Origin: Acidobacteriota bacterium
GTDB taxonomy: Bacteria; Acidobacteriota; UBA890; WLXD01
Assembly (NCBI GenBank): GCA_012103255.1
Contig: WLXD01000002.1
Span: forward strand, 868,001-932,000
Direction: 5' to 3'
Length of the DNA: 64,000 nt
The stretch's first letter is position 1. Each line of letters starts with the position of its first letter. Under the pieces are notes generated by a model. It searched no databases and was not told where the DNA came from. It saw nothing but the letters and a program-made list of their open reading frames with translations. Shown here one piece after another: positions 1 to 64,000 of this stretch. A program made the translations under genes and the position numbers.

Positions 1-168
1 CAGAGCGGTAGCCGGCGGGGCGAGGCAGTCATTCGACATCCCGGTGCTGCGGGGTCTGCGTGGTAGACGGGTTCGTTTGCAGAGCTTGGACCAGCGTGTC
101 CGCGCACGTCAATGCGATCGGTCGCACGGGGCGCTCCCTATGCAGCCGCAATTCGTGGCATGACTCAT
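1..168. other. Leading edge of window, no gene assigned
   Basis: No coding region can be supported here. One plus frame stays open from base 2 to a stop near 162 and another ends at a stop near 66, so the tail of an upstream gene is possible, but neither reading has a recognisable motif. The segment ends at the palindrome upstream of the GntR gene. Confidence 0.3.
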
Positions 169-187
169 TGTACCTGACTATGGTACA
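169..187. promoter_or_regulatory. Palindromic operator upstream of GntR gene
   Basis: A perfect inverted repeat, TGTACC-N7-GGTACA, ends eight bases before the ATG of the GntR regulator. YtrA-type GntR repressors commonly bind such palindromes over their own promoters, so autoregulation is inferred. The TATGGT inside the repeat could serve as a -10 element. That would put the transcript start at or near the ATG, which fits the lack of a Shine-Dalgarno sequence. Confidence 0.6.
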
Positions 188-195
188 TTCATTTG

Positions 196-600
196 ATGAT
201 CACAATCGACACGGAATCCTCGACACCACTGGTTGACCAGGTTGCGGACGAACTGCGCTACGCGATCGCCACCGGGCAACTCCGCCCTGGCGACGCGCTC
301 CCACCGGTTCGACAGCTCGCCACGGATCTTCGAATTCACTTCAACACCGTGGCGCGCGCCTATCGCGCCCTGGAGGCTGAAGGGCTGCTGCGTTCTGCGC
401 GCGGACGCGGCACGCGCGTCACGGCGGCTCGCACTAGCGGCGCGGTACCCACGGACCCGTCATTGCAGGCGGCATTCCGCGATGCGCTCACCAAGGCGAG
501 GCTAGTGGGTATGAATCGGACGCTCGTGGAGCAATTGCTCGGCGACGAAGTTGAACGACTCTGGTCGGGTGCCTCCCCTGCCTCGGGTGTCGAACGATGA
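196..600 (+). CDS. GntR family transcriptional regulator, YtrA subfamily
   Basis: A short (134 aa) GntR-family repressor. The winged helix-turn-helix fills about residues 8-76, with the family signature LRPGDALPPVRQLA at about 29-42 and the recognition-helix region FNTVARAYRALEAEGLL after it. Only about 55 residues follow, too short for a FadR or HutC effector domain, which is typical of the YtrA type. TTG at 193 is possible, but the ATG at 196 is a better start. The stop overlaps the ATG of the next gene (ATGA), so the two are translationally coupled. YtrA-type genes usually control an adjacent membrane protein or ABC transporter; that fits here. The ligand is unknown. Confidence 0.88.
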   Translation: MITIDTESSTPLVDQVADELRYAIATGQLRPGDALPPVRQLATDLRIHFNTVARAYRALEAEGLLRSARGRGTRVTAARTSGAVPTDPSLQAAFRDALTKARLVGMNRTLVEQLLGDEVERLWSGASPASGVER

Positions 601-1397
601 TGGTGCCTCTGCTCGTGGCGTTGTTCATGGTGGTTCCGGTCGCAGTCGCGTGGGCCCGGTCGACCGGCCACAGTCACGCCGACCCCGAGACCATTCGCGC
701 GGCTCGATGGCGCCTCACCTGGACCGCCCTGCTGCTCGCGAGCATTACCGTGGCGCATGCGGTTTTCGAACGGTGGATCGGTGCTCGATCGACGATGCTG
801 GCGCCGGCACCGACCATATTCATGGCCTGGGTGCCACTCGCCTCCCTTGTGCGCTATTTCATGCTTCTCGATGGCCCGCCCGACCGAGTTGGAGGCGGCC
901 GCCGCGCTGCGAGCCTCTCGCCACGTCAGGCCCCGCGCACGATCCGACTCACGTGGTTCGGACTAGCCATCGGTTGGTTTCTCTGTGCCCTGGCCATCGG
1001 CCGGATGCTGTGGGCCACGCCAAACCTAGTGGCCGTCTGCCTCCTGCTGATCGCTGCAATGTGGCTAGGGCTCGGTTACCTGCTCGCCGCACGTCAACGC
1101 GACGGCGAAGCCGAGACGTTTCGTGGCGACAGCGAAGCGTCGAATCGTGTGCTGGCCACCGCCTATGCACAGCGCCGTCTGCTCACCGACTGGACCTCCG
1201 TCGTCCTGTTCTCGTTTTCCGCGACGCTGCACATTGCCCTGGCAGCGGCAATGGCGTCTCAGCCGGGCGGTCTTCGGGCACGGTGGTTGCCGTATGCCGT
1301 TGTCGTTTTCGCGATCATCGGCATGGTGCACGGTCTGTTGAGACGACGCCTCGATGCAAACATCGCCGCACAGTTGGATGCACACCCGGCCGGCTAG
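597..1397 (+). CDS. Multi-pass membrane protein coupled to GntR regulator
   Basis: A 266-aa protein with about seven hydrophobic segments (near residues 4-20, 40-57, 70-91, 119-139, 143-164, 201-221 and 230-248) and a basic loop at 100-117. I recognise no catalytic or transport motif, and no ATPase gene follows. The start ATG overlaps the stop of the GntR regulator, so the pair is one operon and this protein is probably what that regulator controls. A membrane component lacking a known family is the most that can be said. Confidence 0.75.
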   Translation: MMVPLLVALFMVVPVAVAWARSTGHSHADPETIRAARWRLTWTALLLASITVAHAVFERWIGARSTMLAPAPTIFMAWVPLASLVRYFMLLDGPPDRVGGGRRAASLSPRQAPRTIRLTWFGLAIGWFLCALAIGRMLWATPNLVAVCLLLIAAMWLGLGYLLAARQRDGEAETFRGDSEASNRVLATAYAQRRLLTDWTSVVLFSFSATLHIALAAAMASQPGGLRARWLPYAVVVFAIIGMVHGLLRRRLDANIAAQLDAHPAG

Positions 1398-1411
1398 GCC
1401 CGAGCCTAGCC
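1392..1411 (+). terminator. Stem-loop at the end of the GntR operon
   Basis: A perfect 8-bp stem, GGCTAGGC with GCCTAGCC, closes a CCGA tetraloop and overlaps the stop codon of the membrane-protein gene. It lies where a terminator would be expected, but no U-tract follows, so termination by the hairpin alone is uncertain. Confidence 0.4.
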
Positions 1412-1414
1412 AAC

Positions 1415-1442
1415 CCTCAGGTTCACCTCAGGACTTCCTGAG
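1415..1442. promoter_or_regulatory. CCTCAGG repeats and palindrome upstream of the first winged-helix regulator
   Basis: CCTCAGG occurs twice in direct orientation, 11 bases apart (1415 and 1426). The second copy pairs with TCCTGAG to form CTCAGGA-N2-TCCTGAG. The array lies about 60 bases before the regulator ATG at 1504 and is a plausible binding site for an OmpR-type winged-helix protein, which often binds tandem direct repeats. The functional reading is inference. Confidence 0.4.
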
Positions 1443-1503
1443 TTCTGCCGGATACGGGGTCCGGGCCATTGCCAGCTCAGCGCCGCGACGGTAGCGTCGA
1501 AGG

Positions 1504-2094
1504 ATGACTAGCACCGACCAGCATCCGTCTTTCGAACCAACGACGACCACCGACTCCGTGCGGTTCGGCCCCTTCGAATTCTCCGGCGTCACACGCGAGT
1601 TGTATCGGGATGGCCTCAAGGTCGATCTGCCCGACCGAGCTGCGCGAGTTCTAGCTCTTCTGCTGCGAAATCCCGGCGAGATGATCGCCAAGGAACAGAT
1701 CTACGCGGAAGTTTGGCCCGAGACCGCCGTGTCGGAGCATTCACTCACGGAGGCCATTTCTCTCGTACGTCAGGCACTCGGCGACGATTCGCGGTGTCCG
1801 GCGTTCGTGGAAACAATTCGGGGCCGCGGCTATCGCTTCATCACGCCGCGGACTCCCAGCACCGCCGAGGGCCCGACGCCGTCCGAGAACACACCGTCCG
1901 ACCGCAGGCCGATACCCGTCGCCCAGCTCGTTGCCGCGGTGATCGCGCTTGCCCTCGTCTTTGGGGCATTCCTCATGGTGCTCTCGATGTCGTTCGTCTC
2001 GCGAACCCTTGTTCCGGAGCCCGTATCACCGGCCGTTGGGGCGGCGGAGGAGAGTCGGACAGGACTCAGAAACGCCCACGGATCACGCCCCTGA
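1504..2094 (+). CDS. Membrane-anchored winged-helix transcriptional regulator (CadC/ToxR-like)
   Basis: A 196-aa protein with an N-terminal OmpR/PhoB-type DNA-binding winged helix (about residues 15-115, including LPDRAARVLALLLRNPGEMI, the turn EVWPETAVSEHSLTEAI and the family end motif IRGRGYRFI). A proline-rich linker and one transmembrane helix (about 137-160) follow, with only a short tail beyond. There is no receiver domain. The layout is that of CadC/ToxR-type one-component regulators, but with almost no periplasmic sensor. It converges on the trypsin-like protease gene and overlaps its 3' end by 29 bases. A partner protein would have to supply the signal (inference). Confidence 0.82.
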   Translation: MTSTDQHPSFEPTTTTDSVRFGPFEFSGVTRELYRDGLKVDLPDRAARVLALLLRNPGEMIAKEQIYAEVWPETAVSEHSLTEAISLVRQALGDDSRCPAFVETIRGRGYRFITPRTPSTAEGPTPSENTPSDRRPIPVAQLVAAVIALALVFGAFLMVLSMSFVSRTLVPEPVSPAVGAAEESRTGLRNAHGSRP

Positions 2095-3178
2095 TTCGGT
2101 AGGGCGCATTGGTGTCGATCTCTACACCAAGCAGCTGAACGCCGTCAGTGGTGTCGAAGGAGGCCACGACCCGATCCTCCGCCTGGTCGACGATCCGCCG
2201 TAGCGTGGCTCCTTCGAAATCAGCGATGAGTTCCGTCAGCGCGGTGACCCGCCGTTCGAGGGCGTCCGGCGCGGCCACCATGCTCTCTTCCACGAAACCC
2301 GAGATGTCCGCGTCGGCGCCGGCGGCGACCAGCGCGACGAGCTCAGACAGTCGATCACCCGCTGCGCTTTCCGGAACCGTGGCGGCTGGCGAACTGTACG
2401 GCTCGGCTCCACCGTCGAGAGCGTCGCGGATCCAGTCCAGATGGGTGGACACGCGCACGAAGTAGTCGTTCGCGCCGTAAGTCCCCGGACCGTTGTCGCC
2501 CGGTTCGCCAAGCGAACTCACGCCGACCACGTAATCCACGCCGCCAACCGACAGAATCGCCGGGCCGCCGGAGTCGCCGGGTCCGGGAATGCCCTCGAGC
2601 TCGGTGGCGTCGGGCGGCGCGTCGAAATGGAACCGGATGTGACGATCGGTAGCCTCTTCGATGACATTCGTCGCCCCGCGACGACGTCCGTCCTCCGAGC
2701 GCGTCCGACTGTTACCGGCCCCGGTGGCGCCGTGCCCGACCATGACCGCCTGCGCGCCTGCCTCTTCGGAGCCCGCGTACAACGCCAGCGGCGCGACTCC
2801 GGGAACCACGGCATCCAACTCGACGACCGCGACGTCGTGCGGTCCCATGTCGGTCCAATCCGGGTGAATGAAGACAGCCACAACGCCGTATTCGACGCCC
2901 TCGCAGATCACCACCTCAGACGGATTCCGCACCAGACCGCGCGCCACATGCGCGGCCGTGAGGATCTGCTGCGGGCCGACCAGCGTGCCGTCCCCCATGC
3001 GCCTGCCGACCTTGCATACGGCTGGATACCGGGCGCCGAGCTCGACATAGCGCTCATCGGGCACGTCGTGTCGAATCACGATCCCCGTGGCGGGCATGGC
3101 CACGAGGAGGGCCAGCAACGCGCTGGCACGGGGGAATCTGAGCAGGGCGGTGGCTATCGTTCCGGTCGTGGCGTTCAT
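2066..3178 (-). CDS. Secreted trypsin-like serine protease (S1 family)
   Basis: A chymotrypsin-fold protease of about 370 aa. Counting from the chosen ATG at 3178, a hydrophobic signal segment covers residues 16-34. The catalytic triad is visible as His77 in LTAAHV, Asp115 in HDVAVVEL and Ser203 in GPGDSGGPAI. About 100 residues follow the protease domain without a recognised fold. An in-frame start 19 codons upstream exists, but ATG 3178 is preceded by AAGGTGAG at a suitable distance. The gene lies between two membrane-bound winged-helix regulators, one convergent and one divergent, so it may act in the same periplasmic signalling unit; that is inference. Confidence 0.86.
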   Translation of the reverse strand: MNATTGTIATALLRFPRASALLALLVAMPATGIVIRHDVPDERYVELGARYPAVCKVGRRMGDGTLVGPQQILTAAHVARGLVRNPSEVVICEGVEYGVVAVFIHPDWTDMGPHDVAVVELDAVVPGVAPLALYAGSEEAGAQAVMVGHGATGAGNSRTRSEDGRRRGATNVIEEATDRHIRFHFDAPPDATELEGIPGPGDSGGPAILSVGGVDYVVGVSSLGEPGDNGPGTYGANDYFVRVSTHLDWIRDALDGGAEPYSSPAATVPESAAGDRLSELVALVAAGADADISGFVEESMVAAPDALERRVTALTELIADFEGATLRRIVDQAEDRVVASFDTTDGVQLLGVEIDTNAPYRIRGVIRGRF

Positions 3179-3302
3179 TCCAGTACTCACCTTGAAACTG
3201 TGTGATCCGCGACAGCCGCTTCGCTCATCGCGCAACGGCTACCATATGGAGGCTTCGACCCGCGTACGTAGCCAGAGTCGATGAGAAAGGCATGAGGAAG
3301 TG

Positions 3303-4157
3303 ATGAGGACCGGCCAGCGTTACCGATTTGGTGAGTTCGAGCTCGATCTCGCGCGCGAGTGCCTCGTTCGGCGAGGCGCCGAGGTGCCGCTCGCTCCGCA
3401 GCCATTCGCGTTGCTGCGGCTACTGGTCGAGCGTGCCGATGAGCTCGTCACCCGGGAAGAAGCGGCTGAGCGAATCTGGGGCGACCGCGCCGTGGAGACC
3501 GAACAGGGGCTCAACTATTGCGTCCGGCAGATTCGTCTCGCGCTTGGCGACTCGGCAGACAGTCCGGCCTACGTCCAGACGGTCCCGCGCCGCGGCTACC
3601 GTTTCGTGGCCGAGGTGGGCATGGCTACCCCGCCTGCGGCCGAGACGATGTCGCGCCCTGCCCTACTCGGCCTTGCCGCCGCGACGTTGGTGGGCATCGT
3701 GGCTGGCAGCTGGTGGATGTGGACGCCGACCGACGCCGAAGCTGCTCACATTTTCCTGGAACCCGCACGCGTGGACGGCCTCGAGGCAGGCGAGTTTATT
3801 GGCGACGCGTTGCTGGATCGGCTGCGCGACGATCTCGCCGAGTTACCGGGCGTGCGAATCGTTGATGTCCCGCAGAGCGACTTCCACGGCTATCAGTTCG
3901 TGGTCAGGACCAGGTTGGGAACCGACGATGCGGGCGTGCGGATCGATCTACGCCTTCTCGAGGGCCGCGAGCAGGAGGCGGTCTGGTCGGCCAGGGCGAC
4001 CGCCGCGGAGGCCGACCTGCTCCCGCTCGAGCACGATTTGCGCCACGACCTCCTGGCCAACCTACGCAGCATGCTCGACGGCACGGCGATCGAAGGGCAG
4101 CAGACGATCGAGCGCGCGCGGCAGTTGCCCGACGATCACGACCACGACGACCACTGA
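3303..4157 (+). CDS. Membrane-anchored winged-helix regulator with periplasmic domain (CadC-like)
   Basis: A 284-aa one-component regulator. The OmpR/PhoB-type winged helix is at about residues 3-100 (FGEFELDLARECLVRRG, EEAAERIWGD, VPRRGYRFVAEV), a single transmembrane helix at about 118-138, and a periplasmic domain of about 145 residues. This fits CadC-type regulators and resembles the TolB-amino-terminal-like domains of related proteins, though no ligand site is evident. ATG 3303 follows AGGAAG closely. The C-terminus is an acidic histidine cluster (DDHDHDHDDH), a possible metal-binding tail. It is transcribed away from the protease gene and is clearly related to the regulator at 1504. Confidence 0.84.
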   Translation: MRTGQRYRFGEFELDLARECLVRRGAEVPLAPQPFALLRLLVERADELVTREEAAERIWGDRAVETEQGLNYCVRQIRLALGDSADSPAYVQTVPRRGYRFVAEVGMATPPAAETMSRPALLGLAAATLVGIVAGSWWMWTPTDAEAAHIFLEPARVDGLEAGEFIGDALLDRLRDDLAELPGVRIVDVPQSDFHGYQFVVRTRLGTDDAGVRIDLRLLEGREQEAVWSARATAAEADLLPLEHDLRHDLLANLRSMLDGTAIEGQQTIERARQLPDDHDHDDH

Positions 4158-4163
4158 ATTCGT

Positions 4164-4805
4164 CTACCGGTCGGCGAGCCAGGTTTCACCCTTCGTGAGC
4201 CACGAGATGCCGAAGGCCATGATGGCGAACGCTTCGAGCCAGAACACCGGCCGGAGGCGCTTGACCGGCGAGTCTTCGGAAAGGAAGAACGCCGCGGCGA
4301 TGAGGGCGATGCACCCGATGATTGTCCACCCACAGATCGTGTAGATCTGGTTGCGTCGGAGCTTCTCGGCCGTCGGCACGCGGTGCTGCGAGGTTTTGCG
4401 GAAGAGCGCCAGGCAGAAGTACGCGAGGGTAACGAAGAGCAACGCCGCGCAGATCAGGTGGATCGTGCCCACGAGTTCCTGTTGCGGGTCGGGATCCAAC
4501 GGTTCCGTAGGGAACAGCCCCACCCCCACCGCGAACAAACAGGCCAGATGGCCCGCCAGATTGTCCGCGGGGCTGTAGCCACGGTAGGCCATGAGGAATA
4601 CACCGATCACGCAGATCGCGCCCACAAAGACGTCGCCCACAACGGTGTAGTAGTAGCTACTCACCGATGATTGGAGCGGAGTACCCGCGACGAAGCGAGC
4701 GCCAAGCCAGAGCGTCACAGGCAGGAGCATCCCGACCACGCCGATCGCGCGCCGTAGTCCGCGATCGGAAATCACCGGCGAGTGCTCGAGCAGGGCTTGG
4801 CTCAT
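4164..4805 (-). CDS. Multi-pass membrane protein, DUF998-like
   Basis: A 213-aa protein with six predicted membrane helices and short loops. The start at 4805 is chosen because the residues before it look non-coding. The first extracytoplasmic loop has a run of serines and tyrosines (QSSVSSYYYTVVGDVFVG), and the next has LFPTEPLDPDPQQELVGTIH; that pattern recalls DUF998-type membrane proteins. No catalytic residues can be assigned. It converges on the winged-helix regulator gene with only six bases between the stops. Confidence 0.7.
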   Translation of the reverse strand: MSQALLEHSPVISDRGLRRAIGVVGMLLPVTLWLGARFVAGTPLQSSVSSYYYTVVGDVFVGAICVIGVFLMAYRGYSPADNLAGHLACLFAVGVGLFPTEPLDPDPQQELVGTIHLICAALLFVTLAYFCLALFRKTSQHRVPTAEKLRRNQIYTICGWTIIGCIALIAAAFFLSEDSPVKRLRPVFWLEAFAIMAFGISWLTKGETWLADR

Positions 4806-4905
4806 GGCCGCTTCTCCATCGAAAGGTGTGCCGGGTGGTCCGTGCCAAGAGAACCGCCCAGCCACTACCTTTTCGATGGATTCGTGTCAGAAACGAGCCC
4901 GGCCG

Positions 4906-7533
4906 CTATGCGGAATTGATCGCTCGCACGGGATCGGTGCGGGAAGCACGGCGCGCCGGTAGATATGCCGCGGCGACGGCCACGGCCAACAAGCCGGCGC
5001 AAGCCACCACCAGCGCGGTTGGATCGTTGCGCCCCACACCAAAGAGAAGACTCTCCAGGGTTCGGCTTGCGGCAAAGGAGAGCCCTAGCCCCACGGCCAT
5101 GCCGCCCGCCGCGATCAAGAGCCCGCGGCTGAGAACCATTCGCACGATGGCAAGCCGGTCCGCCCCCAGAGCCATGCGGACACCGATTTCCTGGGTCTGC
5201 TGCCGAACGAGATGCGCCAATACGCCGAAAAGGCCCACCGCGGTAAGGAGCAACGCGCTGGCCGCGAAGAAGACCAGCATCCGAGTCCACAATCGTTGAC
5301 CGCTGATCGACGCACCGAGGCGCGAGTCCATGGTCTCGATGTCAGCGGGCGGAAGGTTCGCGTCGAGACTGGCCACGATCGAATCGAGCGAGTCAGCGAG
5401 CCCCACCGGCGCACCGTTGGTACGCACCACGAGACTCATCGACCGCTGCCAGAAGCGATACACCGGGAAGTAGAGTGTCTGGCCATCCCCTGCGAGGCCG
5501 TCGTACTTCACGTCGCCGATGACGCCGACGATATTGTGCTCCACCGATCGATCTCCACCCGAATAGATCTGCTTGCCGATAGCACTTTCATCCGGGTAGA
5601 ACCTGCGTGCCCAGCTCTCTGTGACCACAAGATTCCATGGGGTGTTCTCGTCGCCTGCGCCGTCGAGCGCTTCGTCGAACCATCGTCCGTCGACCAGCCG
5701 CAACTCGAGGACATCCAGAAAGTTGTCGCCTGCTCCCACCCACGGTGTAACGGGCTGCGATGTGCCGGCGACGACGGGACGGTCCACGAGATCGAAGTTG
5801 TTATGCGTGGCCGGCGAGTCGGGAGGCAGGCCCTGGCTGATACCCACCGACACCACTCCGGGCAGTTCCGCCATCTCGGTTGCTGCCGCACGCCAGAAGA
5901 TCTCGGATAAGGCCGGGTCTGCGTATGCAGCGGCGGGCAGGCTCACCGACACCGCGACGACGTCACGCGGTTCGAAACCGGGATCCACCTGGCTGAGCTT
6001 GAGCAGGCTAAGAGTGAGCAGGCTGCCGCCCACAACCAGTGGCAGGACCAGGGCAAACTCGATCGCAACTAACGCTGTGCGCAGGCGGCGTGTGGCGCGC
6101 GAACTCACAGAACCTCGACCACCTGCTCGGAGGCCACGTAGAAGTGCTGTTCCCGATGTCAGCGCCAGGGGGGCCACCGCGAAAATCAGTGCGGCGAACG
6201 CCGACAAGCCTGCCACGAAGGCCCCAGTCTCAAAACCGATCGTGGCGTCGGTGAGGCGAGGCAAGCCAGGTTCCGCCGCCTGGAATGCTTTCAGAGCAAT
6301 CCAAGCGAGCACCAGACCGCCAGCCCCGCCAACAGACGCGAGCACCAGGCCATCGGCGAGCAGGAGTCGCGCAAGTCGCCAGCGGGAAGCGCCGACGGCA
6401 GCGCGCACGGCGAATTCTCCCGAACGCGCCACGGAGCGCGCGAGAACCAGGTTCACCACATTCGCGATCGCCACGATCAGAACGAGCAAGACCGCAGCAA
6501 ACACCAGGCCCAAGCGGCCGCCCGCGGAACCAACCACGATCTCGTGCAACGAGTACGGAGTCAGCATCGCGTTCTCATCGAAACCGGGCCAACGCTGATA
6601 CAGCCGCCTGCTCACATCTGCTAGGTCTGTCCTGGCCTTCTCGATATCGGAGCCGCCCTTGAGCCGACCAAGACCACGCATGAAGAACGGTCCTCGGCGC
6701 CCAGGCTCGACGAGCTGCAAGGCAACCCACAGATCGACAGCTGGCTCGATCGGGCCGCGGTGCGCGGCATCCATCACGCCTACGACGGTGTGGAGCGTTC
6801 CATCGAGGTCGATCGTTTGGCCCACCGCTTCCCCACCCACGCCGAAGTGCGTGTCGCGCAGCGCCGCGCTGAGCACTGCAACTTCGGACGCTCCCTCTCG
6901 ATCCTCGCCCGGAGCGAACCCCCTACCTTGAGCGGGCTGCGTTTGCAGGACGTCGAAGAAGTCCGCCGTGACGACCGCGGCTCGCACGCGCTGCGGCTGA
7001 TCGGGCGCGGCGAGAACAGGGCTACGGACAGTGAAGGCCGCGACAGCCTCAAGGGATCGCTGCATCTCTTCCATGCCCAGAAAGTCAGCCGTGGAAATAT
7101 TGAATCGGTTCGTTGGTGAGTTCTGCTCGAAAATCACCACTAACGAGTCAGAGTCCGGATAGGGCAACGGCGCCAGCACGATGGCGTTGAGCAACGCGAA
7201 GACTGCGGCGGTGGTGCCTATCCCGATCACGAGCGTGACCGCGGCAGGAAGTGCGAATCCGGGCTGACGCAGAAAATCGCGTCCGGCACGGACAAGGTCG
7301 CGGAAGAAGCTCATCATCGGTAAGTCCACGGTGCGGGGATCGCGGTCGGCCCAGGTCGCCAGGAGCGCCCGGACGAGGTCGGCGGCGAAAGCACGCCAGT
7401 AGGCAACGCGATCTCGCCAGGTTCTCCGGCGTTCGTAGTTCGCGCGCATGTAGTCGAGCATCTCGGCGCCGAACCGTGCCCTGATGCGATGCGGGTACAG
7501 ACCCAGCGCCAGCCGGAAGACAACCTCACTCAC
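4906..7533 (-). CDS. ADOP-type ABC transporter permease (MacB/FtsX duplicated)
   Basis: An 875-aa protein with the ADOP layout: a soluble prefix domain (residues 1-60, FRLALGLYPHRIRARFGAEM), a first transmembrane helix near 100, a MacB-like periplasmic domain, three FtsX helices (about 335-460), and then a complete second copy of this module (about 480-875). Both halves carry the FtsX signature, seen as GEFAVRAAVGASRWRLARLL in the first and EIGVRMALGADRLAIVRMVL in the second. ADOPs are common in Acidobacteriota and lack a fused ATPase; an ATPase would have to be encoded elsewhere. The substrate is unknown, with efflux or envelope-lipid roles possible by homology. The start overlaps the stop of the PadR gene by four bases. 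Confidence 0.92.
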   Translation of the reverse strand: MSEVVFRLALGLYPHRIRARFGAEMLDYMRANYERRRTWRDRVAYWRAFAADLVRALLATWADRDPRTVDLPMMSFFRDLVRAGRDFLRQPGFALPAAVTLVIGIGTTAAVFALLNAIVLAPLPYPDSDSLVVIFEQNSPTNRFNISTADFLGMEEMQRSLEAVAAFTVRSPVLAAPDQPQRVRAAVVTADFFDVLQTQPAQGRGFAPGEDREGASEVAVLSAALRDTHFGVGGEAVGQTIDLDGTLHTVVGVMDAAHRGPIEPAVDLWVALQLVEPGRRGPFFMRGLGRLKGGSDIEKARTDLADVSRRLYQRWPGFDENAMLTPYSLHEIVVGSAGGRLGLVFAAVLLVLIVAIANVVNLVLARSVARSGEFAVRAAVGASRWRLARLLLADGLVLASVGGAGGLVLAWIALKAFQAAEPGLPRLTDATIGFETGAFVAGLSAFAALIFAVAPLALTSGTALLRGLRAGGRGSVSSRATRRLRTALVAIEFALVLPLVVGGSLLTLSLLKLSQVDPGFEPRDVVAVSVSLPAAAYADPALSEIFWRAAATEMAELPGVVSVGISQGLPPDSPATHNNFDLVDRPVVAGTSQPVTPWVGAGDNFLDVLELRLVDGRWFDEALDGAGDENTPWNLVVTESWARRFYPDESAIGKQIYSGGDRSVEHNIVGVIGDVKYDGLAGDGQTLYFPVYRFWQRSMSLVVRTNGAPVGLADSLDSIVASLDANLPPADIETMDSRLGASISGQRLWTRMLVFFAASALLLTAVGLFGVLAHLVRQQTQEIGVRMALGADRLAIVRMVLSRGLLIAAGGMAVGLGLSFAASRTLESLLFGVGRNDPTALVVACAGLLAVAVAAAYLPARRASRTDPVRAINSA

Positions 7534-7862
7534 TCCGCTATCCCCTTGCTTCGGGCTGCGTGCAAGACCACCGAGAGACGGTGTGTCTCGTAGCTGAGCG
7601 CCTCGCGCCCACCTTCAGTGATGCTGTAGTAGCGCCGTCGGGGATCGTCGCCTTCAACTGGCGCGTCGATCTGAGCAATCAGACCGCGGTCCAGCATCTT
7701 CGACAGCGTCGCGTAGAGCGTGCCCGGCCCCAGTTCGACGATGCCGTCGGTGCGGCGCCGCACTTCATCACCAATGCCGACCCCGTGCCGATCGGCATCC
7801 GCGAGGGCAAGCAGAACGTAGTAGGTCGAACTGGTGACGGGCTTGGAACCGGCAGAGGTCAC
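7530..7862 (-). CDS. PadR family transcriptional regulator
   Basis: A 110-aa PadR-type winged-helix protein: STYYVLLALADADRHGVGIGDEV forms the first helices, ELGPGTLYATLSKMLDRGLI the recognition helix and following helix, and DDPRRRYYSITEGGREAL the wing and C-terminal dimer helix. It is the first gene of a two-gene operon and overlaps the ADOP permease start (ATGA). PadR proteins usually repress the operon they belong to until a small molecule releases them. The start is a GTG. Three 23-bp tandem repeats lie 50-110 bases upstream and are the likely control region. Confidence 0.9.
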   Translation of the reverse strand: MTSAGSKPVTSSTYYVLLALADADRHGVGIGDEVRRRTDGIVELGPGTLYATLSKMLDRGLIAQIDAPVEGDDPRRRYYSITEGGREALSYETHRLSVVLHAARSKGIAE

Positions 7863-7911
7863 GATTCGAGTGCTCCAGGGCTGCGAGTTAATTGTTCCCG
7901 GCGGGCCGATC

Positions 7912-7980
7912 TATCGAAACGCAAGGAATAGACATATCGAATCGTAAGGTATCAACATATCGGAACGCAAGGCATCCGGT
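7912..7980. repeat. Three tandem 23-bp repeats upstream of PadR-ADOP operon
   Basis: The 15-bp core TATCGAAACGCAAGG recurs at 7912, 7935 (TATCGAATCGTAAGG) and 7958 (TATCGGAACGCAAGG), an exact 23-bp period. The 8-bp linkers are also partly conserved (AATAGACA and TATCAACA). Spacing close to two helical turns places the cores on one face of the DNA. Their position before the PadR start suggests operator sites, though an unrelated activator could bind them. Confidence 0.75.
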
Positions 7981-8024
7981 GCGGTCGCCGGAAATACCGA
8001 CTCGTTGCGCTCCGATCCCGGGAC

Positions 8025-9092
8025 CTAGGCGTTGAGCACGGCGGCCAACTCTCGCCAGTGTGCATCCGTTGGAGTGCGGCTCTCGAACAGTGAGATGCCG
8101 GCGGCGCCGCCCGCGCGGGCCGCTTCCACCGCTTGCGCGAGCTCGGCTGGAGTCAGCTCAGGAACATAGAGACCCGCGTAGAGCGGGATGCGGCCAGCCA
8201 GCGCCGTGACGCCTTCCCGGGCGCCCTCTTCGATCCAGTCCACAGGCTCCAGGTAGAAGCTCTGGTACAGCATTGGCAACACGGCATCGACGTTCCAATT
8301 GAGCCAGTCCTGCCGAACCAACTGCTTGGCAATCGTCGGTGTCGGGAACACCGCGGCCGTGAGCTGCTTGTCAGCGCCGTGGGCCACGTCCGCCAATTCA
8401 TTCACGATCGCGGTGATCGCATCGTAGCGAAACTGCAGCCAGCGCTCATCGGCGGGTGGGTCTGGGAGATCGAGCGGATCGTCGCCTGTCTGTTCGCGGA
8501 ACCTGGCTCGACACACGTCGCAATAGCAGTAGTCGAACTCCGGATGCTCACGATCCTGGACGAGCCCGTACTGCTCCCATAGTTGGCGCGGCAAGATCAC
8601 GTCAGGCACACGGATGTAGTCCAGCTGAACACTCGCCAGGCCGTCGAGCGCGGCGAGCCGTTCCACCCGATCCACCAGGTAGCGTCGCACCGGTTCTCGC
8701 GTCGGACACATGAACCGGTAGTATTCGACGTAGGGCGGATCCGTTGCTGTGGAGTCGCCGCTGCGGTTCACCGCCCCCCACTCGGGGTTCTGCTCGATCG
8801 CCCCTCGCTGCATCATCGTGTGGATCCAGACGTGCGGTTCGATGCCTTCGGCCCTCGCCGCCGGGATGATCCGGCTCAGCGCCTCTGCGTCCTCGATTTC
8901 GAACAGCGCCGCGTGGATCCCGGATGCCCGCCAGCGCGCAATGTCCGCCTTCCACGGCTCCACGTCGTGCAAGTCGCCGCGGACCCAGACCCAGTTCTTC
9001 TGCGGTGTCTGAGGGTTCGCCCACATCGGGCGCGGAATCGCCGAAGCCGCGGCAGCGCCCCCGGCCAATCTCAGGAAGTCCTTGCGGTTCAT
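8025..9092 (-). CDS. Tat-exported glycoside-hydrolase-like TIM-barrel protein
   Basis: A 355-aa protein beginning MNRKDFLRLAGGAAAASA, a signal resembling the Tat type although the twin arginine is reduced to RK. The body reads as an alpha/beta barrel of the GHL10/DUF187-like kind: WVWVRGDLHDVEPWKADI, a strand ending GLASVQLDYIRVPD, a CYCDVCRARF cysteine motif that is typical of these barrels, and WNVDAVLPMLYQSFY near the end. These families act on glycans, but the substrate cannot be read here. The start ATG overlaps the stop of the CBM9-like gene upstream (ATGA), so the two are coupled and probably act on the same material. Confidence 0.75.
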   Translation of the reverse strand: MNRKDFLRLAGGAAAASAIPRPMWANPQTPQKNWVWVRGDLHDVEPWKADIARWRASGIHAALFEIEDAEALSRIIPAARAEGIEPHVWIHTMMQRGAIEQNPEWGAVNRSGDSTATDPPYVEYYRFMCPTREPVRRYLVDRVERLAALDGLASVQLDYIRVPDVILPRQLWEQYGLVQDREHPEFDYCYCDVCRARFREQTGDDPLDLPDPPADERWLQFRYDAITAIVNELADVAHGADKQLTAAVFPTPTIAKQLVRQDWLNWNVDAVLPMLYQSFYLEPVDWIEEGAREGVTALAGRIPLYAGLYVPELTPAELAQAVEAARAGGAAGISLFESRTPTDAHWRELAAVLNA

Positions 9093-10207
9093 TGTTCCGT
9101 CCACGTCTTGCTGTCGTGTCGCAGGTAGATGGTGGCGCCCGAGGGCCCGCTCGCCGAAAGCAGCCAGCCCGAACTCGTGACCTCCAGGCGAGGCGCGAAC
9201 CGCGTGCTGCCCGCATCGCCGGGAATTTCGCCGAGTTCGGACAACGAATCAGCCCAGCGGCCGTGTTGTTCGAGAAACGCGCGCTGCCTGTAGTAGAGCT
9301 CGCGCAGCGCCATCCGGATGGGCTCGTCGACTCCGATCTCGAACTGCTCGGCCGGAGTGCCTGCTGGCGCGTCGTCAAAGCGCACGAATCCCCAGTGCTC
9401 GGGGCGATGCATGTTGATGGCCTGCTGAGGGCTCCAAACCCAGTTGTCTTCTGGCAGCGGCGTGCCCGTATTTGCGTCCAGAATCTTCGCGTAGCTGCCC
9501 GAACTGGCATCGAGTTGCCACTGCACGCGCGAGAAGTTCACACGCCACACTTCTCCCGACTCGGGCGCGCCGGGATGCCGAGCCACTTCCTCGAGTACGT
9601 CCCACGGCATCGCGATCTCCAGGCTCCAACCGCGATCGGTGTCCGACGGATCGTTGAGCGTGCCGTCGAGCGCAATGCCTACCCGCAGCCCGGCGATGTC
9701 CCATGCATCCACCGCGCGCCCGCCATCGCGGTAGGGCAAGGGCAGGAACAGATCCCATTCGGTGCCCAGCGCGTTGATCTCGAGTTCGTAGTACTCGTGC
9801 GTGTCGTCATCAGGATCGATGAAGATCTCGAAGTCGTTGTCGTAGAAGATCACCGAATCGCGCTCGGTGAGCGTGGCCCAGAGGTGCGGCTCATCGAGCT
9901 GGACGGCCACATAGAAATACCCGTCGTCCCAGAGCATCTTGGCGCGCGTCTCGTGCCGGGGGGCGGGCATGCCAGCTCCCTGGATGTCGATGAATGAATC
10001 CGTCCACGACGCCACGTGCCAGTCGCTCTCGTCGAGATGCCCGTCGATGGTCAGCGCCTGCGTCGTCCGTTGCGCCACGTAGTGACGCGGCTCCAGGCTC
10101 GGAGGGACCTGCTGTCCCCTCGCCTCACTTCGCGGCTCAGCCAGGACAGCCAGCGAAACGATCAAAGCGATGGCAGCAGTCTTCCGAGGAGCTCGCATGA
10201 CCATCAT
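9089..10207 (-). CDS. Secreted CBM9-like carbohydrate-binding protein
   Basis: A 372-aa protein with a signal peptide (AIALIVSLAVLAEPRSEARG). The segment after it is a DOMON/CBM9-like domain: LTIDGHLDESDWHVASW, KMLWDDGYFYVAVQLDEPHLWA, then DNDFEIFIDPDDDTHEYYELEINA and WSLEIAMPWDVL. The last third (RPEHWGFVRF onward) is unassigned. These domains bind polysaccharides or, in some cases, haem. ATG 10207 has the strong ribosome site AGGGAGG ten bases upstream and is preferred over upstream in-frame starts. It is the first gene of a two-gene operon with the glycoside-hydrolase-like protein and is divergent from a PadR gene. Confidence 0.8.
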   Translation of the reverse strand: MMVMRAPRKTAAIALIVSLAVLAEPRSEARGQQVPPSLEPRHYVAQRTTQALTIDGHLDESDWHVASWTDSFIDIQGAGMPAPRHETRAKMLWDDGYFYVAVQLDEPHLWATLTERDSVIFYDNDFEIFIDPDDDTHEYYELEINALGTEWDLFLPLPYRDGGRAVDAWDIAGLRVGIALDGTLNDPSDTDRGWSLEIAMPWDVLEEVARHPGAPESGEVWRVNFSRVQWQLDASSGSYAKILDANTGTPLPEDNWVWSPQQAINMHRPEHWGFVRFDDAPAGTPAEQFEIGVDEPIRMALRELYYRQRAFLEQHGRWADSLSELGEIPGDAGSTRFAPRLEVTSSGWLLSASGPSGATIYLRHDSKTWTEQ

Positions 10208-10281
10208 GGATACCACACCTCCCTAGGAGACGAGACGGTGGCGGTCGCTTGACGCCATCCGGGGGATCTGGGTATTGTGAT

Positions 10282-10310
10282 TTTGATTTACTGCAAAGTA
10301 GTCAATCAAA
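10282..10310. promoter_or_regulatory. Nested palindrome between divergent CBM9-like and PadR genes
   Basis: TTTGATT at 10282 pairs perfectly with AATCAAA at 10304, and inside it TACT-N4-AGTA forms a second dyad. The site is 24 bases before the TTG start of the PadR gene, so it is a good candidate for autoregulatory binding. Confidence 0.55.
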
Positions 10311-10333
10311 TCTCGAACGCGGCGAGCACCAAC

Positions 10334-10663
10334 TTGAGCAAGCGCAACCAACTCGGCGAACTTGAGCACATCGTGCTTTCGACGATCATGCGCCTCGGTG
10401 ACGAGGCCTACGCACTGCCAATCCGCGCCCAGCTGGCGGAAGTGGGGCGCTCGGTGTCTCGCGGGGCCCTCTATACGACTCTGATGCGCCTGGAGAAGAA
10501 GGGGTTTGTGGAGTCGCGGATTGGCGACCCTCTCCCGCAGCGCAGCGGCCGTGCTCGACGGTACTTCCGGGTTTCGGCCGCGGGCATCGCAGCCGTCCGC
10601 TCCTCTCGAGAAGTACTCCTGCGCGTTTGGGGTGGCCTCGAGGACAAGCTGGAGAATCCATGA
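10334..10663 (+). CDS. PadR family transcriptional regulator
   Basis: A 109-aa PadR protein starting at TTG: LGELEHIVLSTIMRLGDEAYALPIRAQLAE, then SRGALYTTLMRLEKKGFVESRI as recognition helix, and the wing SGRARRYFRVSAAGIAAV. Reading from the GTG at 10277 adds 19 residues with no family match and would cover the palindrome, so it is rejected. The PadR at 32368 aligns with this one residue by residue from this start. The stop overlaps the ATG of the next ADOP gene (ATGA). Confidence 0.87.
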   Translation: MSKRNQLGELEHIVLSTIMRLGDEAYALPIRAQLAEVGRSVSRGALYTTLMRLEKKGFVESRIGDPLPQRSGRARRYFRVSAAGIAAVRSSREVLLRVWGGLEDKLENP

Positions 10664-13284
10664 CACCCCCGCGACGGTGGGAACGCCTACTGGCGTGGAC
10701 TCTGCGAGACTCGCCGCATCGCGATGCAATCCTCGGTGACCTGGAAGAGGAGTTCCGCGTATGGCGCTCCGCTGGCCGGCCCAAGGCCCTGATCGCAGGC
10801 ATTCGATATCGCGTCCATGCGCTCGGACTCGCCGCGCAACTCCACAACGACTCATCTCACCGCTTCGATATCCCCGGCACGGAACGACTCATGCACCGTT
10901 GGCTCCGCGACACGCGCTACGCGTTCGGATCGCTCAACAGATCGCCGGGCCTCGTGGCCATGGTGGTTCTGACCCTCGGACTTGGCATCGGCGCCAACGT
11001 CGCCATCTTCAGCGTCGTGAACGGCGTGCTGCTCACGCCGCTGGGGTTCGATGAGCCGGACCGCGTCGTAGCGGTCTGGGCCACCTCGAACGAGGCGACC
11101 CGACGCCCACTTCCCGCTGCCGACTTCGACGACCTGCGCATGCAAGCGGATCTTCTCGAAGTGGCCGGGCGCTGGAGCAACACCGGCAGTCTGACTGGCG
11201 ACCATGACCCGCGCGAGGTGGGGGTTGGATGGGTGGATATCGAGTACTTCCCGATGCTGCGCATCGCGCCGCTGCATGGGCGGTTGATGAATCCCGACGA
11301 GTTGCGGGCGATCGTTCTCGGGCATGCCATCTGGCGTCAACTCTATGGTGCCGATCCCGCCATCGTCGGGAGCACCATCGACCTGGACGGAGATGCCTTC
11401 ACCGTCGTCGGAGTACTGCCTCCGTCGCCCGACCCGAACCTGCCGAGCACCAACGGACGCATCGAGACGTCAGAGATCTGGCGCCTGATGCCGCTCGATT
11501 GGTACCAGGGTAGCGACGACCGGACTCTGGGATGGCTCAGAGCAACGGCTCGCCTCCGCGAGGGTGTGACGCTGGAGCAAGCTCAGCAACAGTTCGATCG
11601 TATCGCCGGCGAAGCGCGTCCGCCCGTGGCAGACACCGGACGGCCCGAGTATTGGTTCAACGCAGAACCTGTTCTGGACAACCTGGTTGGCGACGTGGCG
11701 CCCACTCTCACCGCGCTGGCCGGGGCCGTCGGATTCGTGCTGCTGATCGCTGCCCTGAATGTGGCCCAGCTGCTCCTGACCCGTGGACGCGCTCGGGCCG
11801 CGGAGCTAGCAGTTCGTTCCGCACTGGGCGCCGGTCGACGGGACCTCCTGCGTCAACTCGTGATGGAGTCTGTCTTACTCGCCACGGCGGGCGGCATTGC
11901 TGGTGCGCTCATCGGCGCAGCGAGCGTGCGCGCGTTGCTGAATCGAGCACCGGCGAACCTACCGCGCCTCGACGAGATCGCCATCAGCAACGAGGTCTTG
12001 ATCTTCGCCGCGTGCATCACCGGGCTGGTCGCCCTCGTCTCGGGCGTAATCCCGGCGCTCTCCTCGACTAGGAATCCGGGATCCGTGCTCCGCGCTCAGA
12101 GCGGGACGCCAGGGCGGCGGTTTCGCCGCTTGAGCTCGATGCTCGTGATCGGCGAGGTCGCGCTCTCACTGGTGCTGTTGACTGGCGCCGGTCTACTGGG
12201 CCGCAGCTTCCTGGGCCTAGCGGCTGAAGCGCCCGGCTTCCAACCTCAGAGCCTGCTCACCCTGTCCGTGACCGCGAGTGGCGGAACGGGGGGAGATCAG
12301 CCCAACCCCTTCACTCCCATTCTCCGACACCTGTCGGAAGCGCCGGGCGTTCTGGCCGTTGGTGGAACCAACCGGTTGCCATTGGGCGGCGGTCTCTTCA
12401 CCGGCAACTACGCCACCGAGTCAATGGGCGCTGAGTCGGAAGACAAACCGTGGGTGGACTTCCGCTGGATCACGCCCGGGTATCTGGAAGCAATGGGAAC
12501 GAGCGTGATCGAGGGGCGAGCGCTGACCGACGACGACGGGGAGGACAAGATCCTCGTCGATGCCCAGATCGCCGAAGCAGCATGGCCGGGCGAGACGGCG
12601 ATCGGCAAGCTTCTGTGGACCGGAAACCTCGGACGCAATGGCGAGTGGTCGGAGGTCGTCGGAGTCGTTGATTCGATGAAGCACACGAGCGTCGCCGCTC
12701 CGGCCGAGCCGACGGTGTTCTTCCATGCCGTCAACGCGCCGGCCAACCGTCTCTACTTCGCCATCCGGACCATCGGCGACCCCGCCACGATGACCTCGTC
12801 GATTCTCGCGGAGCTCGAACGCGCCGATCCCGGTGCGACGATCTCGAGGGTTCGGACGATGGACTCGCTGGTGAGCGACGCCAACGCTCCGTGGCGATTC
12901 GCGCTCAGTTTGATGGCTGCTTTCGCCAGCGTCGCGGTAACCATCACCGTGGTGGGTCTGTACGGCGTGGTGGCGTATGGCGTGACCCAGCGCACGAGGG
13001 AGTTCGGGATCCGCATCGCACTCGGTGCCTCCGGCCAGAACGTCGCGCGGCTCGTACTCAGCCAGACGATGGGGCTGGTAACCGTGGGAACGATCGTGGG
13101 CGTGATGGGAGCGGCCGCCCTATCGGGGCTGCTCGGAAGCCTTCTCTTCAACGTGGCCCCAACCGACCCGATGACCTACGCGGGCGTGGCCGCGTTCATG
13201 CTGATCGCCGCGCTGATCGGCGCCTGGCGGCCAACCCGCCGGGCGGTGAGGGTGGATCCGCGAGTCACGATGACTGGGCCGTAG
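10660..13284 (+). CDS. ADOP-type ABC transporter permease
   Basis: An 874-aa duplicated MacB/FtsX permease. The N-terminal prefix domain (DSPHRDAILGDLEEEFRVW) is of the 'GDLEEEF' type shared with the ADOPs at 14061 and 32697, unlike the prefix of the one at 4906. A transmembrane helix near 105-125 (GLVAMVVLTLGLGIGANVAI) opens the first MacB module; the second opens near residue 490 (LVIGEVALSLVLLTGAGLLG). FtsX signatures are AAELAVRSALGAGRRDLLRQ and EFGIRIALGASGQNVARLVL. It is translationally coupled to PadR. An ATPase is not encoded nearby and the substrate is unknown. Confidence 0.92.
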   Translation: MTPPRRWERLLAWTLRDSPHRDAILGDLEEEFRVWRSAGRPKALIAGIRYRVHALGLAAQLHNDSSHRFDIPGTERLMHRWLRDTRYAFGSLNRSPGLVAMVVLTLGLGIGANVAIFSVVNGVLLTPLGFDEPDRVVAVWATSNEATRRPLPAADFDDLRMQADLLEVAGRWSNTGSLTGDHDPREVGVGWVDIEYFPMLRIAPLHGRLMNPDELRAIVLGHAIWRQLYGADPAIVGSTIDLDGDAFTVVGVLPPSPDPNLPSTNGRIETSEIWRLMPLDWYQGSDDRTLGWLRATARLREGVTLEQAQQQFDRIAGEARPPVADTGRPEYWFNAEPVLDNLVGDVAPTLTALAGAVGFVLLIAALNVAQLLLTRGRARAAELAVRSALGAGRRDLLRQLVMESVLLATAGGIAGALIGAASVRALLNRAPANLPRLDEIAISNEVLIFAACITGLVALVSGVIPALSSTRNPGSVLRAQSGTPGRRFRRLSSMLVIGEVALSLVLLTGAGLLGRSFLGLAAEAPGFQPQSLLTLSVTASGGTGGDQPNPFTPILRHLSEAPGVLAVGGTNRLPLGGGLFTGNYATESMGAESEDKPWVDFRWITPGYLEAMGTSVIEGRALTDDDGEDKILVDAQIAEAAWPGETAIGKLLWTGNLGRNGEWSEVVGVVDSMKHTSVAAPAEPTVFFHAVNAPANRLYFAIRTIGDPATMTSSILAELERADPGATISRVRTMDSLVSDANAPWRFALSLMAAFASVAVTITVVGLYGVVAYGVTQRTREFGIRIALGASGQNVARLVLSQTMGLVTVGTIVGVMGAAALSGLLGSLLFNVAPTDPMTYAGVAAFMLIAALIGAWRPTRRAVRVDPRVTMTGP

Positions 13285-13642
13285 TCCCCTCGGTAGTACG
13301 GATCTCTTCGAGCATCGACTCGCCTTCGCTCTCGTCACCGCTGGTCCACTGCCACTTCTCATGCAACCGAACGCGACCGTCCGCTAGAACCTCGGGCGTG
13401 GACCGGCAGCGCCCCGTCATCAGGTCGCCCCCAGCGTTGACGTGCGCGTACCGCATGTCGAGACGATCTTCGGAGTCGACCTTCGCGACAAGCGTTCCGA
13501 AGCGGGCGTGGCCGCCCTCATAGGTCGCCCATACGACGTCGTCACGTTGCCGATAGTGAAACACCGTGTCGAGGGTCACCTCGCCGTTGTCAGAGTTGAC
13601 CACCGGAACGAACCGTCGACCGTCATAGTTGATGCGTGCCAT
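13265..13642 (-). CDS. Small conserved protein often labelled 'N-acetylglutamate synthase'
   Basis: A 125-aa protein with a strongly patterned sequence: INYDGRRFVPVVNSDNGEVT, FHYRQRDDVVWATYEGG, RLDMRYAHVN and VRLHEKWQWTSGDESEGES. Many short proteins with this pattern are deposited as 'n-acetylglutamate synthase', but it has no GNAT or kinase-like motif and that label is doubtful. A beta-rich fold is likely. Its 3' end overlaps the convergent ADOP by 20 bases. It is divergent from the next PadR gene with the large palindrome between them, so it may share that control. Confidence 0.7.
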   Translation of the reverse strand: MARINYDGRRFVPVVNSDNGEVTLDTVFHYRQRDDVVWATYEGGHARFGTLVAKVDSEDRLDMRYAHVNAGGDLMTGRCRSTPEVLADGRVRLHEKWQWTSGDESEGESMLEEIRTTEGTTAQSS

Positions 13643-13682
13643 GCCGGTAGGAAAGCACATGGTGCGGCTTGCGACGATCGAT

Positions 13683-13721
13683 GAATACTCTGTATACTTC
13701 GTCGAGTTATACAAAGTATTC
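13683..13721. promoter_or_regulatory. 14-bp inverted repeat between divergent genes, PadR operator candidate
   Basis: GAATACTCTGTATA at 13683 and TATACAAAGTATTC at 13708 match as inverted repeats at 13 of 14 positions, with an 11-base spacer. The site is between the start of the 125-aa protein (13642, minus) and the PadR start (13738, plus). It could control both promoters. Confidence 0.7.
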
Positions 13722-13737
13722 CTCGATGGAGGCCGCG

Positions 13738-14064
13738 ATGGCCCGAGTGGGCGAGTTCGAGTTGCTGGTCATTCTGGCGATCCTGCGAAGCGGCGAAGCG
13801 CCGTACGCCAATCGGATTCGCGAGGATCTGGAGGCGAACGCGAACCGCGCCGTCACGCGTGGCGCGCTGTACCGCACGCTGGATCGGCTCAAGAACAAGG
13901 GACTCCTTGTCTGGGAAGATGCGCCGAGTGCCGCGCCGGAGCGCGGCGGTCACCCGATGCGTCGGCTGGTAGTGACGGCGCTCGGCCGCGAGGCCGCACG
14001 CGACTCCCGCGACGTGTTGCTGGGTTACTTCGAAGGCGTCGGCGCCGCGCTGGACGGCAAGTGA
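13738..14064 (+). CDS. PadR family transcriptional regulator
   Basis: A 108-aa PadR protein: ARVGEFELLVILAILRSGEAPY for the first helices, VTRGALYRTLDRLKNKGLLVWE for the recognition helix, and HPMRRLVVTALGREAARDSR for the wing and dimer helix. ATG 13738 has GGAGG five bases upstream; ATG 13726 and an earlier start at 13669 are less likely, and the latter would run through the palindrome. Its stop overlaps the GTG of the downstream ADOP (GTGA), so they form an operon. Confidence 0.88.
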   Translation: MARVGEFELLVILAILRSGEAPYANRIREDLEANANRAVTRGALYRTLDRLKNKGLLVWEDAPSAAPERGGHPMRRLVVTALGREAARDSRDVLLGYFEGVGAALDGK

Positions 14065-16781
14065 TTCTGCGCCCCCCTCCCCTGCCTCTATGGCTCCTTC
14101 GCCGCTGCCTGACAGGTGATGCCCAGGCCGGGCCTCTCCTGGGTGATCTGCACGAGGAGTTTCATTACCGCGCGCGCCGTGACGGCGGCAGCGCCGCTCG
14201 AGTGTGGTTCTGGCGCGCCGCGCTGAGCCTCACGCTCTCGATTTCCGCCTATCGCGCGGCAGGGGCAGTGATCCCCGGCCACCGAGGAATCCCCGGAGAA
14301 TCTGCAATGTCCAACTGGCTCGGCCTCGAGGCCGTCGTTCACGACACTCGCTACGCCACGCGGGCGGTTCGCAAAGATTGGCGCTACTTCGCGTTCGCCG
14401 TGGCGATTGTGGCCATCGGTGTCGCCGCCAGCGCGACGGTCTTCAGCCTGGCGCAACCACTGATGCTGCGGCCGCTGCCCTTCATGGAGCCGGGGCAGCT
14501 GATCTGGATCGCGAACGACGGCGAAGGCGACGGCATGTCCGCGGTCACTTCGCGGACGAGCAACCTGACGGACTTCCGCAGCATGGCGTCCAGCTTCGAC
14601 GGCATCACCGGCTACAACGCCTTCTTTCAGGCGGATGTCTACAACTACATCGGGTCGTCGGGTCCCCGGCGTCTTACGGGCGCCGGCGTGGCGCACGACT
14701 TTCTCGACGTGCTCGGAGTTCAGCCTCAGCTCGGCCGCAACTTCACCGCGGAGGAAGGCACGAGCGACGGTCCACTCGCGATCATCCTGTCCCACGCGTT
14801 CTGGGTCGCGCAGTTCAACTCCGATCCAGCGATCGTTGGCACGGACATCATCATCAACGAGATGCCCCGACTGGTAGTCGGCGTACTGCCGTCGTCGTTC
14901 GACTTCGCGTCGCTGTTCACACCGACCGCGCGCGTCGACTTCCTCAGGACCTTCCCGATCGACGAACGCACCGACCGTTGGGGCAACACACTCGCCATGA
15001 TCGGTCGCCTCGACCGGCAGGCCAGCGTCGAGGCCGTCCAGGCGGAGTTAGACGCGATCGTCGTTGGACTGCAGGAAGCCGAGCCCGATCGCTGGGGGCT
15101 GGGTGCACGAGTTTCCACCCTGCGCCATCACCTGGCCGGGCCGCACACGCGCGCCATGCTGCTCCTCGCCGGAGCAGCCGCGATCGTGATGTTGATCGTC
15201 TGCGTAAACCTGTCGAACCTGCTGCTCGCGCGCGCACCACGACGGACGCGCGAGATGGCCATCCGGGCCGCACTCGGAGCGAGCAGGCGGCGGCTCATTC
15301 GCCAGATGGTGCTCGAGAGCCTGATCGCGTCGGCAAGCGGCGCGGCCGCTGGCATCCTGATTGCCCACCAGCTCACGGAGTCGGTGGTCCGCCGGGCGAG
15401 TGTGAGCATCCCGTTGCTCGACACCGTGACAGTCGATGGCGTGGCGATCCTGTTCGCGGCCGGCCTCGCGATCGCAGTCGGCGTCGTGGTCGGCGTGTTC
15501 CCTGCACTCCAAGTATCCGACGGAGGGAGCCAACAAGGCCTGACCGGTTCGCGCAGCGCTACGGTAGGTCGCCGCGCCCGCAGTCTTCGCGAGGGCCTGG
15601 TTGTCGCCGAGATCGCGATGGCCTGCGTGCTCCTCGTAGTGGGAGGGTTGCTCCTGCGCAGCCTGCAGGAAGTTCTCACCGCGGAGCGCGGGTTCGAGTC
15701 ATCGGGACTCGTTGCGTGGGATGTGGGGCCGGCCCGCGACTTCGGCACATACGGAGACGAAGCCGCCTTCTTCGAGCAGCTCGTGGAAGCGGTATCTGCG
15801 TTCCCGGGTGTCGAAGCGGTTGGACTGGTGGACTCGGCTCCTCTTGGCAGGAATCGGTCCTGGTCAATCAACATTCCCGGAGGGCTGCCCGAGGAGGACC
15901 CCGAGGTTCATCCGCACCTCGTGAACGATACCTACCTGCAGACACTCGGGATCGAGTTGAAGGCCGGTAGGTTCTTCAACTCGGACGACATGACGATTGG
16001 GCTGTCCGCACGCGCGGACCGCTTCATGACCGAGGAAGAGCGACCGGAATCGGGTCTGGTAGCGATCATCAACGAGACGGCAGCGCAGGCGCTGTTTCCG
16101 GGGCAAGACCCGATCGGGCAGTACGTAAACACGGGTCCAGATTGGGAAATCGTTGGAGTGGTCGCCGATATGCGCCACCGCACACTGGAAGACGCCGCCG
16201 GACTGCAGCTGTACATGCCATTCGCCCAGAACCCCGACCACGATGGGCTCTCCATGCTGGTGCGTTCGGATCTTCCCGTGGCAACGCTCCGCGTCCAGGT
16301 GGAGGCCGCGATGCAAGCCGCTGATCCAGGAATGCCCACAGGCGACTTCGAGACGCTCGACGACGTGATCTCCCGAACCACCTCGCCCCGACGATTCACC
16401 CTGGCCCTGCTGGGCGGATTCGCAGTGGCAGCGCTGCTCCTCGCGATTGTCGGGATCTACGCTGTCTTGTCGTACGGCGTCGCCGAGCAGACACGCGAGA
16501 TTGGTATCCGGATGGCGCTCGGTGAAACGGCTCAGCAGGTGCGACTGCGTATCGTCAAGCGCACACTCCTGCTCGCCTCGATCGGAGTCGGCGTCGGCTG
16601 CCTGGTGGCTCTTGCCGCCTCCACAGCGGCTCAGTCGCAGCTGTACGAGGTAGGCGCGGGAGATCCGCTCACGCTGGGCGCTGTTGCGACGATGCTCGTA
16701 CTCGCGGCACTCGCAGCCGGACTCGGACCCGCCATTCGAGCGTCCCGCACGAGTTCGATCCGCGCCCTGGAGACTCCCTAG
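14061..16781 (+). CDS. ADOP-type ABC transporter permease
   Basis: A 906-aa duplicated MacB/FtsX permease that begins with GTG overlapping the PadR stop; the frame is open far upstream, but that part is not this protein. The prefix domain includes AGPLLGDLHEEFHYRARRDG. The first module opens with a helix near residues 110-130 (YFAFAVAIVAIGVAASATVF), and FtsX signatures are REMAIRAALGASRRRLIRQM and EIGIRMALGETAQQVRLRIV. The second half has its own large periplasmic domain. It resembles the other ADOPs here but is the longest. The function is inferred only at the level of ABC permease. Confidence 0.92.
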   Translation: MILRPPPLPLWLLRRCLTGDAQAGPLLGDLHEEFHYRARRDGGSAARVWFWRAALSLTLSISAYRAAGAVIPGHRGIPGESAMSNWLGLEAVVHDTRYATRAVRKDWRYFAFAVAIVAIGVAASATVFSLAQPLMLRPLPFMEPGQLIWIANDGEGDGMSAVTSRTSNLTDFRSMASSFDGITGYNAFFQADVYNYIGSSGPRRLTGAGVAHDFLDVLGVQPQLGRNFTAEEGTSDGPLAIILSHAFWVAQFNSDPAIVGTDIIINEMPRLVVGVLPSSFDFASLFTPTARVDFLRTFPIDERTDRWGNTLAMIGRLDRQASVEAVQAELDAIVVGLQEAEPDRWGLGARVSTLRHHLAGPHTRAMLLLAGAAAIVMLIVCVNLSNLLLARAPRRTREMAIRAALGASRRRLIRQMVLESLIASASGAAAGILIAHQLTESVVRRASVSIPLLDTVTVDGVAILFAAGLAIAVGVVVGVFPALQVSDGGSQQGLTGSRSATVGRRARSLREGLVVAEIAMACVLLVVGGLLLRSLQEVLTAERGFESSGLVAWDVGPARDFGTYGDEAAFFEQLVEAVSAFPGVEAVGLVDSAPLGRNRSWSINIPGGLPEEDPEVHPHLVNDTYLQTLGIELKAGRFFNSDDMTIGLSARADRFMTEEERPESGLVAIINETAAQALFPGQDPIGQYVNTGPDWEIVGVVADMRHRTLEDAAGLQLYMPFAQNPDHDGLSMLVRSDLPVATLRVQVEAAMQAADPGMPTGDFETLDDVISRTTSPRRFTLALLGGFAVAALLLAIVGIYAVLSYGVAEQTREIGIRMALGETAQQVRLRIVKRTLLLASIGVGVGCLVALAASTAAQSQLYEVGAGDPLTLGAVATMLVLAALAAGLGPAIRASRTSSIRALETP

Positions 16782-16785
16782 AGCG

Positions 16786-17306
16786 CTACGCGTCGTAGAA
16801 GGCGGTCGCGTAGCGCACCTCGCCGGCCCGGCCGTCGAGCGCGCCTGGCGCCAGTTCGAGAGCCATGAAGGCCGGATGCGGCCCGATCGGTCCGAAGTAC
16901 AGCTCCGTTGTCGGTTCGAATCCGAACCGTGGGTAGTAGTCCTCGTGTCCGAGCACCACCACCGCGGGAGTACCTGCCTCACCGCACACCTCGAGACCGG
17001 CTCGAAGGAGTGCCGAACCGACTCCCCTGCCTTGCCACTCGGCAGCACCGACATAGGCGCCAGGCCGAGGCCCAGCAACGTGTCCGAGCCATCTTCGTCG
17101 CGCACGGCAACCGGCGTGAAGAGGATCTGCCCCACGACCTCGCCGTCGGCGGCCTCAGCCACAAGAGACAAGCGTCCCGGCTCTTCGCCGAGTCGCGCCA
17201 CCAGGCCGGTTTCCGCACCGCCCGGGAAGGCCGCCGCGAGGACGTGCTGGATCGCAGCGGCGTCCGAGGATGCCTCGGCACGGATCCTCACGGACCCGGT
17301 GCTCAC
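16786..17306 (-). pseudogene. GNAT N-acetyltransferase with a one-base frameshift
   Basis: The first half reads MSTGSVRIRAEASSDAAAIQ and on to LFTPVAVRD and GLAPMSVLP, a standard GNAT start in the YhbS style. At about 17039-17042 the frame breaks. A second frame then gives the acetyl-CoA loop QGRGVGSALLRAGLEV, followed by VVVLGHEDYYPRFGFEP and a normal end. Adding one base (CCGAGTGG to CCGGAGTGG) restores a 173-aa protein. Both halves are well conserved, so the break is recent or is a sequencing error. The GTG start overlaps the stop of the NHL-repeat gene (GTGA). Confidence 0.82.
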
Positions 17307-18265
17307 GAGTCAGTGACTCGCACGATCTTCCGAATCCGCGTGGGAGCCAGTTCCGTGTGCGGCAGGTCGAGCGGGGCGATCTCATTGATATAGAGCGTCG
17401 ACCCGTCAGGAGAGATCGCGATGTCGTTCGGGAGCGACAGAGTGGCCTCCAATGCCGGGCCGTCGGCAGCGCCGCGCTCGCCGGATCCGGCGATCGCGCT
17501 GTACGTACCATCCAGCCCTACCCTGAAGATCTGGTTGGCCATCCGACCCACCACGTAGAGCGAGCCGTCGTGGTAGATCAGGTGGCCGTTGTTGTTGCCC
17601 GGTAGTGTCGTGAGCTTCGACGCCTCACCGTCCGAGCTGATCTTGATCACGTCGCCATTCATGAAGTTGGCCACGTAGAAGTCGCCGCGATCCGTGTCCC
17701 TGGTGATGCCGTTGAGGCACTGGAGCAGGTCAGACTCCACGAAGCGGCTCGACTCTCCCACGGGCGTGATCTTCTGGATCGACGAACTGCCACAGTTGGC
17801 GACGTACAAGTTGTCGTCAGGATCCACTTCGATGCCGACCGGCGACTGAATGCCCTCGGATACGAAGATCTCAGGGGTACCGCCCTTCGGAATCCGAGTC
17901 ACGGAACCGCCGCGGATGTTCGACTGGAAAAACGTGCCGTGCGAATCGATGGCGCTCCCGGACGCACCATCGAGGCCATCAGCGAAAACGCTCACCTCAC
18001 CGGCTGGCGAAATCGCCCAAACGCGTGTCCCGACACGTCCGCCGCCGCCGAGCTTGTCGCCGAACTCCGACGAATAGAGCGTGCCGTCAGCACCCAACGT
18101 GAGGCCGCCGGTGCCGCCGTCGATCTCGGCAACGATGGTCTCGACCCGCCACGACTCCTGCAATGGGTTGGCGGCGCCCCTCGCGGGCTGAGCAAGGGAA
18201 GCAGAAACGCCGCCGGCCAAGGCGACGGACAGAGCCCGACCCGGGATCAGGCGGCGTTTGAGCAT
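17303..18265 (-). CDS. Secreted NHL/SMP-30-like beta-propeller protein
   Basis: A 320-aa protein with a signal peptide (LIPGRALSVALAGGVSASLA). The rest is a series of NHL-like blades: LTLGADGTLYSSEFGD, VWAISPAGEVSVFADGL, SPVGIEVDPDDNLYVANCGS, QKITPVGES, GDFYVANFMNGDVIKISSDG, IFRVGLDGTYSAIAGSGERG and LPNDIAISPDGSTLYINEIA. Such propellers bind proteins or ligands, or act as lactonases; no catalytic set is clear. ATG 18265 follows AAAGGTAG, while the longer reading to 18400 lacks signal-peptide sense. The GNAT pseudogene is coupled downstream. Confidence 0.8.
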   Translation of the reverse strand: MLKRRLIPGRALSVALAGGVSASLAQPARGAANPLQESWRVETIVAEIDGGTGGLTLGADGTLYSSEFGDKLGGGGRVGTRVWAISPAGEVSVFADGLDGASGSAIDSHGTFFQSNIRGGSVTRIPKGGTPEIFVSEGIQSPVGIEVDPDDNLYVANCGSSSIQKITPVGESSRFVESDLLQCLNGITRDTDRGDFYVANFMNGDVIKISSDGEASKLTTLPGNNNGHLIYHDGSLYVVGRMANQIFRVGLDGTYSAIAGSGERGAADGPALEATLSLPNDIAISPDGSTLYINEIAPLDLPHTELAPTRIRKIVRVTDS

Positions 18266-18353
18266 GGGGCTACCTTTGGGGGCGCTTTGGGGAGCTGGGA
18301 GGAATGGTGCCCGGCCGCGACCGTTGCGGCAAGGGTTCCTTGCGATTACGTTC

Positions 18354-18374
18354 TCTTGTAGTTTATCTACAAGA
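18354..18374. promoter_or_regulatory. 8-bp perfect palindrome in divergent intergenic region
   Basis: TCTTGTAG-N5-CTACAAGA lies between the minus-strand NHL gene (start 18265) and the plus-strand NTF2-like gene (start 18431). It could be an operator for one or both. No regulator is encoded next to it. Confidence 0.45.
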
Positions 18375-18430
18375 AACCCATCGAAACTCGCCGATGCCAC
18401 TCGTCATCGCGAATCCCCAATAGTGAACAC

Positions 18431-18880
18431 ATGAACGCTCGCCGATTCCTCGTGCTCGGACTTATCGTCTGGACCTTCGCGAGCGGCAGCGCCCGCCCCG
18501 CGCCAGTCCACGCCGGGCAGGCCGATGAAACTGCCATCCGTCACGTGCTACGCGAATACGTGGAGGGGTGGAGAGACGCGGACTACGAACGGCTTGCCGA
18601 TGTGTTTGATCCCGGTGGGCACGTGTACTGGCTGTCGGGCGACGGAGACGAACAGCATCTGCAATCGATGACCTTCGCGCAGATCATGGAGCGCGATCCC
18701 AGGCCGCAGCCGGAGTACGGCAGTGAATGGAGCGTCGAATCGCTAGAAGTTGTCGACAACCACGTCGCCGCGGCACACCTCCACATCAGTCGCGCGGGCG
18801 GAAGCTACCTCGACGTCTTGGTATTGCACCGGGTCGCGGGCGAATGGCGCATCGTCACGAAGACATACTCCACACGCTGA
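18431..18880 (+). CDS. Exported NTF2-like (SnoaL/DUF4440-type) protein
   Basis: A 149-aa protein with a signal peptide (LVLGLIVWTFASGSARPAPV) and a cone-shaped NTF2-like domain. The starting helix is DETAIRHVLREYVEGWRDAD, followed by RLADVFDPGGHVYWL, and a final sheet with NHVAAAHLHISRAGGSYLDV, HRVAGEWRIVTKTYSTR. Such proteins bind small hydrophobic ligands or act as accessory enzymes, often labelled lumazine-binding-like. There are no strong catalytic residues. It stands alone and converges on the next minus-strand gene. Confidence 0.8.
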   Translation: MNARRFLVLGLIVWTFASGSARPAPVHAGQADETAIRHVLREYVEGWRDADYERLADVFDPGGHVYWLSGDGDEQHLQSMTFAQIMERDPRPQPEYGSEWSVESLEVVDNHVAAAHLHISRAGGSYLDVLVLHRVAGEWRIVTKTYSTR

Positions 18881-18902
18881 ACCTCGCTTCTCTGCGGCGG
18901 TT

Positions 18903-19286
18903 TCAGTCGCGATCGCCGCATCGGGTTGCCACAATCCGCATCTGAGACCAGCCCGGCATGGCGACGGCGGGTGGGCGGACGGTTACACGCAGATTGCGGC
19001 GCTCGAGCTCAAAGCTGTTTCGTAGCCCCGCCGCCCCTGCGTGTTCCCAGCCTGCCGTCCGCAGCATCTCGATGTAGTCACGGCTGACCTCGTCCGGTGG
19101 ACCGTCGACGAGCAGATCGAATGTACAGGCTCCCCGCGGCGGCTGACCCGTGGCCGTGACTCGCGAATATTGCGGCTGAGGAATATCCGGCGCCAGTTCG
19201 CGCGGCCGCTCCCAGCGAAACCAGCCGACTGCCGCCACCAGGCAGACGACGACGGCGAGTAGCACCACGGTACGCCCACCGGTCAT
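18903..19286 (-). CDS. Membrane-anchored hypothetical protein
   Basis: A 127-aa protein with a single N-terminal transmembrane helix (TVVLLAVVVCLVAAVGWFRW) and a soluble part including GACTFDLLVDGPPDEVSRDY, MLRTAGWEHAG and LERRNLRVTVRPP. The pattern of a helix followed by short strands suggests a small alpha/beta domain. I do not recognise the family. ATG 19286 puts the helix near the start; the start at 19322 adds a polar leader. It is divergent from the GT-C-like gene at 19341. Confidence 0.55.
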   Translation of the reverse strand: MTGGRTVVLLAVVVCLVAAVGWFRWERPRELAPDIPQPQYSRVTATGQPPRGACTFDLLVDGPPDEVSRDYIEMLRTAGWEHAGAAGLRNSFELERRNLRVTVRPPAVAMPGWSQMRIVATRCGDRD

Positions 19287-19340
19287 CGCACCTTCACCGT
19301 TGTTTGCCTGCTCTCGGGCCATGTCTTAACTTGCTCGACC

Positions 19341-21284
19341 ATGAAGGGCATCTGGGAACGATTGACCGCGAATCGCTATCGCGAGGCGACCACCGTCGCC
19401 ACATTCTTCCTGCTCGTCGCACTCGCCGCCACGTGGCCGCTACCGACGGCGCCGGGCGACCTCTCCGTGTCGACCCGCGCCAACAGCGACGTATTCCTGA
19501 ACCAGTACCTCATCTTCTGGGGCGCACACGCGCTCACCGAGGACATCGGGAATCTGTACCACACCAACATGTTTCACCCGTCGTCATATGCGTTCGCGTA
19601 TGCAGACATGTTGCTCACGGACAGTCTCCTGCTGCTGCCCGTGATCGTCGTGTTCGAAGATCCCGGGTTGGCCTACAACGTACTGCTGTGGCTATCGATA
19701 GTGATCGGCGGCACAGGCATGTATGCCCTTTGCCGTCATCTCGGAATCGCCCGCGTCGCGGGTCTGACGGCCGGGCTGCTCTTTACCCTGAATCCGGCCC
19801 ACTTCGTTCGCTACCGACAGCCGCAGTTCTTCAATGACGGATTCTTGCCGTGGTTCATCTTCGCGTTGTTGGCATGGTTCGGCACCTGCGGACTCCGGAA
19901 CCGTACGCGCCCCTCAACGATGCAGCAGTCGCTCCTCGTCGCCGCGGGCGCCGCACTGCTCTTCTGCCTGCACACACAGACCGGATCACACAACGCGATC
20001 TTCGGCCTCGTGGTTGGCACCGCGATCGTGGCGTACCACGCCGCTGATTTCCTCTGGAAGCCCGTAACGCGCACTCCGGATGCGCGACGATTCGGCGCGG
20101 GCCTCGCGATCATGGGCCTCATCGGGCTCGTGATCCTGCTGCCCTTGTTCTACCCGTACTTCGCCGTGAGCCAGTTCCTGGAAGGCACCCGCATCACGCC
20201 GGCCGGCCTGGAGAACGGCTCGGCTGACTTGATCGATCTGCTCTCCGCCCCGTCGAGGTTCTACCTGTGGCTCAACGAAGCGACCGGGTGGCCGAGCGCG
20301 TTTCTCGAAGCTGAGAATAGCCCGATCCGGTACGCGTTCCCGGGGGCAGTGCTCCTCGTACTCGCGGCGCTCGCGCTGGCCCCGGCCGGACAAGCCCGAT
20401 GGACGCGCCGCGCAGTCGCGGCGATTCTGGACATGATTCTGACCGCAGCCGGGATTGCAGTATTCAGCAGTGCCGCCTTCGGGTGGCGTCGCCTGAGCAT
20501 GATGACCGGTGCGGTACCAAGCATCCTGATCTTCGCGATCATCGCCATGGTGGTTGCGGTAATCCGCGCGCGCCTGTTGCCCCACATCCCATTCCTCTGG
20601 GTGAGTTCGACTCGGCGGGTCTGGCACGATCGCGACCTGCGTTTCTGGGTGCTCGCAGTCACAACGTTGTTCCTGGCCGCGCTCGGTCCGTCATTCGGCG
20701 TGTACGAGTTGGTGCGCGCGATTCCGGGCGCGAACCTGATCCGCGTTCCATCGCGCTTCATCCTGCCGGCGATGATGGGGCTCAGCGTCCTTGCCGGCTG
20801 GGGTGCCACCAGGCTTCTCAATCGCGGACGCCGCGGGCAATTGTTGCTGGCAGGCCTGGTCGTTTTCTTTGTTGTCGAGTCGACGTTCGTGCCAATTCCG
20901 GCCGTGGCCTACCCCTATCCGCCCGACCCCGTCGCGCAGTGGCTCGGCGAGCAGCCTGGTGACTTCGCGGTGCTCGAGGTGCCGTTCATCGGCCGCAAGA
21001 CAGACCCCACCCGCCAGATGGTCCAGAGCGTCCACCACTGGAAGAAGCTCCTGGTGGGCTACTCGGGCTCGGCGCCGCCAGACTACGAGGAGCGCATGCG
21101 CCGGCTACGCGCGACGTTCCCGACGGACGTCGCGCTCGACGAACTCGCCGAGCTCGGCGTGCGCTTTGTGGTCGTCCGCGAGGCGCGGATCGCACCGGCA
21201 GCGCGTCAGGCCATCGTCGACCAGACGCGACTACAGTTCGTGCAGGAGTTCGAGACCGGTACCGTCTGGGAGCTCATGCGCTAG
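19341..21284 (+). CDS. Large polytopic membrane protein, GT-C glycosyltransferase-like
   Basis: A 647-aa protein with about 11 membrane helices and the acid motif expected of GT-C enzymes in the first external loop (ANSDVFLNQYLIFWGAHAL). A second aspartate, in SYAFAYADMLLTDSLLLL, precedes the second helix. A soluble C-terminal region of about 120 residues starts near YPPDPVAQWLGEQPGDFAVL. GT-C proteins transfer sugars from lipid carriers to acceptors across the membrane. It is clearly related to the frameshifted gene at 53101, which shares the order and the C-terminal plan. The substrate is unknown. Confidence 0.75.
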   Translation: MKGIWERLTANRYREATTVATFFLLVALAATWPLPTAPGDLSVSTRANSDVFLNQYLIFWGAHALTEDIGNLYHTNMFHPSSYAFAYADMLLTDSLLLLPVIVVFEDPGLAYNVLLWLSIVIGGTGMYALCRHLGIARVAGLTAGLLFTLNPAHFVRYRQPQFFNDGFLPWFIFALLAWFGTCGLRNRTRPSTMQQSLLVAAGAALLFCLHTQTGSHNAIFGLVVGTAIVAYHAADFLWKPVTRTPDARRFGAGLAIMGLIGLVILLPLFYPYFAVSQFLEGTRITPAGLENGSADLIDLLSAPSRFYLWLNEATGWPSAFLEAENSPIRYAFPGAVLLVLAALALAPAGQARWTRRAVAAILDMILTAAGIAVFSSAAFGWRRLSMMTGAVPSILIFAIIAMVVAVIRARLLPHIPFLWVSSTRRVWHDRDLRFWVLAVTTLFLAALGPSFGVYELVRAIPGANLIRVPSRFILPAMMGLSVLAGWGATRLLNRGRRGQLLLAGLVVFFVVESTFVPIPAVAYPYPPDPVAQWLGEQPGDFAVLEVPFIGRKTDPTRQMVQSVHHWKKLLVGYSGSAPPDYEERMRRLRATFPTDVALDELAELGVRFVVVREARIAPAARQAIVDQTRLQFVQEFETGTVWELMR

Positions 21285-21291
21285 CGGCGAA

Positions 21292-23994
21292 CTACTCCGC
21301 CGCCATCCGCCGCAGCACGGTGTGCAGGATGCCCCCGTTGCGGTAGTAGTCCACCTCGACCGGTGTATCGACGCGGACCACCGCGTCGAACTCGACAACT
21401 GTGCCGTCGGTCTTCGTAGCCCGCACCGTGACGTTCTGCTTCGGCTGGAGGTCATCCGGCACGTCGATATCGAACGTCTCGGTACCATCCAATCCCAGAC
21501 TGTCAGCGTCTTCGCCCGGCTGGAAGGTCAACGGCAGGACCCCCATCCCGACGAGATTCGAACGATGGATGCGTTCGTAGCTCTTCGCGATAACGGCGCG
21601 CACGCCCAGAAGGAACGTGCCCTTCGCAGCCCAGTCGCGTGATGACCCCATGCCGTAGTCCTTGCCGGACAGCACGACCAGGGACACGCCCGCCTCGCGG
21701 TAGCTCAACGACGCGTCGTAGATGCTCTTCACTTCGCCATCGGTGAAGTCGGTCGTCCAACCACCCTCGGTGCCTTCGGCGAGTTCGTTGCGCACCCGCA
21801 CGTTGGCGAACGTGCCACGCGTCATCACGTCGTGGTTACCCCGACGGGAGCCGTAGCTGTTGAACATCTGACGGTCGACGCCGCGCGAGAGCAGGTACTG
21901 ACCCGCTGGCGTATCGGGCCCGATCGCTCCAGCCGGAGAGATATGGTCCGTCGTCACCGAGTCGCCCACCTTCACGAGGCACCGGGCGCCTCGAATCGAC
22001 TCGAGTGCCGGCGGCTCCGTCGGCATGTTCTGGAAGAACGCCGGTTCCTGGATATAGGTGGAATCGTCCGACCAGTCGTAGATCTCGCCACCCGACGTGG
22101 CGATCTCGCGCCATTCCTCGGAGCCTTCGAAGACGTTGCCGTACTTGTCGAGGAACTGTTCGCGCGTGAGCGATGCGCTCACCACACTCTGGATCTCGTC
22201 CTCGCTGGGCCAGATGTCGTGCAAGAAAACGTCGTTGCCGTCCGGGTCCTGGCCGATCGCATCGGTGGTCAGGTCGATGTCGACTGTTCCTGCCAGCGCG
22301 TATGCAACAACGAGCGGAGGCGACGCTAGGTAGTTCGCCTTGATGTCGGCGTGAATGCGGCCCTCGAAGTTGCGGTTGCCCGAAAGTACCGAGGACACGG
22401 TGAGATCGTTGTCGCGAATCGCCTGGCCGATCTCGTCAGGTAGCGGGCCGGAGTTGCCGATGCAGGTGGTGCATCCGTAGCCGACCACGTAGAAACCGGC
22501 GGACTCGAGTTCGTCGAGGAGGCCGGCCTTTTCGAGATAGTCAGTCACCACCTGCGAGCCCGGCGCCAAGGACGTCTTCACCCAGGGCTTCCGCTGCAAG
22601 CCGCGCCGCGCCGCATTGCGCGCGAGGAGTCCCGCCCCAACCATGACGCTCGGGTTTGATGTGTTGGTGCAACTTGTGATCGCGGCGATAACCACCGCAC
22701 CATCGCGGAGCTCGAACTGTTCGCCGTCGTAGTCGACCGCGACCGAACGCACCGTCTCCGTCGCCGTGGCAACTCCGCCGTCGCCAGCGTCCGAACGCGC
22801 GAAGGTTGTGGTGAGCCCTTCCTGCCAGGCCGACTGCATCCCGGAAAGCGCAATCCGGTCTTGCGGCCGCTTGGGGCCCGCCAGCGCCGGTTCCACAGAA
22901 CCGAGGTCCAGGTCGAGCGTGGCCGTGTAGGTGATCTCGCGCGAGTCCTCACGCCAGAGACCCTGCTCACGCGAGTAGCTCTCGACGGTGTCGATGAGCT
23001 CCTGCGAACGACCCGTGAGCCACATGTATTCGTTGACGCGTTCGTCGACAGGGAAGAACCCGCACGTGGCGCCGTACTCAGGCGCCATATTGGCAAGCGT
23101 CGCCCGATTTGCGACCGGCATGTTCGTGAGGCCCTCGCCGAAGAACTCGACGAACTTTCCGACAACCCCGTGTGCACGCAGCATCTCGGTGACGCGGAGA
23201 ACGAGGTCAGTTGCCGTCGTGCCGGCCGGAAGTGCGCCATGAAGACGAAAGCCAACAACTTCGGGCATCAGCATGTAGATCGGCTGCCCAAGCATGACTG
23301 CCTCGGCTTCGATACCGCCAACACCCCATCCGAGCACGCCGAGACCATTGATCATCGTGGTGTGCGAGTCGGTACCGACGAGCGAATCCGGATAGAGCGC
23401 ACCGTCTTTGTCCCAGACGACCTTGGCGAGGTATTCCAGGTTCACCTGGTGCACGATCCCGGTGGCCGGCGGCACAACACGGAAATTGTCGAAAGCGCCC
23501 TGCCCCCACTTCAGAAACTCATACCGTTCGCCGTTGCGCTCGAACTCCTTCTCGGAGTTGATCTGCAGCGCCATGCCGGAATTGAAGGCATCCACCTGCA
23601 CCGAGTGATCGATCACGAGGTCGCAGGCCGACAGCGGGTTCACCTTGGAGGCCTCGCCACCCATGCGAACGATCGCCGAACGCATCGCGGCCAGGTCGAC
23701 CACCGCGGGTACGCCTGTGAAGTCCTGCAGCACAACGCGTCCTGGCGTGAACGGAATTTCAACCGCGGGAACGTTTGTCGCGTCGTAACTCGCCAGCGCC
23801 TCGAGGTGATCGGGCGTCACCACGTGGTCGTCGAAGTTCCGCAGACACGACTCCAGCAGCACCTTGATGGTGTACGGCAGGGTGTCGATCGCCCCGAGGT
23901 CGGCCAGCTTGTCGAGCCGGTAGATGTCGCGGTCGCCCAGGGGCGTGGAAAGGACTTCGCGTGCACTACGGGCCAGTTCACGTGTATTTGGCAT
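21292..23994 (-). CDS. acnA: Aconitate hydratase, AcnA type
   Basis: A 900-aa aconitase (citrate to isocitrate, TCA cycle, cytoplasmic). The [4Fe-4S] ligands are seen in [19 protein letters not shown] and [20 protein letters not shown], and substrate-binding residues in [20 protein letters not shown]. The swivelling domain near the C-terminus has [20 protein letters not shown] and [19 protein letters not shown]. Length and order match the AcnA/IRP branch rather than AcnB. It stands alone, with the GT-C-like gene convergent 7 bases away and its own upstream region at 23995-24154. Confidence 0.97.
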
Positions 23995-24154
23995 GGCTCG
24001 ATTCTAGCGCAGGCCGACGAACCACTTTGGCCGCGGCGAATCGCGTTGAAACGCGTCGCCGGAGCCTTGATCCCGAGGTGCGACTCGGTGGAGGCACCGC
24101 GCAGGGGATGAAATAATCCGGCTCGTCCCAACTCCGTCGCTCCCTGGAGGCACC

Positions 24155-24532
24155 ATGTCCACGAAGTCCCGACCTGACGGCATCACCATCCTGTCCCTCT
24201 GGTACTTCGTACTTGCCGGCGGGGCGCTGTTCGGCGCGTGCGTGGCAACGGTGCCGATCGGCCTGATCACGATGAGCGATATGCCGACCGGCGGGAGACT
24301 CATCACGTCACTCCTCCTCGGTGCAGGGGTGACGATCACCCTGGTTGTCGGGGTGGTGTGCGCACTGGTCGGGTGGGGCCTCTGGAACGTGGCCGCATGG
24401 GCACGCCCGCTGGCGCTAGTGCTCGCGGTTCTTCACCTGCCGTTCTTCCCAGTCGGTACCGCTATCGGCATCGGAACGCTCTGGTACATCGGCACCCACG
24501 ACGACGCGCGCACCGCATTCGGATCTTCCTGA
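24155..24532 (+). CDS. Small three- or four-helix membrane protein
   Basis: A 125-aa protein with hydrophobic segments near residues 10-32 (SLWYFVLAGGALFGACVATV), 46-72, 76-96 and 99-112. The final segment FPVGTAIGIGTLWYIGTHDD resembles the closing motif of small DUF-type membrane proteins. I cannot assign a function. It is divergent from acnA and upstream of selD in the same direction, with an 81-base gap. Confidence 0.65.
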   Translation: MSTKSRPDGITILSLWYFVLAGGALFGACVATVPIGLITMSDMPTGGRLITSLLLGAGVTITLVVGVVCALVGWGLWNVAAWARPLALVLAVLHLPFFPVGTAIGIGTLWYIGTHDDARTAFGSS

Positions 24533-24613
24533 TCGCGAATCGATCCCTGCCTCCAGGCACTCCGCGCGCCTGCTAGCCTTTCGGGTAGGCAATCACCCTA
24601 CGGATTCCGTCCA

Positions 24614-25660
24614 ATGGACCCGAGAGAGAAATTCAGGCTCACGAGCCTGGCCACATCCGGCGGCTGAGCAGCGAAAGTAGGTCCGGGTGACCTATCCGAG
24701 CTTCTCGCCCCGCTCATGGGCGGAATAGCGTCTGACGCCGCGGTCCTGGTAGGCCCCGGCACGGCGGACGACGCCGGTGTGTACCGACTCGGCGACGAGG
24801 CGATCGTCGCCACAGCCGACTTCATCACGCCCATGTGCGACGACCCGCACCGCTTCGGGCGCGTCGCCGCTGCCAACGCGCTCTCGGATGTGTACGCGAT
24901 GGGCGGCAGCGCTCTGTTCGCGCTCAACCTCTGCTGCTTTCCCGAAGACGCGGCGCCGGCCGGAACGATGGAGGCCATCCTCGCGGGCGGCATGGAAAAG
25001 CTCCGCGAGGCGGGCGCCGCACTACTCGGCGGCCACTCTGTTCGTGACGCCGAGCTCAAGTACGGACTCGCGGTGGTCGGCCGGGCGGCACCGGACCGGC
25101 TGCTGACGAACGCCGGCGCGCGAGCGGGCGAGGATCTCGTGCTCACGAAGCCATTGGGCACCGGTGCGCTCATCAACGGGTTCCGCGGCGGCGAGGTTGA
25201 CGAGATCGGCCTCGAGCCTGCGCTGGCCGGAATGGAACGACTGAACGATGCCGCCGGCCGGCTGGCGCTGGAGCACGGCGCGAATGGCGCCACCGATGTC
25301 ACCGGCTACGGCCTGGCGGGACACGGTCTCGAGATCGCACGCGCCTCGGAGGTGTCGCTGCACATCCACGTCGATACCCTGCCGGTATATCCCGGCTTCG
25401 ACGACGTACACGCTGCCGGCGTGGCGACGCGCGGAGAACGCGAGAACGCGGCCGCAGCCGGCGGAGCGGTGGAGTTTGGCGACGCTGTCAGCGACCGAGG
25501 CCGCCAGCTTCTCTTCGACCCACAGACCTCGGGCGGCCTCCTCATCGCGGTCGCAGCCAACCGGTCAGAGGCGCTGCTCTCAGCGCTCCGACACGAGGAC
25601 TACGTCGCAGCGCGCATCGGCACCGTGGAGACGGGCGAACCGGCGATTGTCGTCGACTAG
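24614..25660 (+). CDS. selD: Selenide, water dikinase (SelD), selenocysteine-containing
   Basis: SelD makes selenophosphate from selenide and ATP, the selenium donor for selenocysteine. Reading from ATG 24614 through an in-frame TGA at 24665-24667 gives 348 aa, with FRLTSLATSGGUAAKVGPGD at the N-terminus. That aligns with the E. coli HGAGC17GCKISP active-site loop: Sec18 replaces Cys17 and Lys21 is the catalytic lysine. Downstream, DDAGVYRLGDEAIVATADF, RVAAANALSDVYAMGG, TDVTGYGLAGHGLE and FDPQTSGGLL are typical SelD motifs. A start at ATG 24716 would lose the catalytic loop. A hairpin just after the TGA fits a bacterial SECIS. No selA, selB or selC occurs in this window. Confidence 0.93.
24665..24694 (+). 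promoter_or_regulatory. Sec codon UGA and bSECIS-like hairpin in selD
   Basis: The UGA at 24665-24667 is followed after ten bases by TAGGTC (24678-24683), a CGGGT loop (24684-24688) and GACCTA (24689-24694), a perfect 6-bp stem. The loop begins 17 bases after the UGA. Bacterial SECIS elements have an apical loop with exposed G residues about 16-37 bases after the Sec codon, and this fits. Binding of SelB is inferred. Confidence 0.75.
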
Positions 25661-25898
25661 GCGACTCGTGCCTCGAGCGCACTGACGCCACTCCTGGCCG
25701 GGCCTGGCCGCTCCCGCAACGTGGTGTCGGATGCAGACGTGGGATGGCATTTGTCGCGACTCTCGGGCCCTGTCCGACCGCGCCCGGCGCTGGACCCGCG
25801 TGACCGGCACTGACGAGGCTTCGCTGGCGCCATCCCGCCGCCTAACCTGATGGAACGAAAGCTCCGCCGGGTGCGGGCACAACGTCTCCGAGGCACGT
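25661..25898. other. Intergenic region after selD, nothing recognised
   Basis: This 238-base region separates selD from the pseudopilin gene, both on the plus strand. It has no convincing ORF, tRNA cloverleaf (selC included) or strong hairpin. It presumably carries the pseudopilin promoter. Confidence 0.4.
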
Positions 25899-26678
25899 AT
25901 GCGACGCAATCAACACGGTTTCACCTTGGTCGAGGTCACCATCATCCTCCTGGTGCTTGTGATTCTCTCCGCGATCCTTCTCCCCCAGTTGGGTGGGTTC
26001 AACCGGATGGCGCGCTACTCCAAGGTTCGTGAAGACGTGGGCGCGATCTGCTCCGCCATCGCGGCGTATGTAACAGACACGGGCGAAAAGGCTTTCTGGA
26101 ACGACGGATCCCGCTGGTCGGACTCACCCGATCGCTCCTGGCCCGTTGGCCTCCTGATTGGTGATGGCGATACGCCGGACGGTCCCGGTTCCGACGACAC
26201 GGAGTTGTGGCGCGGTGTCTCCGGTGACTACTTCAGCGTGGAAACCGATTTCCGCGGCGAGGAGTTCCGTTTCACCATCGACACGCTGGCCAACCACCTG
26301 ATCCACAACACGCCTCAGGGCGTGACCCACCAGGGGTATCGGACGGCCAGTGATATGGGCGACGGCACAACCTCCGGTGGCGTCGACGGCGGCACCCGCT
26401 TCGACCCCTCCAGCGGGCAGGGCTTCAATTCGATGTTCGCGTGGCGTGGCCCCTACATCTCGGACGCGATTGATCCGGACCCGTGGGGCAACCGCTACAT
26501 GGCGAACGTGTTCGCCATGTACAAGCCGCAAGGCGACGACTCGGACGGCTTCACGTCTGCGGTGGTTTGCTACTCGGCAGGCCCGGACGAGCAGGTCGAC
26601 ACCAGCTTCAACCAGCCCGGTGGCTGGACGACGGGCGATGACGACTACGCTGCTCTGGTAACCGCGGGCGCCAGCTAG
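25899..26678 (+). CDS. Type II secretion/type IV pilus-like pseudopilin (GspG-like)
   Basis: A 259-aa prepilin-like protein. The leader MRRNQHG is followed by the class III cleavage motif G^FTLVEV and the hydrophobic helix TIILLVLVILSAILLPQLGG; Glu+5 is present, as pseudopilins need for assembly. The C-terminal region has GspG-like features (ISDAIDPDPWGNRYMANVF and VVCYSAGPDEQVDT), but it is longer than standard GspG (about 140 aa), with an inserted region at about 60-180. No secretin, ATPase or prepilin peptidase is nearby, so it relies on genes elsewhere. Confidence 0.82.
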   Translation: MRRNQHGFTLVEVTIILLVLVILSAILLPQLGGFNRMARYSKVREDVGAICSAIAAYVTDTGEKAFWNDGSRWSDSPDRSWPVGLLIGDGDTPDGPGSDDTELWRGVSGDYFSVETDFRGEEFRFTIDTLANHLIHNTPQGVTHQGYRTASDMGDGTTSGGVDGGTRFDPSSGQGFNSMFAWRGPYISDAIDPDPWGNRYMANVFAMYKPQGDDSDGFTSAVVCYSAGPDEQVDTSFNQPGGWTTGDDDYAALVTAGAS

Positions 26679-26704
26679 ACACCGAACGAGCGCAGCACTC
26701 GACC

Positions 26705-26724
26705 GAGCCCTCCGGATTGGGCTC
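26705..26724. terminator. Stem-loop between convergent genes
   Basis: GAGCCC-N8-GGGCTC forms a 6-bp stem between the pseudopilin and the beta-lactamase-family gene and touches the latter's stop codon. There is no U-tract, so its role in termination is tentative. Confidence 0.35.
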
Positions 26725-28192
26725 AGCCGATCCTCTCGAACCAGAGATTGGTTACTCGACCAGCTTCAACGTCAAAGCCATCCACGCGGCCGGCGCGATC
26801 ACGCGCAAACCGTAGCCGTACACCGTTGGTCGTATCGACAAAGGTCTCTCCGTCGACCGCCTGCAGAAGGAGGGCATCGCGCCCTTCCGGCTGCACCACG
26901 AGCTGTCCGTCGCGGATCTCGATGGTGTACGTCGTCCCGAGTTCGCGACTCACATAGCGCCCCTGGTATTGGCGCAGCTGCGACATCGACACGCTGAACT
27001 CGTCCGGCACGCCTTCCTCGCTGGCCTCGGTAGTCGGCGCGGGAGCTAAGCCCAATGTGTCCGCAAGCAGCGCATCGGCTACACGCTCGCCCAGCCCAGT
27101 CGGATTCGACTGCGCAACGTTGCAGAGAGTAATGATCGTTGTGCGGACGTCCGGGTAGCGCGCCATCTGGGCGCGGAAGCCGACGAACCCGCCGCCGTGC
27201 GAGACCCTGCGCAGCCCGCGGTATTCATCGAGCCCGATGCCGGCCGCGTAGAGCCAACCGCCGTTCCCCGCGGCCGGCTCACCATCGTTCAAGCGGCCAG
27301 GTGTAATCCAGCGCCGAATCAGTTCAGGGTCGCCCTGCCCTAGCGTGTTGTCGTAGAAGTTCCGATCCCACGCGAGCAAGTCGTTCACCGAGGTAAAAAC
27401 CCCGCCATCACCCACAATCGGTAGCGGGGTCATCGAGATCGCGAACCCGTCATCCGCGCCGGAGTATCCATACGCCCGTTGACGTACGACTTCGGTGGTA
27501 TCGGAATAGAACCTCGTGTCCCGCATACCAAGCGGCGCGAAGATCAGTTCCTCCGCCAGCGACTCGAACGACTCGCCGCCGGCCCTGGCGGCGATCACGC
27601 CGAGCAGGAAGTAGCCCGTGTTGCTGTAGAGGAACTCCTCACCGGGGGCGAAGTTGAGCGCTTGCTGGCGACTCAACAGACCCATCAACTGGTCCGCGTC
27701 GTAATAGTCAGTCTCGCGGTACCCGGCTAGCCAGGTAAGCACCAGATAGTCGCGCAGCCCGCTGGTGTGGTGCACCAAGTGGCGAACCGTGATCGAGCCG
27801 AGGTGTTCAAGTTCGGGCAACCATCGCCCCAGACGGTCGTCCAGACTCAGGTCGCCGCGCTCCTCGAGCAGTAGCACCACCATCGCGGTGAACTGTTTGG
27901 AGACGGATGCGATGCGGAAGACGGTCGCGGGCGTGATCGGTACCGCGTGTTCGAGGTTTGCCTCACCATAGCCACGCGCGTAGAGAAACTCGCCGTTCTG
28001 AATGACCCCGAGTGCACACCCGGGAGATCCCGGCCTGTCGTATTCGGCGAAGACGCGATCGAATTCCGCGCGGCCGGTCAGCGGGCGGACGACCTCCGCT
28101 GCGCCCCCGCACCCGACGACAGTCGCGACCAGGGTCGCCAGGGATGCCCCACGCACGAACACGCACAGAAAAGCATTCCTGGGAGTCATCAT
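26723..28192 (-). CDS. Beta-lactamase-family serine hydrolase (class C-like), lipoprotein
   Basis: A 489-aa protein with a lipoprotein signal (ATLVATVVGC, lipobox Cys28). The class C beta-lactamase/DD-peptidase motifs are present: SxxK at Ser96-Lys99 (ASVSKQF), YxN at Tyr189-Asn191 (YSNTGY) and HGG at about 332-334 (SHGGGFVGF). About 100 residues after the fold (RQYQGRYVSRELGTTYTIEI) form a lipocalin-like C-terminal domain common in this family (DUF3471-like). The natural substrate is unknown; beta-lactam resistance should not be assumed. It is divergent from the TetR gene, with the 10-bp palindrome 108 bases upstream of its start. Confidence 0.85.
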   Translation of the reverse strand: MMTPRNAFLCVFVRGASLATLVATVVGCGGAAEVVRPLTGRAEFDRVFAEYDRPGSPGCALGVIQNGEFLYARGYGEANLEHAVPITPATVFRIASVSKQFTAMVVLLLEERGDLSLDDRLGRWLPELEHLGSITVRHLVHHTSGLRDYLVLTWLAGYRETDYYDADQLMGLLSRQQALNFAPGEEFLYSNTGYFLLGVIAARAGGESFESLAEELIFAPLGMRDTRFYSDTTEVVRQRAYGYSGADDGFAISMTPLPIVGDGGVFTSVNDLLAWDRNFYDNTLGQGDPELIRRWITPGRLNDGEPAAGNGGWLYAAGIGLDEYRGLRRVSHGGGFVGFRAQMARYPDVRTTIITLCNVAQSNPTGLGERVADALLADTLGLAPAPTTEASEEGVPDEFSVSMSQLRQYQGRYVSRELGTTYTIEIRDGQLVVQPEGRDALLLQAVDGETFVDTTNGVRLRFARDRAGRVDGFDVEAGRVTNLWFERIG

Positions 28193-28299
28193 GCCGCCGA
28201 TGATCGCCCGGGCTACGGCGCTGAAGCAAGCGGGGCGCCGGAGGCCAAGGTTGCTGCACGCATCTTCAGCGCTGATGAGGACTTGACGTCACAGTCCCG

Positions 28300-28321
28300 A
28301 ATGAGACAATCTTGTCTCATT
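28300..28321. promoter_or_regulatory. Perfect 10-bp palindrome, TetR operator candidate
   Basis: AATGAGACAA-N2-TTGTCTCATT is a perfect inverted repeat that includes the ATG (28301) of the TetR gene. TetR-family repressors commonly bind such compact palindromes. It lies between divergent promoters, so it can control the TetR gene and the beta-lactamase-family gene together. Confidence 0.72.
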
Positions 28322-28876
28322 ACTAAAGAAACAAAAGCAACTCATTCCCCGTTGGAGGCCGCGGCGACTGTGCTGTCGGCCAACCCCGGTGCCTCGCTAG
28401 CAGCCGTCGCCGAAGCGGCAGGCGTAGGCCGGGCCACCCTTTACCGCCACTTTGAATCGCGTGAGGACCTGGTGCGCGCCCTCGCGCACGAGTCGATTCG
28501 CGAGATCGACGCGTCCACCGCCGATCTCCAAGCCCGCGCTTCGAGCGCACGGCACGCGCTCGAGTTGGTGTTCGCAGCGATCGTCCCGCTAGGCGAGCGG
28601 TATCACTTCCTGGTCATGGAGTCTTGGCTCGGCGAAGATCCGGAACTCGCGCGCGACCTCGAACGGCAGAACGCAGAGTTGCGCGAGTTGATTGAAATGG
28701 CCAAACGGGAAGGAACCATCGCCGCGGAGGTTCCGACGACGCGGGTCGCGGTTTCATTCGACGCATTGGTCTACGCCGCCTGGACGGCGGTTCATGAGGG
28801 CAGCATCGCGCGCAACGATGCCGGCGCCCTCGCTTTTCGCACGCTGCTCGATGGCGTTGCCCCCACCGGCGAGTAA
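28301..28876 (+). CDS. TetR family transcriptional regulator
   Basis: A TetR-family repressor of about 191 aa. The DNA-binding domain is near residues 15-60 (LEAAATVLSANPGASLAAVA, EAAGVGRATLYRHFESREDL), with a mostly helical ligand domain after it. The start is uncertain: ATG 28301 lies inside the palindrome and lacks a clear ribosome site, while TTG at 28352 would begin closer to the HTH. An upstream reading to 27947 overlaps the hydrolase and is rejected. The stop is six bases before the fusion-protein gene at 28883, so they could be cotranscribed. Confidence 0.85.
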   Translation: MRQSCLITKETKATHSPLEAAATVLSANPGASLAAVAEAAGVGRATLYRHFESREDLVRALAHESIREIDASTADLQARASSARHALELVFAAIVPLGERYHFLVMESWLGEDPELARDLERQNAELRELIEMAKREGTIAAEVPTTRVAVSFDALVYAAWTAVHEGSIARNDAGALAFRTLLDGVAPTGE

Positions 28877-28882
28877 CGTCAC

Positions 28883-31378
28883 ATGAAACAGCAACTTCGT
28901 TCCGCAAGAGTAGCGATCATCGCCGCCGCGTGCGCGTGCTCGCTCGTAGCGCTCTGGCCATCCAGCGCCGTGGGCAGCCGTCCGGAGATGTCACCGGTGC
29001 GGCCCGTCGCGATGGTGGAGCCCGAACCCCTGTCCTCTGGGGTTGGCGTTATTGACACGTGGATCCACGATGTCGACGGCACGATTCATCGACTGGGCGT
29101 CGGTCCGCATTACCAGGCAGTCGCCCTCGTATTCCTGGACCCCGGTTGTCCGATCTCGCGGAGGTATGCCCCCGACCTTGCCGACATGGCGCTACGTCCG
29201 ACGGGAGAAGTACGTATCTATGGAGTCGTGTCGGACCCCACTCTGACGGCGTCCGAGGTCAGGGCTTTCGGCGAGGAGTACGCGCCGGGCTTGCCGCTGT
29301 TGTGGGATGGATCCGGCGACCTCGCTCTGCGGCTTGCTCCCGAGATGGTTCCGGAGGCGTTCGTGATCGGCGCGGACGATCGCGTGATCTATCGAGGACG
29401 TATCGACAATCGGTTCGTTTCGCCAGGCCGGCTACGAGGCCGCATCACAGAGACGGATCTGCGCGACGCAATCGTCGCCGTCGAGTCTGGGATCGCCCGG
29501 GAGCCCGGGCGCACGCAGCCGGTGGGCTGCTTTTTCGAGGCATGGGCCGGGCACGATCTCGCCGCCGTGACCTACGAGCGCGACATCGCGCCGCTTCTCG
29601 CAGCCAACTGCGCTGAGTGCCATACAGCGGGAGGTGTGGGCCCATTCGAACTCGACACCTACGAGAGCGCTCGTCGGCGGGCGGGAATGATGGCCTGGAC
29701 GGCATCCGAACGGATCATGCCGCCGTGGAAGGCGCGGGAGGGCTTCGGCCATTTCCGCGGCGCCCGCATGCTGAGTGATCGGCAAATCGCCGTCTTGGCG
29801 TCGTGGGCAGAGTCGGACAAGCTCCGTGGCAACCCAGCCGATCGGCTGCCGCACAAGAAGCCTGCCTCCTCGTCGCGTTGGCGGCTCGGCGACCCCGACC
29901 TGCAGATCGACATGCCAGCGCACTTCGAGGTTCCGGCGGCGGGCGATGATATCTACCGCTACTTTGTCGTGCCCGGCGGGATGGCGCGCGGCGGTCTGAT
30001 TCGTGGAATCGATTTCCAGCCTGGTGATCCATCGGTGGTTCACCACGCCATTCTCTATGTCGACTACAGCGGCACGGCGCGCCAGCTTGATGCCGCGGAC
30101 CCCGGAGTCGGATTCTCGGCCTTTGGCGGTGACGGCCTCATGGGCGTCGCCGACGCCGTTGCCATTGGGGGCTGGGCGCCCGGAGCCGATCCTTACGCCC
30201 TACCCGATGGCCTCGCACTCGAGGTACCTGCTGGCGCAGACTTCGTTTTCGAGATCCACTATCACCTCACGGGGCGTGCAACGCGAGATCGCAGCACTGC
30301 CGCGATCTACCTGAGCCCACCGGAGCAGGTGGATCGAACAGTGGACGCGCTCTATCTCGCTACCGAAGCAATCGATATCCCCGCAGGCGAGGCGGAGTAC
30401 GCGCGACATCTGTCGATGAACATCCCCGCCGACATCGACTTGATCGACATCTCACCCCACATGCACTACCTCGGCCGCTCAGCCCGAGTCGTCGCCACCC
30501 TCCCCGACGGCACGCAAGTACCGCTGATCGACATCCCGGATTGGGACTTCCGTTGGCAAAATGTGTACGTGTACCGCCGCCCGGTCCGCTTGCCAGCCGG
30601 AAGCCGTATCGACGCCTGGTACCGCTTCGACAACTCCGCTGAGAACGGCGCGAACCCGAGCAGTCCGCCGCGCGACGTCAGCTACGGCCTTCAATCGACC
30701 GACGAGATGTGCGAGCTCTACATCACCTACGCTGCTGTCGACCCGGCCGACGTACCGGCTCTCGAGCGCGCCAACGCGGCGGCTCTCATGTTCGGCACCT
30801 CAGAGGCAGGAAACTCACCTCCGGTGGCGACGAGAGCAGACGACCCGCTCGAAACCCTGGAAACGTTGGGCCTCTGGCACCCAACCGCTGAAGCTCTGTT
30901 GATGAGTTTGGATGAGGCGTCGTTCGCTTCCTTGATCGATCGAGCCGAACACGAGGCTCAGCAAGAAGACACCGCCGGCGCGCATGCGCTCGTAGGAGGG
31001 CTGCGGCTCACGGCTCTCTTCCTCGCGCTCGACGAAGACAGCCAGGTTGACCTATTCATGGCTGCCAACAGCGCTTTGGAGCGCGCACTAGAACTCGACG
31101 CACACCACTGGGATGCCCGGATGAGCCAAGCCATTCTGTATCTGGTCACGGAAGAGCCCCGCTACGTGCGCGCGGCGATTCGGAGCCTCGAGCCGTTGCT
31201 GGAGGGCCAGACGGGCCTTGACCCGAGGCCAGGCTTTGCGAAGACGTACGTCTATCTCGGCGAGGCGTACGCCATGTTGGGGCGCGACGAAGATGCGGCG
31301 CGGCTGTGGAGCCGCGGGGTCGACGCCTATCCCGACGACGTAGAGCTTCGCGAGCGGTCGGAACGCCTCCAGCGCTAG
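28883..31378 (+). CDS. Redoxin - cytochrome c - copper type II monooxygenase - TPR fusion
   Basis: An 831-aa exported protein with four parts. After a signal segment (8-30), residues 55-205 form a thioredoxin-fold redoxin (VFLDPGCPISRRYAPDLADM, Cys89 in CPxS). Residues 230-320 have a CAECH haem c site (243-247) and read as a small cytochrome c. Residues 335-620 form an ascorbate-dependent copper type II monooxygenase-like module: HH387-388 in VVHHAILY, His459 in FEIHYHL, HMH526-528 and Met609 in TDEMCELY match the CuH and CuM ligands of PHM/dopamine hydroxylase. The last about 150 residues are TPR-like. The reaction is unknown; oxidation of a cell-surface substrate with built-in electron supply is inferred. 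Confidence 0.82.
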   Translation: MKQQLRSARVAIIAAACACSLVALWPSSAVGSRPEMSPVRPVAMVEPEPLSSGVGVIDTWIHDVDGTIHRLGVGPHYQAVALVFLDPGCPISRRYAPDLADMALRPTGEVRIYGVVSDPTLTASEVRAFGEEYAPGLPLLWDGSGDLALRLAPEMVPEAFVIGADDRVIYRGRIDNRFVSPGRLRGRITETDLRDAIVAVESGIAREPGRTQPVGCFFEAWAGHDLAAVTYERDIAPLLAANCAECHTAGGVGPFELDTYESARRRAGMMAWTASERIMPPWKAREGFGHFRGARMLSDRQIAVLASWAESDKLRGNPADRLPHKKPASSSRWRLGDPDLQIDMPAHFEVPAAGDDIYRYFVVPGGMARGGLIRGIDFQPGDPSVVHHAILYVDYSGTARQLDAADPGVGFSAFGGDGLMGVADAVAIGGWAPGADPYALPDGLALEVPAGADFVFEIHYHLTGRATRDRSTAAIYLSPPEQVDRTVDALYLATEAIDIPAGEAEYARHLSMNIPADIDLIDISPHMHYLGRSARVVATLPDGTQVPLIDIPDWDFRWQNVYVYRRPVRLPAGSRIDAWYRFDNSAENGANPSSPPRDVSYGLQSTDEMCELYITYAAVDPADVPALERANAAALMFGTSEAGNSPPVATRADDPLETLETLGLWHPTAEALLMSLDEASFASLIDRAEHEAQQEDTAGAHALVGGLRLTALFLALDEDSQVDLFMAANSALERALELDAHHWDARMSQAILYLVTEEPRYVRAAIRSLEPLLEGQTGLDPRPGFAKTYVYLGEAYAMLGRDEDAARLWSRGVDAYPDDVELRERSERLQR

Positions 31379-31405
31379 AGCCGCGCAGCTCGAACTCCGA
31401 ACCCT

Positions 31406-31432
31406 GTGGGCCGAGGTAGTACCTCGGCCCAC
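31406..31432. terminator. Bidirectional hairpin between convergent genes
   Basis: GTGGGCCGAGGT pairs perfectly with ACCTCGGCCCAC over 12 bases around an AGT loop. It lies 27 bases after the redoxin-fusion stop and 23 bases beyond the end of the SRPBCC gene coming from the other side. Stability makes it a good terminator stem for both, although neither side has a U-run. Confidence 0.65.
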
Positions 31433-31455
31433 GTGCTGCCCGCGAGCGCGGCGCC

Positions 31456-31842
31456 CTAGCTGAGCAAGAACTCCACGAGTTCGTCGAGTTCCTTGTCCCA
31501 TCCACCGTCGTTGCCCAGCTGGTCATCGTCGGACACGAAGCCTGACTCGCGCAGTCGGAGCACCGTACCGCCCCCGTCCCGCGGCTCGAGGTTCCACTGC
31601 ACCGTGGTCTGGGTGGTCTCTTCGAGCGGGGTCCCGGGATCCTTGGCCCAGCGCCAGACCAGCCGTTCGGGAGCCGCCATTTCATCGATCTCGACCTCGT
31701 CAGGGAACCACTTGGCAATCTGCGCCGGATCGGTGATGGCGTCCCAGACGCGTTCGATCGGCGCGTCAAACTCGATCCGTTTCTCCACGAAGCGGATCTC
31801 ACGTGTACTCGTTTCTGTCTCTGCCTGCATAGCAGCCCCCAT
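31456..31842 (-). CDS. SRPBCC / AHSA1-family protein
   Basis: A 128-aa START-like (Bet v 1 fold) protein: RIEFDAPIERVWDAITDPAQ, IAKWFPDEVEID and a closing helix WDKELDELVEFLL. Such proteins bind lipids or hydrophobic ligands, and the short ones are often paired with an ArsR regulator, as here. ATG 31842 has GGGAGG five bases upstream, better than the TTG at 31863 that overlaps the ArsR stop. Confidence 0.86.
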   Translation of the reverse strand: MGAAMQAETETSTREIRFVEKRIEFDAPIERVWDAITDPAQIAKWFPDEVEIDEMAAPERLVWRWAKDPGTPLEETTQTTVQWNLEPRDGGGTVLRLRESGFVSDDDQLGNDGGWDKELDELVEFLLS

Positions 31843-31859
31843 CGTTGCCTCCCATGGGT

Positions 31860-32195
31860 TCAATCGCCGTCCAGGAATTCACCCAGCGCGTCGAGCTTCC
31901 GGTCCCAGAACGCATTGCGCTCATGGAGCCAGTTCTCGGCCGCGCGAAGCGGTTCGAGGTCGGCATAGCAGTGGTGTACTCGCCCAACGACTTCACGCCG
32001 CAGCAACCCGGCGGCCTCGAGCACCTTGAGGTGTTTGGAAACTGCGGGCAGCGACATCTCGAACGGACGTGCGATCTCCGAAACTGTGGCAGTCCCCTCG
32101 GCCAGCCGCGCCACAATGGCGCGCCGCGTCGGATCCGCCACAGCCGCAAACACACGGCCCAGCTGCGCGACGTCTTCCGTTGGGTTCGTGTTCAT
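31860..32195 (-). CDS. ArsR family transcriptional regulator
   Basis: A 111-aa ArsR/SmtB-type winged helix: VFAAVADPTRRAIVARLAEG, then EIARPFEMSLPAVSKHLKVL as the recognition helix, and the wing VVGRVHHCYADLEPL. No metal-binding cysteine pair is seen, so it belongs to the group without metal sites that usually controls an adjacent SRPBCC gene, which lies next downstream. ATG 32195 is preferred; the upstream ATG at 32213 falls inside the palindrome that would be its operator. Confidence 0.88.
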   Translation of the reverse strand: MNTNPTEDVAQLGRVFAAVADPTRRAIVARLAEGTATVSEIARPFEMSLPAVSKHLKVLEAAGLLRREVVGRVHHCYADLEPLRAAENWLHERNAFWDRKLDALGEFLDGD

Positions 32196-32200
32196 ATCTC

Positions 32201-32226
32201 TATATTTAACCATTTGGTTAAATATA
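32201..32226. promoter_or_regulatory. 12-bp perfect palindrome, ArsR operator
   Basis: TATATTTAACCA-N2-TGGTTAAATATA is a perfect inverted repeat next to the ArsR start. The TTTAACC/GGTTAAA core is the kind of site used by ArsR repressors paired with SRPBCC genes. Its A+T content stands out from the GC-rich surroundings. Confidence 0.8.
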
Positions 32227-32303
32227 ACAAGAACTAGTGATCACCCTCGCTCCAGTAGTCGGCCCATGACCAACTCAACTGCTTCTGGTCTCGATCCCGT
32301 TGC

Positions 32304-32332
32304 ATTTTGTTATCAGTTATTTTATTTTGTTA
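32304..32332. promoter_or_regulatory. AT-rich direct repeats before PadR gene
   Basis: ATTTTGTTA occurs at 32304 and again at 32324, exactly 20 bases apart, about two helical turns. The region is strongly AT-rich, unlike the surrounding sequence, and lies just before the ribosome site (GGAGGT, 32357-32362) of the PadR gene. It is likely its promoter and operator. Confidence 0.5.
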
Positions 32333-32367
32333 ATTCAATAACGATTGAACCATCACGGAGGTCAGTC

Positions 32368-32700
32368 ATCAGCACGCGGGATCATCTCGGTGAATTCGAA
32401 CAGACCGTGCTCTTCACCCTCGCGCGTCTGGATCGGGCTGCGACCGGACGCGACGTGTACCTCGAACTGGTCGAAGTCACTGGCCGGGATGCGTCGGTAG
32501 CCGCGGTGCACGTGACACTTGGGCGCCTGGAAGACAAGGGCCTGGTGGCGATCCGGATGGGCGATGGCGCCGAGGGGCTGGGCAGACAGGTTCGGCACTT
32601 CGCGCTGCGAGAGCCGGGAATGCAGGCGCTGCGCGACAGTCGGACGCACTGGGAGCGCCTCTGGAACGGCATAGCCCTCGAACCCGGTGATGGCGCGTGA
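32368..32700 (+). CDS. PadR family transcriptional regulator, apparent ATC start
   Basis: A 110-aa PadR protein: STRDHLGEFEQTVLFTLARL, AAVHVTLGRLEDKGLVAIRM and the wing GLGRQVRHFALREPGMQALR. The reading frame is open upstream to an ATG at 32266, but that start would put the AT-rich promoter repeats inside the gene and add about 34 residues of non-family sequence. Instead, GGAGGT sits five bases before an ATC at 32368. From that codon the protein aligns residue for residue with the PadR beginning at 10334 (S-K-R-N-Q-LGE and S-T-R-D-H-LGE). A rare non-AUG start or a sequence error from ATG are both possible. The stop overlaps the GTG of the ADOP gene. Confidence 0.8.
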   Translation: MSTRDHLGEFEQTVLFTLARLDRAATGRDVYLELVEVTGRDASVAAVHVTLGRLEDKGLVAIRMGDGAEGLGRQVRHFALREPGMQALRDSRTHWERLWNGIALEPGDGA

Positions 32701-35357
32701 GTCTCGCCCCGCGCGCAGCAACATTGCTGCTGAAGTTGATCCTTCGCGGCTCGGTCGGCGCCGCGGTCTTGAGCGATCTCGGCGAGGAGTTCACCGCCAG
32801 GGCTGAACGGGACGGGCTACGTCAGGCAAAGAGATGGTACTGGCGCCAAGCGCGGTGGAGCCTCGGCCCTGCGCTCCGGCTAGGCAGATCAGGCCGCGAG
32901 GGAACGCACTCGACCGGGGGCACGCTCAGGCCCGGCGGACGCGGCCCGGGCGCACGGCACGCCATTGGCTTGGGCGCGGCGATTGGGAGCCTCCGCGGAC
33001 ATCGTGCCGCGGCGTTGACAGTAGTCGTGACGCTTGGTCTCGGGATCGCCGCCGGCACCGCCGTCTTCAGCATCCTCTCGCGAGTCATCATGGAACCACT
33101 CCCCTACGCCCAGCCCGATCGGCTGGCGTTGGTTCGCGTCGACCGCCCGACCACACCGAACCACCCGCTCATGACCGGCGCGGAGTATGTGGCCGTCACC
33201 GGAATACCCGCGATCGAGCTGGCGTCCTCGGTGGCCGCAGACATGAACCTGAGTTGGGAGGCACCGGACGGGCCGAAGTCGATTGAGGCGGCCGGCATCG
33301 GAGTCGACATGCTTCGACTCCTGGGCGTGCAACCCGCGCTAGGGCGCGACTTCCGTGAAGAGGATCGCGACGGGGGCCCGAGCGCGGTGATCGCCACGTG
33401 GCGGTTCTGGCGCGACGAGCTGGCTGGCAACGCTGAGGCCATCGGGCAAAGCCTCACACTCGCGGGCCGCGCGTACACGTTGGTAGGAGTTCTCCCCGAG
33501 CACTTCGAGCTTTTTGTCGGACGCGATGCCCGGGGCGCCGAGGATGCGGCAGTCTTTTTCCCCTCACGCGTCGCGGTAGAGAACACGCGGTTCGCGACGT
33601 TCCGGGCGCTGGTTCGACTCGCCCCCGAGACGAGCCATCTCGAGGCCGAACAACAACTCGCGTTACTTCCGGCGCGACTCGCCGAACTCGACCCCGAGAT
33701 GCTGGGCGGCGAGGTGACCTACCGCTTGGTGCCGCTGCATCAAGACGAGATTGCGGACGCACGATCCGCGATCGTCGGGCTGCTTGCCGCAGGCGCGCTC
33801 GTAGTGCTGCTTACGTGTCTCAATTCCGCCGGCCTCCTGTTGGCACAGGGAGCGCGACGTGCCCCCGAATACGCCGTGCGCGCCGCCCTCGGAGCAAGTC
33901 GCGCTCGGCTTCTATCACAGTCATTGATCGAGACGGCGATCCTCACTGCCGGCGCCACGGCGGTTGGGATCACCCTCGGAGTCGTCTTCCTTCACCAGCT
34001 CCTGGCGAGAGTGCCTATTCAGATTCCCCGGATGGATGCGGTGTCCCTCGACCCGAGAGCAATCTGGCTCGCCACCGCGCTCGCGGCTCTCGTCGCAGGT
34101 GCCGCCGGCCTGCTCCCCGCCCTGCAGGCTGGAGGAGCCGACCCTCAAGCCGCATTGCGCGCCGCCGGTAGTCGCGTCGTCTCGTCCTCCAGATCCCGAT
34201 ACGGCCTGGTGATCGCACAGATCGCGGTGTCGGTTGTTCTGCTCCTGGGTTCCGGACTCATGGTCAGGACACTCCACAACCTCAGATCGGTGCCACTCGG
34301 CTACGCAACCGAGAACCTCTATACCGCGAAGGTGATCGCGCCTCGACCCGCCGAGGGCGACACGTACTGGCAGTTCTTCCAGCGCGCCCTGGAGAGTCTC
34401 GAGGAGACGCCGGGCGTCGCCGGTGCGACTGCAGTCAGCAGGACTCCCCTACTCGAGCAGAGCGATGTCGAGATCGTGAACTTCGGGCTGCGACCCGACG
34501 ATCTGGCCGCGGAACGCGCCGACCTCCGCTGGATCCTGCCGAACACTTTCGACGTACTCGGCACACCGATTCTGGAGGGTCGGAGCTTCACCTGGCAGGA
34601 AGTGCGTGATCAGAGTCCCGTGGTCGTCGTCGGCCACCAGATGGCAACCCGTTTGTGGCCCGATCGATCACCGATCGGTCAGGAGGTCTGGATCCCGCGG
34701 CGATGGGGCGGAGAGCCCGAGGCTGCGCGCGTAGTGGGCGTCGTGGCTCATGCGCGGATCGCCTCGCCGCGCGAGATCGGACGCTCACAGGCATTCAGAC
34801 CGGCAAGTCACATGAACTGGGGCGTCATGACGCTGGCCGCCCGCTCTCAGCTCCCGCCCAGTGAGGTCTTCGGCCGGATCCGCGAGGTGGCAGCGCGGAG
34901 CAACGCCCGCAACGTGTACTCACTGGCCCCGATGGCGACCATCGTGGCGGAGACCATGGCCGCGACCACCGTGGCCGCGGTGACAGTGGCCGGCCTGGGG
35001 CTCACAGCTGGGCTCGCCACGTTGATAGGGCTCTACGGCCTGCTCTCCTTCCTCATCACCAGCGAGCGCCGAGAGATCGGTCTGCGCCTCGCGCTCGGAG
35101 CACGTCCTGCAGAGATGGCCTGGCGCTATGTTGGCCGCGGGCTCATGCTCGCCGCAGTCGGGCTGGGTTTCGGCGCGATCGTCGGGACATTCCTGGGCGG
35201 ACTCGTTGAAGCGAGCTTGTTCGGGATCACGGCGCACGACCCGCTGACCTGGTTGGTGGTGTGCACGGGGTTGCTCGGAGTCGCCGCGCTGGCGGTCCTG
35301 AAACCCGCCCTCACCGCCTCCAGCATCGAACCGGTCGACGCACTTCGGTCAGAATGA
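32697..35357 (+). CDS. ADOP-type ABC transporter permease
   Basis: An 886-aa duplicated MacB/FtsX permease starting at GTG, which overlaps the PadR stop (GTGA). The prefix domain includes GAAVLSDLGEEFTARAERDG. Helices near residues 100-120 (AAALTVVVTLGLGIAAGTAV) open the first module; FtsX signatures are APEYAVRAALGASRARLLSQ and EIGLRLALGARPAEMAWRYV. It shares prefix type and plan with the ADOPs at 10660 and 14061 but is clearly diverged. No ATPase gene is nearby. The substrate is unknown. Confidence 0.92.
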   Translation: MSLAPRAATLLLKLILRGSVGAAVLSDLGEEFTARAERDGLRQAKRWYWRQARWSLGPALRLGRSGREGTHSTGGTLRPGGRGPGARHAIGLGAAIGSLRGHRAAALTVVVTLGLGIAAGTAVFSILSRVIMEPLPYAQPDRLALVRVDRPTTPNHPLMTGAEYVAVTGIPAIELASSVAADMNLSWEAPDGPKSIEAAGIGVDMLRLLGVQPALGRDFREEDRDGGPSAVIATWRFWRDELAGNAEAIGQSLTLAGRAYTLVGVLPEHFELFVGRDARGAEDAAVFFPSRVAVENTRFATFRALVRLAPETSHLEAEQQLALLPARLAELDPEMLGGEVTYRLVPLHQDEIADARSAIVGLLAAGALVVLLTCLNSAGLLLAQGARRAPEYAVRAALGASRARLLSQSLIETAILTAGATAVGITLGVVFLHQLLARVPIQIPRMDAVSLDPRAIWLATALAALVAGAAGLLPALQAGGADPQAALRAAGSRVVSSSRSRYGLVIAQIAVSVVLLLGSGLMVRTLHNLRSVPLGYATENLYTAKVIAPRPAEGDTYWQFFQRALESLEETPGVAGATAVSRTPLLEQSDVEIVNFGLRPDDLAAERADLRWILPNTFDVLGTPILEGRSFTWQEVRDQSPVVVVGHQMATRLWPDRSPIGQEVWIPRRWGGEPEAARVVGVVAHARIASPREIGRSQAFRPASHMNWGVMTLAARSQLPPSEVFGRIREVAARSNARNVYSLAPMATIVAETMAATTVAAVTVAGLGLTAGLATLIGLYGLLSFLITSERREIGLRLALGARPAEMAWRYVGRGLMLAAVGLGFGAIVGTFLGGLVEASLFGITAHDPLTWLVVCTGLLGVAALAVLKPALTASSIEPVDALRSE

Positions 35358-35405
35358 TTCCGACCGCGCCGGAACGGCCCCCAGCGGCGCGCCGTTGCCA
35401 TACAT

Positions 35406-35436
35406 CGGAAATCGATGTACTATGCATCGAATTCCG
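35406..35436. promoter_or_regulatory. 14-bp inverted repeat before the PadR of the HAAS-like cluster
   Basis: CGGAAATCGATGTA at 35406 and TGCATCGAATTCCG at 35423 match as inverted repeats at 12 of 14 positions around a 3-base centre. The site is 27 bases before the PadR ATG (35464). ATGTACTATGCAT at the centre resembles PadR operators described in other bacteria. Confidence 0.62.
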
Positions 35437-35463
35437 AGGCAACGATCTACCGGACCTCCAGCG

Positions 35464-35775
35464 ATGAATCTCAAAGGCACACTGCCCGTGTTGATCCTCC
35501 AGGTGCTCAGCACCGGGGACAAGCACGGCTATGCCATCGCGCAGGAGATCAAACAGCGCTCCGAGGGCTCCCTCGACTTCAAGGAAGGCAGCCTCTACCC
35601 CGCGCTGCACGCCCAGGAGCAGAAGGGACTGATCCAGTCCATGGAGACCCAATGCGACGGCCGTCGGCGCCGGTCCTACCGCCTCACCAAGGCCGGCATC
35701 GAAGCCTTGGAGTCGCAGCGCAGCGAATGGCGTCAGCTCTCCGGTGCCGTGTCCGACATCCTGGGAACGACCTGA
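35464..35775 (+). CDS. PadR family transcriptional regulator
   Basis: A 103-aa PadR protein with typical motifs: LKGTLPVLILQVLSTGDKHG, YAIAQEIKQRSEGSLDFKEG, SLYPALHAQEQKGLIQSMET and the wing GRRRRSYRLTKAGIEALESQ. This is a classic PadR sequence, closer to lmrR/padR types than the other four here. ATG 35464 follows GGACCTCCAGCG; upstream starts would cover the palindrome. The stop TGA is joined to the next start (TGATG), making it the first gene of a five-gene operon with four HAAS-like membrane proteins. Confidence 0.92.
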   Translation: MNLKGTLPVLILQVLSTGDKHGYAIAQEIKQRSEGSLDFKEGSLYPALHAQEQKGLIQSMETQCDGRRRRSYRLTKAGIEALESQRSEWRQLSGAVSDILGTT

Positions 35776-36464
35776 TGCTGCCAGACGCCCAAAGACGCGT
35801 GCTCGAACGCTGGTATCTGGATGCCTGGCTGATCGCCGCCACGCGTGGCCTGGCGCAGGAATCGTACGACCGGGTCCGCAAGGAGATCGCGGATCACTTC
35901 CATCAGGGTCTCGACGATGGAGTGGCTCGCGGCCTTGAACCGGCCGATGCGGCCGAGGCCGCGATCGAAGGACTCGGCCCGGCTCGCGCAGCACGGCGTT
36001 CCTTCCGGCGGACTTACCTCACCACGACGCAGGCCAATCTTATTCGGAGCTTCTCCGGGCACGGCAGTCCGGACGACTCATTCGGCTGGTGGAGACGTCG
36101 TTCGCGAATAGTCCTCGCTTTCTGCATCTCCGCAATCACCGTGCTGTTAGCACTTTCCACGCCATCGACAGAGCGGTTGCAAGGCGTCGACCTGCTCTTG
36201 ATCTGCGCGACCTGTCTCGGCGCCCTGGCGATCTCTTTCGTGCCGAGGATCTTCCGGTCGGGGCGGGCGCGCGAGGCCATCCTGCTCGGCGTCGTCGCCG
36301 AAGCGTTCGTCTGGGGTGGATATCTGTTCACAGTTGTCGATGAGAACCGAGCCTTTGCTACCGGGTCGTTGGCGGTCCTGCTGATCGCGTTTGCTGTCGG
36401 TGTAGTTCCGATATTCCGCAAACTCGGCCCTGCCCTCGCCACTGACGCGACCGATCCCAGATGA
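35775..36464 (+). CDS. HAAS-like/permease-prefix membrane protein, copy 1 of 4
   Basis: A 229-aa protein. The N-terminal soluble domain (about residues 10-90) has the pattern seen in all four copies: LDAWLIAATRGLAQESYDRV, RKEIADHFHQGLDDGV, AAIEGLGPARAARRSFRRTY, LTTTQANLIRSF. It resembles the HAAS (DUF1700-like)/permease-prefix domains linked with PadR regulators and ADOPs. About four membrane helices follow (near 110-130, 133-150, 163-182 and 190-210). No catalytic residues are seen. The PadR stop joins its start and its own stop overlaps copy 2 (ATGA). It is a likely partner or target of the PadR protein. Confidence 0.8.
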   Translation: MLPDAQRRVLERWYLDAWLIAATRGLAQESYDRVRKEIADHFHQGLDDGVARGLEPADAAEAAIEGLGPARAARRSFRRTYLTTTQANLIRSFSGHGSPDDSFGWWRRRSRIVLAFCISAITVLLALSTPSTERLQGVDLLLICATCLGALAISFVPRIFRSGRAREAILLGVVAEAFVWGGYLFTVVDENRAFATGSLAVLLIAFAVGVVPIFRKLGPALATDATDPR

Positions 36465-37189
36465 GCGAGTTGGGCACCGTGACGACCCCCGGCGCCGAAC
36501 GACGGCGGCTGGAGCACGAGGCGCTCGACCCCTGGCTGGTCTCGGCTACACGAGGGCTGACGGACGAGTCATACGACCGAGTCAGGACCGAGGTCACCGA
36601 TCACTTTCACGAAGCGCTAGACGCGGCTTCGGCTGCCGGCGTGGAGCCGAACGTTGCCGCTCACGAGGTCGTCGCTGCCTTGGGCTCGGCTCGTGCCGCT
36701 CGGCGACAGTTTCGACGCACCTACCTTACGACCTCCGACGACCAACTCATTCGAAGCTTCGTGCAGCCCACGCCCGCGATCCGCTGGGGCATCGTCAATC
36801 GGTTCTCCGTTGGCCCGCGACTCGCCACCGTTGCTGCGTGCTTCCTGTTGATGAATGTCGGCCAGATGCCGCCACCGCATCTCGCCTGGCACTGGACCGC
36901 CCTCGTCCCTCACCTTCTTGCGACGGCCGTCGGGGTCATGTTCCTAGCCGTTGCTCCGGGGTACTTCCGCCGAGGACGCCAGCGCGCGGCGCTCGCCGTA
37001 GGCGGCGTCGGCGAGCTGATCATCTGGTCGGCCTACTTTGCGGCGTTCGGACGTCATGCCCTTGGCTGGCTCATGGCTGTCCTTGCGGCGACCCTCTGTT
37101 TCCTGGCCCTGACGGTAGGGCGAGCCGCGTGGAAGCTACCGCCTGGGCTGACAAACACTGACGGAGTCGATTCCGAGGCAAGCTCATGA
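36461..37189 (+). CDS. HAAS-like membrane protein, copy 2 of 4
   Basis: A 242-aa paralogue. The shared domain is at about residues 15-100: LDPWLVSATRGLTDESYDRV, RTEVTDHFHEALDAASAAGV, VVAALGSARAARRQFRRTYL. Four hydrophobic helices follow, with a more proline-rich loop before them (FVQPTPAIRWGIVNRF). It has a slightly longer leader than the other copies. The starts and stops overlap by four bases on both sides, so expression should be stoichiometric with its neighbours. Confidence 0.78.
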   Translation: MSELGTVTTPGAERRRLEHEALDPWLVSATRGLTDESYDRVRTEVTDHFHEALDAASAAGVEPNVAAHEVVAALGSARAARRQFRRTYLTTSDDQLIRSFVQPTPAIRWGIVNRFSVGPRLATVAACFLLMNVGQMPPPHLAWHWTALVPHLLATAVGVMFLAVAPGYFRRGRQRAALAVGGVGELIIWSAYFAAFGRHALGWLMAVLAATLCFLALTVGRAAWKLPPGLTNTDGVDSEASS

Positions 37190-37881
37190 CGCCGATCGAT
37201 GACACGCGTGACGCGAGGGCCGGCCGGCTAGCGCTCACGGCGCATCGCCTTGAGCCGTGGCTCAAGGAGGCCACGAAGGGGTTGTCGGAGGAAGCCACCC
37301 GTCGGGTGAGACAGGAGATCACCGATCACTTCCACCTTGCCTTCGACGCCGCGGTCGACCAGGGCATCGAGGTATCCGAAGCGAGCGCGGCAGCCGTCGA
37401 CTCGTTGGGCCCAGCCCGCAGCGCCCGGCGCGCCTTTCGGCGCACGCACCTCACGAGTCGCCAGGCCGAGTTCGTACGGTCCTTCACGGCAGGGAATGCG
37501 AAGAACGCCATGGGCCTCTCACTGGCGTGGGCTCGCATTCTGGCGATGAGCCTGCTCTATTTCGCCTACGTGGCGCAGAAAACCAAACCGCCGTACGCGC
37601 CGTTCGACCTCTGGTTCATAGCCGGAGTTTTTGCCGGCCTGGCCGGGCTAGCCGGAGCACCGGCCATATCTCGCTGGGGTCACCAACGAGCGGCTGTGGC
37701 CGTCGGGGCGATATCGGAAGTCGGGCTGTTCGCGAGCTTCCTGCTGGCACAAATTGGCGTGGGCGGGGATGTCGCCAGAGCTGGTCTGGTCGTCCTGATC
37801 CTGGCTCCCGCGGTTAACCTCGCACGCGTGCTGCCAAAACTTCCTGATGGCATGGCAACCGGCGATTCGGCGCCGCAATGA
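37186..37881 (+). CDS. HAAS-like membrane protein, copy 3 of 4
   Basis: A 231-aa paralogue and the most diverged: LEPWLKEATKGLSEEATRRV, RQEITDHFHLAFDAAVDQGI, AAVDSLGPARSARRAFRRTH, LTSRQAEFVRSFTAGNAKNA. The conserved ESYDRVR becomes EEATRRVR and TYLT becomes THLT. Four helices follow, but with a shorter C-terminal tail. Four-base ATGA overlaps connect it to copies 2 and 4. Confidence 0.78.
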   Translation: MTPIDDTRDARAGRLALTAHRLEPWLKEATKGLSEEATRRVRQEITDHFHLAFDAAVDQGIEVSEASAAAVDSLGPARSARRAFRRTHLTSRQAEFVRSFTAGNAKNAMGLSLAWARILAMSLLYFAYVAQKTKPPYAPFDLWFIAGVFAGLAGLAGAPAISRWGHQRAAVAVGAISEVGLFASFLLAQIGVGGDVARAGLVVLILAPAVNLARVLPKLPDGMATGDSAPQ

Positions 37882-38570
37882 GCCTCGACCGCGGCATGCT
37901 GAACCCCGGCGAACGTCCGCTGCTGACTGCGCAGTATCTCGACGTATGGCTGATCAAGGCGACCAAAGGACTTGTACGGGAATCTTACGACCGGGTCCGC
38001 GAGGAGATCGTCGATCACTTCAACGAGGCGCTGGATACCGGTGTCGACAGCGGGTTATCGCCGGACGCGGCAGCCCAGCGAGCCGTCGACGCACTTGGGC
38101 CCCCGCGTGCGGCGCGCCGACAGTTCCGACGAACCTATCTGACAAAGACGCAGGCCGGACTCGTCCGCAGTTTCGCGGCCCTCCCCGACCGCGAGAAGCC
38201 AGGCTGGATACGGCAGCATTCCCGGTTGGTTCTCGGCATCGCCTTGACGCTGATCACGAGCATCGCAGTGTTGGTCGACCCTGGTCCGGGACGATCGCAA
38301 TCATTCGGCCTGATCTGCGTCGCCGTGATGGCCCTCGGGGCAATTGCTCTGTCGCTTGCGCCACGGGTGTTCCGCAGTGGGCGTGAACGTACGGCGGTTG
38401 TGCTCGGCTCGAGCGCCGAGGCCGCGGTGTGGGGCGGCTACTTGCTCGCGTTCAGCCAGGGGAGCAGCCCACACAGCTGGCTTCTGGCTCTCCTGCTCGT
38501 TGTGTTGGCGGTGACCGTCGCGCCGGTCTTATCGAAGCTGCCAAGGCACGCGCCAGCGAGCAAGGACTAG
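37878..38570 (+). CDS. HAAS-like membrane protein, copy 4 of 4
   Basis: A 230-aa paralogue closest to copy 1: LDVWLIKATKGLVRESYDRV, REEIVDHFNEALDTGVDSGL, AVDALGPPRAARRQFRRTYL, TKTQAGLVRSFAALPD. The last part is four hydrophobic helices. It is the last gene of the PadR operon; its stop overlaps the stop of coxD on the other strand by four bases, so no terminator space exists between the two operons. Confidence 0.78.
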   Translation: MSLDRGMLNPGERPLLTAQYLDVWLIKATKGLVRESYDRVREEIVDHFNEALDTGVDSGLSPDAAAQRAVDALGPPRAARRQFRRTYLTKTQAGLVRSFAALPDREKPGWIRQHSRLVLGIALTLITSIAVLVDPGPGRSQSFGLICVAVMALGAIALSLAPRVFRSGRERTAVVLGSSAEAAVWGGYLLAFSQGSSPHSWLLALLLVVLAVTVAPVLSKLPRHAPASKD

Positions 38571-38941
38571 CCCAGCTCGCTGGACCTCGGAGCTTCTACA
38601 GCGGCCTGCCAGGCGTTGGGCGCGGGTTCCCAGTTGCGGCCGACGTAATCGCCGACGGTGATTCCTATGAGGACCAGGAACCAGGCGATGCCCGCGAAGA
38701 TGAAGATCCACACGAGGCGTGAGCCGTACTTCACGTGCATGAACCAGACCACCACCAGCGTGGCCTTGGCCGAGGCGATGAGGAGTGCCAGGGGCGTGTG
38801 GAGCCAGCTGTACTCACCCAGGTCGAAGACGGCGACCCAGACCGTGAGCGCCGTGCCGATCATCAGCGCGCCGAAGATCGCCAGGTAGATGCTCAGCGGG
38901 ACGATGTGCGGTTCGTCGTGTGCATGTGCGTCGTGCGACAT
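38567..38941 (-). CDS. coxD: Cytochrome c oxidase subunit IV (caa3 type)
   Basis: A 124-aa protein with three membrane helices: IVPLSIYLAIFGALMIGTAL, HTPLALLIASAKATLVVVWF and WIFIFAGIAWFLVLIGITVG. The pattern ASAKATLVVVWFMHVKYG identifies the prokaryotic subunit IV of caa3 and bo-type oxidases. A histidine-rich leader (SHDAHAHDEPH) precedes it. It is the last gene of the oxidase cluster, nine bases after coxC. Confidence 0.88.
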   Translation of the reverse strand: MSHDAHAHDEPHIVPLSIYLAIFGALMIGTALTVWVAVFDLGEYSWLHTPLALLIASAKATLVVVWFMHVKYGSRLVWIFIFAGIAWFLVLIGITVGDYVGRNWEPAPNAWQAAVEAPRSSELG

Positions 38942-38950
38942 CGTGCCCTC

Positions 38951-39667
38951 CTAGTGGCCAGCACCGGCGCCCGCGCCGAACAGGTAAAGAAGCGGGAACA
39001 GGAATATCCACACGATGTCGACGAAGTGCCAGTAGAGGCCTGTCATCTCGATGGGCGAGAAGTAGGCAGCACTGAAGTCACCGCGCCACGAGCGGATCGT
39101 CAGCCAGATCATCCAGCCGATCCCGAGGATCATGTGGAGCGCATGGATCCCGGTCATCGTGAAGTAGAACGAGAAGAACAGGTGCACCTGGTTGGCCATG
39201 GGCCCGTCGTACTGGAAGTACTTGCCCGGCACGTGGTGCTCGACCCACTTGTGCTCGTACTCGATTCCCTTGATCACGAGGAAGGCGCCACCGAAAACCA
39301 TGGTGGCAATGAGCAACCCGACCAGCAGCTTCGTCTTGCTCATCTGCGCGGCGCGAACGGCCAACGCCATGGTCAGGCTCGAGAAGATCAGGATGATCGT
39401 GTTGATCGTGCCCATTTGCACGTCGAGGTGACTCGCACCTTCCGCGAACGCGTCGTGGAATAGATAGCGGCACACCGCGTACGCCGTGAGCACACCGCCA
39501 AAGAACATGACTTCGGTGAGCAGGAAGAGCCACATCCCGAGAGCTGCCGACTCGTTCTGCTGCGCCATGTCATCGAAATGGTGCTGCAGCGGGCCGTGAT
39601 CGTTATCCATCTCCGGCATGCTGCCGGTGATGACCGCGGCCGTTACTGGGCCGTGACGCTGAGACAT
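38951..39667 (-). CDS. coxC: Cytochrome c oxidase subunit III
   Basis: A 238-aa protein of about five helices. The conserved family signatures are [40 protein letters not shown] and [20 protein letters not shown]. Its size fits the five-helix form found in caa3 oxidases. It lies between coxA and coxD with a three-base gap to coxA, so it belongs to the same operon. Confidence 0.93.
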
Positions 39668-39670
39668 CGG

Positions 39671-41373
<1,703 letters not shown>

Positions 41374-41377
<4 letters not shown>

Positions 41378-42360
41378 TGTCCCGCCTCCCCGGCCGCCGC
41401 GGCGCCGGTTGCGCCGGCCGCAGCCGGATCTCCAAGCGAACGAATGTAGGCGACGAGTTGCAAGACACCTTCCTCTGAAATCTGGCCGCGATAGGTCGGC
41501 ATGATTGCGTCGTAGCCGGCAACGATATTGGTCGCCGGCTCGAGAATTGACTCGCGCAGGTACGACTCGTCAGCGGTCACTGAGCCGCCGCCAGCCAACG
41601 AGACTTCGGAGTTGTAGACCCCGGTGAGGGATGGGCCTCGTGCGCCTGCCTGGTCGCCATGACAAGTTGCGCATCCGAGTTGCCCGAAAAGGCGCTCGCC
41701 AGCGTCAGTTAGCGATTCCCCTGCCCCCCCACCGCCAAGCCACACCTGATACTCGTTGGGCTCCATCACGATGATGCTGCCCCCCATCCCGGCGTGCTCG
41801 GTGCCGCAGTACTCGGTGCAGAAGAGGTGGAAGGTGCCTGTCTTCGTCGCCTCGAACCACATCGTGGTGTAGCGCCCCGGCAGGACGTCCTGCTTCACCC
41901 GGAACGCTGGCACCGAGAAACTGTGGATCACATCCTCTGACGTCATGGTCAGCTTGATCGGCTGGCCGACCGGGATGTGGAGCTCGTTGATCTCGCGCGG
42001 ACCTTCCTGATGCTGAATCTTCCACATCCACTGCTTGCCCACCACGAAGATCTCGAGCGGCTCGATCGGTGGGGTCCGCATGCGGAAGAACAGGTCGGTT
42101 CCCCACACGAAAAACGACATCACGATGAGCAGCGGGATGACGGTCCAGACCAGCTCCAGCGCGGTGCTGCCATGAATCTGCGGCGGCGGGCCGTCGCCGG
42201 GCTTGCGGCGATACAGCACCGCGAGAACCGCGAGCGCAACAGCGATACCGACGGCGAAGAACACCGAGATGGCGGTGATATAGGCGAAGAGCAGATCAAG
42301 CTCGCCGGAGACCGTCGAAGCGCTCGGCGGTAGAAGCGGCGGCAGCTGTGAGCCGTTCAC
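41374..42360 (-). CDS. coxB: Cytochrome c oxidase subunit II with fused cytochrome c (caa3)
   Basis: A 328-aa subunit with two N-terminal helices (about 22-50 and 68-90), a CuA cupredoxin domain and a C-terminal cytochrome c. CuA ligands are His146, Cys181, Glu183, Cys185, His189 and Met192 ([14 protein letters not shown]). The haem c site is CATCH (230-234). The presence of this domain makes it a caa3-type enzyme that can take electrons directly from ActE or ActA. It overlaps sco upstream and coxA downstream by four bases. Confidence 0.96.
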
Positions 42361-43178
42361 TTGGCCCCTCCAGCAAGAGCTTCGGGCTCCACCCGCTCGC
42401 GACGCAGGCTGAGTCCAATGAAACCAAAGAGCATGAGAACCGTGAGAACACCGGCGGTGCGGAGGGCGGCCCAGATTGCGAAGCCGTACTTCCCACTCAC
42501 CGGGTCGTACCGGTAGCAGAGCAACTTCACCTGATCGACCAGGGTGCCAATCGCGCCGTTGGACGCCTCGACCAGGCCCAGGCGCAGATCCCGTGCCGGG
42601 TACTCAATGCCGTAGTAGTAGCGGGAGAGCTCGCCGTCAGGGGTCGCTACCATGATGGCGGCGCCGTGGGCGTACTCGTCAGCGATCTCGTCGTACACGT
42701 ATCGGAAGCCGACGACTTCGGCGAGTTCGTCGATTGCCGCCTGGTCACCGGTCAGAGTGTGCCAGCCATCGGCCACGGCCTGGTCAGTGCGCCCGAGACG
42801 CGCGAGGTACTCGATCTTCTTCCCCGCTGCGATCTCGTGGCTCTCGGTCGCATCGATACTGACCGTGACGATCTGGAAGTCATGACCCGGATCGAGACCC
42901 AGAATCCGAAGATTCGAGATCAGGCCTTCGGTCGAAACGCCGCACAGCATGGGGCATTCGTAGTAGACCAGCGACAGAATCACGGGACGATCTGTGAAGT
43001 AGTCACCGAGTCGTACCGTCTCTCCGGTCTCGTCGACGAACTGCAGGTCCATCGGCAACTGCGAACCGAGATTCTGGTCAATACCCACGCGAGCCGCGAG
43101 CTCCTGCGGGTCCATGTTCTGAGCATAGGCGGCCGTCGTGAGGAGAAGAGCCGATGCTGTGATCAGAAACTTCTTCAT
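42357..43178 (-). CDS. SCO1/SenC-type copper chaperone
   Basis: A 273-aa protein with a signal peptide (FLITASALLLTTAAYAQ) and a thioredoxin-like fold. The copper-binding motif is CPMLC (in LSLVYYECPMLCGVS), with the distal His in EYAHGAAIMV. A C-terminal transmembrane helix (about 237-257) anchors it. Sco proteins load CuA of subunit II, whose gene lies next downstream. The ends overlap the neighbours by four bases. Confidence 0.92.
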   Translation of the reverse strand: MKKFLITASALLLTTAAYAQNMDPQELAARVGIDQNLGSQLPMDLQFVDETGETVRLGDYFTDRPVILSLVYYECPMLCGVSTEGLISNLRILGLDPGHDFQIVTVSIDATESHEIAAGKKIEYLARLGRTDQAVADGWHTLTGDQAAIDELAEVVGFRYVYDEIADEYAHGAAIMVATPDGELSRYYYGIEYPARDLRLGLVEASNGAIGTLVDQVKLLCYRYDPVSGKYGFAIWAALRTAGVLTVLMLFGFIGLSLRRERVEPEALAGGAK

Positions 43179-43588
43179 TCCTGCACCTCCGCGGCGCCCC
43201 GATACGGCAGGCCACGTTCTGTGAGCAATTCCATCGCGCGCTCCACCGGAATACGCGCAACGCCACCCTGTCGGTCGACCCAGGTATAGGTCGAGGCCTG
43301 CATCTCACGCAGCGCATCCAGCCGGGCGCGAACTTCGTTGGGCGTGTTCTCGAGACGTGGTTCAGGCGCCGTAATGTCGGTTTCGATGAGCGGTGACGGC
43401 GCAGCCTGACTGCCCGCCACACGGGCATCCAGAACGTCCCACATGAGCGCCATCGCAACGGCAGCCGCCGCAGTCACCACCACGAACACCACGAGTCCCC
43501 AGAACAGCGTCTTGATGCTCAGGTCGCTCTGCTCATGACCGCGCTCGAGAGACTCGGCCGAGATCTCGTGCTGCTTGGGAGCGCTCAT
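43175..43588 (-). CDS. Membrane-anchored protein in act-cox operon
   Basis: A 137-aa protein with one transmembrane helix (LFWGLVVFVVVTAAAAVAMA) and a periplasmic domain of about 80 residues: DITAPEPRLENTPNEVRARL, MQASTYTWVDRQGGVARIPV, ERAMELLTERGLPYRG. No cofactor motif is visible. Such small proteins are found between the act and cox genes in some bacteria. The WVDRQGGVARIPVERAM phrase recalls small subunits linked to oxidase assembly. It overlaps actF and sco by four bases each. Confidence 0.75.
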   Translation of the reverse strand: MSAPKQHEISAESLERGHEQSDLSIKTLFWGLVVFVVVTAAAAVAMALMWDVLDARVAGSQAAPSPLIETDITAPEPRLENTPNEVRARLDALREMQASTYTWVDRQGGVARIPVERAMELLTERGLPYRGAAEVQE

Positions 43589-44769
43589 GCGTGCACCTCG
43601 TGGGCCTTCAACGCTTCGTCGATGCGAGGATCATTGGCCGGCAACAGGGGCCAGCTCCCCAGACGATGGAAGAAGAAGGCGAGCCACAGCCCGCCGATCG
43701 CGAGCGGCGCCGTGATGTCCATCCAGTGCAGCTGAAACTCGCCGGGCGAAAACGCCGGAGCGATGAGCCAGAAGATGTCGACAAACCGGAGCACCAGAAT
43801 CCAGACCGCGATGCGCATCAGCGCCGACGGCGCCTGCTTGCGGCGACGGGCCAAGAGCAGAAGGAATGACAGCGCGAAGTGGAAGGCAATCAAGACTGGG
43901 GCGAAGAACTCCCAGCCGCCTGCGCTGCGGTTGAGATACCAGCTGATCTCCTCCGGCAGGTTGCCCGACCAGATGATCAAGTACTGCGAGAAGCTCATGT
44001 AGGCCCAGAGCATCACGAACGCCAGCGACAGGTTGCCGAGGTCGTGGAAGTGCCCCGTCTTCACCACGCCCGCCAGGGGTTCACGCTCTGAAAGCTTGCT
44101 GAGCAGGATGATCGAAAACGCGAGTGTTGTAAGCCCCTGGCCCACGACGAAAAGCATGCCGTAGATCGTCGAGAACCAGTGCGGCTCCAGAGTCATACCC
44201 CAATCGATGGTCGCGAAGCTCACCGTCATCGCATAGATCGGCAAGCCCGCTCCGGACAGGAGCTGAATCCGACGCGTGAGATTTGGCCGTGGCTCGTTGC
44301 CCTCGTCCTGCTGGCCGGACCAACGCACGATCAACTGCGTGAAGAGAATCCAGATGGCGAAATAGATGGCGGCCCGAGTCAGAAAGAACGGCACGTTCAG
44401 GAACGGGGCCTTGTGCTGGAGCAATGCGTCCGCCGCGACGTGAGCTTCGTCGGCCCATTCGTAGAGGTCGTGAAGACCCAGGACCACCGGCAAGAACAAG
44501 AGCGCCATGAGGGGCGTGGTGCCCGCGGCCGACTCCAGGATGCGGCGAATCACGAATCCCCAGGCTCCGCCTGTCATGTTGTGCAGACAGACGAAACCGA
44601 ATGCGCCGAGCGGGAAGGCAATCCAGTAGAGGAAGCCCACCAGCCACGACTGGTAGAACTGCTGTGGATCGAGGAACCACCCAACGAGCGAAAGAGCGAG
44701 CGCAGCCAAACCAACCAAGAGGGCGCGCTGCTTCAAGGCTCCGAAGCGAACGGGATCGGCCGCGTTCAT
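43585..44769 (-). CDS. actF: Alternative Complex III subunit ActF (quinol:cytochrome c oxidoreductase)
   Basis: A 394-aa membrane protein with about ten helices of the NrfD-like fold. Key segments are FGFVCLHNMTGGAWGFVIRR, the loop DLYEWADE, IDWGMTLEPHWFSTIYGMLF, HDLGNLSLAFVMLWAYMSFS and FVDIFWLIAP. ActF pairs with ActC in the membrane part of ACIII and may take part in proton movement. It lies between actE and the small protein with ATGA overlaps on both sides. Confidence 0.93.
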   Translation of the reverse strand: MNAADPVRFGALKQRALLVGLAALALSLVGWFLDPQQFYQSWLVGFLYWIAFPLGAFGFVCLHNMTGGAWGFVIRRILESAAGTTPLMALLFLPVVLGLHDLYEWADEAHVAADALLQHKAPFLNVPFFLTRAAIYFAIWILFTQLIVRWSGQQDEGNEPRPNLTRRIQLLSGAGLPIYAMTVSFATIDWGMTLEPHWFSTIYGMLFVVGQGLTTLAFSIILLSKLSEREPLAGVVKTGHFHDLGNLSLAFVMLWAYMSFSQYLIIWSGNLPEEISWYLNRSAGGWEFFAPVLIAFHFALSFLLLLARRRKQAPSALMRIAVWILVLRFVDIFWLIAPAFSPGEFQLHWMDITAPLAIGGLWLAFFFHRLGSWPLLPANDPRIDEALKAHEVHA

Positions 44770-45362
44770 CGTTGCGCTCCGAGAAGTTCGAGGTCTTCAG
44801 GGGCCAGGTCGGCCTCGTTGGCGTTCTGCGACAGCTGCAGTGCCCGGATGTAGGCCGCGATGGCCCAGCGATCCTCCGCCGGCACCTGGGACGCGTAGCT
44901 CGACATCGCTCCGAAACCGTTCGTCATGACGTCGAAGAAGTAGCCTGGCGGCGCGGCGCGCAGACGATCGACGTGCAATGAACTCGGTCGCCGGAAGCCG
45001 CGCTGCACGACGATGCCGGCACCCGTGCCCAGCTGGTCGTGGCATGGAGTGCAGAAGATCTGGTAACGCTCCTGCCCCCTGGCCATGATCTCCGCCGTGA
45101 TCTCGAATGGGAACTCGGTGGCAGGTTGCCCGGCCACGGTTCCGCGATACAGGTGGTCATCCTCGAACAACTGGCCGCGTGCGACGGTGCCTTCGATCGG
45201 TTGGCGCGAGGCCATTCCATCTTCGAAGAGACCGCTTGCCTCTAGCGGTTCGTAACGGTCCTGATTCGCCATCTCCTGGGCGTAACAGCCGCTGAGAGCC
45301 AGCACGAGCGCCGCGCCTGCGGCGAAGCGAATACCCAACGACGTCCTCTTCCTAGTAGTCAA
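44766..45362 (-). CDS. actE: Alternative Complex III monohaem cytochrome c subunit ActE
   Basis: A 198-aa lipoprotein (ALSGC lipobox) with a mono-haem cytochrome c domain. The haem site is CTPCH (RYQIFCTPCHDQLGTGAGIV), and the probable axial Met is in FGAMSSYASQVPAEDRWAI. The N-terminal part reads EPLEASGLFEDGMASRQPIE, as in other ActE proteins. In ACIII this subunit moves electrons out to the oxidase. It overlaps actD by 11 bases and actF by four. Confidence 0.93.
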   Translation of the reverse strand: MTTRKRTSLGIRFAAGAALVLALSGCYAQEMANQDRYEPLEASGLFEDGMASRQPIEGTVARGQLFEDDHLYRGTVAGQPATEFPFEITAEIMARGQERYQIFCTPCHDQLGTGAGIVVQRGFRRPSSLHVDRLRAAPPGYFFDVMTNGFGAMSSYASQVPAEDRWAIAAYIRALQLSQNANEADLAPEDLELLGAQR

Positions 45363-45897
45363 CGTCGTACACCCCGACTGCGTTGTCGAGGCCCTCCAGG
45401 AAGGCTCGCGTGGCCTGACGATCGAACTTGTTGTCCACCGATTCGATCACCAGGAAGAACCGGTTGCTGCTCGCAAGTTTGAAGCGCTGGACATTGAAGA
45501 CGGGGTGGTACGGCTGCGGCAACTTGTTCCAGCCGAGCATTCCAAAGACCGCCGCGAACACCGCCAGCAAGATCGTCATCTCGAACGTGACCGGGATGAA
45601 AGCGGGCCATGAAAGGTAGGGCCGGCCGCCGATGTTGAGCGGATAGTCGATCGCGGACGTCCAGTACTGCAGGAAGAAACCGCTCATCGCTCCGATGAAC
45701 CCACCGATGAACACCGTCTTGGCGATCCAGCCCTTACCCTCGTAGCCGATGGCCTCGGTCAGGCCGTGGATGGGAGCGGGCGAGAACGCATCGATGTTCT
45801 TGAACCCGGCATCGCGAGTCTGCTCGCAGCCCGCGAGCAAATCGTCGGTGGAGGCGAACTCGACCATCAGGCCGTAGACGTCATGTACGTCACTCAT
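45352..45897 (-). CDS. actD: Alternative Complex III subunit ActD (DUF3341)
   Basis: A 181-aa protein of the DUF3341 family. The N-terminal soluble part is VEFASTDDLLAGCEQTRDAG and NIDAFSPAPIHGLTEAIGY, followed by two helices (VFIGGFIGAMSGFFLQYWTS and TFEMTILLAVFAAVFGMLGW) and a short tail with DNKFDRQATRAFLEGL. It holds the ActB and ActC parts of the complex together. It overlaps actC by eight bases. Confidence 0.94.
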   Translation of the reverse strand: MSDVHDVYGLMVEFASTDDLLAGCEQTRDAGFKNIDAFSPAPIHGLTEAIGYEGKGWIAKTVFIGGFIGAMSGFFLQYWTSAIDYPLNIGGRPYLSWPAFIPVTFEMTILLAVFAAVFGMLGWNKLPQPYHPVFNVQRFKLASSNRFFLVIESVDNKFDRQATRAFLEGLDNAVGVYDVDY

Positions 45898-47269
45898 CGT
45901 CGCCTCCCTTCTTACCGGCGCCGCCGGGCACGAGAGTGCGCATCTCGAAGATCGAGATCAGCGGCAGCACGCGAAGGAACAGGAACATGAGTGTCAGGAA
46001 AAGCCCGATCGTGCCGATATACGTCGCCCAGTCCCAACGAGTGGCCGCGTACTCGCCCCAGGAGGAAGGCAGGAAGTCCTTCGACAGACTCGTCACGACG
46101 ATCAGGTAGCGCTCGAGCCACATGCCGACGTTGACAACCATCGCGACACAGAACAACGCCGCGGTGCTCCGGCGGACCTGCGGGAACCACAGAACCTGCG
46201 GAATGACCACATTGACAGCTATGAGCGCCCAGAAGATGTGGGCGAAGGAGCCGAACAGGCGGTGCTCGATCATCGCCGTTTCGTACGTCGCGCCGGAATA
46301 CCAGGCCATGAACGCTTCCATCGAGTACCCGTAGGCCACGATGAGTCCGGTGGCGAGCATGACCTTGGCCATGTTGCGCAGATGGCGCGCTGTGATGAAG
46401 TCGTGCAGGCCGTACATCCAGCGGATCGGAATGGCGAGCGTGAGCACCATCGCGAAACCGGCATAAATGGCGCCGGCGACGAAGTACGGCGGGAAGATCG
46501 TGGCGTGCCAGCCCGGGATGATCCCGATCGCGAAGTCGAACGACACGACCGTGTGCACGGAAACAACGAGCGGCGTCGCAAGACCTGCCAACAGAAGGTA
46601 GGCAACCTCGTACCGATACCAATGCACCGCCGAGCCGCGCCAACCCATCGACAGCAACCCGTAGACGAACTTTCCGGTCCGATTGGTAGCACGATCGCGC
46701 AGGGTGGCCAGATCAGGGATCAGCCCGATGAACCAGAAGAGCGCCGATGCGGTGGCGTAGGTGCTGATCGCGAAGACGTCCCATACCAACGGGCTGCGAA
46801 ACTGAGGCCACATGCCGAAGGTGTTCGGGTAGGGAATCAACCAGTAGAAGAACCACGGGCGGCCCATGTGCAGCAGCGGGAACATGCCCGCGCAAGCGAC
46901 TGCAAACAAGGTCATCGCCTCGGCGAAACGGTTGATCGACGTACGCCAGTCCTGGCGCAGCAGCAGCAGAATCGCTGAAATCAGCGTCCCCGCGTGCCCG
47001 ATCCCGATCCACCAGACCAGGTTGATGATCGCGAAACCCCAGCCGACCGGATTGTTGATGCCCCAGACGCCGACGCCCTCCCACAGCAGCCAGACGGCGC
47101 TCACGAGGAACAACTGCATCAGGGCGAAGCCAATGCCGAACCCGACCCACCAGAACTTCGGCTGCCGGCCTGTATCGACGATCGACGCGATCTTCTCGGT
47201 GATCGAACCGTAGTCGTGCCCCGGCTCGATGACCGGATCCGGTTTCAACACGCCTTGAGGCTCAGTCAT
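45890..47269 (-). CDS. actC: Alternative Complex III membrane subunit ActC (NrfD-like)
   Basis: A 459-aa integral membrane protein with ten helices of the NrfD/PsrC type. Signature segments are GHAGTLISAILLLLRQDWRT, MTLFAVACAGMFPLLHMGRP, HTVVSFDFAIGIIPGWHATI and YFVAGAIYAGFAMVLTLAIP. This subunit binds the quinol near the FeS cluster of ActB. It overlaps actB by eight bases and actD by eight. Confidence 0.95.
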   Translation of the reverse strand: MTEPQGVLKPDPVIEPGHDYGSITEKIASIVDTGRQPKFWWVGFGIGFALMQLFLVSAVWLLWEGVGVWGINNPVGWGFAIINLVWWIGIGHAGTLISAILLLLRQDWRTSINRFAEAMTLFAVACAGMFPLLHMGRPWFFYWLIPYPNTFGMWPQFRSPLVWDVFAISTYATASALFWFIGLIPDLATLRDRATNRTGKFVYGLLSMGWRGSAVHWYRYEVAYLLLAGLATPLVVSVHTVVSFDFAIGIIPGWHATIFPPYFVAGAIYAGFAMVLTLAIPIRWMYGLHDFITARHLRNMAKVMLATGLIVAYGYSMEAFMAWYSGATYETAMIEHRLFGSFAHIFWALIAVNVVIPQVLWFPQVRRSTAALFCVAMVVNVGMWLERYLIVVTSLSKDFLPSSWGEYAATRWDWATYIGTIGLFLTLMFLFLRVLPLISIFEMRTLVPGGAGKKGGDDE

Positions 47270-50200
47270 GCTCGACCTCGGAGTCCGAGCGCTCGACCGG
47301 CGGGTTCAAGGTCGTGTTCGCGTTGCGGAGACGCGCCATGTAGTTGGTCCGCGGCCGCGTTCCGAGTTCCTCGAGGAGTCCGTAGTGCAACGGCTCCTCG
47401 CGAGCGGCCGCAATGGCGCTGTCCGGGTCGTTGAGGTCGCCGAACGTGATCGCCTGCGCCGGGCATGCCTGCTGGCAGGCGGTAACGACATCGCCGTCGA
47501 CCATCTCGCGACCATCAACCTTGGCATCCTGTCGGGCCACGTTGATGCGCTGCACACAGTAAGTGCACTTCTCCATGACCCCGCGTGACCTGACGGTCAC
47601 GTCCGGGTTGTGAAGCAACTTCATCATCGGCGCGTCGTCGTAGTCGGTGTAGTCCAGGAAATTGAACCGGCGCACCTTGTACGGGCAGTTGTTGGCGCAG
47701 TACCGCGTGCCAACGCAACGGTTGTAAACCATCTCGTTGAGGCCTTCGCTGCCGTGCACCGTGGCTGCCACCGGGCACACGACTTCGCACGGAGCGTTGT
47801 CGCAGTGCATGCACGCGACGGGCTGGAAGACCGTTTCTGGATTCTCGACACCGCCACTCCAGTAGCGATCGACGCGGATCCAATGCATCTCGCGTCCGTT
47901 CGCAACCTCGGTCTTGCCCACGACGGGAACGTTGTTTTCGGCCTGGCAGGCAGTGACACACCCGGTGCAGCCAATGCACACGTTCAGGTCGATCGACATG
48001 CCCCAGGAGTGCCCGTTGTACTCGTACGGCGGAAACAAGCTCTCTTCGGGACCCGGAACATGGGTGTGCGGATGCTGAATCCCGCCCGTCGACTCGAACT
48101 CGTGGAAATCCCCCACCCTGACGATGTCGCGCCCTTCCATGGAATGGTGCATCTGGGTGGAGGCGAGCTGATAGCGCCGCCCCGTCGGAGCAACGTCGAG
48201 ACCCGTCGCAAACGCGAGTGCATCGCTGGTGCGCAGCGTGTAGGCGTTGAATCCGGTTCCAGTACCGACCCGGCCGGTACGAGTACGACCGTAGCCAAGC
48301 GGCAGCGTCACCGACTCATCCGGCTGGCCTGGCAGGACCCAGATTGGCGCCCGCACCGAACGGCCATCGTACGTCAGTTCCACGACGTCTTCGTTGGCAA
48401 CCCCGAGACGTTCCGCCGTTGCGGGACTCACCAGGGCCGCATTGTCCCAGGTCAACTTGGTCAACGGCTTGGGCGTTTCCTGCAGCCAACCGTTGTTGGC
48501 GAATCGCCCGTCGTACACCGTCGGATCCACGCGGAAGATGACTTCCATCCCGCCAGAATTCACCGTGGCGCCGAGATCCCAACCGCCAACGAGTGCGGTA
48601 GGTCGTGCCGGGTACGCGGTGCCGGGAACCAGGCCGTCGTGGAGAATGCGTCGCCAAGCCTTGTCGAACGTCGGGCCGAGATCAACTTCGATTTCGCCGG
48701 CAGCCCAGCGGTCCCGCCACGCCGACTCGAGCACGGCGCGCCCTTCTGTCTCCGCAGCACCCGCCATGATCGCCGTCAGCTCAAGCGCGGTATGGCCGAG
48801 GTATAGCGGTTCGATGAGCGGCTGCACCAAAGTCACAGTGCCGTCGTAGGCGCGGGCATCGCCCCAGCTCTCGAGGAAATGATTCTCGGGAACGTGCCAG
48901 TGGCACAGCTCAGACGTTTCGTTGGCGTGCAGCCCCATGTGGACCCGGGTTCCAACGGCGTCCAGGGCGCCAGCAAAGTCGAGATCAGCCGGCGCATCGT
49001 AGACGGGGTTGCCGCCGATCACGACGAGCATGCCTACGGCGTCGGCCCGCATGTCCTCAACTAGAGCCTCGAGTGACGCGGCCTGCGATTGCGGTTGCGG
49101 CGCGACCGGCTCGCTGTGGACTACGGTTTCGCCGACGTTGCCCAGGTGGGCGTTGATGGCATGCGCCAGCGCGTGCACGGCCGGGGGCTGCCCCTCTCCG
49201 GGCACAACCAGCGAAGTACCCGCGTGAGCTCGCAGATCCGCTGTGAGGGCATCCACGACTTCTGCATCCACGCCGTCCGGGAGCTGCCCGGAACCTTCGA
49301 GGCCCGCCACGCCGAGGCTGGCAGCGACCACGCGAGCCACGGCTTCCACGTCGGAGGCGCGAACACGCCATCGGTGGTCGGCCGAAGCGCCGGTAATCGT
49401 GGGCGTGGACTCAACCGAATAGAGCCGTGCCATGTTCCGATCGTCGTCGCGAACACGCCGACGATCGGCAAAGTCACGCGTATAACGGATGCTACCCGGC
49501 AGATCGGCGTAGATATCCGCATCCAGGCTGAGCACCACGCTGGCGCGCGAGAAGTCGTAGCGAGTGTCGACTGGCTCGCCAAAGGCTGCGACGGCGCCCG
49601 CACGCACCGCATCGCGGTTGATCGGTTCCCACTGATGCCACTGGGCGCCAGGGAGCCGGGCCTGGACAGCTTCGATCAGATCGATCTGCGTCGGTGAAGT
49701 GACGGTCTGAGTCAGGATCCTCAGACGTGAACCGTTGCCCGACGCTTCGAGCGTGGCGAGTTCGGTGCCGAGCGCGGCGATGAACCCTTCCCAGGTAGCG
49801 ATCCGCCCGTTGTTGAGCACCACCTGCGATCGGTCCGGGTCGTACAGGTCGAGAATCGAAGCCTGCAGGTACGAGTTACTCGACCCAAGGCTCGCCGGAT
49901 GCTCCGGATTGCCCTCGAGCTTGGTGGGCCGCCCCATGTGACTTTCGGCAAGCGCGCCGATTGCGTATCCGCCGAGCGAAAAGCCGGTGGCGTAGTAGAG
50001 CGGACGCCCTGGAATCATGTTCTCGGGCTGGCGCACGTACGGGACGATTTTCTCTACGGCCTGGCCGTTGCAAGCAGTGGCGCCTGCAAGCGCGATGGAC
50101 GCGCCCATGAGCTGAAGGAAACGACGCCGACTCACCGGATCGTTCATCTCGGAGGCCTGCTCGGGGAACTCCCGGTGCAGGTACTCCACAAACTCAGGCG

Positions 50201-50306
50201 TCTCTGCCAGCTCGTCGAGGCTGCGCCAGTACTGCTTGCCCTGCGCACGGGCGAGCTTGTCCTGGAGTTCGGTCAACTCGACGGAGTGCAGCCGTTGATG
50301 CGTCAT
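47262..50306 (-). CDS. actB: Alternative Complex III subunit ActB (molybdopterin-like plus iron-sulfur)
   Basis: A 1014-aa fusion. A Tat signal (SRRRFLQLMGASIALAGATA) lies about 60 residues in, as in other ActB proteins. The central part is a molybdopterin oxidoreductase fold without visible cofactor ligands. The C-terminal ferredoxin region has CIGCTGCVTACQAE, CMHCDNAPCEVVCP, CVGTRYCANNCP and CTYC with CQQACPAQ. In the third motif one cysteine is Thr (CVGTRYC), which leaves three cysteines and fits a [3Fe-4S] cluster, so three [4Fe-4S] plus one [3Fe-4S] are expected. ATG 50306 overlaps the actA stop (ATGA). Confidence 0.96.
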   Translation of the reverse strand: MTHQRLHSVELTELQDKLARAQGKQYWRSLDELAETPEFVEYLHREFPEQASEMNDPVSRRRFLQLMGASIALAGATACNGQAVEKIVPYVRQPENMIPGRPLYYATGFSLGGYAIGALAESHMGRPTKLEGNPEHPASLGSSNSYLQASILDLYDPDRSQVVLNNGRIATWEGFIAALGTELATLEASGNGSRLRILTQTVTSPTQIDLIEAVQARLPGAQWHQWEPINRDAVRAGAVAAFGEPVDTRYDFSRASVVLSLDADIYADLPGSIRYTRDFADRRRVRDDDRNMARLYSVESTPTITGASADHRWRVRASDVEAVARVVAASLGVAGLEGSGQLPDGVDAEVVDALTADLRAHAGTSLVVPGEGQPPAVHALAHAINAHLGNVGETVVHSEPVAPQPQSQAASLEALVEDMRADAVGMLVVIGGNPVYDAPADLDFAGALDAVGTRVHMGLHANETSELCHWHVPENHFLESWGDARAYDGTVTLVQPLIEPLYLGHTALELTAIMAGAAETEGRAVLESAWRDRWAAGEIEVDLGPTFDKAWRRILHDGLVPGTAYPARPTALVGGWDLGATVNSGGMEVIFRVDPTVYDGRFANNGWLQETPKPLTKLTWDNAALVSPATAERLGVANEDVVELTYDGRSVRAPIWVLPGQPDESVTLPLGYGRTRTGRVGTGTGFNAYTLRTSDALAFATGLDVAPTGRRYQLASTQMHHSMEGRDIVRVGDFHEFESTGGIQHPHTHVPGPEESLFPPYEYNGHSWGMSIDLNVCIGCTGCVTACQAENNVPVVGKTEVANGREMHWIRVDRYWSGGVENPETVFQPVACMHCDNAPCEVVCPVAATVHGSEGLNEMVYNRCVGTRYCANNCPYKVRRFNFLDYTDYDDAPMMKLLHNPDVTVRSRGVMEKCTYCVQRINVARQDAKVDGREMVDGDVVTACQQACPAQAITFGDLNDPDSAIAAAREEPLHYGLLEELGTRPRTNYMARLRNANTTLNPPVERSDSEVEHD

Positions 50307-50953
50307 CGGTGGCACGTCGAGCAGGAAAGAAGGTTTTCGATGTCGTACTGCTCAACCAGATGACGACCCAACTCCAGCTGGTTCGGCGGCGTTTCCCAGT
50401 CCATGTTGAAGACCTCGTCGCGCGGACGAACGAACTTCTCGGGTTGCCGGTGACAGTCGAGACACCACTCCATGTAGAGCGAGTTCTCTTTCCACATGAG
50501 CGGCATCTCATCGACCTGCCCGTGGCACGTGCTGCAACCGACGCCCTTGGCGACGTGAACGGAGTGATTGAAGTAAACGAAGTCCGCCAGATCGTGGACG
50601 CGGACCCATTCCAGGGAGTCGCCTGTGCGAAAGCTCTCGCGCACCGGCTCCAGCATCGGGCTGTCGACCCAGATCTGCGAGTGACAGTTCATGCACGTGG
50701 CAGTCGGAGGAATTCCCGCAAAGGAACTTTCCTCCACGCCGGTGTGGCAGTAGCGACAGTCCAGGCCCAGCCCTTCCACGTGGTGCTTGTGGCTGAACGG
50801 AACTTCCTGGCGGACGGCGACACCCACACCCGTGGCAACCGAAGAACGCGCGAAGATACCGGCCGCGAAAGCGAGCGCAGCGGCAGCGAACACGGCGCCA
50901 AAAATGCTCAACCGCGCGAGTGTGTTCGTACTCGGATGGAAGATCTGAGACAT
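50303..50953 (-). CDS. actA: Alternative Complex III pentahaem cytochrome c subunit ActA
   Basis: A 216-aa protein with an N-terminal membrane anchor (LSIFGAVFAAAALAFAAGIF) and five CxxCH sites: CRYCH, CMNCH, CSTCH, CLDCH and a terminal CSTCH. Spacing and number match ActA of Flavobacterium and Rhodothermus ACIII. It is the first gene of the operon of about 12.4 kb ending at coxD. ATG 50953 is preferred; the longer reading from 50971 adds six residues. The promoter should lie in 50954-51081. Confidence 0.94.
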   Translation of the reverse strand: MSQIFHPSTNTLARLSIFGAVFAAAALAFAAGIFARSSVATGVGVAVRQEVPFSHKHHVEGLGLDCRYCHTGVEESSFAGIPPTATCMNCHSQIWVDSPMLEPVRESFRTGDSLEWVRVHDLADFVYFNHSVHVAKGVGCSTCHGQVDEMPLMWKENSLYMEWCLDCHRQPEKFVRPRDEVFNMDWETPPNQLELGRHLVEQYDIENLLSCSTCHR

Positions 50954-51081
50954 GGGGACGGCCCGAATCAATCCGTGCGCGCCGCGTCGCGGGGGGTGTC
51001 CGGGGGCGCGCTGCTTAGGTGATTACCTGACTCTGTACTCCCATTTGATAACCCGCATCAGGAGGCCGCGCTAGCCACTTT

Positions 51082-52939
51082 CTACCAGGCAATTCCGTAG
51101 TCTTCGCCGTGGTGGCTGGAACCGCCCCAGAACGTGCCATTTTCCCAATCGAAGAAGACCGCATTGATTGGTCCGGACGTCCGCTGCGAGTCCCGGATCG
51201 AGTAGCCCATCGCCGCCAGTTCGGCACGCACCCAGGGGGGCGTCGCCGCCTGAACGAGGAGACGCCCGGGCACCGAAACATGCTCGCCGAAAGACCCGCG
51301 CATCTGAGAGCTATTGATGTTTGCCGCCTCCACAGCCTCCTGGACGTTCATGTCCCACTCGACCATGTTGAGGAAGAACTGGATCAGGTTCTGATCCTGG
51401 GCGTCACCACCCTGCACTGCGAACGACAGGTACGGGCGGCCGTCCTTCAGAGCCAGTCCAGGCGTGAGCGTGGCGCGCGGACGCTTGCCGGGGGCCACCA
51501 CGTTGTACGGGTTCTCCGCCGGATCGAGCACGAAGCTCTGCATGCGTTGACTCATCCCGATGCCGGTGTGCCCGGCGATCGCCGCCGGAATCCAACCGCC
51601 GCTCGGGGTAATCGAAACGACCCAGCCGTCGGCGTCGACGGCCTGGATCGACGTCGTGCCCGCGTGGAAGTCGTCGTCGAACTGGTTCATCGCTGCCGAC
51701 CCCTCGGCCGCGTCGAGAGTCTGCTCCCCCCAGCCTTCGAGGTAGTGCAGGAACGGATTCTCCTCGCCCTGGAACGGATAGGGGTCGCCGGGACCGGCGC
51801 CCTCATCGTTCTGATCCCAGTCGATCTGCGCAACACGTGAAGCCGCATATTCCTTCGAGAGCAGACCCTGGATCGGCTCTGCCGGTGGGAAGTAGGGATC
51901 GCCGTAGTAGAAGTCGCGATCCGCGAAGGCCAGGTTCATCACCTGGTAGAGCGTATGGATGTAGCGGGAGCTGTTGTAGCCCATGCTGGCCACGTCGAGT
52001 TGCTCGAGCATGTTGAGCGCCTGGAGCATCACCGGCCCCTGTACCCAGTGGGTCAGCTTGTAGACCTCGATGCCCTTGTAAGTCGTCATCACCGGCTCTT
52101 CGACGTGGACCTCCCAGTTCGCCAGGTCCTCCATCGTGTGCAGGCCGCCCATCTCCTGAGAGCCGCGCACGAACTCTTCGGCAATATCGCCGCGATAGAA
52201 GCGGTCGTAGGCCGCCCGAATCGCCTCGGCGCGTGAAGCGCCACCGACCAGCGCTTCCTGTTCAGCCGTCACCATCTTCCGGAGCGTCGCGGCGAGATCA
52301 GGCTGCCGGAACATCTCACCGGCGTGCGGCGCCTCATGATCCTCGCCGAGATGAGGTAGGAACACCTCCTTCGAGTAGGGCCACTCCTTTGATCCGTTCC
52401 TTCTCGCGCTCTATGCCACGCACGGCCTGAGCTTCAATCGGATAGCCGTCGGCCATCTCGATCGCCGGCGCCAGCACCTGCTCGAGGCTCATCGTGCCGT
52501 AGAGCTCGAGCATCACCAGGAGGCCACCCGGAGTTCCGGGAGTCACCGCGGCGTGTGGGCCGTAGGCCGGCGGATAGTCGAGGCCCTGATCCTTGAAGAA
52601 CTCCGGTGTCGCCCCGGTTGGCGCCACGCCCAGCGCATTGATCCCCACCACCTTCTTGGCGTTCGGGTCGTAGATCAGAGCCTGTGTTTCACCGCCCCAG
52701 CTGAGCACGTCCCACATCGTGGACGTCGCCGCCAACATTGCGCACGCCGCATCCACGGCGTTGCCGCCCTGCTGGAAGATCATCGCCCCTGCCGTGGCGC
52801 CGAGCGGCTTGCCGGTGATCGCCACCCAGTGCCTGCCATGCAGCACGGGCTTGGCGGTCTGCTGCGCGCTGCTCGCCGCCGGAAGGATGAAACTGATGGA
52901 CAAAGCAACGGCGAGGCAGCGCGAACGCAACGGCATCAA
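51082..52939 (-). pseudogene. Gamma-glutamyltransferase with a one-base frameshift
   Basis: The 5' part has a signal peptide (LAVALSISFILPAASSAQ), GKPLGATAGAMIFQQGGNAV, a typical GGT start, and PGTPGGLLVMLELYG. It breaks near 52388-52390, where the coding strand has AAA in ATCAAAGGAGTGG; with AA the frame runs on as IKEWPYSKEVFLPHLGED. The 3' part carries the catalytic Thr region (HAGTTSIQAVDADGWVVSIT) and PYNVVAPGKRPRATLTPGLA. The corrected protein is 618 aa. An extra A in a short run suggests a sequencing error or recent loss. The enzyme would cleave or transfer gamma-glutamyl groups in the periplasm. Confidence 0.85.
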
Positions 52940-53100
52940 GACACTCCGTGGTGACGGGCGCGAAGAGGAGTTGCCCGCAGACTACTGGAACCACCGCCCG
53001 GTCGTCGAGGGTCACCGGTCGAGGATCGACGGCCTCCTGGGCGACACAAACTCGGCGCGATTGCCTTTGCTACCATGGCCGCAACGCGACCAGGATCGCC

Positions 53101-55694
53101 ATGAACCAACAAGCACTGCCGACATTCCCGCGCGACGTGCGTTCGTGGCTGGTAATCGCGGTCGCCGCTCTGGCGACCACACTGGCGACGACTTATCCCA
53201 TCTGGCTGGCGCCCGCGGACTTGATCAACGACACCGGCGACGTCCGCCTGAATACCTGGACCCTTTCATGGGTCACCCACTCGCTGACGCAGTCTCCCGG
53301 TGAGATTTGGGAAGCGAACATCTACTTCCCTCATAGCGAGACCCTGGCCCTGTCGGAGAACCTGATCGCGCTCGCGCCGATCGCGGCCCCGTTTGTTGCC
53401 GCGGGCGAGCCTGTTCTGGGCTACAACGTCGCCCTGTTCTTCAGCATTGCGGCGTTCTTCATCACGACCTGCCTCTTCGTTCGTCACCTTGCCGGAAGCA
53501 CCATCCTCGGTGTTTTCGCGGCAACTGCGGCGACGTTCGCACCTTCGCGTCTGGATCATCTGCCGCAGCTCCAGTTACTCGCGAGCTACTGGATCCCGCT
53601 GTGTTTGTTTCTTGTGGCGAAGTACGCAGACACCGGCCGTGGCCGGTACGCCATCGCTGCCGCCGTCGCGCTGGCGGTGCAGTTCTGGACCGGGATCCAA
53701 ATCACGATCATCTTCGCCCCGTTCATCGCAGTGTTTGGTCTCGCGCTCCTGTTGCGCGGGCGAGGTCCTTCGGCTGGCCGCGTCGCCATGCATACGCTAG
53801 TCGCCGGGCTGCTGTGCGTGGCACTGATCCTGCCAGCCGTCCGGCCGTATCTCCGAGCCTCGGAGGCCGGGATGGAGCGGACGTTGGAGGAAGCGAGAAC
53901 CTTCTCGACACAACCGGTGAACTTCCTCTCGCCGTCCGAGCATCAGCGTGCTCCTCATATGCGGGCGCTCCGCAACTATCGGGGTACCGAAGCAAACCAT
54001 GCCGCGGGCTTCGTCGTCTGGACGGTGGTGGCGTTCGGCGTGATCGCCCGATTGCGCCGACGAGGGTTCGCTAGGCGGCCCTCGACTGGATCCGCGCTCA
54101 TGCTCGGCGCGCTGGGGCTCTACGTCGTGTCGGCGCTATCAGCGATGCTGTTCGGGCCGAACCCGGTCACCGGTACGCTCTTTCACTTGCAACCGGCCAG
54201 CCTACTGTTCGTGTCATTCATAGCCTGGTGTCTGCTGGGCGCCCGCCGCGACAACGACGATGGCATGTTCCGCCTTTGCCTGGCGCTCGCTGGCGTAGCC
54301 TTCTTGGTTTCCCACGGGCCTGACGTGCGTGCCTGGGGGTCCGAGCTCGGTACGGGGCCGTTCCAATACCTGTTCGAGTTGAAGCCCTTCAGGAGCATCA
54401 GGGCAGTCGGTCGATTCGGCATGGTCACCAGCTTCTTCCTTGCGTGCGCCGCCGCACTCGCCGTTGCGTCGTCTGCCCAGGCGCCCTCGCGGCGACGGCT
54501 GGTCGGCGTGACGCTGGCGCTCGCCGTCGCAGGAGAACTATGGGTTGCGCCGATCACAGCGTACGACGCCTACGCCGACGATCATCCCGTGTACGACGAA
54601 CTTGCTCTACTCCCCGGAACCGGGCCGATAGCCCATGTGCCGATCATGGCGCCGCCCTTCCCCGCGGCGTCGACGCAGTACCTGCTGGGAGCGACCCGAC
54701 ACTGGCGTCCCATGGTGAATGGGTATTCGGGCTTCATTCCGCCCACGTACGTCACCTGATGACCTTGCCTCCGCTCAGTGCGCGATTTGTCGACTACTTG
54801 GAGATCCACGCGCCGGTCGAATACATCGTCCTGCATCACGACCTCCTGCCGAGCGACTCACTCGAGGCAGCGCGGGCGGCAGCAACCAACGACCCTCGCC
54901 TGCGACTCCTCCGAGACCTGGACGGCGCCAGCATCTTCCGAGTCGTGCCGCACCCCGAAAACCGCCGGCTGGTCCAGCGAACCTACTCGTGGCCGCAGGC
55001 GCGTGGTGGCGTGCAACTGGAGCTCCGCCGAACCCGCAATCAGGCTGCCGAAGTTGAAGTGGGCTGGGGACTATCGCCCGCACGCCGCATAGCACTTCCT
55101 CGCCGGTGGACCGCGTTCGATATCCCGCCGCCCGCCGACGCGGATCGAGCGGCCGCCGGATCGGCTCAACTGTGGATTCGGACCGCAGCTCCGGACGTCC
55201 ATACGGCGCCGCTCGGCACCACAGAAGTGCCGTTGTCTGCCGAGATTCTCGTTGACGCACAGTGGCGTCGCATGGCGATCGCGATCGATGACGCCTGGGT
55301 CAGCGAACACACCGCGAGAGTTGGATTGCTCGTCGCGATCTTCGGGCGCGACGGTCGCAACGTCACGGCGGCCAGACGGTTCGGAACCACCCTCGCAGAC
55401 ATCGCAGCGTTCGAAGGCATGGTGCGTGAGGCGGCCGAGGGCGCTGTGGTCGCAATCGCAGCAACAGGCCTGACCAGGGTCGACTCCGGTATCAGTAGGA
55501 GGCTGGCGGAGGTCGCCGAGCTTATTGGCGTAGACACGACCGTTCCGCTGGCGCTTGACCGACACACGATCCTGGGGGTCCGCGGAGCCGTTCCGGGCAC
55601 CGCGATGCAACGTGCAAGTGACGAGAGAGCGGCCCTCAGAGCCGGCCCACCCGCACGCCGTCTCCCCGAGTTCCAGGTCCGAGTACCGCGCTAG
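53101..55694 (+). pseudogene. GT-C-like membrane protein with a one-base frameshift
   Basis: The first frame reads 553 aa from ATG 53101, with about 11 helices and the same plan as the protein at 19341: DTGDVRLNTWTLSWVTHSLT in the first loop and RLDHLPQLQLLASYWIPLCL. It stops at TGA 54757 after GFIPPTYVT. A second frame then continues the C-terminal domain (HLMTLPPLSARFVDYLEIHA, VEYIVLHHDLLPSDSLEAAR) to 55694. One missing base near 54750 (ACGTACGTCACC) accounts for the break, giving 864 aa when repaired. The 3' part alone has no signal or start and is not a separate gene. Confidence 0.82.
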
Positions 55695-56272
55695 TCGATC
55701 TCGACCACCATCTCGATCTCGACGGCCAGGTTGCGCGGCAACGACACCATACCTACCGCCGCTCTGGCGTGCTTGCCGCGCTCACCGAAGATCTCGACCA
55801 GCAGGTCCGATGCACCGTTGATGACTTCGGGGTGCTGGGTGAAACCAGCCGGGGCGTTGACCATGCCGAAGACGCGGACGATGCGCTTGACGCGCGAGAG
55901 GTCGCCGATCTCCGCCTTCAACGACGACAGCATGGCAATCGCCACCAGTCGCGCGGCGTCGTATCCCTCTTCGATGGTCAGATCGACGGGCACCTGACCA
56001 GTGACGAATCCTGATCCGTCCAACTTGGTCGGGCCGTGCCCGGCGACGAAGACCAGGTTGCCCGTCTGGACCGTGCGGACATAGTTCGCCACGGGCGGCG
56101 GCGGCTCGTAGAGCTCGATGCCGAGTTCGGCCAGCCGGCCTTCAGGGTCGTAGTCCTGCGCGGGCAGTGCTTCGGCGGTGCCGGGCACGATGTACTCGAT
56201 GGCGGTCACGCCGACCAGCATCGCTCCGGCACCAAGGACTACTGCCCCTACGATCTTCGCGTACGTCTGCAT
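55691..56272 (-). CDS. Membrane-anchored RidA-family protein
   Basis: A 193-aa protein with an N-terminal helix (IVGAVVLGAGAMLVGVTAIE) that exports or anchors it, and a RidA/YjgF domain: NYVRTVQTGNLVFVAGHGPT, TIEEGYDAARLVAIAMLSSL and HARAAVGMVSLPRNLAVEIE. It belongs to the YjgF/chorismate-mutase-like subgroup, where the key Arg of RidA deaminases is often absent, so imine deaminase activity is not assured. ATG 56272 is used; the longer reading to 56404 is not supported. Its end overlaps the GT-C-like gene by four bases. Confidence 0.85.
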   Translation of the reverse strand: MQTYAKIVGAVVLGAGAMLVGVTAIEYIVPGTAEALPAQDYDPEGRLAELGIELYEPPPPVANYVRTVQTGNLVFVAGHGPTKLDGSGFVTGQVPVDLTIEEGYDAARLVAIAMLSSLKAEIGDLSRVKRIVRVFGMVNAPAGFTQHPEVINGASDLLVEIFGERGKHARAAVGMVSLPRNLAVEIEMVVEID

Positions 56273-56292
56273 TCGGTTCACTCCCACGTTGT

Positions 56293-59200
56293 CTACTCCT
56301 CGCGCGGCAGGACGATGCCGCCCATGCCGAGTCCGTTCACCAGATCGTTGACGGCGCCGACCCCCGCTTCGAAATCGGTCACGTCTGCTGCCAGGGCATC
56401 CCACTCTGCGCGGAGATCGGCGAGTCGCTCGCGCGAGCCAGCGGTAACGGGCGGCGCGGTGCCGTCAACGGCGCCTGCCAGCGCGATCACCTGCGACAGG
56501 AGCTTGTTCTCGAAGTTGATGATGTCCTGGAAGTTCTGAGTGCGTCGGGCCACGATTTCCGCATCCCACGCCTCGATCCGATCGGCCAATTCGGTGGCCG
56601 TCGAGACCAGATCCTCGCTGCCTTCGACGTCTTCGGCACGTGAGGCCAGGGCCCCGAGCTGCACGCGGACTGCATCCCAGCGATTGACGGAACCCGTCAC
56701 GCTGGCAAGCAGGTCATGGACGTCCACCATGAACTCGTCTTGCGCCATGTAGTCGGAAGCGCCAGCAGCCCGCCATGGTGCGGCGGCGAGTGTCAGCGGT
56801 TGTGTCTGCACTTCATCGCCCACCGTGAGCTCAACGGTGTAGTTGCCGGGCGTTACCTGCCGCCCCCCGAAGCTACCGAACACCATGATGTTCTCGACCG
56901 ACTCGATTCCCGTGTGGCGGAAATCCCAGGCCACACGGTTGAGCCCTGGCTGCGTCTGCAGCGTGTCGGCTCCGTCCAGATCCTGATCCGTCGACATCGT
57001 TCGCACCGTGGCGCCATCCGCAGCCAGGATCCGCAGAGTCACGACGGGAGTCTCAGCAGTCTCGTCGGCGGCGTCGGCGGCGTCGATCGTCGGCTCAGGC
57101 AGGTGGAAGTAGAGCTGCGCGCCGGCCGGCGGGTTCTGTCCTGGGAAGCTCCCTGCGCCGGGGCCCGGCCCGGGGCCGAAGCCGCCGCTCCAGGTCACCA
57201 TCACCGTCTCCCGCGGCGCCACGAGGGTTGCCGAGGAATCCATCGAATCCGCCAGGGCGCGCACCGGACTCAGGTCGTCGAGGATCCAGAAAGCTCGCCC
57301 CTGCGTGGCCGCGATCAGATCGCCCGTGGGATGCACCATCAGGTCCGTGATCGGCACGATCGGCAGGTTGCGCTGCCAGGCGTGCCACTGGTCGCCGGCG
57401 TCGAACGATATGTACAGGCCATTCTCGGTTCCCGCATAGAGCAGCCCGGCTCGCTCCGGGTCCTCGCGAATCACGCGAGCCCAGTGCTCACCATCGATTC
57501 CGTCCACGATGCGAGTCCACGATTCACCGAAGTCCGTGGTGCGGAAGAAGTGCGGCGTCAGATCATTGAACTTGTATCGGGTCACGGCGACGTACGCGGT
57601 GCCAGGGTCATGCGGCGACGCCTCGACGGCGTTGATCAGAGCCTCACCCGGCGAGTCACCACCCCGGCCGATCTGCTGCACCGCCTCCGGCGTCACATCG
57701 CTCCAGGTCGCACCATTGTCGCGACTGAGCTGCACCAGCCCGTCGTCGGTGCCGACCCACAACACGCCAGCCTGAGCGGATGACTCCGCCACGTACATGA
57801 TCGTGTTGTAGACCTCTCCGCCGGCGTTCTCGTTGGTGAATGGCCCACCGCCGATCTGCTGCTTTTCCTCGTCGTTGCGCGTCAGGTCCGGTGAGATCGG
57901 CTGCCAGGACTGGCCGCGGTCGTCGGTGCGGAAGAGCACATTGCCGGCCTGATAGATGACGCCGTCAGCGTTGGGAGACCCGACAACCGGGTTGTTCCAG
58001 TTGAACCGAAACTTCTGATCGATCGGGTTCACGCCAAGCCCGAGCTGAGGGTACGGACGGATCGGCTTACGTTCTCCGCTCTCGCGGTCCCACACGTCGA
58101 TATCACCCTGGATACAGGTGCCGTAGACGAAGCGTGGCTCGCGCGGGTTGTCGAAGGCGAGGTACGCGCTCTCGCAACCCGAGACGTCGTAGAAGTCCTT
58201 CCAGCCGATCACGCCTGACGCCGCACTGGCGATCCCGATCGCCGAGTTGTCCTGCTGCCCGCCGTACACGTGATAGGGGAACTGCTCGTCCGCAATCACC
58301 CTGTAGAACTGCGCCGTCGGCTGGTTCTGCTGCGTCGACCAGCTCGCGCCAGCATTGAAGCTCACGTTGGCGCCACCATCGTTGGCGTTGATCATGATCT
58401 GGTTGTCGTTCGGGTTGACCCACAGATCGTGGTTGTCGCCGTGCGGCACGCCTACAAACTGGAACGTGCGCCCGCCATCGATGGACCGCATGAACGGTGC
58501 GTTGAGCACCACCACGGTGTTCTCGTCCTGGGGGTCGGCGTACACCTCCATGTAGTACCAGGAGCGCGTCTGGATGTTGCGGTCGTCGCTGAGATGCGAC
58601 CAGCTCGCACCGGCGTCATCCGAGCGGTAGAGCCCACCCGTGCCGTACTCGGCCTCGACGATGGCGTAGACCCGGTCAGGATTGGCTCGAGAGACGTCAA
58701 CGCTGATCTTGCCCATCGTCTCGGGCAGACCAGCGCTGAGTTCCGTCCAGGTATCGCCCCCATCCTTGGATTTCCAGATTCCACTTCCCGGGCCGCCAGA
58801 CTCCACGATCCACGGACGCCGGATGTGTTCCCAGTAGGCCGCATAGAGGATGCGCGGGTTGGTCATGTCCATCGAGATGTCGGCCGCGCCTGCGCGGTCG
58901 GACACATAGTGGATTTTCTCCCACGTCGTGCCTCCGTCGCTCGAGCGGTAGATACCGCGGTCCTCGGTCCAGCCATGGGTTGCACCTTGAGCGGCGACGT
59001 ACACCAGGTCCGGATTGGTCGGGTGCACACGAATGCGCGAGATCACACGGGTCTCGGCAAGTCCCATGTGCGTCCAGGTCTCCCCGGCATCGGTGGACTT
59101 GTAGACGCCGTCGCCATGAGTGGTCATCACACCACGCACCGCGTGCTCGCCCATGCCCACGAAGATCACGTTCGGATCGGACTCGGCCACGGCGATCGCG

Positions 59201-59511
59201 CCGACGGAACCTGTCTTGAAGAAACCGTCCGAGACGTTGGTCCAGCTCGTGCCAGCGTCACGCGTCTTCCATAGCCCACCGCCGGTGCTGCCGAAGTAGT
59301 AGGTCTGCGGATCCTGCACCACTCCAGCCACCGCAACGGATCGGCCGCCACGTGTCGGGCCGATATTGCGCCACCGCATCGTGGAGAAATAGCTATCGGG
59401 ATCGAAGTCTTCGGCCGCTTCCTGGGCGATCGGCGCGCCGGCCGGAATCAGCAGCGCGAGAACAGTCAGACAGAACAGACCGCGAGCAATGTGGCGCAGC
59501 AGGTAAGGCAT
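56293..59511 (-). CDS. Secreted BNR/sortilin-like beta-propeller protein
   Basis: A 1072-aa exported protein (signal: [19 protein letters not shown]). The bulk is two seven-bladed propellers made of BNR/VPS10-type repeats: [84 protein letters not shown] and [12 protein letters not shown]. The final about 300 residues hold a fibronectin-like part and a helical bundle. Such proteins are abundant in Acidobacteriota and are annotated as glycosyl hydrolases or sortilin-like. No acid pair for catalysis is obvious; a binding role is possible. It is upstream of the RidA-like gene with a 20-base gap. Confidence 0.88.
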
Positions 59512-59618
59512 CGTCTCTCCACGGACAATCGAGTCGGGCTAATGAGCCTGGTGAGGCTGCATTACCCCACTATTGCGGCCGGGATGCCAGCCGCCTACCC
59601 CTGGCGTGTCCGCGCGGG

Positions 59619-60167
59619 CTAGCTTGCCTTCGCGCCGCGCCATCCCAGGATCGCGATCATCCCGGGAGCGAAGGCGACGCACCAGGATGCGAAGTTGCGC
59701 CAGTAGAGTGGGCCGGGGTCATGCGGCCCGAGCCAGATACCCGAAATCATCCAGAACCCGATCCCCGAGAGCACAGCGGCAGCCAGGCCGCGGATCACGG
59801 ATCGTGACCGACCCTCCGGCGACGGATCCGCCGCTTCTGCAATCTGCGCATAGGCCAGCCAGAGCCCCATCCAGGCGACCAGCATTGCCAGGGATCCGAC
59901 GAAGGGGTACAGCCCGTAGAAAACCACCGCGGCAAAAACGCCCACGAGCAGACTCACGATTCCCCAGCGCCACACTCGAGTGCCGCCGACCAACCAGGCG
60001 AGAGTCAGTCCGAGAAGGCCCAGCACGATTCCGCCATGCGCCAACCCGTAGATCGCACGATGCTCGGGGAGCGCCGCGGCCCAGAAGGCATCGGCAAAGG
60101 TGCTGACCGCGGCCATCACCAGAGTGCCGATCGCCACGTTCTTGAAGTCGGTCGACAGTGCGCTCAT
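59619..60167 (-). CDS. Multi-pass membrane protein coupled to FGE-like gene
   Basis: A 182-aa protein with six hydrophobic segments (including VAIGTLVMAAVSTFADAFWA, GGIVLGLLGLTLAWLVGG, WGIVSLLVGVFAAVVFYGLY and LAMLVAWMGLWLAYAQI). I cannot assign it to a known family. ATG 60167 overlaps the stop of the FGE-like gene (ATGA), so the two are translationally coupled. The far upstream ORF start at 60389 overlaps that gene and is rejected. Confidence 0.75.
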   Translation of the reverse strand: MSALSTDFKNVAIGTLVMAAVSTFADAFWAAALPEHRAIYGLAHGGIVLGLLGLTLAWLVGGTRVWRWGIVSLLVGVFAAVVFYGLYPFVGSLAMLVAWMGLWLAYAQIAEAADPSPEGRSRSVIRGLAAAVLSGIGFWMISGIWLGPHDPGPLYWRNFASWCVAFAPGMIAILGWRGAKAS

Positions 60168-61015
60168 CCCTCTCCCCTTTGCCCCTGAACATCCCGCGCC
60201 AGACGCAGACCCAGACTCGGCCCAACATCGCCTGGCCGGTGTGTGTACCGCAGCGCGCAGCGCGCGCTGTCGGCACCGAACAACCAACTCCCGCCCCGGA
60301 TGACGCGCAGCTCGGTGCCACACACGCCATTCGGGTCGGTGATGCTGGCCGCAGGGTACTCGCAGTGTTGATCCGAGGTCCACTCCCAAACGTTGCCGCT
60401 CATGTCGAAAAGACCGAAGTCGTTTGGCGCGAACGTGGCCACTGGCGTAGTTCGCTCGCGGAACTGACCCGTCGGCGAGCCGGCGAGCGGGTAGTTGCCA
60501 TCGAAGTTGGCTTCGTCAGTTGTCAGCTCGCTACCACCACCAAAAGGGGTCGTCCGGCCGCCCCGGCAGGCGTACTCCCACTCGGCCTCCGTCGGCAAAC
60601 GAAAATCAACGCCCTCCTCGGCTCCGATCCGGGCAATGAACCGATCGATGTCGATGGCGCTCACCTCTTCAACCGGGCAATTTGGACAATCGGCGAAACG
60701 GCTCGGGTTCACCCCCATCACCGCCGTCCACTGCGCCTGTGTGACTTCGGTCGTCGCGAGGTAGAAGTCGTTGCTGAGTACGACCTCGTGCTGCACTTCC
60801 TGTGTCTCGCGTCCAGCCTCATCCGTCGGGCTGCCCATCAAGAACGTGCCGGCGGAGAGTCTGACGAACTCCATCCCGAGGGTCTCGGCCGTCCAGCGCG
60901 CGGCGCCGGCGGGACGGCCCACACATGCCGCGCAGGTCAGCGCGATCAGGGCAGCTAGGTGCTTGCGGACCGCGCGCCGCGACTCACGGCGCGGCGAGCG
61001 GTCTGAAGCGAGCAA
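60164..61015 (-). CDS. FGE/sulfatase-modifying-factor-like lipoprotein
   Basis: A 283-aa protein of the FGE-sulfatase fold with a lipoprotein signal (ALIALTCAAC). Family motifs are LSAGTFLMGSPTDEAG, VTQAQWTAVMGVNPS, RLPTEAEWEYACRGG, MSGNVWEWTSD and VIRGGSWLFGADSARC. In formylglycine-generating enzymes two cysteines near the end bind copper; here the segment reads GGSWLFGADSARCALRYTH and only the second cysteine remains. FGly formation is therefore doubtful. Related proteins act as scaffold or C-type-lectin-like domains. The start is TTG at 61015, three bases after the M24 gene. Confidence 0.83.
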   Translation of the reverse strand: MLASDRSPRRESRRAVRKHLAALIALTCAACVGRPAGAARWTAETLGMEFVRLSAGTFLMGSPTDEAGRETQEVQHEVVLSNDFYLATTEVTQAQWTAVMGVNPSRFADCPNCPVEEVSAIDIDRFIARIGAEEGVDFRLPTEAEWEYACRGGRTTPFGGGSELTTDEANFDGNYPLAGSPTGQFRERTTPVATFAPNDFGLFDMSGNVWEWTSDQHCEYPAASITDPNGVCGTELRVIRGGSWLFGADSARCALRYTHRPGDVGPSLGLRLARDVQGQRGEG

Positions 61016-61018
61016 GAT

Positions 61019-62392
61019 CTAGTGGATCAGGTGTAGCTCTGTCTGACGACGAATCGACCAACCGCGTTCGCCGTTGGCCATGACCTCCGCCTCTTCCTCC
61101 AGCGCCATGCGCACCGGTTGCCCATCCCATTCGGCAACAGGTGTCGTGACCTGGAGTTCGGTCGAGAACCACATGTTGGCCAGCACCGGCACGTCACCAC
61201 GGCCGGGCACGCCCTCCTGGTAGTCCCAGAGGCCGATCAGCGGGCCGGCCCCGTGGCCGTGGTCACCGATCGGGTGCGTGTACATCGTGCCGTTGAGACC
61301 CTCGGCGCGCATCGTCTCGAGCGTGGAATAGAGCACTTCGTTGCCGGAACGGCCGGGTTCCATCTCCTCCAGCAGGATGTCCTGGAGGCGATTGGCGTTG
61401 GCCAGCGCGGCCTGCAGCCCCTCGGGCGCGCCGAACTCGCCTTCACGAAGCACGTAGGCCATGTGCTGGGTGTCGGTCGCCATGCCCATCACGTAGATGC
61501 CGAAGTCGGTATGCAGCACATCGCCGCGCTCGATTACCGGGTCCGAGCCGAGAGAGGCGGAATCGACCCCGCGACGCTGGACCGATACCGAGGGCTGGAA
61601 CCAGGAGCCGAAGCCGAGATCATGAACTCGCTGGCGCATCCACCAGACCACATCCTGCGTCGTGGTCTCGCCCGGCGTGATGATCGCGCTCGAAAAAGCG
61701 GTACCGATGATCTGATGCACATAGGTCTGCATCTTCCGATACACGGGCGTCATCGCCGGAACACCTAGCGCCAGATAGTCGATCGCCAGTCGTGGGTTGC
61801 GCACGACGCGGTCCGAATAGTCGCCGAGGGCCTCGCTCATGGCCTCCCACTCCGCTGCGGTGAGCCCGTCCGCGAAATTGTGTTCGGTGGACGCGTTGAT
61901 ACCGATTACCTGCGGATCGCGTTCCTGGACCACCTGCGCCAGCAACTGCCACTGCTGCGCGCCCCAGAGTTCGGCCTGGACGCCAGCGCGCTCCGTGGCC
62001 CGCGGCGCGCGGTACGCCTCATAGAGCCCGCCCATCGAACCGCCGCCAAGAGCGAGGCGCTCGACACCCTCGCCCTCGCCGCGGTCAAAGAAAACGTAGA
62101 TCGTGCGTCGACGCGCCGCAAAACTGGTGGCCGAAACCAAGGCGCGGAAGACGGGGTCCTCGTTGTACTCGCGCATCGGAACGACCCACATATCAACGCC
62201 CTGCTCGCGCATGACTTTCGGTAGGTTGACCGTCAACCGCTCCTCGAGCCACTGCTGCTGGATCGCGGCCTGCTCGCGCAACGTCCCGAATGGGCGATCG
62301 TGGCGGAATCCAGACTGCTGGGCGTTGGCAGGGACGACAGTGGCGAGGGTCGCAATAGCAACCAGTAGTGCGGCGGCACGGCGAACTGACAT
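61019..62392 (-). CDS. M24 family Xaa-Pro aminopeptidase-like protein, exported
   Basis: A 457-aa protein with signal peptide (AAALLVAIATLATVVPANAQ). The N-terminal creatinase-like domain reads QGVDMWVVPMREYNEDPVFR, and the M24 pita-bread domain reads VLHTDFGIYVMGMATDTQHM with HTD and TD aspartates, THPIGDHGHGAGPLIGLWDY with a His, and NMWFSTELQVTTPV and ALEEEAEV with glutamates. These fit the five-metal-ligand set of M24 enzymes. It probably removes N-terminal residues before proline in the periplasm. ATG 62392 is used; the reading to 62437 has no signal sense. Confidence 0.86.
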   Translation of the reverse strand: MSVRRAAALLVAIATLATVVPANAQQSGFRHDRPFGTLREQAAIQQQWLEERLTVNLPKVMREQGVDMWVVPMREYNEDPVFRALVSATSFAARRRTIYVFFDRGEGEGVERLALGGGSMGGLYEAYRAPRATERAGVQAELWGAQQWQLLAQVVQERDPQVIGINASTEHNFADGLTAAEWEAMSEALGDYSDRVVRNPRLAIDYLALGVPAMTPVYRKMQTYVHQIIGTAFSSAIITPGETTTQDVVWWMRQRVHDLGFGSWFQPSVSVQRRGVDSASLGSDPVIERGDVLHTDFGIYVMGMATDTQHMAYVLREGEFGAPEGLQAALANANRLQDILLEEMEPGRSGNEVLYSTLETMRAEGLNGTMYTHPIGDHGHGAGPLIGLWDYQEGVPGRGDVPVLANMWFSTELQVTTPVAEWDGQPVRMALEEEAEVMANGERGWSIRRQTELHLIH

Positions 62393-62484
62393 GGGCAGGG
62401 ACTCCTGAGGGTGCGTGGCTGTCGCGTCTTGGTACATCGCCAGAAGGCGCGAAGCAAACAGCTCGGCCGCAGCAGGGCCCTCGT

Positions 62485-64000
62485 CTACTCGCTGCGCAGC
62501 GCGTCCACCGGATGCAGTCGCGCCGCACGACGCGCGGGAATCAAGGCTGCCGCACCGGCAACCAGAAGGAGAACTACTGCTGCGAGCAACATGGTGGTCG
62601 GGTCGCTCGCGCTGAGCTCGTACAACTGATTCTCGACTCCACGCACGGCGTAGTAGCTCGCAACCAATCCGATCGCCACGCCTACGCCCACGGTCCGCAT
62701 TTCGCGCATGATCATTCGCGTCACATCACGGCCGCGCGCGCCCAGCGCCATTCTCACGCCGATCTCACGAGTGCGGCGCGCAACCGCCTGGGAGAGCATG
62801 CCGTAGAGCCCGATGCACGACAGCAAGAGCGCCACACCGCTCAGGCCAGCCGACAGAATGACGAAAGTCCTCTGCACCGCCACATTGCGACGCTGGAGAT
62901 CGTCGTGAGCGCCCAGATCCTCAATCGACACGTCGGGATCAAGATCTCGGACGGCGGCTCGCACCAGCGGCGCCAACTCCGCAGCGCCGGTCGCCGAGCG
63001 GATCGCGAAACTCTGACGCGACAGCGATTCCAGCTGACTGTAGAGCAGATGTACGGCCGGCCAGGGATTGTCGCTCAAACTCTGGTACTTCACGCTCTCG
63101 ACCGCTCCGATGATCTCGAAACGACGTACGTTGTCCCCCGACCCGAAAGTCAGTTCCCGTCCAACAGGGTTCAGCCCGCTCAGGAATTGGTCTATGAACT
63201 CCTCGTTCACAACCGCTACTTGAGCCGTCCCCGCCCCATCGGTGGCATCAAAGACGCGCCCCCGCGTGGTCGGAATTTCGAAAGTCGGCAGGAAACCCTG
63301 ATCGATGATGTTGAGATAGACGCGAGCGCGGTCGCCCTCGTCAGGCTCGTAACCCTCGACATCGACGCTGGTACTCGACATCGTCCCGCTCACCGGCACA
63401 TGCGTGGCCATCCCAACGCTTGTCGCGCCCGGTATCCGGCGCAGCTCGCGCGCCAGCTCTTCGTAGTACTCGGTCAGTGCCGCATCGCGGTAGCCGCTGA
63501 TGCGCGGATCCATCGACAGGGTGAGTACCCGCTCGCCGTTGAAGCCTGTAGCTTCGTCGAGCAAACGCGCCAGCGAGCCGCTGAACAGACCGGCCACCAC
63601 CAGCAGCGTGAGCGACAGCCCCACCTGAAGTACCAGGAGAAACCGGCCCAGCCCCACACGACTGCCGCCCACCTTCTGAGGCTCGTCCTTCAGGGCGGGC
63701 GTGAGGTCGAACCCGGTCGCACGGAGTGCGGGGACGATTCCGAATACGAGGCCGGTCATCACGGCCACGCCAATCGTGAAGCCAAGGACCCGCGCGTTGA
63801 GCGTCACGGCCAACACGCTGTCTTCGAGTTCAAGCACTGGCAGCAACAGGTCGCGCAATCCAACGGCCAGAACGATGCCCAGTCCCGCCCCGACGAAAGC
63901 CAACATCAGGCTTTCTGCCAGCAGCTGGCGCGCCACCCGACCGCGACTCGCACCGAGCGAGCGCCGCACCGCGATCTCCCGTCCGCGCGAACTGGCGCGC
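62485..64000 (-). CDS. ADOP-type ABC transporter permease, 3' part (runs off window)
   Basis: The reading frame is open to the window end, so only about 505 C-terminal residues are visible. It begins in the first FtsX signature (GREIAVRRSLGASRGRVARQ), continues through a second MacB periplasmic domain and ends with the second FtsX helices (EIGVRMALGARGRDVTRMIM, LLAAVVLLLVAGAAALIPAR, HPVDALRSE). The start and any PadR partner lie beyond 64000. It is the fifth ADOP-type protein of the window, upstream of the M24 gene on the same strand with a gap of about 90 bases. Confidence 0.9.
   Translation of the reverse strand, partial: RASSRGREIAVRRSLGASRGRVARQLLAESLMLAFVGAGLGIVLAVGLRDLLLPVLELEDSVLAVTLNARVLGFTIGVAVMTGLVFGIVPALRATGFDLTPALKDEPQKVGGSRVGLGRFLLVLQVGLSLTLLVVAGLFSGSLARLLDEATGFNGERVLTLSMDPRISGYRDAALTEYYEELARELRRIPGATSVGMATHVPVSGTMSSTSVDVEGYEPDEGDRARVYLNIIDQGFLPTFEIPTTRGRVFDATDGAGTAQVAVVNEEFIDQFLSGLNPVGRELTFGSGDNVRRFEIIGAVESVKYQSLSDNPWPAVHLLYSQLESLSRQSFAIRSATGAAELAPLVRAAVRDLDPDVSIEDLGAHDDLQRRNVAVQRTFVILSAGLSGVALLLSCIGLYGMLSQAVARRTREIGVRMALGARGRDVTRMIMREMRTVGVGVAIGLVASYYAVRGVENQLYELSASDPTTMLLAAVVLLLVAGAAALIPARRAARLHPVDALRSE

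Follow-up and report, generated by a model that had tools for sequence, protein, structure and literature searches.

The selD reading frame and its in-frame TGA

The window, the whole stretch of 64,000 nucleotides of acidobacterial DNA that was analysed, contains a gene for selenide, water dikinase (SelD) with a TGA codon inside its reading frame. This raises the question of whether the TGA is a stop, an error or a codon for selenocysteine (Sec). The first-pass annotation had proposed the last of these, and the positions on which it relied were read as claimed in the DNA: the start codon is ATG 24614, the TGA occupies 24665..24667 and the AAA codon of Lys21 occupies 24674..24676, all on the plus strand. 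With the TGA translated, the selD coding sequence covers 24614..25660 (plus strand), ends at TAG 25658-25660 and encodes 348 amino acids with Sec as residue 18. The N-terminus then reads MDPREKFRLTSLATSGGUAAKVGPGDLSELL...; the peptide quoted earlier had omitted residues 2-6 (DPREK), but the remainder was exact. No clear Shine-Dalgarno sequence was seen upstream of ATG 24614 when the window sequence was inspected.

Residue 18 is the counterpart of Cys17 in Escherichia coli SelD, and Lys21, three residues downstream, is the counterpart of Lys20. Comparison with Sec- and Cys-type SelD placed the UGA on the catalytic residue and the Lys at +3, as proposed earlier; every Sec- or Cys-type SelD sequence that was read has this Lys. 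The window protein scored 336.2 bits against the TIGR00476 selD equivalog model (cut-off, 125), with the match covering model positions 1-309 of 311. It retains the catalytic U and K as well as the motifs DDAGVY, NALSDVYAMGG, TDVTGYGLAGHG and DPQTSGGLL. The best match among solved structures was the SelD of Aquifex aeolicus (PDB 2yye, E 6.7e-62; also 2zod). In this closest solved relative, the loop SSGCAAKVGPGDL is nearly equal to SGGUAAKVGPGDL of the window protein, but a Cys stands in the solved chain where the latter has U.

When the TGA is taken as a stop (translation table 11), the open reading frame shrinks to 24716..25660 (plus strand), encoding 314 amino acids without the catalytic loop. 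This is the loss of the active site, with a start at ATG 24716, that had been predicted for a gene caller.

Elsewhere in the window, tRNA and Rfam scans gave nothing. A codon-usage scan for further TGA read-through returned weak, scattered candidates without a known selenoprotein motif, and these were rejected. The window also encodes four large MacB/FtsX-type ABC permeases (4909-7533, 10627-13281, 13629-16778 and 32697-35354).

Conservation of the TGA and the predicted downstream hairpin

A SelD with 70% protein identity, encoded in a genome of the same genus (G003), has the identical TGA, which supports the earlier view that the codon is genuine and not a misread TGC or TGT. Of the codons that precede the TGA, 12 of 17 are identical or synonymous in the two genes. 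Residues 2-5 differ; among the codon changes between Lys6 and Gly17, only a single one is not synonymous. The shared TGA and the mostly synonymous changes near it exclude an error of a single assembly or a one-off sequencing error. On the basis of sequence, the comparison indicates that the stretch upstream of the TGA undergoes translation.

The same codon recurs more widely. In a survey of 396 Acidobacteriota genomes, SelD exceeded the cut-off in 261, and a count by eye of the SelD matches listed (roughly 150) put the share with exactly one TGA at about two thirds. Seventeen Sec-type SelD genes, 16 of them from other genomes and most of these from Acidobacteriota, were read as DNA, and all 17 had TGA at the catalytic position and Lys at +3, in line with the statement of the first-pass annotation that some SelD proteins carry Sec here. 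The Cys-type genes had TGC or TGT at this position. SelB exceeded its cut-off in all of the tested genomes with a TGA-containing SelD (18 of 18).

These observations bear on whether the TGA might be a true stop in a decayed selD, or a sequencing error for TGC or TGT. The table 11 frame, which begins only at ATG 24716, would be expected in that case, but the separately assembled genome of the same genus has the same TGA amid mostly synonymous changes, the body of SelD is intact as judged by TIGR00476, the UGA stands at one position across the phylum and the Sec machinery of the genome is complete. Decay or error is therefore very improbable.

A bacterial SECIS-like hairpin is predicted at 24677..24695 (plus strand), with a 7-bp stem (GTAGGTC/GACCTAT) and the loop CGGGT at 24684-24688. 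The loop begins 16 nt downstream of the UGA and has G in its second position. Rules described for bacterial SECIS elements call for a loop of 3-9 nt, a stem of 4-16 bp, G within the first two loop positions, a distance of 16-37 nt from the UGA and a minimum free energy at or below -7.5 (PMC13188914), and the predicted selD hairpin agrees with them. The predicted fold of the 37 nt downstream of the UGA has -11.4 kcal/mol, and that of the 49 nt around the TGA has -20.7 kcal/mol (z = -2.3 against dinucleotide shuffles). Because the hairpin sits in coding sequence, synonymous-codon shuffles were used as a control. Against these, the 17 Sec-type SelD genes had a mean z score of -2.32, compared with +0.19 in 16 Cys-type genes. 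The selD gene of the window was not significant by itself (z = -1.0, P = 0.18), and the claim of structure beyond coding thus rests on the gene set.

Selenocysteine machinery and other selenoprotein candidates

The genome to which the window belongs (4.81 Mb, 95% complete) encodes SelA (534 bits), SelB (319.6 bits; cut-off, 242) and one tRNA above the tRNA-Sec cut-off (65.9 bits), which ARAGORN also calls tRNA-Sec with the anticodon tca. The working Sec system that had been expected elsewhere in the genome is thus represented by SelA, SelB and tRNA-Sec(UCA), and selD has, together with them, an in-frame UGA at a redox position that is kept in relatives. The selenouridine synthase gene ybbB (TIGR03167) was not found in the genome, and selenouridine use was dropped as a second reason for the presence of SelD.

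At least six further selenoprotein candidates were found beyond selD in a few family searches, which makes the list incomplete. The alpha subunit of a formate dehydrogenase, a molybdopterin enzyme, is encoded at G000:C2:686848-688116 (minus strand) with a TGA at the active site (HQCAATUHAPTVAGL) and a strong predicted hairpin downstream of it. Three AhpC/TSA-family candidates resembling Prx/TlpA lie on G000:C4 near 221.6, 261.2 and 325.7 kb and have UxxC motifs (WUPWC within RGTWUPWC, TULAC within SPTULAC and WUPYC within RGGWUPYC); in each of the three genes a hairpin is predicted shortly after the motif. Two AhpD-like candidates, on G000:C1 near 1453.4 kb and on G000:C4 near 482.1 kb, have the CxxU motifs CDPU and CHYU. 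The TGA sites in these candidates correspond to positions of redox Cys in relatives, and the selenoprotein list of PMC1794560 includes such families. No TGA-containing member of the thioredoxin family was found in the family search of the genome. With at least six additional candidates having UGA at known redox sites, UGA recoding looks general in this organism.

In-frame TGA codons in several genes could also arise from a change of code by which TGA stood for a standard amino acid in the whole genome. This is extremely improbable and is excluded by where the in-frame TGAs are placed, namely at redox-active sites of families already known to contain selenoproteins. In addition, the genome encodes SelA and SelB, its tRNA with the anticodon UCA is tRNA-Sec, and ordinary long reading frames of the window stop at TGA (for example, 26723-28192).

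The window gene is almost certainly a functional selD with Sec as catalytic residue 18, a reading in which Sec insertion and enzyme activity are predicted. SelB, together with Sec-tRNA-Sec (UCA), would bind the predicted hairpin that closely follows UGA 24665, and Sec would thereby be inserted. The resulting SelD would convert selenide and ATP to selenophosphate for SelA, and this selenophosphate would serve the synthesis of SelD itself as well as that of the other selenoproteins.

Sec- and Cys-type relatives and implications

SelD proteins that contain Sec are a long-described, textbook family of selenoproteins. They are very common in Acidobacteriota (PMC4561486, PMC13188914), with which the phylum survey agrees, and known selenoprotein genes have been reported in an Acidobacteriota genome (PMC12013277). 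Since this family is long described and common in the phylum, the window SelD is a new but ordinary member of it. It resembles prokaryotic Sec-SelD and SPS2 in the single site of the UGA and the Lys at +3, in a predicted SECIS-like hairpin within the gene downstream of the UGA, and in co-occurring with selA, selB and selC. It differs in being rather divergent, on a long branch, and in having SGGUAAK in place of the usual AGUAxK; nothing essential differs.

Other genomes of the same family and genus encode a fusion of an NADH dehydrogenase-like protein to SelD, a type of oxidoreductase fusion known from PMC4561486; the N-terminal oxidoreductase domain was seen in G002 and G003. The fusion shares the SelD domain, but it has Cys (CAGCGSKV or similar) and is about 37-39% identical to the window SelD. 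Cys-type SelD loci (L015-L017) occur in these same-family and same-genus genomes, and G003 has both a Sec-SelD and a Cys-type SelD. When the window's genome was queried with SelD protein, neither a Cys-type SelD nor the fusion was found, leaving the Sec-SelD as the only SelD found in this 95% complete genome.

A phylogeny that included Sec-type, Cys-type and fused SelD proteins implied at least two Sec/Cys changes among its sequences; it had many unresolved forks, and therefore no direction of change is claimed. The SelD proteins of the window and of G003 grouped on one long branch (2.29 changes per column). Such a branch might be expected if UGA were decoded as Sec in a protein that is SelD-like but not a working selenophosphate synthetase. 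This is very improbable: the search of the 95% complete genome, which encodes SelA and SelB, revealed no other SelD, and the protein scores above the cut-off of the selD equivalog model and has the catalytic U and K and the SelD motifs.

The main consequence is for annotation: a standard gene caller would lose the active site of selD and would also truncate a minimum of six further genes of the genome. The window also adds a case in which a Sec-SelD is the sole selenophosphate synthetase found, beside relatives with the Cys-type form. Because it is the only SelD found, a self-requiring loop, in which the synthesis of SelD requires SelD and which might serve as a selenium switch, can be suggested tentatively, although we consider it rather unlikely. 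If such a loop exists, the Cys-type SelD in genomes of the same genus and family would break it, and the genus would permit cells with a Cys-type back-up to be compared with cells without one.
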